A stretch of DNA of 37,585 nucleotides from an uncultured Bacteroidales bacterium (GTDB taxonomy: Bacteria; Bacteroidota; Bacteroidia; Bacteroidales; Paludibacteraceae), in contig CAMHOK010000005.1 in the NCBI GenBank assembly GCA_946186735.1, positions 1 to 37,585 of the forward strand, in the 5' to 3' direction. A model generated the notes under the pieces. The model did no database searches. It worked only from the letters and a program-made list of their open reading frames with translations, and was not told the DNA's origin. Below are positions 1-37,585 of this stretch, piece after piece. Positions within the stretch are counted from its first letter, which is position 1; each line of letters starts with the position of its first letter. The translations under genes and the position numbers were made by a program.

Positions 1-1
1 G

Positions 2-892
2 GTCGAGCATGATCCGAAGCAGATCCTGCGTACGCAGATCAACGCCCTGCAGAACGAATGGCGCACCATAGGCTTCGCACCAAAGAAACATAACCAACTC
101 ATCTACGACGAGTATCGCAAGCTCTGCGACGAATTCTTCCGCAAACGCACCGCTTTCTATCGCCAACTCAAAGATACGCTCTCCGTCAACCTACAGAAGA
201 AACGCTCACTCGTTGAGCAAGCCGAGAGCCTCAAAGATAGCGACAACTGGAAAGAGGCTACCGACATGTTCGTCAAGATGCAACAAGAATGGAAGCAGAT
301 AGGACCGGTCGCCCGCAAGTACTCCGACGATATATGGAAACGCTTCCAGACAGCATGCGACACCTTCTTCAACCGTAAGAAAACTCAGACGCAAGGACAA
401 CGCTCGGAAGAGAAACAGAACCTCGAGGACAAACGACAGATTATCGCTCAGATAGAAGCTATCGACACTGCCGACCACGAGCAGGCACTCAGCCGCCTGC
501 GCGAGCTCACCGCACAGTTCAACCAAATAGGACATGTTCCTTTCCGCGACAAAGATAAGGTATATAAGCTCTTCCGTGCCGCCACCGACAAGGTCTTCGA
601 CGCACTCGACATACAAGCCTCCGAGCGCCGATTAGAGTCGTTCCAACGCGATGTTAACCTCAAAGATGAGAACACCCTGCAGAACGACCGTCGCCGACTC
701 GTCAGACAATACGAGAGCCTGCAACAAGAGATACAGACAGCCGAGAACAACATCCTCTTCTTCACCTCTAAGTCAGGCAAAGGCAACAAACTGGTGGACG
801 ACCTGCAGAAGAAGATCAACGACCTCAAACGACAACTCAGCGACCTGGAGCATAAGATCAATATCATCGACACCAAAATAGAAGAAGAATGA
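2..892 (+). CDS. DUF349 domain-containing protein (5' end outside window)
   Basis: Open frame 2 runs from the window edge (VEHDPKQILRTQINALQNEWRTIGFAPKKHNQLIYDEYRKLCDEFF...) through the listed 208-aa ORF. Repeated W..IG.....[ND]...[YW].[RK]F....D.FF patterns are typical of DUF349. Confidence 0.85.
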   Translation, partial: VEHDPKQILRTQINALQNEWRTIGFAPKKHNQLIYDEYRKLCDEFFRKRTAFYRQLKDTLSVNLQKKRSLVEQAESLKDSDNWKEATDMFVKMQQEWKQIGPVARKYSDDIWKRFQTACDTFFNRKKTQTQGQRSEEKQNLEDKRQIIAQIEAIDTADHEQALSRLRELTAQFNQIGHVPFRDKDKVYKLFRAATDKVFDALDIQASERRLESFQRDVNLKDENTLQNDRRRLVRQYESLQQEIQTAENNILFFTSKSGKGNKLVDDLQKKINDLKRQLSDLEHKINIIDTKIEEE

Positions 893-1554
893 TACTCATC
901 GACTACAAAGGTGTAGAGATACATCAGATGGAACAGATCGTTCTTCGCGATGTCAACCTACAGATCTCTGATGGTGAACTTGTCTTCCTGCTCGGCAAGG
1001 TGGGCAGTGGCAAGTCCACCCTCATGAAGACTTTCTATGCCGAACTGCCTATCCATGCAGGCGAGGCACATATCCTCGACTACGACCTCAACCATCTCAA
1101 ACGCCGTCAGGTGCCCACGCTGCGCCGACAGTTGGGCATCGTCTTTCAAGATTTCCAACTGCTCACCGACCGAACAGTGGAACAGAACCTCATGTTCGTG
1201 CTCAAAGCTACAGGATGGAAAGATAAACGCATGATGCGCGAACATGTCATCGACATACTCACGCAAGTGGGTATGCAAGACAAGATCTATAAGATGCCCC
1301 ACCAGCTCTCCGGCGGCGAGCAGCAGCGCGTGGTGATAGCCAGAGCACTGCTCAACGCACCTAAGATCATCCTTGCCGATGAGCCCACCGGCAACCTCGA
1401 CCCAGAGACAGGAACCGAGATCATGGAACTGCTGCAGGCTATCTCACAAGCCGGCACCACCGTGCTCATCTCCACACACAACCTCAACTGGATAGAACGC
1501 TATCAAGGCCGCCAACTACACTTCAAAGACGGCAAGATAAGAGAACTGCAATAG
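889..1554 (+). CDS. ftsE: FtsE-like cell-division ABC transporter ATP-binding protein
   Basis: Walker A GKVGSGKST, signature LSGGEQQRV, Walker B IILADEPTGNLD. ATGA overlap with the upstream stop. Confidence 0.85.
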   Translation: MILIDYKGVEIHQMEQIVLRDVNLQISDGELVFLLGKVGSGKSTLMKTFYAELPIHAGEAHILDYDLNHLKRRQVPTLRRQLGIVFQDFQLLTDRTVEQNLMFVLKATGWKDKRMMREHVIDILTQVGMQDKIYKMPHQLSGGEQQRVVIARALLNAPKIILADEPTGNLDPETGTEIMELLQAISQAGTTVLISTHNLNWIERYQGRQLHFKDGKIRELQ

Positions 1555-1595
1555 AAAAGCGAAAAGTGAAGAGAGCACGGTGAAGGTAGTAAATT

Positions 1596-1643
1596 AAGAC
1601 CGCTGCGCTGTAAGACCGCTGCTGTAAGACCGCTGCGCTGTTA
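1596..1643. repeat. Inverted-orientation copies of the ACAGCGnAGCGGTCT repeat (3 degenerate copies)
   Basis: AGACCGCTGCGCTGTA / AGACCGCTGCTGTA / AGACCGCTGCGCTGTTA; reverse complement of the 16-bp array at 2511-2574. Confidence 0.8.
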
Positions 1644-1783
1644 GAGCAAAGAACAAAGAGCAAAGAGCAAAGAACAAAGAACAAAGAACAAAGAGCAAAG
1701 AACAAAGAGCAAAGAACAAAGAGCAAAGAACAAAGAACAAAGAGCAAAGAACAAAGAACAAAGAGCAAAGAGCAAAGAACACA
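1644..1783. repeat. Heptanucleotide array (GARCAAA)n, 19 full units plus one diverged unit
   Basis: Direct reading: two unit types, GAGCAAA and GAACAAA, in irregular alternation. Confidence 0.95.
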
Positions 1784-1893
1784 CCCCAAAGACCACACCC
1801 CTCAGAGACGACTCAGCCGCATGGTCTCCCCCGACCTATGGTAGGGAGGGGGTGAGGGGGCGGGTGATAGAAAGGTGTATTCCGCGATGTGTA

Positions 1894-1915
1894 GAGACGC
1901 ATTCACATGCGTCTC
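1894..1915. repeat. Perfect 9-bp stem hairpin GAGACGCAT-TCAC-ATGCGTCTC
   Basis: Direct reading of complementary arms. Confidence 0.85.
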
Positions 1916-2015
1916 CTCAGAGCAGGAGAAAGTTGAAGAGTTGAATAGTTGAAAGGTTGAATTCCGCATGGCAACTCCCCTCCTTAGATAAGGAGAAGCG
2001 ATAGAGCCGCACCGA

Positions 2016-2034
2016 GAATGTCCGGTGGACATTC
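2016..2034. repeat. Perfect 8-bp stem hairpin GAATGTCC-GGT-GGACATTC
   Basis: Direct reading of complementary arms. Confidence 0.8.
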
Positions 2035-2086
2035 GAAGGAGTATTTGCGGCGCGCGACATGAACACCTTAGTCAGGGGTTAGGGGT

Positions 2087-2176
2087 GGTTGGACAAGATA
2101 ATGGTTATGGGCTGTTGGACAAGCTAATGACCAAGGCTGGTGGACAAGCTAATGGTTTGGGGTGGTTGGACAAGAT
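2087..2176. repeat. Four degenerate ~26-bp repeats built on (GG)TGGTTGGACAAG(A/C)TAATGG
   Basis: GGACAAG at about 2091, 2117, 2142 and 2168, spaced 25-26 bp. Confidence 0.8.
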
Positions 2177-2190
2177 AAAAGGTGCTTTTT

Positions 2191-2251
2191 CCCGTAGGGA
2201 ATTTCGTTTAATAGCAAATGGACACAACATTTTAACGAAAATCCCTACGGG
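2191..2251. repeat. Inverted pair of the AACGAAAATCCCTACGGG repeat (18-nt arms, 1 mismatch)
   Basis: Arm 1 2191-2208 CCCGTAGGGAATTTCGTT; arm 2 2234-2251 AACGAAAATCCCTACGGG. Confidence 0.85.
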
Positions 2252-2286
2252 ATAACGCTTATTTTTCACCCCACGCAATCCTATTG

Positions 2287-2304
2287 AACGAAAATCCCTA
2301 CGGG
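2287..2304. repeat. Third copy of AACGAAAATCCCTACGGG, direct with respect to the 2234-2251 arm
   Basis: Exact match to the 2234-2251 arm. Confidence 0.85.
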
Positions 2305-2328
2305 ATATAATTCATCTACCACCCCTGC

Positions 2329-2352
2329 CCCTCCTTATCATGGAGGGGAGCA
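2329..2352. repeat. Single copy of the CCCCTCC-TTATCAT-GGAGGGG hairpin repeat
   Basis: Same sequence as the array at 28552-28669. Confidence 0.8.
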
Positions 2353-2510
2353 CCATGCAGGTCTAACCTCAAACAGCGTAGCGGTCTAACAGTGAAACGT
2401 TCTCACAGCGTAGCGGTCTTCTATATACCCCCTCCCGCCCCCTCACCCCCTCCCTCCAGAGGAAGGAGGGGGAGACCATGCGGCGTGGACGTCTCTGAGT
2501 GAAGCGAGCT

Positions 2511-2574
2511 AACAGCGCAGCGGTCTAACAGCGAAGCGGTCCAACAGCACAGCGGTCTAACAGCGTAGCGGTCT
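2511..2574. repeat. Tandem 16-bp array AACAGCGnAGCGGTCY x4
   Basis: Exact 16-bp spacing (2511, 2527, 2543, 2559) with small unit variation. Confidence 0.9.
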
Positions 2575-2589
2575 AACACCCAACGGGAT

Positions 2590-2624
2590 ACAAAAAAGGT
2601 TGCTCTATGAGCAACCTTTTTTGT
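2590..2624. terminator. Bidirectional intrinsic terminator
   Basis: Perfect 16-bp stem ACAAAAAAGGTTGCTC-TAT-GAGCAACCTTTTTTGT with A/T tracts, 18 bp past the stop of the 1112-aa minus-strand gene. Confidence 0.85.
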
Positions 2625-2641
2625 ATTATCTGTCTATTGGC

Positions 2642-5600
2642 TTATTTAACTTTTGCACCGGTAACGGTATAAACCTCGCCATTAGCCTCGATATAGATAA
2701 CGCCGTCCTCGATATACTTGCGCAGGATGTTCTCTTTCTCGATGTTGTCCAGACCGGTTCCCTCGGGGCAGTCTTGGCAGATGATAGAGATATCGTATAT
2801 CTCGATCACATTGCCTGCCTTAGCGAAACCGAAGTCGAAGATGAGCAGGTCGTTGCCTACCTTACCTTGGAGATCTTGAGCAACGAGCATCATCTCTTCG
2901 TTAGCTTCGAGGCTGACGCTGTTGTTCAGGTACATATAATCGTCTGCGTCCTGCAGCTTAACGGTTACACCGTTGATGTCGGCATTAGCTTTCATCTTCA
3001 CAACGAGTTGGTATTGGTTCTCGGCGGCGAAGACAGCACCTGTAGCTATCTTAACCTGAGCTTGCCATTGTGACGACTTATCAACTGCGATGTTAACGGT
3101 TACATCACCGGTCTGCTCGTTGAAGGTAGCAGAGCTCTCAGTCTCTTGCTTCCAGTCGCTATTAGCGAACCATGTCGAACTCAGCGAAGCGCCGGGAACG
3201 TTATACAGCTCTTGACCGGTCTTGAGTTCGATCTGAGGCTCCGGATCTTTCTCATCTTTCTCGGTGATAACGAAGTTACCCCAGTCAACGATGATCTCGG
3301 TACCTGCAGTAGCAAAACCGAAGTCGAGGACGAAGACACCATTGCCATCAGCACGACCCTTAACGTTCTTCATCTCCCAAACATAGTCTTCGTTCTCAGG
3401 CAGAGCTACGTTCTTAACATCAACCATACCGTTGTTGTCGTGGATCTTGATGGTAACATTGTTGACAGCCTTGTTAGCCTTGAACGGCAGAGCAAAGTCG
3501 TAGTACTTGTCGGCCTTGTACTCGAACTCATCTTTCAGCTTCACTTGTGCGAACCACTGACTGTTCTTATCGTTAGCTATGCTTACTTTAACGAGTTTGT
3601 TCTCAGCGTCCCACTCGGCCTTTGAGTCAGTCTCAGCTACCCAACCCGGGAGAGCGAAATAGGTCTCAATGATAGGTCCGTTGTCAACAACCTGAACAAG
3701 AGGTGTACCTTCAAAGGCACCTGCATAGGTAGTCTCGGCACGGTCTGTTCCGTTGATATCTTTAAGTACATCTTCCAAACGAGCTACGCCGAGGTCGGTG
3801 TCGCCATCGCTGGCACCGGTGAGAGCGAGGTCGCCCTTGGCTGCGTCAACGAAGTTAACGGCTTTCCATACCGAACCTGCATTAGCGTCATTAGCGAAGA
3901 AAGCAGCTGAGTCAGCAAGCACTTCTGCACCTGCAAGGATGACGGCCTCACCACCTGCGTGGTAGAAGACGTTGTTCTTAACGTTCTCGTTCAAGCCACC
4001 GCGGATGAGCGAGTTCTTAGCCTTAGTCTCAGCGCTGACGAAGATATTGTTCTCTACAGGATAGAGTTTAGCTCCTGCCAGATAGAGGCAAGTGATAGGA
4101 TTGGTAACAACCAGCTCGGTAGCCGGTGTGTTGGTCAGTTCGGGGATGTAGAAGGTGTTGTGGCGAACAACGCAAGAGTCGCCGCAGCGTACGTAGTCGA
4201 GTTTGATAGCCTTGTCAGCTACTGCACCGAGGGCATTGAGACCTGCGAAGTAGTTGTTCTCGATAACCCATACCTCAGCACCACCTGATGCGGTGACAGC
4301 CTGGATACCATAGTCGCCGGCATTAGCATTGTTGCTTGCCATCTCGATGAACTTGTTGCCGCGTACAATGATTGTACCGCTTTGTACATTACCCATGATA
4401 CCATGAGCGAGGAAGCCACCGGATGCACTCGGCATACGGAAAGTATTGCCTTCGATAACAGCATTCTTAGCACCATTGAAGAACACACCGCGGAGGTTAC
4501 TTACTATCTCGTTGTTGCGCAGAACGCAGTCGGTCGGTTTGCCATCGGCTGTTGACGATTGTGAGCCGTTGAAATAAACGACCTGAGTGTTAGCCACGTT
4601 GATAACTTGCAAAAGGCAGTTCTCCACTACCACACCCTTAGGAGCATTGTCGGTACCCTTCTCTGAGCGGAAATGAACAGCGTATGAAGTACCTGAAGGA
4701 CGCTCGTTGTAAACCTTGCAGTTTCTCAGAGCGGAGTTGGTTACATCGCCGTAGAACACAACAGCTACGCCACCTACCTGACCTGCCTTGATAGTGAGGT
4801 ACTGACCTTCGCCATCAATCGAACCGTCGATGAAGACGTTCTTTGTAGCAAGAGTGGTATTGAAGTCGAGTGCCATCTTCGCACCGATGATGATATTACC
4901 TGAAGGACCTCCGTTGTCGGCTTGTGCGCCATACTGGATAGTACGAGCCTCTGCCTTGTCAGGACGGATAGTGAGTTTGTAGTCGGTGTTGTTGGTGATA
5001 CCGATGTTCTTGTCTTCATTGAGGTCAGCGCAGATGAGCAGGTTAACATCGCCTTCCATGCCGTTAGCCTCAAGGTCCTCGATAGCAGCAGCAAGAGTTG
5101 CATAGTCGGCACCTTCGCCACCTATCTTATAGTCACCCTTCAGAGCCTTAGGCTGCGGTTGCGGATCGTCGCCACCCTCTTTGCCATCTTCGTAGTAAAC
5201 AACAAGCTTGTAGTCAACACCGTTGGCGGTAACGGTTACCTCGGTCTCTTTCTGAGTGAAAGCAGTCAGGTAGAGGAGCATGCCTGCACCTTGTTCTGCC
5301 CATTTGCCTTCACCTAACGAGCATGCTGTGATAGGAGCAGCGGGTAAAGTGATGTAGATACCTGCTTCTGTACCGAAGCTGTTCTGAAGGTTAACTACGT
5401 TAACGCCTTCGGGAACAGAGATCTTGAACTTGTTGGTGTAAGCATCGTTGCCAGAACCATTGCCTAACCACTCAAGCTTCGACCAGTCGATCGCATCGCC
5501 ACCCTGACCTCCACCAAGAGTGTAGTCGATAACGATAGAGTTGATTTGTACTTGGTCGCTTGCACCGGTTACCACATTCTTGATAGAGAACGAAGCGGCA

Positions 5601-5980
5601 TTGATAGTGAACACGCCATCAGTACCTGTTACAACAACATCACCGGCTTTTACCTCATGAGCTTTGTTCTGTTTGTAGTCAATAGTGATCTTGTCAATAA
5701 CACCACCGGCAAGAGTAACAACGATGCTATTGCCATCGCCTGTGTCCTTGTGAGCATACAAACGAAAGTCGCCGGCTTTGTTCAAGCCGGGTGCATTGTT
5801 GGCGGAGCCCTTGAAGGCTGTAACATTGAAGAGGTTTGCGTCCAGGCCTACAATAGCAGCATTGTTGTCTTCAATAGACATGTTGCTTGTCGTAGTACCG
5901 GTGTACTTCATAGTAGCCTGATCAGCAAACATCATCATGCTTGCGCATAGAAGCGCCGTAAGAAAGAAAAATTTCTTCAT
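2642..5980 (-). CDS. Secreted parallel beta-helix protein with two C-terminal CBM-like beta-sandwich domains
   Basis: Signal peptide MKKFFFLTALLCASMMMFADQ. Central region of repeated N/V-rich helix coils (VVVENCLLQVIN..., VIEGNTFRMP..., IIVRGNKFIEM...). Two related C-terminal segments (SQWFAQVKLKDEFEYKADKYYDFALPFKAN... and SQWQAQVKIATGAVFAAENQYQLVVKMKAN...). Confidence 0.7.
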   Translation of the reverse strand: MKKFFFLTALLCASMMMFADQATMKYTGTTTSNMSIEDNNAAIVGLDANLFNVTAFKGSANNAPGLNKAGDFRLYAHKDTGDGNSIVVTLAGGVIDKITIDYKQNKAHEVKAGDVVVTGTDGVFTINAASFSIKNVVTGASDQVQINSIVIDYTLGGGQGGDAIDWSKLEWLGNGSGNDAYTNKFKISVPEGVNVVNLQNSFGTEAGIYITLPAAPITACSLGEGKWAEQGAGMLLYLTAFTQKETEVTVTANGVDYKLVVYYEDGKEGGDDPQPQPKALKGDYKIGGEGADYATLAAAIEDLEANGMEGDVNLLICADLNEDKNIGITNNTDYKLTIRPDKAEARTIQYGAQADNGGPSGNIIIGAKMALDFNTTLATKNVFIDGSIDGEGQYLTIKAGQVGGVAVVFYGDVTNSALRNCKVYNERPSGTSYAVHFRSEKGTDNAPKGVVVENCLLQVINVANTQVVYFNGSQSSTADGKPTDCVLRNNEIVSNLRGVFFNGAKNAVIEGNTFRMPSASGGFLAHGIMGNVQSGTIIVRGNKFIEMASNNANAGDYGIQAVTASGGAEVWVIENNYFAGLNALGAVADKAIKLDYVRCGDSCVVRHNTFYIPELTNTPATELVVTNPITCLYLAGAKLYPVENNIFVSAETKAKNSLIRGGLNENVKNNVFYHAGGEAVILAGAEVLADSAAFFANDANAGSVWKAVNFVDAAKGDLALTGASDGDTDLGVARLEDVLKDINGTDRAETTYAGAFEGTPLVQVVDNGPIIETYFALPGWVAETDSKAEWDAENKLVKVSIANDKNSQWFAQVKLKDEFEYKADKYYDFALPFKANKAVNNVTIKIHDNNGMVDVKNVALPENEDYVWEMKNVKGRADGNGVFVLDFGFATAGTEIIVDWGNFVITEKDEKDPEPQIELKTGQELYNVPGASLSSTWFANSDWKQETESSATFNEQTGDVTVNIAVDKSSQWQAQVKIATGAVFAAENQYQLVVKMKANADINGVTVKLQDADDYMYLNNSVSLEANEEMMLVAQDLQGKVGNDLLIFDFGFAKAGNVIEIYDISIICQDCPEGTGLDNIEKENILRKYIEDGVIYIEANGEVYTVTGAKVK

Positions 5981-6141
5981 GATACACTTTGGATTAAGTT
6001 AAACTTATAGATAAATTGTAATAATGTTCTTTGTTTGATCGCGCCCCGCTTTATCACGGCGGGACGAGACAGTCATCAATCTCTTTCATCAATCTACTTT
6101 TCGCGACAAAGATAGCAATTTATTTCCGATTACGAAACTAT

Positions 6142-6765
6142 TTATATCACTTTTTCTCTTTTTATTTTTCTCACTCTTTTTCTTATGGTTATCATAGCTG
6201 CAGCCATGAGTGCGAGAGCGAGTAGTATTGTCATGCCGTCTCCTACGGGTCCGAACTGTGGGTTGTCGGGGTCGTAGTCTTCGTCATCGGGAGGCGTTCC
6301 TGACTCACCCGAGCCGCCGCCAGAGCCGCTACCGCCGCTCGACATCTCGCCCGTCAGGATGGTTGACAGCAGGGCGGGTTGAGCTTGCCATGCCCCCGTT
6401 ATGTTCGACGAGTAGCGGCTGCCTATAGCGTTCCTGTCATACACGAAGGTGGTGGCGTGGGGCTTGAAGGACGAAGAGGTGGTTGTCGTGCCCGTTGTCT
6501 GTCCGAGGGTTGAGTTCAGCAGGCGTCGGGTGCTACCGCTGAGCGTGGTGGAGACTAAGGTGACGGAGGCGGAGTAAGCACCGCTCATGCTCTGCCGGCG
6601 ATAGCCGGAGCCCTGATAGACGACACCTCTTGCTGCCGACTGTTGATAGCCTGCCGACGAGGTACTGTGTACGCGACGCTGACCGGTGGTGGTCAATATA
6701 TATGGGTCTGCCCACATCATCGAGGCAACGACCAAGAGCGAGAGTATCAAACTTATCTTCTTCAT
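6142..6765 (-). CDS. Small secreted Ser/Gly/Thr-rich protein with C-terminal PVGDG-TM-basic tail
   Basis: Signal peptide MKKISLILSLLVVASMMWA. C-terminus NPQFGPVGDGMTILLALALMAAAMITIRKRVRKIKREKVI. Starts 1 bp after the stop of the 1948-aa gene. Confidence 0.65.
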   Translation of the reverse strand: MKKISLILSLLVVASMMWADPYILTTTGQRRVHSTSSAGYQQSAARGVVYQGSGYRRQSMSGAYSASVTLVSTTLSGSTRRLLNSTLGQTTGTTTTSSSFKPHATTFVYDRNAIGSRYSSNITGAWQAQPALLSTILTGEMSSGGSGSGGGSGESGTPPDDEDYDPDNPQFGPVGDGMTILLALALMAAAMITIRKRVRKIKREKVI

Positions 6766-6766
6766 C

Positions 6767-9700
6767 TTACTTCCCTCCTATTATAAGTTTGAGTGTCTCG
6801 GTATCGGTCTGCAAGAGATAGACGCCTCGGGTCAGTTGTTCGGAACATTGTTCGGCGACCTCGTCCACTGTGGCATCGCGGACGGTTAATAGCCGCTGTC
6901 CGGTGAGCGAATAGACGACTATGGTCTGTTGGCTGACGGTATAGATATCATCGGTTGGTGTGGGCACGTCGCTGCTTGCCGTCCCTTTGCGCAGCACCTT
7001 ATATCGGGCTGTGGTAGTTGTGTTGGCAAGGATATAACACTCGAAGGGGTAGAGCGTGTGGTCGGAGTAACGTGTCCATGCCATACCCCCATACTCTTCG
7101 TAGTTGAGGTGATAGCTCTGTCCTGACAGGGTCTGTGACATCATGGTTTTGTTGCCATAGATATTGACATGCTCGTCGACTATCTGAGTGAGGTCGTCGC
7201 CGTCACCTTTGCTGAACGTGTTGCTGATGTCGGAGTAAGGCTCGCCATAGAAGCATATCCAGCGGTCAGCGTAGTAAGCGTTGTGGAACTGTATGATATA
7301 CGGTGTGTTCTTCTGCGGCAGCCATCCTGCTATTCCTGCGTCATTCTCAGCCTTGGGGTCGTACCAGCCGTTGGAGCCGTCGTAGCCTTTGTCGGTGAAG
7401 TTATCTATAGCCATGCCTTTCTGTGGGTTAGCGCGACGGATGATATACTGCTTACCTTTGAGTGTACCGTCGGACTTGCGGTAGTAAGGTAGAATGTCGT
7501 AGTAAACGTCGTCGGTCTCGTTATACACTTTAACGGCAGTCACCACGAAGGGGAAATAGATGGAGTACCAAGTGTCTAAGTCGAACTTACGGCGATACTC
7601 AATCGGTTGCACTATAGTACCTCCCTCAAAACTCTCTCTCTCCCCCACCGGCGCCTGCCCATGATGGTAGATAGTGAACAGGTCGGGGGCACAACCATTC
7701 TGCATATAGTAATAGTCAGGTCCTGTAATACAATAGCCGCCTGCTGCAAACTCGAACTTTATTCCATACCGTATGCCTACTCCCGCAGTCCAATCGTCTA
7801 TCACCTTTTCTGTCATACCTACAGCCTCGGATGATGTTGTGATGGTTGCGGTATAGTTATGGTCGTCGATTCTGGTCATCTGATATTGACGCACACCGCT
7901 CATCGGATTCTTATTGACATAGTTCTGGAAATATGCAGTGCCTAATCCTACTCTTTCATCCAATATCTGGGCGGTTACTCTTATCTCTGTTGTGCTTACT
8001 TGTTTGATTTTAACTACATATCCGTCAGTAAAAGTTACTGCTGTTCCACATTCGGTACATCCGTCTCCCGGTCCGCCTCGCTTAATGCAGACTCCATCTG
8101 CACTTATCTCTTCCCACCACCAAGTCCATGTGGCAGGCTCGAAGATAAGACGAGCGTTGATAAAGTCCTCCGAGTTAGCGAATGTTTCCGTATCCATTAT
8201 TCGTGCACGCGAATGGTCGGTAAATGCCGGAGTTGCCCCTTCGGTAGCTTTCACCATGATACGGAAATTGCCTGCAGTAACAGCCCCTTCCCATATAAAC
8301 TGTCCGTTATCATAAGTCATCTCTGCTGCCTCAGGTTCAGTTGATGCTCCTACTGCGGGACCAATCACATAAACATGATCGAAATTACTTACGAAATGGT
8401 CTTTATCTTTAGCATAGACCGAGACTGTTTCTCCGTTATGGTTAACTAAATGTTGATTGCCTGCAACAGACCAGTGATTATTATCATTCACAAACGCTCT
8501 ATTGCCTTCGACATCAAAATACAATCTATACTGTTGATTGTCACCGACAACGGGTATAGTAAACAGATACACGCCTTCGGTGGCTGTTGACTGAAAGCGT
8601 CTCTTTGCAGCATTGGCCTCGGAAACACCAAGCACGCCTTCCCAAACGCCTGTCACACCTGTTCCATCACCTGTGAAATAATAGAGTTTGAGAGCTGGTG
8701 TAAAGGTTAGTTCTTTATAGTTAGATGACACGTTATCATCTTCATCAACGGCATAGATGCGCACTGTGTAAGTTGTGCCCTCGGTTAGTCCGGAGAGAGT
8801 GAGTATGCCATCAGTGGCAGTCAGTCCGTTTCTGTTGGCTTCGCCTCCGGCGGTGAAAACAACATTATATGTTAAATTATCAAAAGTAGTAACATCATCC
8901 CAAGCACCCACATCTATAATTGCTGATGCATCAGAAATACTAATTTGACATTCAACAAGCGATGCAAAGGTCATGATGGGATTATCTCCTGAACTATAAC
9001 ATCCACCATTGACAATAGCATCACGTATACATATCTCTGCACCATTATTCAATGTTATTCGAGTTCGCAGATAGCGTCCTCCTACACCACTATCAAAGTT
9101 ATATGTTTCGTAAAGAGGAGTATTAGGTTGAGTGGTATAATTCGAAGGAGCTGTGTTATTTTTACTTAATGGATAATAATTAATACCATCGACCGACACT
9201 TCCCAATAATAAACCAAAGCATCAGCATTATTCCAAGCAACCTCTACTTGAGATAGATTATAATAATTACCAAGATCAATTCCCCACCACGACGTTGTTG
9301 TTGCAGATATAGCTCCTGTTGCCCAATATGTATCAACATCAGGATCTACCGCCTTAGCAGCATTCCATCCATCAACTTCCACACTTGCCGTTGCTGTTTT
9401 ATTAAGTGCTAAATTAAAATTAGATGGTATAGTTAGTACAACATCAATATGATTTGAAGATATTAACTGATAGTGTTCCTCAATAGCATAGACAGAGAGA
9501 GTTTGACAAATAGAACTCAAGCCGGTCAGCGTAGCTTGATGACTGTTGTTGGCGGTAACGAAATGTTCTGTTCCGTTCTCCTCTACGATTTTGAATTTAT
9601 ATAACTGTTCCGTGTTCTCGTCGGTAGCTTGAAGATTGAGTACAACTTCTGTTTCTGATGTATAAGAAACTACTGTGGCAGAGGTCATCGTTGGAGGAGT

Positions 9701-12613
9701 ATGTGTATCTTGACAAGCATATACTTCAAACTCAGATATTGCTATATCTTTTCCATCATTAGCTATTATACGAACATACCTGCCTGTACCGGTTACATTT
9801 ATTGTATTACCTGTTGCCCCTACTGTTTGGCTTTTTTTCACCTCACGGATAGTGGTCCATGAAGCATTATTGTAGGCTACATCGTTAGTGAAGTCGGATG
9901 GTGCATCAGATACTTGAATAACATAATCCTCAGAATGACGGCCATTTTGTTGCCAATAGATAACTATTTTGTTGAGTTCGTAAGAATACCCTAAATCAAC
10001 CGCCCACCATCGATAAGCGTCTTCCGATGCGCTGGCTGCTCCCCACGCTATAAAATTGGTTGACAGATTGCCATCTACAGCTTTATCCGGAGTCTCTCCA
10101 ACATTACTTCCTCCCTTACCTCCGGTACGAGAATATCCTGCCCGTGCATCTTTTCCTATAGCAAGGTTGGAGGTAAGATTAGAACAATCGCAAGAGGCTG
10201 ATGTATATAGAAAATATGCGTCTCCGATAAAGATATCATTGTTGGAGAAACCGTCAATCTTAATCTGATACGAGGTAGTGGCATATCCAAGATTATCTAT
10301 TTCAACACTTGTCCAAGAACGAGCGTTAGTGGTTACTGATTTCTTTCCATATTCTGCACTGCTTGCATTAATCAGACAAATGTTAAAAGTAACTGCCTCT
10401 TCGGTCCAAACATCAAATATGAGTTTATCATAATCTGATGCATCAATAACATCCGTTGAAATCGTACCATATTCGAGTCCAAACCATCTATTATCAGCAT
10501 TAGAACTGACGCGCCACAATGTACGAGTAGCAACCGTGATAGCTTGTTGTGAGCAACCACCATTCCATTCGCCGAAAGTCCAACCTTTGTTAGTATATTG
10601 CGTGCCCCACAGGGATTGAACCTGACATGCCGAATATGTTGGTATGGTGTTAAGCGTCATACCAAGGGTTGTGGCATTGACCGAGACTGAAGCGGTTGAC
10701 TCGTTATCATACTCGTCTCGAGCTTTGACGGTGAAGCTATAGTTAGTGTTGGGTAATAAGCGAGTTATCTTGATATATCCGTTCTCATCAGGATAAAGGT
10801 TATCTTGATCTATACCGGTAGCCGTAACATGATACTTCACACCATTAACCGAGCCGACAGACAAGGTTACGGTCGTCTCTGTGGCAGATACCAACGAGGC
10901 GGTTACTGAGTGAGGCAGTATAGGATACTGAACTTTGATTTTCGAGCAGGTAAAGTCGAAGATAAAAGTATAAGCCCCTCTCAAGCCTGTGGTTATCTCA
11001 GCATTGGGCGCGTCAGCGGCTGTATTGGTCAACTCAACTATCTGGTCGTCAGCCGTGATGGTGGAACCGCTCGTCTTACCTCTCCAAGTACTTATTGGTT
11101 TGTCATATACCTTAAACTGATAAGTGGTTGTCGCATTCAGCACCAAGGTCTTTTTTATTGTTGTTCCGTTATTATCCCAAGGGTCAAACGGGTCGGTCTC
11201 TGCCCAGTTGTTGAAACTGCCCTTGAGATATAACCCCGTATTAGCATACCACTTATTATGCTGATAATTAAAGAACTCATCGCCATACACATCCAATTCT
11301 GCACTTACATTACTACCATTATTGCTAAACTTTATCCTATCGTAGTTTCTATCGTATCTGTCCACCGGTTCTTTGAAGATCTTCTTGCCATCAAAATTAG
11401 TCCAACCGGTGTAAGTCATAGTATGTCCGGGCCAACCATTGTTAAGCGAACCCGAACTTTGCCATTCATAGATCTTCACATTATTGTCAGCCCAATCAGG
11501 AGTATTAACGAAATAGACCATCTCAGCCAACTGCTCAAGATTAGTAAGCCAACGACCATCCCACCAATATTGGCAATGGTAATCATCTATCCAGAGGTCT
11601 CCTGTTTTTGTATTTGAATCACCTTTTTTACTGAAGATTGCTCTATTTAAGTTGTTGTTTTCCCAAGTGATTTTATACACTTCTTTTCCCCAAGGGTCAG
11701 TATAGCCTTCGACGAGAGTCATTTCTTCGCCCGGGAATGCGGCATTCTTCTGAGAGGCATCGCCACTATACCACAGATATGCCATTGGCACATAGTTCTG
11801 ATTATCTGATTTTACAAAATACAGCACATTGTCTTCACAGTCAGAAGCATTGCAAGGTGTTCCTATCTTGTAGTTGAAGGTTGTTGTTTTGCGGTCGATA
11901 CCACCATCTACATTGATCTTACATGCCACTTCTACAATGTCGCCTTCAGAATAGTCGGTTAAGGTATATGACACCTCATTGCCATCAACTACTGCTGCTC
12001 TTTCTACGAAACCACCATTCCTTCCTGTGTAGTCGTGAATATATCCACCGGTTATCGTACCCTCATTGAAAGTAAAAATAACGGTAACCTCATCACCGGC
12101 AGAATTAAAGGTAACAAGATAGTTGTTTGAGAATATACCATCAATAGAAGCACTTGAAGAGAAGTTGCAGTTATTTGTTTCGACCTCTTCACCCACGACA
12201 CAAGAGGTTGACCAATTGATATCATTCTCGTTGAAGATACCTGTATGCCTCTCTCCTTCACCACTAAAACTGATGTACAGATTATTGTATAATTTAGGAG
12301 CTGTAGTACTGCTTATAGGAATAGTAACGGTGTGTCCGCTGTTAGTGATTGTATAATGACCGGTAGCACCCAAATGATAGTCGTTGGCAACACTGGTATG
12401 TGCCCATCCGTTGATAGATGACATGACCTTATCATCACAATTGATAACTATCTTATAAGAATTTGTTCCATCTTCAATAAACGACATCTGCACAGTTGGT
12501 CCGCCTTCGAGTGTTACATTCGTATTACAATACGGACCTATCAAACCCCAAGCGGGGAGTGAATAAAAAGAAAAGAGAAAAATAAAAACACTTAAAAAGT
12601 TGAATCTTTTCAT
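6767..12613 (-). CDS. Large multidomain secreted protein (CBM26-like modules, Fn3-like domain, two F5/8 type C/discoidin-like domains, T9SS type A-like C-terminal domain)
   Basis: Signal peptide. VYFVNTPDWADNNVKIYEW...WPGHTMTYTG (CBM26-like). LALNKTATASVEVDGWNAAKAVDPDVDTYWAT...WWGIDLGNYYNLSQVEVAW and LAIGKDARAGYS...DKAVDGNLSTNFIAW...WWAVDLGYSYELNKIVIYW (F5/8C). C-terminal VVYSLTGQRLL...LTRGVYLLQTDTETLKLIIGGK. Confidence 0.75.
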   Translation of the reverse strand: MKRFNFLSVFIFLFSFYSLPAWGLIGPYCNTNVTLEGGPTVQMSFIEDGTNSYKIVINCDDKVMSSINGWAHTSVANDYHLGATGHYTITNSGHTVTIPISSTTAPKLYNNLYISFSGEGERHTGIFNENDINWSTSCVVGEEVETNNCNFSSSASIDGIFSNNYLVTFNSAGDEVTVIFTFNEGTITGGYIHDYTGRNGGFVERAAVVDGNEVSYTLTDYSEGDIVEVACKINVDGGIDRKTTTFNYKIGTPCNASDCEDNVLYFVKSDNQNYVPMAYLWYSGDASQKNAAFPGEEMTLVEGYTDPWGKEVYKITWENNNLNRAIFSKKGDSNTKTGDLWIDDYHCQYWWDGRWLTNLEQLAEMVYFVNTPDWADNNVKIYEWQSSGSLNNGWPGHTMTYTGWTNFDGKKIFKEPVDRYDRNYDRIKFSNNGSNVSAELDVYGDEFFNYQHNKWYANTGLYLKGSFNNWAETDPFDPWDNNGTTIKKTLVLNATTTYQFKVYDKPISTWRGKTSGSTITADDQIVELTNTAADAPNAEITTGLRGAYTFIFDFTCSKIKVQYPILPHSVTASLVSATETTVTLSVGSVNGVKYHVTATGIDQDNLYPDENGYIKITRLLPNTNYSFTVKARDEYDNESTASVSVNATTLGMTLNTIPTYSACQVQSLWGTQYTNKGWTFGEWNGGCSQQAITVATRTLWRVSSNADNRWFGLEYGTISTDVIDASDYDKLIFDVWTEEAVTFNICLINASSAEYGKKSVTTNARSWTSVEIDNLGYATTSYQIKIDGFSNNDIFIGDAYFLYTSASCDCSNLTSNLAIGKDARAGYSRTGGKGGSNVGETPDKAVDGNLSTNFIAWGAASASEDAYRWWAVDLGYSYELNKIVIYWQQNGRHSEDYVIQVSDAPSDFTNDVAYNNASWTTIREVKKSQTVGATGNTINVTGTGRYVRIIANDGKDIAISEFEVYACQDTHTPPTMTSATVVSYTSETEVVLNLQATDENTEQLYKFKIVEENGTEHFVTANNSHQATLTGLSSICQTLSVYAIEEHYQLISSNHIDVVLTIPSNFNLALNKTATASVEVDGWNAAKAVDPDVDTYWATGAISATTTSWWGIDLGNYYNLSQVEVAWNNADALVYYWEVSVDGINYYPLSKNNTAPSNYTTQPNTPLYETYNFDSGVGGRYLRTRITLNNGAEICIRDAIVNGGCYSSGDNPIMTFASLVECQISISDASAIIDVGAWDDVTTFDNLTYNVVFTAGGEANRNGLTATDGILTLSGLTEGTTYTVRIYAVDEDDNVSSNYKELTFTPALKLYYFTGDGTGVTGVWEGVLGVSEANAAKRRFQSTATEGVYLFTIPVVGDNQQYRLYFDVEGNRAFVNDNNHWSVAGNQHLVNHNGETVSVYAKDKDHFVSNFDHVYVIGPAVGASTEPEAAEMTYDNGQFIWEGAVTAGNFRIMVKATEGATPAFTDHSRARIMDTETFANSEDFINARLIFEPATWTWWWEEISADGVCIKRGGPGDGCTECGTAVTFTDGYVVKIKQVSTTEIRVTAQILDERVGLGTAYFQNYVNKNPMSGVRQYQMTRIDDHNYTATITTSSEAVGMTEKVIDDWTAGVGIRYGIKFEFAAGGYCITGPDYYYMQNGCAPDLFTIYHHGQAPVGERESFEGGTIVQPIEYRRKFDLDTWYSIYFPFVVTAVKVYNETDDVYYDILPYYRKSDGTLKGKQYIIRRANPQKGMAIDNFTDKGYDGSNGWYDPKAENDAGIAGWLPQKNTPYIIQFHNAYYADRWICFYGEPYSDISNTFSKGDGDDLTQIVDEHVNIYGNKTMMSQTLSGQSYHLNYEEYGGMAWTRYSDHTLYPFECYILANTTTTARYKVLRKGTASSDVPTPTDDIYTVSQQTIVVYSLTGQRLLTVRDATVDEVAEQCSEQLTRGVYLLQTDTETLKLIIGGK

Positions 12614-12698
12614 GGCACTATTAAGTTTTGTTTAATTATTTTTTTAGTTCTGAGGACTCTGACCCTCAGTGAACTCTCAGCAGTCTTTGCTCTTTGCT

Positions 12699-12719
12699 CC
12701 CCTCCTTCGCAAGGAGGGG
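12699..12719. repeat. Perfect hairpin CCCCTCCTT-CGC-AAGGAGGGG followed by TTGGGGTGGTTGG
   Basis: 9-bp perfect stem. The flanking GGGGTGGTTGG also occurs around 2085 and 2158. Confidence 0.85.
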
Positions 12720-12733
12720 TTGGGGTGGTTGGA

Positions 12734-12937
12734 ATGCTATTGAACGAAAACCCCTACGGGGTATATTTTGTAATTGTACTCGTTATGCTATTGAACGAAA
12801 ACCCCTACGGGGTATATTTTGTAATTGTACTCGTTATGCTATTGAACGAAAACCCCTACGGGGTATATTTTGTGCTTGTACTCGTTATGCTATTGAACGA
12901 AGACCCCTATGGGGTATATTATGTGCTTGTACTCGTC
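12734..12937. repeat. Tandem array, 4 x 51 bp, ATGCTATTGAACGAAAACCCCTACGGGGTATATTTTGTAATTGTACTCGTT
   Basis: Units start at 12734, 12785, 12836 and 12887. The core is the same family as 2234-2251 and 2287-2304. Confidence 0.95.
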
Positions 12938-13050
12938 ATTCTGCCCTTGCCGGCAAAGCGAGGGCTGTGAGGGTTATGACAAGGAAAATATGAAATAGCA
13001 ACGAATTGTTTTTCATGATGTTTTCTGTTTTTTTATTTGCGGTTATTATT

Positions 13051-13210
13051 TTTCTCGGAGTTTCTCGGAGTAGATCGGAGTAGCTCGGAGGATCTCGGAT
13101 GATCTCGGAGGATCTTGGAGTGGATCGGAGTAGCTCGGAGTGGCTCGGAGTGGCTCGGAGTGGCTCGGGGTGGCTCGGAGTGGATCGGAGGGGCTCGGAG
13201 TGGATCGGAG
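13051..13210. repeat. Decanucleotide array (tggCTCGGAG)n, 16 units
   Basis: Perfect 10-bp register across 160 bp, with CTCGGAG/ATCGGAG cores. Confidence 0.95.
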
Positions 13211-13216
13211 GTGTTT

Positions 13217-13783
13217 TTAGTATCCTCTGGCGCGGCGGCGGGCAGAGGACATTTCCTCTTTAATGCCACCATTCTCAATAAATTCTTTTTTCTTGCGCTC
13301 TATCAGTCCCTCAATCATCGGGAAATACTGATGGATGAGAGTAAGAGCTATATTGGCTATTGTTTCGTCGCTGCGCGTAAGTATTGCCTCTTGATAATCT
13401 TTGGCATCGCTATGCTTCAAACAATATTTTTTTGTTTGCAGGCTCCTTGGGTCAGTAGCAGACCAATGTTCTAACCCCCTCGTCAATAAGTAATCTTCGT
13501 AGTCGGCTTTCAACTCATGTATGCTGCCGCGTGCAGTGTTGAGAAGCTTGATCTGCATCTCCTTAGAGGTATCGCCATCCACACTGCCTTCAGCAATATT
13601 TTGTTTTCCGCTCCGTGCCGCCTGTATCATCTGGTCGATTGTTCTGTCGCCCTTCACAAAAAACTTATTGGCAAAGAAATAAGTAATAGCGTAGATACAG
13701 TTCGCAATCTTATACACTTTCAACCGCTCATAGCGATTACCGGTAAGAGGAATGAAACTACTATCTTGGTTATTATCGCTCAT
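13217..13783 (-). CDS. Four-helix-bundle protein (23S rRNA intervening-sequence protein-like)
   Basis: YERLKVYKIANCIYAITYFFANKFFVKGDRTIDQMIQAARSGKQNIAEGS...TSKEMQIKLLNTARGSIHELKADYEDYL is the characteristic pattern of this family. Confidence 0.85.
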   Translation of the reverse strand: MSDNNQDSSFIPLTGNRYERLKVYKIANCIYAITYFFANKFFVKGDRTIDQMIQAARSGKQNIAEGSVDGDTSKEMQIKLLNTARGSIHELKADYEDYLLTRGLEHWSATDPRSLQTKKYCLKHSDAKDYQEAILTRSDETIANIALTLIHQYFPMIEGLIERKKKEFIENGGIKEEMSSARRRARGY

Positions 13784-13810
13784 AAATGATATTAGATTAA
13801 TTTATTTATT

Positions 13811-13860
13811 TTTCTCGGAGTGGCTCGGAGAATCTCGGAGAAACTCGGAGGGGCTCGGAG
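13811..13860. repeat. Second decanucleotide array (CTCGGAG core), 5 units
   Basis: Same 10-bp register and same left flank (TTATTTTTCTCGGAG) as the 13051-13210 array. Confidence 0.95.
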
Positions 13861-13868
13861 TTGTTTTT

Positions 13869-13921
13869 AAATACTGATGGATGAGAGTAAGAGCTATATT
13901 GGCTATTGTTTCGTCGCTGCG
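13869..13921 (-). pseudogene. 53-bp exact duplicate of an internal segment near the 3' end of the four-helix-bundle gene
   Basis: AAATACTGATGGATGAGAGTAAGAGCTATATTGGCTATTGTTTCGTCGCTGCG is identical at 13323-13375 and 13869-13921. Confidence 0.95.
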
Positions 13922-13930
13922 GTTTCGTTG

Positions 13931-16900
13931 TTAGCGGCAGGGGGTTGGTCTTCCTATAGCGTCGTAGCAGTCGCCGGAGGGAGTGATGATAAACAGCTGT
14001 CCTTCGCGCAACACTTTGCGTGCTTGGGCAGGATAGAGAGTTATCTCTTCCACACTATCTTCCACTGACGGTTGTTTTTCGCATCTACCTGTACCATAGA
14101 CCTCCAACTCCCATAACGAGGCTCCATAGCCGGTATTGCGTTTGTGGCAGAGCAACCTCACATACTGTGCTTCGGTTGGTTGACCGCCATTGAGTTCAAT
14201 GTCTTCGGTTCCCCCTTTTGCCTCGGTGGCTGTGTATGCCGTTTGATAGTCCACCCCATCCTCACTGAGGAGTATGTCGTAGTCGGTGGCATAGGCGTTC
14301 TCCCAGAGCAGTCTCACGGAGGTCAGTCGGTAGCACTCTTCGAGGTCGATCTCTATCCACTCCTCGTCTTGGAAGCGGCTGGACCATCGTGTGTCGGTCT
14401 GTCCGTCCACGGCGTTAGCAGCTCCGGTGCCATCGTTCTCCGAGCCTGAGGCTGTGGCGGGCTTGCCGTAGGCGAGGTTCATCTCGGTGAAGAGCACGCG
14501 GTGGACTAAGACGGTGGCTGTGAGCTGTTGGCAGTGGAAGGTGAGCAGTGTGTCGCCCGTGGCAGTAGCGGTGAACGACTCATAGCAGGTGTCTGCCACG
14601 AAGCCGAACTGATTGACGGTGAAGAGACTGAACCGTTGTGTCTGTCCCACAGGCAGTGTTACCTCAGCGGGAGTGATGACAAGGCTGTCGGCATGCTCCA
14701 CCTCCATCACCACCACGGTGCACGAGGTCTGCACATCGCCTTTCTTCGCCGTCAGTTCAACGATACCCGGCACGGTGGCTATCAAGCGCTTACCTTCTAT
14801 CACTGCCTCACCTGCGGTGATGCTCAGCTCCGGCTCGCAACTGACCTTGCCTCCTAAGGCGTCGTAGCCGGTGATGGTGATGTTGGTGCTCTCTGTCTCG
14901 CTGAGCACCTCTTGGTCGGTCTTGAGGTCTATGGCGAAGAGCACCCCTGCCTTACCCTGCACCGGTCGTCCGTAAGCCTCTAACTCATAGAGCGAGGTGC
15001 CGTACTGTGTGGCTCGGCGGTTACCCGTTATCCTTAGGTAGCGTCCGCGCGACGTCTTTTTCTCGGCTGCTAACAGACGAGCCAGAGCCACCTTCTCCGT
15101 GCCGCCTGACGACGAGAGGGTGATGGTGGTCCATGTCTGTTGGTCGTCGCTCAGACCTACCTCATACTCAGTGGCATAGGCAGCCTCCCAGCGGAGGATG
15201 AGATGGTCGATATAACATGTCTGGGTCAGATCGACCACGGCATACTCGCCATCTTGGTGTGCCGAGCCCCATCGTGTGGAGCGGTCGCCGTCGGTGAGCG
15301 ACTCAGGACGCGTGCCCGCGTTCTCGAAAGAGGAGGCCGTCACCGTCTTCCTCAGTGCGAGGTTAGGATAAGGCAGTGTCCAAGCCAACGCGTCCGCCTC
15401 GGTCTCTACAGGACGGACATAGATGACAGGGTGGTTGACCCTGCTCTTGTCGGTGATGAGCGACATGCCCAGGTCTTGCACGGTGATGGTCGTATCCTTG
15501 GCTCCGAAGAAACGCACCTTCAAGGAGCGCATGTTGATGTTATACACGGCATAGGTGGTAGTGCCGGTGAGTGTGTCGGTGTAAGCACAGGCGAGGGGGT
15601 TGTCGGAGAAGATGTCGAAGCGTCTCTCCCCGAGCGAGCGGTGCGCATGTGTCAGGAAATAGGTGATGCCGCCGGTGTCGGTGTTGCGTGCGAGAGCTTT
15701 GCCTTGTTGATAGGCTCTGTCCCAGACGCGTGCTGCGGAGTCGGCATCGAAGAGCGAGAGGTACGACAGACACACATTGCCAAGGCCTGACTCGTCGCCT
15801 AAGCCGGCAGACGGTGCCTCGTAGTTGCCCACATGCTTATGAGAGTACATCTCGGTGTAGTCCCATCGGGCGAACCTCAGATCTTCGCTCATGTAGTTGG
15901 TGAGCAGGGTAGATATAGGCATCCATTGGATAGAGTGCATCCATACGGGGTCGCCCGAGAACCATGTCCACCACCCCACTCCCTGCATGGTGAGGTTGCA
16001 GCAGTAAGGGTGCTGATACTTAGTATAGTCGATGTTGCGTCGTTGACGGTCGAACCAGTACTCGGCTATTGCTCTTGCCTCTACGGTATAACCGAAGACG
16101 GCAGCGTCATACATCTGCTTGTCGCCGAGGGCGAGGGCGAGCATGAGCATACCTCCCCACGCCTGCATCGACTCGCTCGACGACTCTTGTCCGTTGCCGT
16201 TGCCTTGGTTACCCATACCTCCAGCGAAAGAGTGTCCGCAGTAAGGGTTGAAGGTTCGCAACCATGGATAATGGCTGTTGTCGCGCTCGTGGCATGCATA
16301 GTCCATTGCCAGCTCGCGTGCCATAGGTCCGTACTGCTCACGAAAATCGTTATCGAGCATACAGAGGACGGCGGCAGCATAGGTGAAGTAACCGTAGTGG
16401 AAATGGTGGTCGTTGAAGGTCTCGGAGTCGTACGAGGGGTCGAACCCGACGAGTGCTCCGAAGCGCGGGAAACGTGCAAAATAGCGGTCTTGCTCGCCCG
16501 GGGTGTAGCTCAGCCAGTCCACCAAGGCGTCTCGGAGCCTCTCCTTGGCTTGGAGATAGACGGCGGTGTCGCCTGTCTGAAGAGCGAAGGTCATGTAGTG
16601 CATCATCTGCGTCAGTCCCTTGCCTCCCCAATAAGTGTCGGCACCGAAGCTGCCTTTCTGTGCATAGTCGGCTGCAAGCGAGTGCATCAGCACGGGCGAG
16701 TAGCCCTCTGCCCACTTGGCAGGAGCGGGGAAGAATGGCAGGAGGTGGTTGACCGCATAGGTGAAGCTGAAGCGGTTACCCTCAGCCAGTCGCATCGTGC
16801 CGCGCGGTGAGAGGTAAGTGAGATAGTCGTGGTCGGCAGAAGAGAGAAACTTCGTGGTGGCAGGAGTGATGTATGGGTTGGCAGAGCCCTCATGACTATA

Positions 16901-17758
16901 GTAATGATGCGGTAAGAACGCCATGAGGCAGTCGTCGGTGCGGAGAGCGGGTGAGCCTGAGCTCAGATCTTCGGTGAAGACGACGAAAGTGGTGTTGAGC
17001 AGCGAGCGGCTGACATCGTTGTCGTACTCTACCCTTGTTAGTCTCGGCACTCGCCACGCATAGGTCTGCCATAGGTCAGAGGTGAGTCCGTCGGTGAGCA
17101 GTGCCACCGTGAGCATCTGTCGCGACCCCTTGGTCATCTGTGCCACTCCGTAGCGTTGGTTGTCGGGGTTCTTCACGCTCATGGTCATACCCTCTGCCTC
17201 TATCCACACGAGGGGCGAGCCTTGCATACATGTTACTCTCACCCACTGCTCGTGGTCGTACATGAGCAGCGAGCACATGAAGTCGGAGTAGTTGTCCACC
17301 AGCGCCTCTTTGAAGTCGGCCCGTCTGCCTGTGAGAGTGTTGAGAAAATCGACATGCAGCGTCTCATGCCACTTGACCTCTGAGCCTGTCTCTTCCCAGT
17401 GGTCGGGGTAGCCTATGTCGATACCGTTCTCTGCGGCTTCGACCCATCCCGGGTAGAGCCACACCTTGCCTGTCCATTGGTTGACCATGGCATAGGTCCA
17501 TGAGTCGTTGGTGGGCAGAGCGAGTGTACCCTCATGCTGTCCGTCGGGCGACGATAGACGCTGCAGCAGTGAGTCAGGGAGATAGAGTCGGCGGTGCTCG
17601 GTGTGATAAGCCAAGGAGCCGCCACGTGAGGCGGTACGACTCTCCGACAGTGGTGCGAAAGAGGCATACGAACCGGCACCTACCGACACCGGCTGCTGAG
17701 CCACAGCAACGCTCCACGCTGCGAACAGCATACTGAGTATGAGACTGAGACGCTTCAT
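13931..17758 (-). CDS. GH81 family endo-beta-1,3-glucanase with two C-terminal F5/8 type C-like domains
   Basis: FNDHHFHYGYFTYAAAVL and GNGNGQESSSESMQAWGGMLM match GH81 catalytic-region signatures. Later NLALRKTVTASSFENAGTRPESLTDGDRSTRWGS and NLAYGKPATASGSENDGTGAANAVDGQTDTRWSS are discoidin-like. Confidence 0.88.
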   Translation of the reverse strand: MKRLSLILSMLFAAWSVAVAQQPVSVGAGSYASFAPLSESRTASRGGSLAYHTEHRRLYLPDSLLQRLSSPDGQHEGTLALPTNDSWTYAMVNQWTGKVWLYPGWVEAAENGIDIGYPDHWEETGSEVKWHETLHVDFLNTLTGRRADFKEALVDNYSDFMCSLLMYDHEQWVRVTCMQGSPLVWIEAEGMTMSVKNPDNQRYGVAQMTKGSRQMLTVALLTDGLTSDLWQTYAWRVPRLTRVEYDNDVSRSLLNTTFVVFTEDLSSGSPALRTDDCLMAFLPHHYYSHEGSANPYITPATTKFLSSADHDYLTYLSPRGTMRLAEGNRFSFTYAVNHLLPFFPAPAKWAEGYSPVLMHSLAADYAQKGSFGADTYWGGKGLTQMMHYMTFALQTGDTAVYLQAKERLRDALVDWLSYTPGEQDRYFARFPRFGALVGFDPSYDSETFNDHHFHYGYFTYAAAVLCMLDNDFREQYGPMARELAMDYACHERDNSHYPWLRTFNPYCGHSFAGGMGNQGNGNGQESSSESMQAWGGMLMLALALGDKQMYDAAVFGYTVEARAIAEYWFDRQRRNIDYTKYQHPYCCNLTMQGVGWWTWFSGDPVWMHSIQWMPISTLLTNYMSEDLRFARWDYTEMYSHKHVGNYEAPSAGLGDESGLGNVCLSYLSLFDADSAARVWDRAYQQGKALARNTDTGGITYFLTHAHRSLGERRFDIFSDNPLACAYTDTLTGTTTYAVYNINMRSLKVRFFGAKDTTITVQDLGMSLITDKSRVNHPVIYVRPVETEADALAWTLPYPNLALRKTVTASSFENAGTRPESLTDGDRSTRWGSAHQDGEYAVVDLTQTCYIDHLILRWEAAYATEYEVGLSDDQQTWTTITLSSSGGTEKVALARLLAAEKKTSRGRYLRITGNRRATQYGTSLYELEAYGRPVQGKAGVLFAIDLKTDQEVLSETESTNITITGYDALGGKVSCEPELSITAGEAVIEGKRLIATVPGIVELTAKKGDVQTSCTVVVMEVEHADSLVITPAEVTLPVGQTQRFSLFTVNQFGFVADTCYESFTATATGDTLLTFHCQQLTATVLVHRVLFTEMNLAYGKPATASGSENDGTGAANAVDGQTDTRWSSRFQDEEWIEIDLEECYRLTSVRLLWENAYATDYDILLSEDGVDYQTAYTATEAKGGTEDIELNGGQPTEAQYVRLLCHKRNTGYGASLWELEVYGTGRCEKQPSVEDSVEEITLYPAQARKVLREGQLFIITPSGDCYDAIGRPTPCR

Positions 17759-17807
17759 GATGATATGTTTATCTGACCCGCGACATCTTCAAAAAGCAAG
17801 CGGGGTG

Positions 17808-18788
17808 TTATTGTCTTACTATCTTCTTGGTGTTATCACCTTGACGGATGATATATACACCTTGCGGGAGGTTGTCGAGAGCCTGATTGACGCGTGCTCC
17901 TGTGAGGTCGAACACCTCAAGTGGAGCCGTGAAGTCAATAGTGGTCTGCCTGAGGTTATCGACAGCGTCGGGTGTCTCTTCGCAGTTATGTCCCACCTCA
18001 TACTCTATACGCTCGGTGAAAGCTACATGACCTGAATAGGCTATCTTCACGAGGAAACGGACTATATCGCCGTTCTGTTTATCCTTAAGCACATAGCGAG
18101 CCGTGGTGCCTATCCACTGCATGGCGATGTCGTTGCCTTGCAGCTTACCTTCGGAGTCGAGGAAGAAGATATAAGGAGCAGCCATCCCTTCCCAGCTCTC
18201 GAGGAACTCGACCTCTATCACCACTCCCTTGTCGGTGGTGCTCACTTGCCAGTTATAACCCTTGTCGAAAGCGGTGGCAGCGGCGTCGTGCTGAGTATAG
18301 AAAGCATCGTTAGCGGTGCTGAAGCCTTTGCAGGTGGGCACCTCTCCCTGTTCGGAAGAACCCGAGCAGTCGTCACCGATGGTGTAAGCTATACGCTCAG
18401 TGAAAGCCACATGCTCGGCGTATGCCAACTGCACAAGGAAGACGAAGAGGTCGTCGGTTTTCTTGCCGTGTGCTATCTCATAAGTAGCGGTCTTGGTCTG
18501 CTCCTCCCAGTTCATGGGGATAGGATTGCCTATGAGCACACCATTGTCGTCGAAGACGAAGAGTTGCGGTGCTGCCATGCCTACCCACTCCTCGAAGAAA
18601 GTGACGGAGATGCTCACCTTGTCGGCTCCCGCCATACCTACCTGCCATGAGTAACCTTTAACGAAGTCGGAGGCTGCGGCATTGGCGGAGGAGTAATACT
18701 GGTCTTTCTTGGTGCTCGTGCCGGTACATACGGCTTGGGCTGCCATCGAAAGAACTAACACTAAGGAAAGAAGGATAGATTTTTTCAT
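17808..18788 (-). CDS. Secreted protein with two tandem homologous domains (possible beta-glucan-binding module) and a T9SS type A-like C-terminus
   Basis: Signal peptide. Internal duplication: KGYSWQVGMAGADKVSISVTFFEEWVGMAAPQLFVFDDNG...FLVQLAYAEHVAFTERIAYTIG versus KGYNWQVSTTDKGVVIEVEFLESWEGMAAPYIFFLDSEG...FLVKIAYSGHVAFTERIEYEVG. C-term VFDLTGARVNQALDNLPQGVYIIRQGDNTKKIVRQ. Confidence 0.75.
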   Translation of the reverse strand: MKKSILLSLVLVLSMAAQAVCTGTSTKKDQYYSSANAAASDFVKGYSWQVGMAGADKVSISVTFFEEWVGMAAPQLFVFDDNGVLIGNPIPMNWEEQTKTATYEIAHGKKTDDLFVFLVQLAYAEHVAFTERIAYTIGDDCSGSSEQGEVPTCKGFSTANDAFYTQHDAAATAFDKGYNWQVSTTDKGVVIEVEFLESWEGMAAPYIFFLDSEGKLQGNDIAMQWIGTTARYVLKDKQNGDIVRFLVKIAYSGHVAFTERIEYEVGHNCEETPDAVDNLRQTTIDFTAPLEVFDLTGARVNQALDNLPQGVYIIRQGDNTKKIVRQ

Positions 18789-18827
18789 AATGAAGAGGTG
18801 TTTTATAGGTTAATGATGTTTCTTCGA

Positions 18828-20426
18828 TTACTTGTTCAGTTGTATTGTCTGCAGGCTGTTAGGCAGGAGTGTTACGGCAGCGCTATAGTCGCCTATCTGC
18901 AGGTTGACGCTCTTGGTCTGCTGTGCCTCGTTGAGCATGTTGACGACCACCGAGCCATCCGTTTTCTTCACGGCGCACACATGCAGGTCGGGTATGGTGT
19001 TACCCTTGACGCCGATAGCCACATCTCCCGGGCGCATAGAGCGCGAGAGCTGGCGCAGGGCATAGTAGTAAGGCGTGAAATAGACTGTAGCGTTCCGATA
19101 GTCCACCATCACCTCTGCTCCGCAGAAGTTGTTCACATGGTTAGGTCCGCCTATAGAGTCGAGCACTATGTTCCAGTCGGCGAAGCCGGTCATCCAATGG
19201 TTGATGCCGTCGATGATATACTGAGCATAGCGTTGTACGGCGCTATAAGCAGGGTGAGTGCCGTTATCGAAAGGAGTGGAGTAAGCCCAGTCGGTAGCTT
19301 TCTGCTCCCACCAGAACTTATCGTTGAGGAACCAGTCTGTCTCTTTGAAGGCAACGGGGTCTTGCACTCCTTGCCAAGCATCGCAACCGAGGTTATCGAT
19401 ACAGCCCTCGGTGTGGATGATGATCTTGTCGGGATAGAGGGCATGTATAGAGTCGAGCACCTCGGGCAGACAGCTCTTGGTATGTCCGTACCAATGGATA
19501 GCCATGCCGTGGGTGTAACGGTAAGCGTCGGCGTCAGAGTAGATAGCCTCGGTATAAGGTGCCATCTCGAAGATGTTCTGGTCGAACCCGAGGATATGTA
19601 CATCGCCGTATCCTGCCTTAGCGAGAGTGGGACCGAGGTTCTTGGCTATGAACTCGGCCTCAGCGGCAGGCGAGAGCTCCATACTCTCCCAGTTGCCGCC
19701 ATTGCCTTGAGGCTCGTTCTCGGGAGTGACAGCCCAGAAACGGACACCCTCAGACTTCCATGCGTCTAAGTAACGAACGAAATAGTCGGCAAAAGTCTGA
19801 TAATACTCTTCTTTGAGTCCACCGCCACGCACATACTTCTCGTAGTACTTGCCATTATCTTTCATCCATGCCGGTGCCGTCCATGGCGAGGCTATCAGCT
19901 TGAGCTCTTCGCCCTGCGCCTTCTTCAGGTTCCACACATCAAGGATGAGATGATAGAGGTCGTAGTTCTCGTCTTTGATTTGAGGATACTTCTGTCGGCT
20001 GAACCCCTCTTTGTCGGGAGCGAGGGTGAAAGAAGAGAGTTGTGTGTCCCCCTCTTTCTCTGCGAGCGAGTAGAGTCCTTCGACGGAGAAGTCGCTGGCA
20101 CCTATGTGCGTACGTGAGAGCGAGAAGTTAGCACCGTCCTTACCGAAGAGCTCGGCGATGATCTGCTCGCGCTGCTCTTTGTCAAGACAAGCCAGCACGA
20201 AAGCTGACGACTCGGTGAGCGACCCACCGAAGCCGTCGATGAGCTGACGCTCCTCCTCAGGGTCAACAACGATAGCGTCAGCCGCCATGCCTCGAGTGAA
20301 GACGATAGGCTCCTGCTCCGCGTTCTTCTCGCCCGACTCAGCGGTAACAATAACATGAGTGGTAGTTATCTTCGGGGTGCACGCTGCCAGCAATGCCACC
20401 ACCGATATGAGGATCAATTTTTTCAT
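18828..20426 (-). CDS. GH30 family glycoside hydrolase, lipoprotein (likely beta-1,6-glucan/beta-glucosyl active)
   Basis: Lipobox LLAACT. DGFGGSLTESSA, SPWTAPAWMKDNG, VTPENEPQ (acid/base) and IIHTEGCIDN (nucleophile) match GH30. Confidence 0.88.
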   Translation of the reverse strand: MKKLILISVVALLAACTPKITTTHVIVTAESGEKNAEQEPIVFTRGMAADAIVVDPEEERQLIDGFGGSLTESSAFVLACLDKEQREQIIAELFGKDGANFSLSRTHIGASDFSVEGLYSLAEKEGDTQLSSFTLAPDKEGFSRQKYPQIKDENYDLYHLILDVWNLKKAQGEELKLIASPWTAPAWMKDNGKYYEKYVRGGGLKEEYYQTFADYFVRYLDAWKSEGVRFWAVTPENEPQGNGGNWESMELSPAAEAEFIAKNLGPTLAKAGYGDVHILGFDQNIFEMAPYTEAIYSDADAYRYTHGMAIHWYGHTKSCLPEVLDSIHALYPDKIIIHTEGCIDNLGCDAWQGVQDPVAFKETDWFLNDKFWWEQKATDWAYSTPFDNGTHPAYSAVQRYAQYIIDGINHWMTGFADWNIVLDSIGGPNHVNNFCGAEVMVDYRNATVYFTPYYYALRQLSRSMRPGDVAIGVKGNTIPDLHVCAVKKTDGSVVVNMLNEAQQTKSVNLQIGDYSAAVTLLPNSLQTIQLNK

Positions 20427-23400
20427 ATCTTAACCGTTATCTGTTTAACATATCCGTCGCGCTCGAAGATGTGGAGCGAGAACTCTTTGCTTATCACTGC
20501 CGATGTAGTCTTTATCACTTGTCCGTCAGCCGTCGTCAGCTCAACACCCTTGTCCCGGGCCTGTCGGTAGATGACGGGCACACGGCAGTAGGTGAAACAC
20601 AGCTCGCCATCGGCGAAATCGCTATTGTCTAACATAGCGGGTGCGAAAGAGAGCTGACCGTTGTCAACGCTCACTCCCAGCTCGAAGAAGCGGTTGATGA
20701 TGTCCTCTTTCACTTGTCCGGTCATGCCGGGTTGTTGTACGCCTGCCATCGATGGTGTGTGCGAATAAGCGTCGAAGGGGAAAGAGCCGTACTCTGAGGG
20801 TTGCTTATGCGAGCCTATACCCTCGCGTATGTCGCGATAATGCTCTTTGAGTCGGTTCATGTCGGTTACTGAAGCGTCCGGAGCCACCCTGAGGATGGTC
20901 TCCCCCACGGCGAGCAACAGCTTGCTCACCATGTGCCAATAGATACAGCCCAAACCCTCGTACTTATAGAAAGTGCCGGAGCGACCGGTGAAAGCATGGT
21001 GGTTGAAGACCTGCTCATAGAGCTCTTTGAGTGCGATGATATCGCTGTCGTCAACACCCTCTCTCTTTGCCTCACGCTCCAGGAAATCGGCATTATTAAA
21101 GCCTCCGTTGAAATGTAGTTGGCCGTCCTCATCTTCGAGTATGATGTCTTGCTGTCTCTCCAGCAGGCGCTGAACGGCGAACGACTGCCGTGCCTCCTGA
21201 GGTATGTTGTTCATCTCTAAGAAAGAGCGTCGGCGGCGAGCAGGATAGAGCATATAACTGCGTTGGTCTTCTCTGTAGAGAGCGGAGTGGCGCATGGCGT
21301 CCAGCAGGTCTGCCGACTGCTCTGCCGAGAGCAAGCCCGACGAGAGGACAGCCACCTGACCCTCTAACATCTCATACAAGTGAGTGATCTCTATCTCATG
21401 ACGAGTGAAGCGTATGAGGTTGTAAGCATGATAGAGTCCGTCAGGACGACGGTTAGCTTCTATGGTCTGCCGCAGCGAGAAGAGTATGTCATTGAGGTTA
21501 AAGATGATGGCTTGTCGGTCCAACTCCACCATCTTACCGAACTCACCTCTGTACATCTTCTCGCGGTAAGCCTCTGCCTCCTTGCCTATACCGTCGATAT
21601 ACCATCGAGCGCCCATAGCGTCTGTGGCTGTCGTGCGCGACTGACAAGCCTCGTCAGCCACCGAGATGAGCAGGTGATAAGTGAGGTCGGAGAGCAGGAC
21701 CTTACCCTCACCCTTCTTAAGCAGATCGAGGAGGAAAAGGACGAAACGAAGCATGTAACAGGTCGTTACCATCGATGCTCCGTTGCCCACCAGAGCGTTG
21801 TTAGCATCGTTCCACTCAGGACGGAGAGTGTTCATCCATATACCTGCATAAGGAACGAAGTTGCACATCTTTGCCAACAGAGTGATGAGCAGTTTGTCAA
21901 TCATGGTGGTCAGATAGACCTCACCCTTAGCGTCTAACACCAGTCGGGCGTCCTGACCATACTGAGGTATGAGAGCCAAGATCTGCTTATTGAGCTCGCT
22001 ATCGAAACGGATAGTGTTCTTCGGGTCGGAGACTATCTGCTCGTATGGCTTGAAACGATAAGGCACGTTAGCGAAAGCGAAGAGACGCTCGTTGAGCATC
22101 TGTTGCAGTGCCTCAGGGTCGTGCTTAGCACTCAGCTCTAAGAGCTTGAGCAGGTAGATGATCTGATGGTCGCCCCAATAGCCAATGTTCGACCATGGGT
22201 TCTGAGGCTCCGGCACCTCCCAGTCGATACCTTCGGAGGTTACCTTATAAGGGTTGTAGCCATCAACCGTTGTGGCGTTCAAGAACTTAGAGATGATACC
22301 ATTGATATATCCGGGGTACGAGAGCGACAGCGCCTCCCAGTTCTGGAAGATGTCGCGCCAGTTGCCCTGATACGATACCACAGGGTTGCCCTCTTTGTCT
22401 TGCACGCGTATGTTGAACAAGTTCCACGGACGCGAGGGGTCGCCGTGACGACGACCGAAAGTGATGGGCAGATACTCGAGCGTGAGTCGCACGAGCTGGC
22501 TATCGCCGGTAGCTCTGACTAAGCGCAGCAGCTCCGCATAATCGATGGTGGCATTAAGGGAGGCAAAGAAAGCCGCATGCTTCTGTGCCACTGCCTTGTT
22601 GAAGAGGGCGACATGCTTAGCGAAAGCCTCGGCGTTGATATGGTAGTTGTCCAGATAATAGCCGCCACGCATGGTGTTGAACAGTGTGTTAGCGAAATGG
22701 CGGGCGTCGTTATATGGGTCGGCGGTGAACTGCACGCCATCGTTCTGCCCTACTATAGCCGACAGACGGTCGGTGCTCTGAGCTATGGCGTTCTCTATCA
22801 ACGCAGCGGCGTCAGGCTGCTCAATGAAGTGCATGAGATGGCGCACCTCAACAGCATCCTTGTCCACATCGCACACGAGATACCAGGTCTTCGTCTCACC
22901 CGCCTTGAGGGTGATAGACGTGTGTGCAAACACAGCACCGCGCACCCCTTTCGACTCGGTCTCGGGCTCAAGAGTGCCACCACGACGGAAAGAGGTCAGC
23001 TGCCTGCTGCTGAGCAGATAATCGGCATGGTCAAGACCGAGGGTATAGACGGTGTTGCAACGGAGCGACTCGCTCGGCTCAGCCCTATCCACTAAGATTG
23101 CCTCCATACGGAAGAGCACTATGTTGCCCTCTAACTCGGTCTTCTTATAGCCGTCCACGAGGGTGGAGAACTCGTTCTGCGTCTTGCGCTCCACTCCTGC
23201 CGGTAACACGTTCTGCAGACCATCTAACAGCTCCACCTCCACCTCCGACTCGCTGAGGTTCTCAAGGACAGCACGCCTCACCCAGCCATGACGCTCAGCC
23301 GGTGCCCACATATACGAGAAACGCAGACCTAAGCACTTGTTCTCTTCGGCGAACAGCACCTTGTTGCCCACCGTCGATTTAGAGATGGTACGCTCGATGT

Positions 23401-23752
23401 CGTACACGCCTGCCTGACGCTCAGAGAAGGGTTCCCACAGATAAGCATCTACAGAGTGAGCAGGGCGCACGCGCAATATAGTCTTCGGACCGGTCTGCTC
23501 ATACTGCTCGGTGATCTTATCGTCGGTGTAATAAGGGAAGAGAGCTTTCTCGGGCGACTGACGACCGGCGGTCAGACCACCCGTGGACGCGAGATACATC
23601 CATAGGTCGGTGTCGGAAGCCAAAGAGATGAAGAACGGCTGCATACGGTCGTAGTGCTTGATCTCGTAGAAACGCTCATCATTGATATAGACGAACTGCC
23701 CACGGGGCTGTTGGTCGGCAACGGATATATTGTTCTTACCTGAGTATAACAT
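20423..23752 (-). CDS. GH149-like beta-1,3-oligoglucan phosphorylase (no signal peptide)
   Basis: 1109 aa, cytoplasmic. GH94/GH149-type N-terminal (VYINDERFYEIKHYDRMQPFFISLASDTDLWMYLASTGGLTAGR) and a core with NPWSNIGYWGDHQIIYLLKLLE. Length and pattern fit GH149. Overlaps the GH30 start by ATGA. Confidence 0.7.
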   Translation of the reverse strand: MLYSGKNNISVADQQPRGQFVYINDERFYEIKHYDRMQPFFISLASDTDLWMYLASTGGLTAGRQSPEKALFPYYTDDKITEQYEQTGPKTILRVRPAHSVDAYLWEPFSERQAGVYDIERTISKSTVGNKVLFAEENKCLGLRFSYMWAPAERHGWVRRAVLENLSESEVEVELLDGLQNVLPAGVERKTQNEFSTLVDGYKKTELEGNIVLFRMEAILVDRAEPSESLRCNTVYTLGLDHADYLLSSRQLTSFRRGGTLEPETESKGVRGAVFAHTSITLKAGETKTWYLVCDVDKDAVEVRHLMHFIEQPDAAALIENAIAQSTDRLSAIVGQNDGVQFTADPYNDARHFANTLFNTMRGGYYLDNYHINAEAFAKHVALFNKAVAQKHAAFFASLNATIDYAELLRLVRATGDSQLVRLTLEYLPITFGRRHGDPSRPWNLFNIRVQDKEGNPVVSYQGNWRDIFQNWEALSLSYPGYINGIISKFLNATTVDGYNPYKVTSEGIDWEVPEPQNPWSNIGYWGDHQIIYLLKLLELSAKHDPEALQQMLNERLFAFANVPYRFKPYEQIVSDPKNTIRFDSELNKQILALIPQYGQDARLVLDAKGEVYLTTMIDKLLITLLAKMCNFVPYAGIWMNTLRPEWNDANNALVGNGASMVTTCYMLRFVLFLLDLLKKGEGKVLLSDLTYHLLISVADEACQSRTTATDAMGARWYIDGIGKEAEAYREKMYRGEFGKMVELDRQAIIFNLNDILFSLRQTIEANRRPDGLYHAYNLIRFTRHEIEITHLYEMLEGQVAVLSSGLLSAEQSADLLDAMRHSALYREDQRSYMLYPARRRRSFLEMNNIPQEARQSFAVQRLLERQQDIILEDEDGQLHFNGGFNNADFLEREAKREGVDDSDIIALKELYEQVFNHHAFTGRSGTFYKYEGLGCIYWHMVSKLLLAVGETILRVAPDASVTDMNRLKEHYRDIREGIGSHKQPSEYGSFPFDAYSHTPSMAGVQQPGMTGQVKEDIINRFFELGVSVDNGQLSFAPAMLDNSDFADGELCFTYCRVPVIYRQARDKGVELTTADGQVIKTTSAVISKEFSLHIFERDGYVKQITVKI

Positions 23753-23788
23753 ATCTTAAAGAATCTGAAGAAGGATATTATCGTTTTA

Positions 23789-25259
23789 TTATCTCTCCAA
23801 AGGTTTATGTGTGTTCTCTTGCGCCCTTTGCTCTTCAAGCTCGCGCTTCATCTGCTGCATGGTTGTCTTGTCGAGGTTATAGAAAGCGAGGAAGATAGCA
23901 CATGAGGCATACAGAACGCCCGGCACTATACCGAAGAGCCAATGGATACTGTTCATGATAGCCGTGGACTCTTGTATCTGCGTCATGGTGAGCGTCTCCA
24001 CATTATATCCTACAGCACTCATGATAGCTCCGAACAGAGCGGCACCTATCGACCATCCTATCTTCTGCGCGAAGACGGCAGCCGACAAGCACAGACCCGT
24101 GGTGCGGCGGCGGAACTTCCACTCTCCGTAGTCGGCTGCATCAGCCAGCATGGTCCACAACAGTGAGATAGCAGGTGCATAAGCCACCTTACCCAGACAG
24201 TTGAACACATTGATGAGTACGAAGTTCTTACCTGCGAAAAAGAGCAAGCAGAAGAACAGACCCGAGAGCAACGAGCATACTATATACAACTGCTTAGCAC
24301 CGAAACGCTGAACAAGAGGACGGGTGGCAGGGATGGCAATGATAAGAGCTACCGTACCAAGGATATTGAAGATCTGACTCTTCGACTCGGCTCCAAGGAA
24401 ATACTTGAAGTAATAAGTGGCAGAGATGTTCTGTATGGCGAACATGATGAACGACACTATACCCACCAAGGTCAGCATCACCCATGGACGGTTCTTGAAC
24501 AAATACTTGAAGTCGCGACCCAGATGTGCGTCCTGACGCTTAGGCGGCTGCACACGCTCCTTGGTGGTGAAGAAAGTGATGAGGAAAAGGACAACACCTA
24601 TGCACCCGAAGATAGCCACTAAATAACGGAAACCCATGACATACGACTCCTTAACCATCGAGGCATTGTCAGCAGTAGCTTCCATGAACAGCTTACGCTG
24701 CTCGTCGTCCATCATCACCGAGTAGTCCATACCCGTGGCATTAGAACCGAGATAATAGACGATATACAAAGCCAGTCCTGACACGATGAGCTGACCGATG
24801 TTAGCTGCCACGAAACGATAACTGTTCAGACCGGCACGCTCGATAGAGTCGTCAGTCATGACAGCCCCTAACGACGAGTAAGGGATATTGACGATAGCAT
24901 ACACCACCCTCAAGCAGATGAACATAGGCAAGATATAAGCTATCAACGCACCTCCCTGCAGATGAGGTCCGAAGAACGCAAGGAAAGCGAAGAGCGCGAA
25001 CGGGACACAACCGAACAAGAGGAACGGACGGAACTTACCCCAACGCGTGTTGGTGCGGTCCGCCCATATACCCACTATCGGGTCCATCACCGCGTCCATC
25101 ACTGTACCAAGGATGGCTATCGTGGTTGACCACACGGGACTGATACCGAGCACATCGGTATAATAAAAAATAAGCCAGAAATTGACCATGTCCCACACAA
25201 AGTGCGACGCTGTATCACCAAGGCTGTAACCTAACTTCTCTTTTACACTGAGTTTCATT
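23789..25259 (-). CDS. GPH/MFS-family sugar:cation symporter (start likely MKLSVKEKLGYSLGD)
   Basis: KLGYSLGDTASHFVWDMVNFWLIFYYTDVLGI...DAVMDPIVGIWADRTNTRWGKFRPFLLFG is the GPH signature. Multiple TM stretches. The longer ORF to 25339 has a poor N-terminus. Confidence 0.85.
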
Positions 25260-25375
25260 GTACTAAAATATTGGTTAAACGGTACGAATATGCTTTTCCT
25301 TTTTATTGTACGATTTCTTTTTTGCGGTACGAATTTCACAAATTATACAAATATAATGACATGTGAAATGAATCA

Positions 25376-25750
25376 TCAGTTTAATCGTCTTTCAATAATA
25401 ACACCTTTTGGTGATCCAAAATTAATCAACAATCCGAGTTTATATTTTGTTGCTTTCAAATAATTTCGCATTTGAGCACGATTACCATCGTCTAAACAGC
25501 TAACTGCTTTTAATTCAATAATTATTCTATCATAACATACAAAATCTGCTCTAAAAGTTTTGTTTAATAAAATCCCATCATAGTAAATTCCGATATCACA
25601 TTCTCTTTTGTATGGAATGCCTCTATGTTTGAATTCTATTTCTAAAGCTTCTTGATAAACAGATTCAAGGAAGCCACAACCCAATTTGTTGTAAACTGCC
25701 ATTGCTGCTCCTGATATTTCAAATGATTCGTTCTGATATATTAGCGACAT
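25376..25750 (-). CDS. GxxExxY family protein
   Basis: GCGFLESVYQEALEIEFKHRGIPYKRE...IIIELKAV...QMRNYLKATKYKLGLLINFG is the GxxExxY family pattern. Confidence 0.9.
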   Translation of the reverse strand: MSLIYQNESFEISGAAMAVYNKLGCGFLESVYQEALEIEFKHRGIPYKRECDIGIYYDGILLNKTFRADFVCYDRIIIELKAVSCLDDGNRAQMRNYLKATKYKLGLLINFGSPKGVIIERRLN

Positions 25751-25753
25751 AAA

Positions 25754-26038
25754 ATTCGTGTTATTCGTGTTATTCGTACAGATAAATAAGAATAAAATAA
25801 ATTAGTAAAGTGTTATTCGTGTTATTCGTACAGATAAATAAGAATAAAATAGATTAGTAAAGTGATATTCGTGTTATTCGTACAGATAAATAAGAATAAA
25901 ACAGATTAGTAAAGTGATATTCGTGATATTCGTGTTATTCGTACAGATAAATAAGAATAAAACAGATTAGTAAAGTGATATTCGTGATATTCGTGTTATT
26001 CGTACAGATAAATTAGAATAAAATAGATCCGTATAAAG
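25754..26038. repeat. Nested minisatellite: five ~52-61-bp units, each with 2-3 copies of a 9-mer (GKTATTCGT) plus ACAGATAAATAAGAATAAAAYAGATTAGTAAAGT
   Basis: Direct reading. Units vary in 9-mer number. Confidence 0.95.
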
Positions 26039-26040
26039 AG

Positions 26041-27033
26041 TTATTTACGTGAGTACAGGCGGATATAGTCGATGTACATCTTGACGGGTGTTCCGGTGGA
26101 GGGCAGGGCGGTGACGGCGCGGAAGGCGGGGTCGTCGGCGGTTATCCGTGTAGGGTATTTGTCGGCGGCGGGCATGCCCGGGAAGAAGCCGCCGACAGAG
26201 AGGTTAAGCACGAGGTAGAAGGGGTGGTTGAAGTAGTGTCCGGGTTCGTTCACTTCTTTGTCTCGGAGGGATAGTTGGAAGTAGGGTTCGGTGTCGGGGT
26301 AGAGGTCTTGGTCGAGGTACATAGCGAGTGAGTCTTCGGTCCAGATGACGGTGAAGAGGTGGAAGGAGCCTTGTACGGGGTACGGGGCTATCTTCACTCC
26401 TGCGCAGTTAGGGTACATACCGTTGTTGAACGACTCGCCCCAGTGGCATGCGCCGTTGAAGTAGCGGTCTTGCAGTCCTTGGTCTATACCATCTTTGTGT
26501 CCCATCTCGCAGATATCTATCTCTCCGCACTTTGGCCATACCACTCGTCCTTGCTTAGCCAGTTCGTTCACTTGTGTGTCTATGTCGTCGTTGTCGCCGA
26601 GGTTAGTGGCGAGGTTGTTGCCGAGCATCCAGAAGGCGGGCCATAGTCCGTTGGCGGTCAGAGGGAAGGCTATGCGTGCCTCTATCTTCCCATACTCCAC
26701 CATCACCTTGTCTTGTGTGTTGACTCGAGCGGAGGTGCATGGTCGCAGACCTTGCTGTCCGTCGGCGGTGGTGAAGGTGTAGTCTTCGCGTTTGGCGTTC
26801 AGCACCAAGCAGGTCTCACCGGTGAGCGGGTGACGCTCGATGCTCACGTTCTTTGGCGAGTAATACTGCAGCTCGGCGTTACCGCCGCCGCGTGCGTTAT
26901 CGTCGATGTTCCAATAGGCGGTGTTGAGTTGCGGCTCGTCGAAGTTATCTTCCCAAACGAGTTGCCACTGTTGTTGCTTGCCGCACGAAGCGAACACGAG
27001 GAGGATGAGCGTAAGAGAGAGGAGGTTTTTCAT
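26041..27033 (-). CDS. GH16 family beta-glucanase (laminarinase-like), lipoprotein
   Basis: Lipobox VFASCG. LWPAFWMLG and GEIDICEMGH catalytic motif. Confidence 0.9.
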   Translation of the reverse strand: MKNLLSLTLILLVFASCGKQQQWQLVWEDNFDEPQLNTAYWNIDDNARGGGNAELQYYSPKNVSIERHPLTGETCLVLNAKREDYTFTTADGQQGLRPCTSARVNTQDKVMVEYGKIEARIAFPLTANGLWPAFWMLGNNLATNLGDNDDIDTQVNELAKQGRVVWPKCGEIDICEMGHKDGIDQGLQDRYFNGACHWGESFNNGMYPNCAGVKIAPYPVQGSFHLFTVIWTEDSLAMYLDQDLYPDTEPYFQLSLRDKEVNEPGHYFNHPFYLVLNLSVGGFFPGMPAADKYPTRITADDPAFRAVTALPSTGTPVKMYIDYIRLYSRK

Positions 27034-27038
27034 GGTGT

Positions 27039-28535
27039 TTATTGTATTTGTTGTCCTGTTATGGTGTATATATGGTTGTTGCGTTTGATATATATCTGTC
27101 CGTCTATCATGACTTTCGTTGTCTGTTGTTTCTCTTCTGAGATGGTTGTGAGCGCTGTTGATGTCTGTTTGCCGGAGAAGGTCTCTCCTGCCTCTTTCTT
27201 CTGATAGACGCGCACATAGTCCACCATCATCGCGCGTGGCGAGTCAGCCAGAGCAGTGATAGCGTTGATGTCGTGTATAGCGGGGAAGTTGCCACCTACG
27301 GCGAGGTTGAAGATGATGAAGTTGGGTTTATGGAAATAGTAGCCCGGCGCTGAGTTGTCGGTGTTGGTCTTAGGGATGGTCATCACGCAGTAGGGCTCGG
27401 CTGAGGGGTATCTGTCCAAGTCGATATACATAGCTATGCTCTCAGCGTTCCATATACAGGTAAAGAGGTGGTAGTCGCCATCTTGTACGGAGTAGTTGAG
27501 GGTGATGTCGCGTGCGTAGGAGCGGTGGTCGTCCCAGCGTGTACCCCAGTGGTAGGCACCGTTGAAATAGCGGTCTTGTGTACCGGCTTTGATACCGTTA
27601 GCATTGCCCATCTCCACTATGTCTATCTCGCCGCAGGCGGGCCATCCCACCTCGCTGAAGTCGTTGCCCATCATCCAAAAAGCGGGCCACAGACCGTTGG
27701 CGGTAGAGGGCATCTTGATGCGCGCCTCCACCTTACCGTAAGTGAAAAAGACCTTACCCAAAGTGTTGATACGACCGGAGGTACAAGTCCTGCCTTTATA
27801 CGACTCTTTAGTGGCTGTGAGGAGGAGGTTACCGTTCTCTACCGTCACTGCTTTCTCGCAGTAGTACTGCAGCTCGTTGTTACCTCCGCCGTCGTCATTC
27901 ACTTCGATGTTCCATATATCGCGGTCGAGTGTGGTGCCCGAGAACTCGTCAGCCCATACAAGCTGATAGTCGCCGTCAGGCTCGGTCTGAGGTGTGGAGC
28001 CGGTGCCTACGACCTCTGTTCTCGGCGATGGGTCGTTGCTCAGCTCTATCTCGTCAACCAGCATCCATACCAGCTCGCTCACATCGGAGCGGTCAACCAT
28101 GAAGAAGACGAACTCGATACCAGAGGATTGGTAAGCTGATATATCGAAAACCACATCTTGCCACTCGCCTGCTTTGATAGTGTTGAGCGGGAGCAGGTCT
28201 TGGGCATTGGTATCTGACACTTTGAGGTTAGGCTGATGACCATTACTATGGTAGATATAAGCATGAAGGTAGGTGTACCCTGACGTCGTATAGGGTTTGA
28301 GCATAGCGCCTGCCCAGTTGTCGTCGCCTACGGCATGCTGAGCGTAGAGGACATGGTCAGATAGGTTTATCCCCGTCTTATACTCGTTCTCGCGCACATC
28401 GCAGTAGCCCTTGCTTGACACGGTAACCCAGCCTTTATTGCCGGACTCGAAGTTGTCAACCTTGACTTGTGCCATCATCACACAAGGCACCAACAACAGA
28501 AGTGTTAAAAAACTCTTTCTCATTTTTCTTTTCAT
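27039..28535 (-). CDS. GH16 family beta-glucanase with N-terminal CBM-like domain and short C-terminal motif
   Basis: Signal peptide. N-term beta-sandwich-like VDNFESGNKGWVTVSS.... LWPAFWMMGN, CGEIDIVEMGN. C-term KVMIDGQIYIKRNNHIYTITGQQIQ. Confidence 0.88.
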   Translation of the reverse strand: MKRKMRKSFLTLLLLVPCVMMAQVKVDNFESGNKGWVTVSSKGYCDVRENEYKTGINLSDHVLYAQHAVGDDNWAGAMLKPYTTSGYTYLHAYIYHSNGHQPNLKVSDTNAQDLLPLNTIKAGEWQDVVFDISAYQSSGIEFVFFMVDRSDVSELVWMLVDEIELSNDPSPRTEVVGTGSTPQTEPDGDYQLVWADEFSGTTLDRDIWNIEVNDDGGGNNELQYYCEKAVTVENGNLLLTATKESYKGRTCTSGRINTLGKVFFTYGKVEARIKMPSTANGLWPAFWMMGNDFSEVGWPACGEIDIVEMGNANGIKAGTQDRYFNGAYHWGTRWDDHRSYARDITLNYSVQDGDYHLFTCIWNAESIAMYIDLDRYPSAEPYCVMTIPKTNTDNSAPGYYFHKPNFIIFNLAVGGNFPAIHDINAITALADSPRAMMVDYVRVYQKKEAGETFSGKQTSTALTTISEEKQQTTKVMIDGQIYIKRNNHIYTITGQQIQ

Positions 28536-28551
28536 TTATCTGTCTTTTCTA

Positions 28552-28669
28552 CCACCCCTTACCCCTCCTTATCATAGAGGGGAGTTTCTGCCACCCCTTA
28601 CCCCTCCTTATCATGGAGGGGAGTCTTTGTCACCCCTTACCCCTCCTTATCATGGAGGGGAGTCTCTGC
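28552..28669. repeat. Three tandem ~39-40-bp hairpin repeats CCACCCCTTACCCCTCCTTATCATGGAGGGGAGTCTCTG
   Basis: Direct reading; each unit contains CCCCTCC-TTATCAT-GGAGGGG (first copy has one stem mismatch). Confidence 0.95.
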
Positions 28670-28672
28670 CAC

Positions 28673-29941
28673 CTACTCCACCTTAAAGCCTGAGAAGAGG
28701 CATGAGCCGCTTATTATCTTCAGCTCGATGGTGTGTTGTCCTTTCTTGAGTGAGAGAGCAGAGGAAGCCTCGGTCCACTCGGTAGTGCTGCCGTTCCTGC
28801 TCATCTCTACATGTGTCATGGTCTTGGAGTCAACCACCACCTCGCATATAGTGTTCGAGTAGCCGCAATAGCGCAGAGTGATGGTGGAGGTGTTTTCCGG
28901 AACGGAGAGTTGGTAGGTGAGCGAATGTCCTTCTCTGAAGTTGGTGGACATCAGTCCGTTGCTGCCGGCAAGAGTGATGGCTTGTTGATCGGTGGTGGGG
29001 CGCAGGGTCATAGCACCGTCAGAGATACCTATATACTCGCCTGCATGTATGAAGCGTGACGAGAGCAGCCATGCCGACTTGTCGAAAGACGAGAACAGAC
29101 AATAGATCTGTCCGAGCTCAGTGAGAGCGGCAGGTGAGTCGTGCGTGAGCAGTTGCATATACGGGTGCAAATCGACTTTAGCGCTTGAGCGCGGTATGAA
29201 CCATGAATAGCGTTCCACCTTGTCGTTCTGCTCAAGATAGTTGAGCATAGAGGTCATGTAGCTCTTCTGCGACTCGAGCGAGGTGCTGTTTTCCCATGCG
29301 CAGAACTCGGTGAGCCAGATAGGCTTGTTGTACTTATAAAACATCTCCACGAAGCCTTGTGCTGCCGAAGCCGAGCCCATGTAGCAGTGGATAGAGATAG
29401 CATCAACATCATCGATCGACACCTCGGGTTGTTGGAAGAACTCGTCGAGCCATTTGATAGGGTCGCCATAGCCGGCGAGTGTGCCGTAGTTCATGGCAGG
29501 CGACACGAGCTTGAGTCCGAGCTCTTTGGCAAGACTGACCACGGGTTGCCATATAGCAGCCGCCTCTTTGGGAGTCATGTGAGCCTGGTCGTTGAGGTTA
29601 GGCTCGTTGAAGGCAAGCAGATACTTAGTCTTCGGATGAGCACGCACATACTCGCGTATGCGGTCGGCACTATAGTTGCCGTTCCAGCACATAGGACAGA
29701 AGTCCATGTCGTTGTTGTCGAACCAGAGAGCAGCATTGTCGGTGGCGGTGTTGCCCCAGTTGTAGTCCCACGATATATACGGCGAGAGCAACGGCAGGTC
29801 ATCTACACGGGTGAAAGAGAAAGCCACACCGCGCTTGCCCGACTTGTGCATAGTGGCGGCAGCAGAGCCTTGCAAGGAAGGAGAGTCGCCGCAGGAGACA
29901 AGGACAAGCGACAGAACGATAACGACGAGATACTTATGCAT
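28673..29941 (-). CDS. GH128-like beta-1,3-glucanase lipoprotein with C-terminal CBM6/35-like domain
   Basis: Lipobox VLVSCG. KRGVAFSF...ISWDYNWG...LLAFNEPNLNDQAHMTP...ISIHCYMG...IWLTEFCAW match the GH128 (Glyco_hydro_cc) pattern. Confidence 0.8.
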   Translation of the reverse strand: MHKYLVVIVLSLVLVSCGDSPSLQGSAAATMHKSGKRGVAFSFTRVDDLPLLSPYISWDYNWGNTATDNAALWFDNNDMDFCPMCWNGNYSADRIREYVRAHPKTKYLLAFNEPNLNDQAHMTPKEAAAIWQPVVSLAKELGLKLVSPAMNYGTLAGYGDPIKWLDEFFQQPEVSIDDVDAISIHCYMGSASAAQGFVEMFYKYNKPIWLTEFCAWENSTSLESQKSYMTSMLNYLEQNDKVERYSWFIPRSSAKVDLHPYMQLLTHDSPAALTELGQIYCLFSSFDKSAWLLSSRFIHAGEYIGISDGAMTLRPTTDQQAITLAGSNGLMSTNFREGHSLTYQLSVPENTSTITLRYCGYSNTICEVVVDSKTMTHVEMSRNGSTTEWTEASSALSLKKGQHTIELKIISGSCLFSGFKVE

Positions 29942-29988
29942 ACTGACTTGATTATAGTGAATATAATCTATTGACTAATGATGAGTAA

Positions 29989-31263
29989 TTATTTCTCTTG
30001 GCGTTGATATACTCTTACCCAATCGACATACATTATCCTCTCGCTGTCGAAGATAGTGTCGTCCACTTGTCCGCCCATGTTTCCGCCTATGGCGAGGTTG
30101 AGTATGATGAAGTGCTCTTTGTTGAAGGGCCACACCTGTGCGTTGTCTATCTCAGTCTCCCATTGCTCGGCATATTGCACGCCGTCAACGAAGAAGCGTA
30201 TGACATCTTTGCCGCTCTTTTCCTCTTGTGCCCATTCGACAGCATAGACATGGAAGTCGTCGGCGAGCGAGTAGTCGAAGAAAGTGGTCTTTGCCCAGTT
30301 GTTACCTTTCGTTCCGTTCTTCTGAGGTGTGTGCAGAGCGAAAGAGGCTCGGTTAGGAATTGAACCCACATGCTCGATGATGTCTATCTCTCCGCAAGCG
30401 GGCCATGAGCCTTTGTTGCCCATCATCCAGAAAGCAGGCCAGGTGCCTTGTCCGCCGGGGAACTTGATACGGGCTTCGAAGCGACCATAGGTGAAGGTCT
30501 TCTTATCTCTTGAGAGGATACGGCCGGAGGTATAATGGCGGTTATCGTAGTCTTCTTTCTTTGCTTCTATCTTCAGGTAGCCGTCTTCCACGCGCACGTT
30601 CTGAGTGCGAGAGGTGTAGTACTGCAACTCGTTGTTGCCCCAGCCTCCTCCGCCGGTGTTGTAGCCCCATACCGACTCATCGAGTGCCGAGCCGTCGAAC
30701 TCATCGGACCAAACGAGGGCATACTCGCCCCAGGTGTGCTCCACACATATCTGAGCCTCCACCGACTCTTTGTCGGTAGCAAGGGTGATGACGGCATTGC
30801 CGGGCTTGAGAGCGCTGACCAGTCCTTCGGAAGAGACGGTGGCTATCTCAGGAGCTGACGATGACCATGTCATGGGCAGGTTATAGGTGTTGCCATACCT
30901 CAGCTGATAGGTCTCGCCTGCTTTCATGTTCACCAATGGCGGCGACACGCGCAGCGAGGCTCCGTCTGTGCCTAAGACATAGACCTGACAGTTGGCTGAA
31001 GCCTTACCCGACTTAGCAGTAATGACTGCGGAGCCGATAGACTTGGCGGTAACCACACCATAATACACTGTTGCCACCTCTTCATCGGACGACACCCACT
31101 CCACATTAGCAGTGGAGCCTACAGTGCCGATAGTCTGAATATCGCCCACCTTGAGCTGGAGCAAGACAGGGTTGAGAGAGAGTGTGGGCTCGTTGCCGCA
31201 CGAGACAAGCAGCACGCATGCCGTCAATAAAGAGAGGAAAGAGAAGATGCGAAGATTAGACAT
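29989..31263 (-). CDS. GH16 family beta-glucanase lipoprotein with N-terminal BIG2-like domains
   Basis: Start MSNLRIFSFLSLLTACVLLVSCG (ORF extends to 31311). Two Ig-like segments (VGDIQTIGTVGSTANVEWVSSDEEVATV, AGETYQLRYGNTYNLPMTWSSSAPEIATV). GEIDIIEHVG catalytic motif. Confidence 0.9.
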   Translation of the reverse strand: MSNLRIFSFLSLLTACVLLVSCGNEPTLSLNPVLLQLKVGDIQTIGTVGSTANVEWVSSDEEVATVYYGVVTAKSIGSAVITAKSGKASANCQVYVLGTDGASLRVSPPLVNMKAGETYQLRYGNTYNLPMTWSSSAPEIATVSSEGLVSALKPGNAVITLATDKESVEAQICVEHTWGEYALVWSDEFDGSALDESVWGYNTGGGGWGNNELQYYTSRTQNVRVEDGYLKIEAKKEDYDNRHYTSGRILSRDKKTFTYGRFEARIKFPGGQGTWPAFWMMGNKGSWPACGEIDIIEHVGSIPNRASFALHTPQKNGTKGNNWAKTTFFDYSLADDFHVYAVEWAQEEKSGKDVIRFFVDGVQYAEQWETEIDNAQVWPFNKEHFIILNLAIGGNMGGQVDDTIFDSERIMYVDWVRVYQRQEK

Positions 31264-31349
31264 GAGAATAAGAAAAAGGTTAATGTTACAATAAGGTTGA
31301 TTAGAAACCATAGGGAGTAGTCGGCTCCCTATGGCTAAAGATGAGGCTA

Positions 31350-32282
31350 TTATTTCTTGTAGAAATAAACGGCGTCGAGGTTGAGTTGAGCACCTGTAAT
31401 ACCTTCGCTGAGAGCCACAAACACGTTTACACCGGCTTCTACATTAGTGTTGGCAAGAACAGAAGCATAAGCTGACATAGGAATGTCGAACTCAGCCCAT
31501 GAACCGTCACGAGTGAAATCGCCTAAGAGATTTTCACAATCGTAGATCTTGTTAGAACCGAGGATGAACTTGGTAGCCTCTGAACCCATGAAATAGAAGC
31601 AGTGGCTTGCGTTGTCAGACGACTTGATAGCCATGTGGAGGAAATAATCGTCCGGCGAAGCTACGATAGCATCTTTGAGAGCTTTGGCGTTCTCCCAGCC
31701 GTTTCCGCTTGCAGTGAGACAGAAACCGCAACCTGCCCAACCTTTTGCAACAGTGAGAGCGGTGAAGCCTGCTTGGTTGCCATAGAAATTGAGTCCGGTA
31801 GGATTGTTGTTACCGGTATAAGTCTCTTCCCATACATAGAGGAACTGGTCAACATTGTTGGGTTGGAACGAAGCCACAATCTTCGATTCGTTAGCTCCGA
31901 GGGTAACACTATCGAGGATGAGGGGCCATACTTGTGAACCTTTCAGCTCGTTCTTGGGCTCATCTCCACCTGTTTTCTGAACCAAGATGACACATGTTCT
32001 GGTCTGTCCGCCCTTGGTGGTAGCGGTAATGATAGCATTACCCTCAGCTACGGCGGTAACGGTTGCTTTCAGTCCGTTGCCTGCTACGGTAGCCACTTGG
32101 ATATCGCTCGAGCTCCATTCGGCTGTAACGGTAGCCACGAGTTCAACAGTCTCACCTACTTTGAGAGTGGCCTGAACCTTATCGATGGTCAGATCGGGTT
32201 CTTTCTCTTTTTCACCACATGATGCAAAACCTACAAGGGTGAGTGCGCTAAGCGCAATAGCAAAAAATTTGTTTGCTTTCAT
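31350..32282 (-). CDS. Surface glycan-binding lipoprotein (SGBP/SusE-position) with BIG2-like domain
   Basis: Lipobox GFASCG. KVGETVELVATVTAEWSSSDIQVATV. Positioned directly after SusD. Confidence 0.65.
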   Translation of the reverse strand: MKANKFFAIALSALTLVGFASCGEKEKEPDLTIDKVQATLKVGETVELVATVTAEWSSSDIQVATVAGNGLKATVTAVAEGNAIITATTKGGQTRTCVILVQKTGGDEPKNELKGSQVWPLILDSVTLGANESKIVASFQPNNVDQFLYVWEETYTGNNNPTGLNFYGNQAGFTALTVAKGWAGCGFCLTASGNGWENAKALKDAIVASPDDYFLHMAIKSSDNASHCFYFMGSEATKFILGSNKIYDCENLLGDFTRDGSWAEFDIPMSAYASVLANTNVEAGVNVFVALSEGITGAQLNLDAVYFYKK

Positions 32283-32348
32283 AATAATGAATTTTAATTG
32301 GTTAATATTGGATTAGTTATAGTTGTTACTCTTTTTACAGACCCCGGC

Positions 32349-33959
32349 TTAATAGCCCGGGTTCTGTTCCATAGTGGTTGGGTTGAGTTGTATCTCTTCT
32401 TGCGGTATGGGGAAGATCTCGTTCTTACCCTTGATGAACTCTTGTATATGCGACTGTACTTCAACGGTCTCTTTAGCTTTGTAGGCATCCATGTGCTCTT
32501 TGAGTCCGTTGCCGTCCACGCCTTGCCAGCGTACGAGGTCGAACCAGCGGTGTCCTTCCATAGCCAACTCGCAGCGGCGCTCATGGCGCAGGGTAGCATC
32601 ATCGGCAGTGGCAGCAGGACTGAGACCTACACGGCTGCGCACGAGGTTGATATAAGTGAGCGCTGTTGCCGCATCGTTCTTGCCTAAGCATGCCTCAGCA
32701 TACATCAGGAGCACATCGGCATAGCGTATCTGTTTGTTGTTGAGCGGACCACGCGAAGCGTGGAGCGACCATACACCAAAACCGCCGCCTATGTCACTCG
32801 GGTCGCGATACATGCCATACTTATTGTTGAGCATCTTGTTGCCCAGATAATACTCTACGGCCGGCGTCTCTATGAGAGTCTCATCGGGAACGAGGATAGC
32901 CACATCGCGACGCGGGTCACCTGCCTCGAACTCATCGTAGAGGTTCTGTGTGGGATGGTTGAAGCCCCAACCGCCACCTATAAGCGAGGAGCGCGAGCGT
33001 ACCAAGATCTGAGTAAACGAGCCGGCTGTGAAACCAAAGCCCTGACCATAATCACCCCAGTTGACCTCAGCATACTGTATCTCGAATACCGACTCAGGTC
33101 CGTTCTCACCTGCCACGGTGAAGTTGTCTTCGTAGTTAGGACACAGAGAGTACTCGCCGCTGTCAATCACTTTCTTTCCGTATTTCTCGGCATCAGTATA
33201 GCAATCGCTCACCGACTTGGTCAAGCCATACGACTGCCAATAAGGCGAAGCCATGTAGAGGTTCACTTTCATGAGCATAGCCTGAGCCGCACCCTTGGTG
33301 GCACGACCGAGGTCGTCTGCCGGATACTCGCTCTTCGCCCACAGGTTCTGCTCGGCAAAAGTGAGGTCGGCAAGGATCTGTGTGTACATCGCGTCAACCG
33401 AAGCACGAGGCATACCCCAGTCGGCAGAGGAGCGAACGACTTGCAGAGGCATGGGCACACCGGCGAACACCCTAAGAAGGCGGAAATAGTAGTAGGCACG
33501 CAGATAATAAGCCTCGCCGAGCAGACGGTTCTTCATCGAAGCGGTGAACTCTTCGTCTATCCCTTCCTGCATCTTAGAGATATACTCGATAGCGAGGTTG
33601 CAGCGTCCTATGCCCTGGAACTGAGCACGGTAGAAATCAAGCAGCAGACTATTCTGGTTGGTGGTGCGCCAGTTCTCCATGTCATAGGCAGCACCCATGT
33701 CGGAGGTGGAACCACCGCCCTTGAGGGCATCGTCGCTGACTATATCACCTATGAACCACTCAGAGCAATAAGTGTTGTTGTACTCCCACATAAGTGGCAC
33801 ATAACAGCCGGTAACGCACTGGGTAGCAGTAGAGGTCGAAGAGAAGAAGTCGTCAAGCAAGGTCTTTCCCGGCTCTATCTCGGTCAGATAATCTTTGCAG
33901 CCTGTCAACGAGAGAGACAAGGCGCATACTATGGCTAAGATATATTTATTTGTTCTCAT
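32349..33959 (-). CDS. susD: SusD/RagB-family outer-membrane lipoprotein
   Basis: LTGCKDYLTEIEPG, YYLRAYYYFRLLRVFAGVPMPL, RYADVLLMYAEACLG, RRCELAMEGHRWFDLVRW, NPGY end. Confidence 0.95.
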   Translation of the reverse strand: MRTNKYILAIVCALSLSLTGCKDYLTEIEPGKTLLDDFFSSTSTATQCVTGCYVPLMWEYNNTYCSEWFIGDIVSDDALKGGGSTSDMGAAYDMENWRTTNQNSLLLDFYRAQFQGIGRCNLAIEYISKMQEGIDEEFTASMKNRLLGEAYYLRAYYYFRLLRVFAGVPMPLQVVRSSADWGMPRASVDAMYTQILADLTFAEQNLWAKSEYPADDLGRATKGAAQAMLMKVNLYMASPYWQSYGLTKSVSDCYTDAEKYGKKVIDSGEYSLCPNYEDNFTVAGENGPESVFEIQYAEVNWGDYGQGFGFTAGSFTQILVRSRSSLIGGGWGFNHPTQNLYDEFEAGDPRRDVAILVPDETLIETPAVEYYLGNKMLNNKYGMYRDPSDIGGGFGVWSLHASRGPLNNKQIRYADVLLMYAEACLGKNDAATALTYINLVRSRVGLSPAATADDATLRHERRCELAMEGHRWFDLVRWQGVDGNGLKEHMDAYKAKETVEVQSHIQEFIKGKNEIFPIPQEEIQLNPTTMEQNPGY

Positions 33960-33980
33960 AGTTGTTTCCCTTTCATAAAA

Positions 33981-36900
33981 TTAGAAGTTAGCATTCAGAC
34001 CGAAGGTGAAAGTACGGCTTTGAGGATAGTTACCATAGTCAACACCTGAGCCCACTTCGGGGTCGTAACCCGTATATTTGGTAACGGTGAAGAGGTTGGA
34101 TGCTGTTACATAGAAGCGCAGACGCGAGCAACGGAAGGTCTCGGTTATGTTCTTAGGCAGAGTATAACCTATCTGCAGGTTCTTCAGACGCAGGTATGAG
34201 CCGTCTTCAAGGAAACGGGTGGAGTTCTCGGTGTTGGTAGGTGAGCCGAGCGGGTTAGGGATAGTACCCTGACGGTTCTCCAACTCCATATAGTTGACTC
34301 CCTTATTGAGCAAAGCGTTTTGGATGACTGAAGAATAACCTATCCATGCCTCATCTTTCATATAAGGTGCCAGAGCGTAGGAAGCGCCATCGCCCTCAAG
34401 GAACTGACGCTGCACGTTATAGATCTTGTTGCCTGCCACACCTTGGAAAAAGAGTTGGATATCCACTCCGTAGAAGTCGGCACCGAAGGTCAGACCGTAG
34501 CTTATCTTGGGGAAGTTGTTACCCAGGTTACGGCGGTCGTCTTCATCAAGCTTGCCATCACCATTGTAGTCGGTATATTTGGCATCGCCGGCATGCAAGC
34601 CCGACATCTGAGGCAGGTGAGCCTGAGCCTCTTCGTCAGAAGCATAGATACCTTCGTAGTTGAAGCCCCAGTAAGAGTTGAGAGCATAGCCCTGGTCAGT
34701 CTTAACGCGGTCATCCCAGATAGGTGAGCCGCCATTGAGCTTGGTGAGCTCGTTGTGCAGATACGAGATGTTTCCTGAGATATTATAGTGGAACTTATCA
34801 ACGGTGTTGTCGTGTGAGAGCGTCAACTCGAAACCTTCGTTGCGTATGTTACCTACGTTCTTTATCGGCGAGTAGCGGTTGCCTACCTGAGCCGGAGCAT
34901 TGACGTTGAGCAGTGCATCGAGGGTGTTACGACGGAAATAGTCAACGGTACCTGACAGCTTGCCGTTCCAGAAAGCGAAGTCGATACCGGCATCCCACTG
35001 TTCGTTGGTCTCCCATTTGCCGTTCTCGTCCACTAAGCGGATGACAGCAGCACCGCCTGTAGCCAACTTAGCATCTTGGTCAGGACCGAGAGGATAACCA
35101 TAGAAAACATCTAAACTTGACTCCATCACATACTGGAAAGCAGACGAGGGAACGCCGTCGTTACCAACGCGACCATAGCCGGCACGCACCTTGATGTTGT
35201 CGAGCCAGTCGAGGTTCTGATCTTTCATAAACGGTTCTTCCGACAGACGCCATGCCAATGCCATTGAGGGGAAGAAGCCCCACGGGTTCTTGGTGAACTT
35301 AGAAGAAGCGTCGGCACGGAAATTGGCGGTAATCATATAGCGCTCATCGTACTTATAGAACAGACGGCCGAGGAAAGAGAGTCGGCGCTCGCGCCCTACT
35401 CCGTCTGACGAGAGTGTCTTGTTCTCTGTAGTACGCATCAGATACCAGTTAGAAGGAACAGGATTGAGTATGGAAGCACCGGCTCCGCCCATGGTATAGT
35501 AGTTGTACTCGGACCACGTCTGACCTAACATCACCGAGAAGCTGTGCTTGCCAATGTCGCGAGCATAGGTGATAGTGGTCTCTTCGAGCAGGTTGCAATA
35601 TCTGCCCATGTTTGACGAGAGGAAGTTCTTGTCATCATGGTTATAGGAGGTGTAGATATTCGGATAAGAGAAGGTGCGCGAACGCGACAAGGTGTAGTCG
35701 GCTGAGATCAACGACTTGATGGTGAGTCCCTTGACGGGAGTGATCTCTACGAACAGGTCTCCCAAGAAACGCTCTGAGCGACTATCCGGCTCTGAGTTGA
35801 ACGCCATCTGATAGGGGTTGGTCACGTTCTTGAAGTTGGAGCCTGCCGAGTAGTAGCCCGACATGTCGGTGCCGACAGTGTTGGTCGAACCTTTAGGATA
35901 ATAAACAGGGTCCCAAGGCGACATGGCCAGAGCACCGGAGATGATAGAAGCACCGGCTGACGGTGAGTTGTTCATCGCATTACGACCACGGGTGGTTGCC
36001 AAAGAGAAATGTTCGCCCACTTTCAACCAGTCGCGCACCTTATAGTCGGTGTTCAGACGCAGAGTGAAACGGTTGTAGTTACTACCGATGATAGTACCGT
36101 CTTGCGAGAAATATGAGGCTGACAGAGCATAGTGTCCTTTCTCGCCGCCACCGTCGAGCGCAAGGCTGTAGTTATGAATGAAGGCATTACGGAAGACCTC
36201 GTCCTGCCAATCGGTCTCCTGACGAGAATAGTCGAAATTGTTAGGATAGTAAACTGAGGTTCCCAACTTATACATCTGCAACCACTTCATGAACCCGTTG
36301 TTCTGATAGTAAGCTATCTCCTCGGCGCCGTTACGCATAGCACCTAAGCGCACCTCTGTCTCAGCATGGTCGCGTGAGTCCATCACGTCTAACTTCTTCC
36401 AACGACTCTGCACACCCCAATAAGCATCGAAAGAGATGTTCATCTTCTTGCCTTCCGAGCCCGAACGGGTAGTGATAAGAATGACGCCGTTAGCACCACG
36501 CGAACCGTAGATAGCGGCTGCCGAAGCATCCTTGAGGATCTCCATCGACTTGATGTCGGAAGGTGAGAGAAACTTGATGTCAGAGGTGATGACACCATCG
36601 ACTACATACAGCGGCTCGTTGCCACCCATAGCCGAACCTATACCACGGATACGGATAGTGGCAGCCTCGCCGGGTTGACCACTGCCTTGGGTAACCGTCA
36701 CACCTGCGGCACGACCTTGCAGAGCCTGGTCAAGACCCGAGACGGGAGCTTTGAGCAGCTGGTCGGCACTGACGGAAGTGACGGCACCTGTCAGGTCCGA
36801 CTTCTTCATCGTACCATAACCTACAGCCACCACCTCTTCGAGCATCACATTGTCGGTCTGAAGAGTGATAGTCATAGGAGCGGCTGTAGCCTTCACCTCC

Positions 36901-37130
36901 TGGGTCTTATAACCCATATAACTGATAACGAGCACATCACCCACATTAGCCGGCAACGAGAAATTGCCATCAAAATCGGTGATTGTTCCTGTTGTCGTAC
37001 CCTTGAGCAAGACGCTCGCTCCTATGACAGGATCGGGCTCGCCTGCTGCTAACACCTGACCCGTAACGGTCTGCGAATAAGCAGCAACAGTCAACAAACA
37101 GAAACAAAGAAAAGTAAGAAGTTTCTTCAT
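33981..37130 (-). CDS. susC: SusC/RagA-family TonB-linked outer membrane protein
   Basis: Carboxypeptidase-regulatory-like domain (VTGQVLAAGEPDPVIGASVLLKGTTTGTITDFDGNFSL), plug with GRAAGVTVTQGSGQPGEAATIRIRGIGS and DASAAAIYGSRGANGVILITTRSG, long beta-barrel. Confidence 0.96.
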   Translation of the reverse strand: MKKLLTFLCFCLLTVAAYSQTVTGQVLAAGEPDPVIGASVLLKGTTTGTITDFDGNFSLPANVGDVLVISYMGYKTQEVKATAAPMTITLQTDNVMLEEVVAVGYGTMKKSDLTGAVTSVSADQLLKAPVSGLDQALQGRAAGVTVTQGSGQPGEAATIRIRGIGSAMGGNEPLYVVDGVITSDIKFLSPSDIKSMEILKDASAAAIYGSRGANGVILITTRSGSEGKKMNISFDAYWGVQSRWKKLDVMDSRDHAETEVRLGAMRNGAEEIAYYQNNGFMKWLQMYKLGTSVYYPNNFDYSRQETDWQDEVFRNAFIHNYSLALDGGGEKGHYALSASYFSQDGTIIGSNYNRFTLRLNTDYKVRDWLKVGEHFSLATTRGRNAMNNSPSAGASIISGALAMSPWDPVYYPKGSTNTVGTDMSGYYSAGSNFKNVTNPYQMAFNSEPDSRSERFLGDLFVEITPVKGLTIKSLISADYTLSRSRTFSYPNIYTSYNHDDKNFLSSNMGRYCNLLEETTITYARDIGKHSFSVMLGQTWSEYNYYTMGGAGASILNPVPSNWYLMRTTENKTLSSDGVGRERRLSFLGRLFYKYDERYMITANFRADASSKFTKNPWGFFPSMALAWRLSEEPFMKDQNLDWLDNIKVRAGYGRVGNDGVPSSAFQYVMESSLDVFYGYPLGPDQDAKLATGGAAVIRLVDENGKWETNEQWDAGIDFAFWNGKLSGTVDYFRRNTLDALLNVNAPAQVGNRYSPIKNVGNIRNEGFELTLSHDNTVDKFHYNISGNISYLHNELTKLNGGSPIWDDRVKTDQGYALNSYWGFNYEGIYASDEEAQAHLPQMSGLHAGDAKYTDYNGDGKLDEDDRRNLGNNFPKISYGLTFGADFYGVDIQLFFQGVAGNKIYNVQRQFLEGDGASYALAPYMKDEAWIGYSSVIQNALLNKGVNYMELENRQGTIPNPLGSPTNTENSTRFLEDGSYLRLKNLQIGYTLPKNITETFRCSRLRFYVTASNLFTVTKYTGYDPEVGSGVDYGNYPQSRTFTFGLNANF

Positions 37131-37212
37131 GTTGATATTAGATTTTAAGTTAATATTGCTTTGTTTAAAGGACTTGGTTCGCGTTCCTTTTGTTCAGTTG
37201 AAGACAAAAAAA

Positions 37213-37277
37213 GTATCTTTGCCACTTGTATATTACAAAATCAGGCAAAGATACAAACTATTTTTCAAATACGCAAA
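37213..37277. promoter_or_regulatory. Perfect 11-bp inverted repeat GTATCTTTGCC-N20-GGCAAAGATAC containing divergent Bacteroidetes -7-like TAnnTTTG elements; leftward copy is the likely susC promoter
   Basis: Leftward: TATCTTTG (reverse complement of 37246-37253) with TTTG 20 nt upstream (37274-37277). Rightward: TATCTTTG 37214-37221 with TTTG at 37189-37192. Confidence 0.6.
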
Positions 37278-37361
37278 ATTGACGAAATTTTCTTTTTTTG
37301 TTGCAATTATTTATAGGGTAAGAAATCAACATACTGACTACTAAACAACGGAGTATTAGTT

Positions 37362-37450
37362 TTTTTACCGCAGAGTCTTGGCTTATTTTACCGCAGAGTC
37401 TATTCTTTTTTAACCGCAGAGTCTATTCTTTTTTTAACCGCAGATTTAGC
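37362..37450. repeat. Four degenerate repeats TTTTACCGCAGAGTCTATTC / AACCGCAGATTTAGCAGATTT
   Basis: Direct reading; spacing about 24-26 bp. Confidence 0.85.
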
Positions 37451-37530
37451 AGATTTATATAGATCTATACAGATTTTCAATTAATTCTTTTCCTTCTTGT
37501 CCAGATTGGCTTCGCCATGACAGATTCCCA

Positions 37531-37585
37531 CAGATGATGATAATGGAATTTCACTCAGATGATGATAATGGAATTTCACTCAGAT
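37531..37585. repeat. Perfect 25-bp tandem repeat CAGATGATGATAATGGAATTTCACT (2 copies plus 5 bp, cut by window end)
   Basis: 37531-37555 identical to 37556-37580. Confidence 0.95.

Follow-up and report, generated by a model that had tools for sequence, protein, structure and literature searches.

We analysed a 37,585-nucleotide stretch of DNA from an uncultured Bacteroidales bacterium (hereafter, the window). Between its GH81 gene and a gene for a 1948-aa protein lies a short gene encoding a four-helix-bundle protein, in the order array, gene, array and 53-bp gene remnant:

13046-13053: left edge TTATTTTT of the 3'-side array
13054-13213: 3'-side array, 16 decamers CTCGGAGNNN (NNNCTCCGAG on the gene strand), mismatches concentrated in the linker (p = 0.0015)
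13212-13219: right edge TGTTTTTA of the 3'-side array, containing the gene's stop codon (TTA on the plus strand)
13217-13783, minus strand: 188-aa four-helix-bundle gene with a C-terminal suffix domain (TIGR04258, TIGR02436)
13226-13369, minus strand: part of the gene that encodes the TIGR04258 suffix domain (aa 139-186)
13323-13375, minus strand: intragenic origin of the 53-bp duplicate
13806-13813: left edge TTATTTTT of the 5'-side array, identical to the left edge of the 3'-side array
13814-13863: 5'-side array, 5 decamers CTCGGAGNNN, beginning 30 bp before the ATG, mismatches again in the linker (p = 0.01)
13862-13869: right edge TGTTTTTA of the 5'-side array, directly abutting the gene fragment
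13869-13921, minus strand: exact 53-bp copy on the far side of the 5'-side array, the remains of a second copy

The window protein is a TIGR02436/TIGR04258 four-helix-bundle ('23S rRNA-IVP-like') protein. It matches the NCBIfam profiles TIGR04258 (E = 1.5e-16, 60 bits against a cut-off of 40) and TIGR02436 (E = 2.3e-7, 31 bits against a cut-off of 24), and the kinship with rRNA intervening-sequence genes proposed in an initial annotation of this DNA is borne out in that the protein is IVP-like. The match to Pfam 23S_rRNA_IVP (PF05635; E = 3.1e-7, 31.0 bits) falls below the gathering score of 33.8, which short relatives pass easily. An AlphaFold2 monomer model is all-helical (pLDDT 92.5, pTM 0.87). 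Its nearest solved folds in Foldseek are 2gsc (XCC0516) and 2rld (BT_0352, S23 family), with weak E-values that amount to a family-level fold match. The best matches of the protein in Pfam, NCBIfam and Foldseek are IVP/S23 relatives only, with no Y1 tyrosine transposase. PADLOC models do not match the gene as an anti-phage defence gene, and carriage by phages is unlikely, since viral contigs contained a single relative. The four-helix gene is the only ORF between the two arrays, where no transposase ORF is present, and the unit as a whole encodes no transposase, nuclease or reverse transcriptase.

The same genome encodes a second TIGR04258 gene (contig C23 of genome G000, about 13.3-13.8 kb; loci L001 and L012), which has an in-frame TAG break and no flanking array. 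Among homologs, suffix genes at L013, L020, L021, L027, L044 and L118 lie within apparent type I restriction-modification operons, adjoining hsdM, hsdS or hsdR as judged from sequence. At L019, L022-L024, L026, L028, L036, L104, L127 and other loci, the protein continues past the suffix domain into a coiled-coil-like C-terminal extension.

Both window arrays are in perfect register but imperfect in sequence, each unit combining a core CTCGGAG with a variable NNN. The window contains 21 copies of CTCGGAG (5.2 ± 2.0 expected), 14 of them inside the arrays, and a search of the 2.13-Mb assembly for a triple-unit CTCGGAG pattern found none outside this locus. When the two arrays are taken jointly, substitutions fall preferentially on the three linker bases (p = 0.0005), and 48 of 108 other arrays likewise have uneven substitution columns (p ≤ 0.05). 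A conserved core with a variable linker argues against plain slippage and is what a binding site in each unit would give.

The 53-bp piece matches the gene exactly, extends on neither side and leaves 9 bp between its end and the GH81 stop. The initial annotation had described this piece, the 16- and 5-unit register and the shared array edges, all of which we confirmed. It had also concluded that the array and the 3' end of the gene were duplicated together as a unit, which we did not find: the arrays are the two flanks of one gene, and the 53-bp piece is internal to the gene (codons ~137-154) and fused to the array edge rather than being a contiguous gene 3' end. Because arrays on both sides are common in the family, two arrays are in themselves no evidence of duplication; the 53-bp fragment alone is. 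Nineteen GH81 relatives (about 45-52% identical) lack the four-helix gene, and since their next gene also differs, the GH81 locus provides no clean empty-site test.

Arrays at homologous genes

Homologs were gathered within the genus and order of the window genome and from 80 named contigs (at least 567 relatives in that collection), yielding 135 distinct suffix-type loci. Scored by their best 36-bp periodicity (threshold 24), 47% of 5' flanks and 56% of 3' flanks are periodic, compared with 8% and 12% for control genes from the same loci; many of the loci are metagenome-assembled, and array calls on divergent repeats are approximate. At least one flank is periodic in 73% of loci (18% of controls) and both flanks in 30% (2.6% of controls). 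Clear two-sided arrays are thus limited to about 30% of loci, and decay and one-sided arrays are common. The 5' neighbour is co-directional in 96 of 106 loci, as against 138 of 197 controls.

Periods at Bacteroidales suffix-type loci are almost exclusively 9, 8 or 10 bp. The words vary by locus (TTAGACCAA, GACCTTAAA, CTAGTNNN, GCCTAAATAT, CATGCCCAT and others), and the two sides of a gene mostly carry the same word or its reverse complement. The initial annotation had proposed looking for CTCGGAG decamers around homologs and would have counted a consistent lack of decamer flanks against a linked gene and repeat. Such flanks are indeed lacking in the letter, but not in substance, because word and period are particular to each lineage. 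Its argument that the array is non-coding, since 10 is no multiple of three, holds for the window and fails for period-9 relatives that read their arrays in frame. At L020, L068-L096, L133, L140 and L147, the 9-bp arrays encode repeated tripeptides (e.g., NGQ, PIK, NNQ) at four-helix protein ends. At L104, L116, L120, L123, L125 and L136, a 9-bp array downstream of the gene apparently reads in frame into the signal peptide of a lipoprotein-like gene that follows, as though co-opted as a hydrophobic leader. At L106, identical 29-bp terminator-like hairpins (CGAGCCTCGGTCGCAATGACCGAGGCTCG) border the array-gene-array unit at its two outer ends.

To compare the two sides of each gene, we located genes by profile and aligned the 160 bp preceding each gene with the 160 bp following it in a simple local alignment (threshold score 36). 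The window gene scores 58. Flanks were alike at 50 of 134 suffix-type loci, 11 of 30 loci with short TIGR02436 genes of the window's genus and 7 of the 11 plasmid loci that were scored, compared with 6 of 280 controls (Fisher p from 1e-21 to 2e-8). Arrays of the short genes are mostly of 7 bp and often inverted. Inverted pairs were confined to target genes (7 of 11 plasmid, 10 suffix-type and 6 short-type loci), and at L079, L126 and L128 the flank is itself an inverted pair with a shared loop.

The plasmid loci were found by tblastn with a consensus-like hand-written bait (ends from L249, middle from general family knowledge), and the loci themselves were read from their own records. They comprise short four-helix genes between arrays on cyanobacterial, Riemerella and Gemmatirosa plasmids, with all passing pairs inverted. 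Three cyanobacterial examples are:

Nostoc edaphicum: GGGAGTA x n before the gene, TACTCCC x n after it
Anabaena sp. 90: AGGTGAC before the gene, GTCACCT after it
Nostoc C052: GGGAACA before the gene, TGTTCCC after it

These heptamers look like known cyanobacterial short tandem repeats. On the Anabaena sp. 90 plasmid pANA02 (L278), the short gene with its inverted AGGTGAC arrays is located in a type I-D CRISPR-Cas locus, with cas6 on one side and cas4 on the other.

Several observations connect array type to the protein rather than to the site. First, 379 of 418 locus pairs with at least 70% protein identity have no neighbouring sequence in common on either side. Second, array period changes 7 times on the protein tree, against a mean of 16.3 and a minimum of 13 in 200 shuffles, and all eleven period-8 loci fall inside one clade of twelve. 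Finally, among loci without shared flanks, repeat-word similarity rises from 0.50 at 30-45% protein identity to 0.72 at 85-100% (Spearman 0.40, reached in 0 of 300 permutations), with relatedness handled in these statistics by the tree and the exclusion of shared flanks only. On the tree the window gene is closest to L087 and L071, whose 9-bp words (TCTNAGA-NN and CTCAGAG-NN) by eye have a similar core and a linker one base shorter. The gene family is linked to the repeats, and array period and word are lineage-specific and travel with the protein to unrelated sites.

The end of nqrF allows a partial comparison of occupied and empty sites. Two genomes carry a terminator, array, gene and array there, and two others share this terminator but have no gene and no array. 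Homology ends within about 10 bp of the array and covers the left side alone, so this is not a full empty site. Some genomes have an array at nqrF without the gene. In four genomes of the genus (L171, L178, L180 and L184), solo CTAG arrays begin at the nqrF stop codon, before the terminator; they are absent from others. Comparison of the nqrF and GH81 relatives revealed no empty site that matches an insertion on both sides, and in the absence of such a site these comparisons showed no target-site duplication. Several loci are syntenic between species and are old insertions; at one such pair (L097/L101) the arrays differ.

Dispersed arrays

Arrays also occur away from four-helix genes. We identified up to 267 matches per genome in the genus to the pattern CTAG-N4..6-CTAG-N4..6-CTAG, compared with few for a reversed control pattern. 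Genomes with a TIGR04258 gene have a median of 26 matches and genomes without one a median of 3 (Mann-Whitney p = 4e-4, uncorrected for relatedness). The period of solo CTAG arrays is genome-specific; in several genomes it equals that of the resident gene and in others it is mixed. Counts of 8/9/10-bp CTAG matches, the gene's own flanks included, are:

Two genomes with an octamer gene: 53/1/0 and 42/1/1
Two genomes with a nonamer gene: 0/225/12 and 11/47/0
One genome with a decamer gene: 0/9/17

Some near-complete genomes have many CTAG arrays and no TIGR04258 gene, such as one of 98% completeness (G048) with 24 octamer and 11 nonamer matches. Array-rich genomes without TIGR04258 contain short four-helix genes, whose arrays differ from these in period and word. 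Most of the solo arrays sampled are no more than tens of bases from the stop codon of a neighbouring gene, and dispersed arrays are mainly found between co-directional genes.

The window contains two solo arrays of types found at other four-helix genes of the same genome:

1595-1781: 16-bp TAAGACCGCTGCGCTG, then 7-bp AGAACAA x20, the type of the L289 flanks (contig C83)
2509-2578: 16-bp CTAACAGCGCAGCGGT x4.4, the type of the array after L290 (contig C42)

L289 and L290 are the genome's other two intact four-helix genes and are flanked by AGAACAA and CTAACA..GGT, respectively. The array at 1595-1781 aligns with the L289 flanks with scores of 45 (inverted) and 36 (direct), against shuffled maxima of 24 and 23. 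The array at 2509-2578 has a 55-bp gap-free match to the L290 array, with a score of 60 against a shuffled maximum of 19. Both lie in the 3' regions of neighbouring genes. Dispersed copies of a gene-flanking repeat are thus found for CTAG in relatives of the genus and for AGAACAA and CTAACA..GGT in this genome, but not for CTCGGAG.

The window also contains intergenic arrays of longer period at 12734-12936 (51 bp), 25758-26028 (52/61 bp), 28548-28673 (39 bp), 37360-37444 (23 bp), 2077-2178 (26 bp) and 37531-37585 (25 bp). Those compared with four-helix gene flanks showed no convincing tie to them.

A candidate mobile module and alternative readings

We favour, with modest confidence, the reading that the array, four-helix gene and array of the window together form a single copy of a module, widespread and either mobile or self-spreading, whose protein acts on its cognate arrays. 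The initial annotation had proposed a mobile or self-amplifying module. Its occurrence at unrelated loci is observed; self-amplification, array binding and movement by the protein are what we infer from the sequence patterns. The four-helix protein, probably oligomeric given that its relative 2gsc was solved with five chains, would bind the core motif that recurs in its own arrays, on either the DNA or the transcript, and the arrays would serve as its cis sites or ends. Since the protein has no recognisable nuclease, we invoke host enzymes, which together with it would copy the array, or array and gene, to new sites, with a preference for positions immediately 3' of a co-directional gene. In that case, solo arrays may be non-autonomous copies, as REPs are to RAYT genes. 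The window would hold one module between the GH81 and 1948-aa genes, with the 53-bp remnant left from a second copy.

Several observations count against this module: the lack of a transposase, nuclease or reverse transcriptase, of a two-sided empty site and of a target-site duplication; arrays in genomes without TIGR04258; the restriction of two-sided arrays to some 30% of loci; old syntenic loci; the mismatch at L097/L101; and the broken, array-less copy on contig C23.

A rather unlikely alternative is that the protein is a sequence-specific transcriptional or post-transcriptional regulator. The arrays at its own gene would then be autoregulatory and the dispersed arrays would be its sites in 3' or intergenic regions of other operons, with the word changing along with protein specificity. 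The placement of dispersed arrays, mainly just past stop codons between co-directional genes, agrees with this proposal, and the core and linker pattern would suit binding sites. Most heptamer arrays are transcribed (Rehm 2015, PMC4692102), and a post-transcriptional regulator has been proposed for TAACTGA heptamers, with S1, Csp and Csr proteins as the only candidates named (MacGregor 2015, PMC4679880). A regulon does not, however, readily account for gene and array at non-homologous sites even among close relatives, for a decayed second copy in the window, for a second gene copy without arrays or for arrays gained and lost at nqrF between species. A regulatory role of the same array binding may coexist with mobility.

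Less probable still, the arrays could be an independent, slippage-prone feature into which the gene preferentially inserts, splitting one array into matching flanks. Gene-less arrays are common, including those at nqrF, as this reading would predict. Yet period and word track the protein lineage rather than the site, the two nqrF genomes without the gene also lack the array, and the inverted pairs at plasmid, suffix-type and short-type loci cannot have originated from one split array.

We regard as very improbable an RNA element resembling the rRNA intervening sequences, in which the two arrays pair in the transcript, the ORF is enclosed in the stem and the protein binds that stem. The family is named after the 23S rRNA IVS, inverted arrays occur in the short family, and folding and pairing are stronger for the window arrays than for mononucleotide-shuffled sequences (duplex at -34.6 kcal/mol, against -21.2 ± 4.1 for the shuffles); a stem may thus form in the window and between inverted arrays. 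We nonetheless rejected universal palindromic units or an ORF-enclosing stem as a general explanation, keeping it as a minor rival: unit self-complementarity exceeds that of shuffles only slightly, entire groups such as CCCATAAA show none, and many suffix-type loci have direct, non-palindromic arrays.

That the arrays are plain slippage repeats unconnected to the gene is scarcely credible: the window does hold several other tandem arrays, of longer period, but enrichment over control genes, the same word up- and downstream, co-variation with the protein and the conserved core with its free linker refute this reading, unless these tests share an unseen bias.

Relation to known systems

Short dispersed tandem repeats have been known for decades in cyanobacteria and other bacteria, with their source unexplained, and S23/IVP four-helix proteins are common proteins with solved structures and an unexplained function. 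A repeat word and period that track the protein tree provide the repeats with a candidate protein partner. If the module model is true, it would represent an unusual mobile element without a recognisable recombinase, and its natural pairs of protein and DNA word would be a possible source for reading a recognition code. The protein family and the repeats are known; the combination of a four-helix gene with dispersed tandem arrays that are cognate and lineage-specific appears to be new, in that we found it in no described class in our incomplete coverage of the literature.

The window protein shares sequence family and fold with TIGR04258/TIGR02436 (PF05635, S23; 2gsc XCC0516 and 2rld BT_0352). 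Those families are defined by the protein alone, and no definition that we found includes cognate flanking arrays. The rRNA IVS with an S23 ORF resembles the module in having a homologous ORF enclosed by repeats and no transposase. It differs in lying within rRNA and forming one stem, whereas the window module lies between protein-coding genes and has tandem arrays with lineage-specific words. The DGR accessory protein bAvd has the fold family in common, and the short cyanobacterial protein of L277 matches PF22296 at E = 1.5e-8, below the gathering score; the four-helix gene neighbourhoods viewed contain no reverse transcriptase or template repeat.

The short tandem repeats themselves (the STRRs of Calothrix, GGGAATC/GGGGATT (PMC4692102) and TAACTGA (PMC4679880)) resemble the arrays described here in their short period, intergenic and often post-stop position, frequent inverted pairs and patchy distribution across phyla. 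GGGAATC and GGGGATT heptamers in Xanthomonas and Nostoc are intergenic, lie near stop codons, form many inverted pairs and generally show no association with mobile elements (Rehm et al., 2015; PMC4692102). TAACTGA heptamers occur in Beggiatoaceae, cyanobacteria and Bacteroidetes, and horizontal transmission was suggested for them, 'but no mechanism is evident' (MacGregor, 2015; PMC4679880). The main texts of both papers are without S23 or four-helix proteins, and we found no published link between short tandem repeats and the S23/IVP family in the open-licence literature, beyond which a report may exist. Neither paper names a four-helix gene for its repeats, whereas the arrays here are tied to one and have periods of 7 to 10 (and 16) bp. 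Short-type four-helix loci have mostly 7-bp tandem arrays as in the STRR/heptamer repeats, and solo arrays agree with these repeats in position; the window unit is 10 bp. We tentatively raise the possibility, which we would not yet call probable, that dispersed short tandem repeats (cyanobacterial STRRs and the Xanthomonas, Beggiatoaceae and Bacteroidetes heptamers) are non-autonomous copies spread by IVP/S23 proteins, a transposase-free mobile class in which the proteins of each lineage recognise and spread a word and period of their own.

REP/RAYT systems (REPtrons) share with the array-gene module a repeat-flanked gene, many dispersed non-autonomous copies and a repeat type matched to the gene lineage. 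RAYTs are Y1 tyrosine transposases and REPs are single palindromes. Here, the protein is a four-helix bundle without a known catalytic site and the repeats are tandem arrays. The module would work like REP/RAYT but lacks the defining Y1 transposase, and we therefore place it outside that class.
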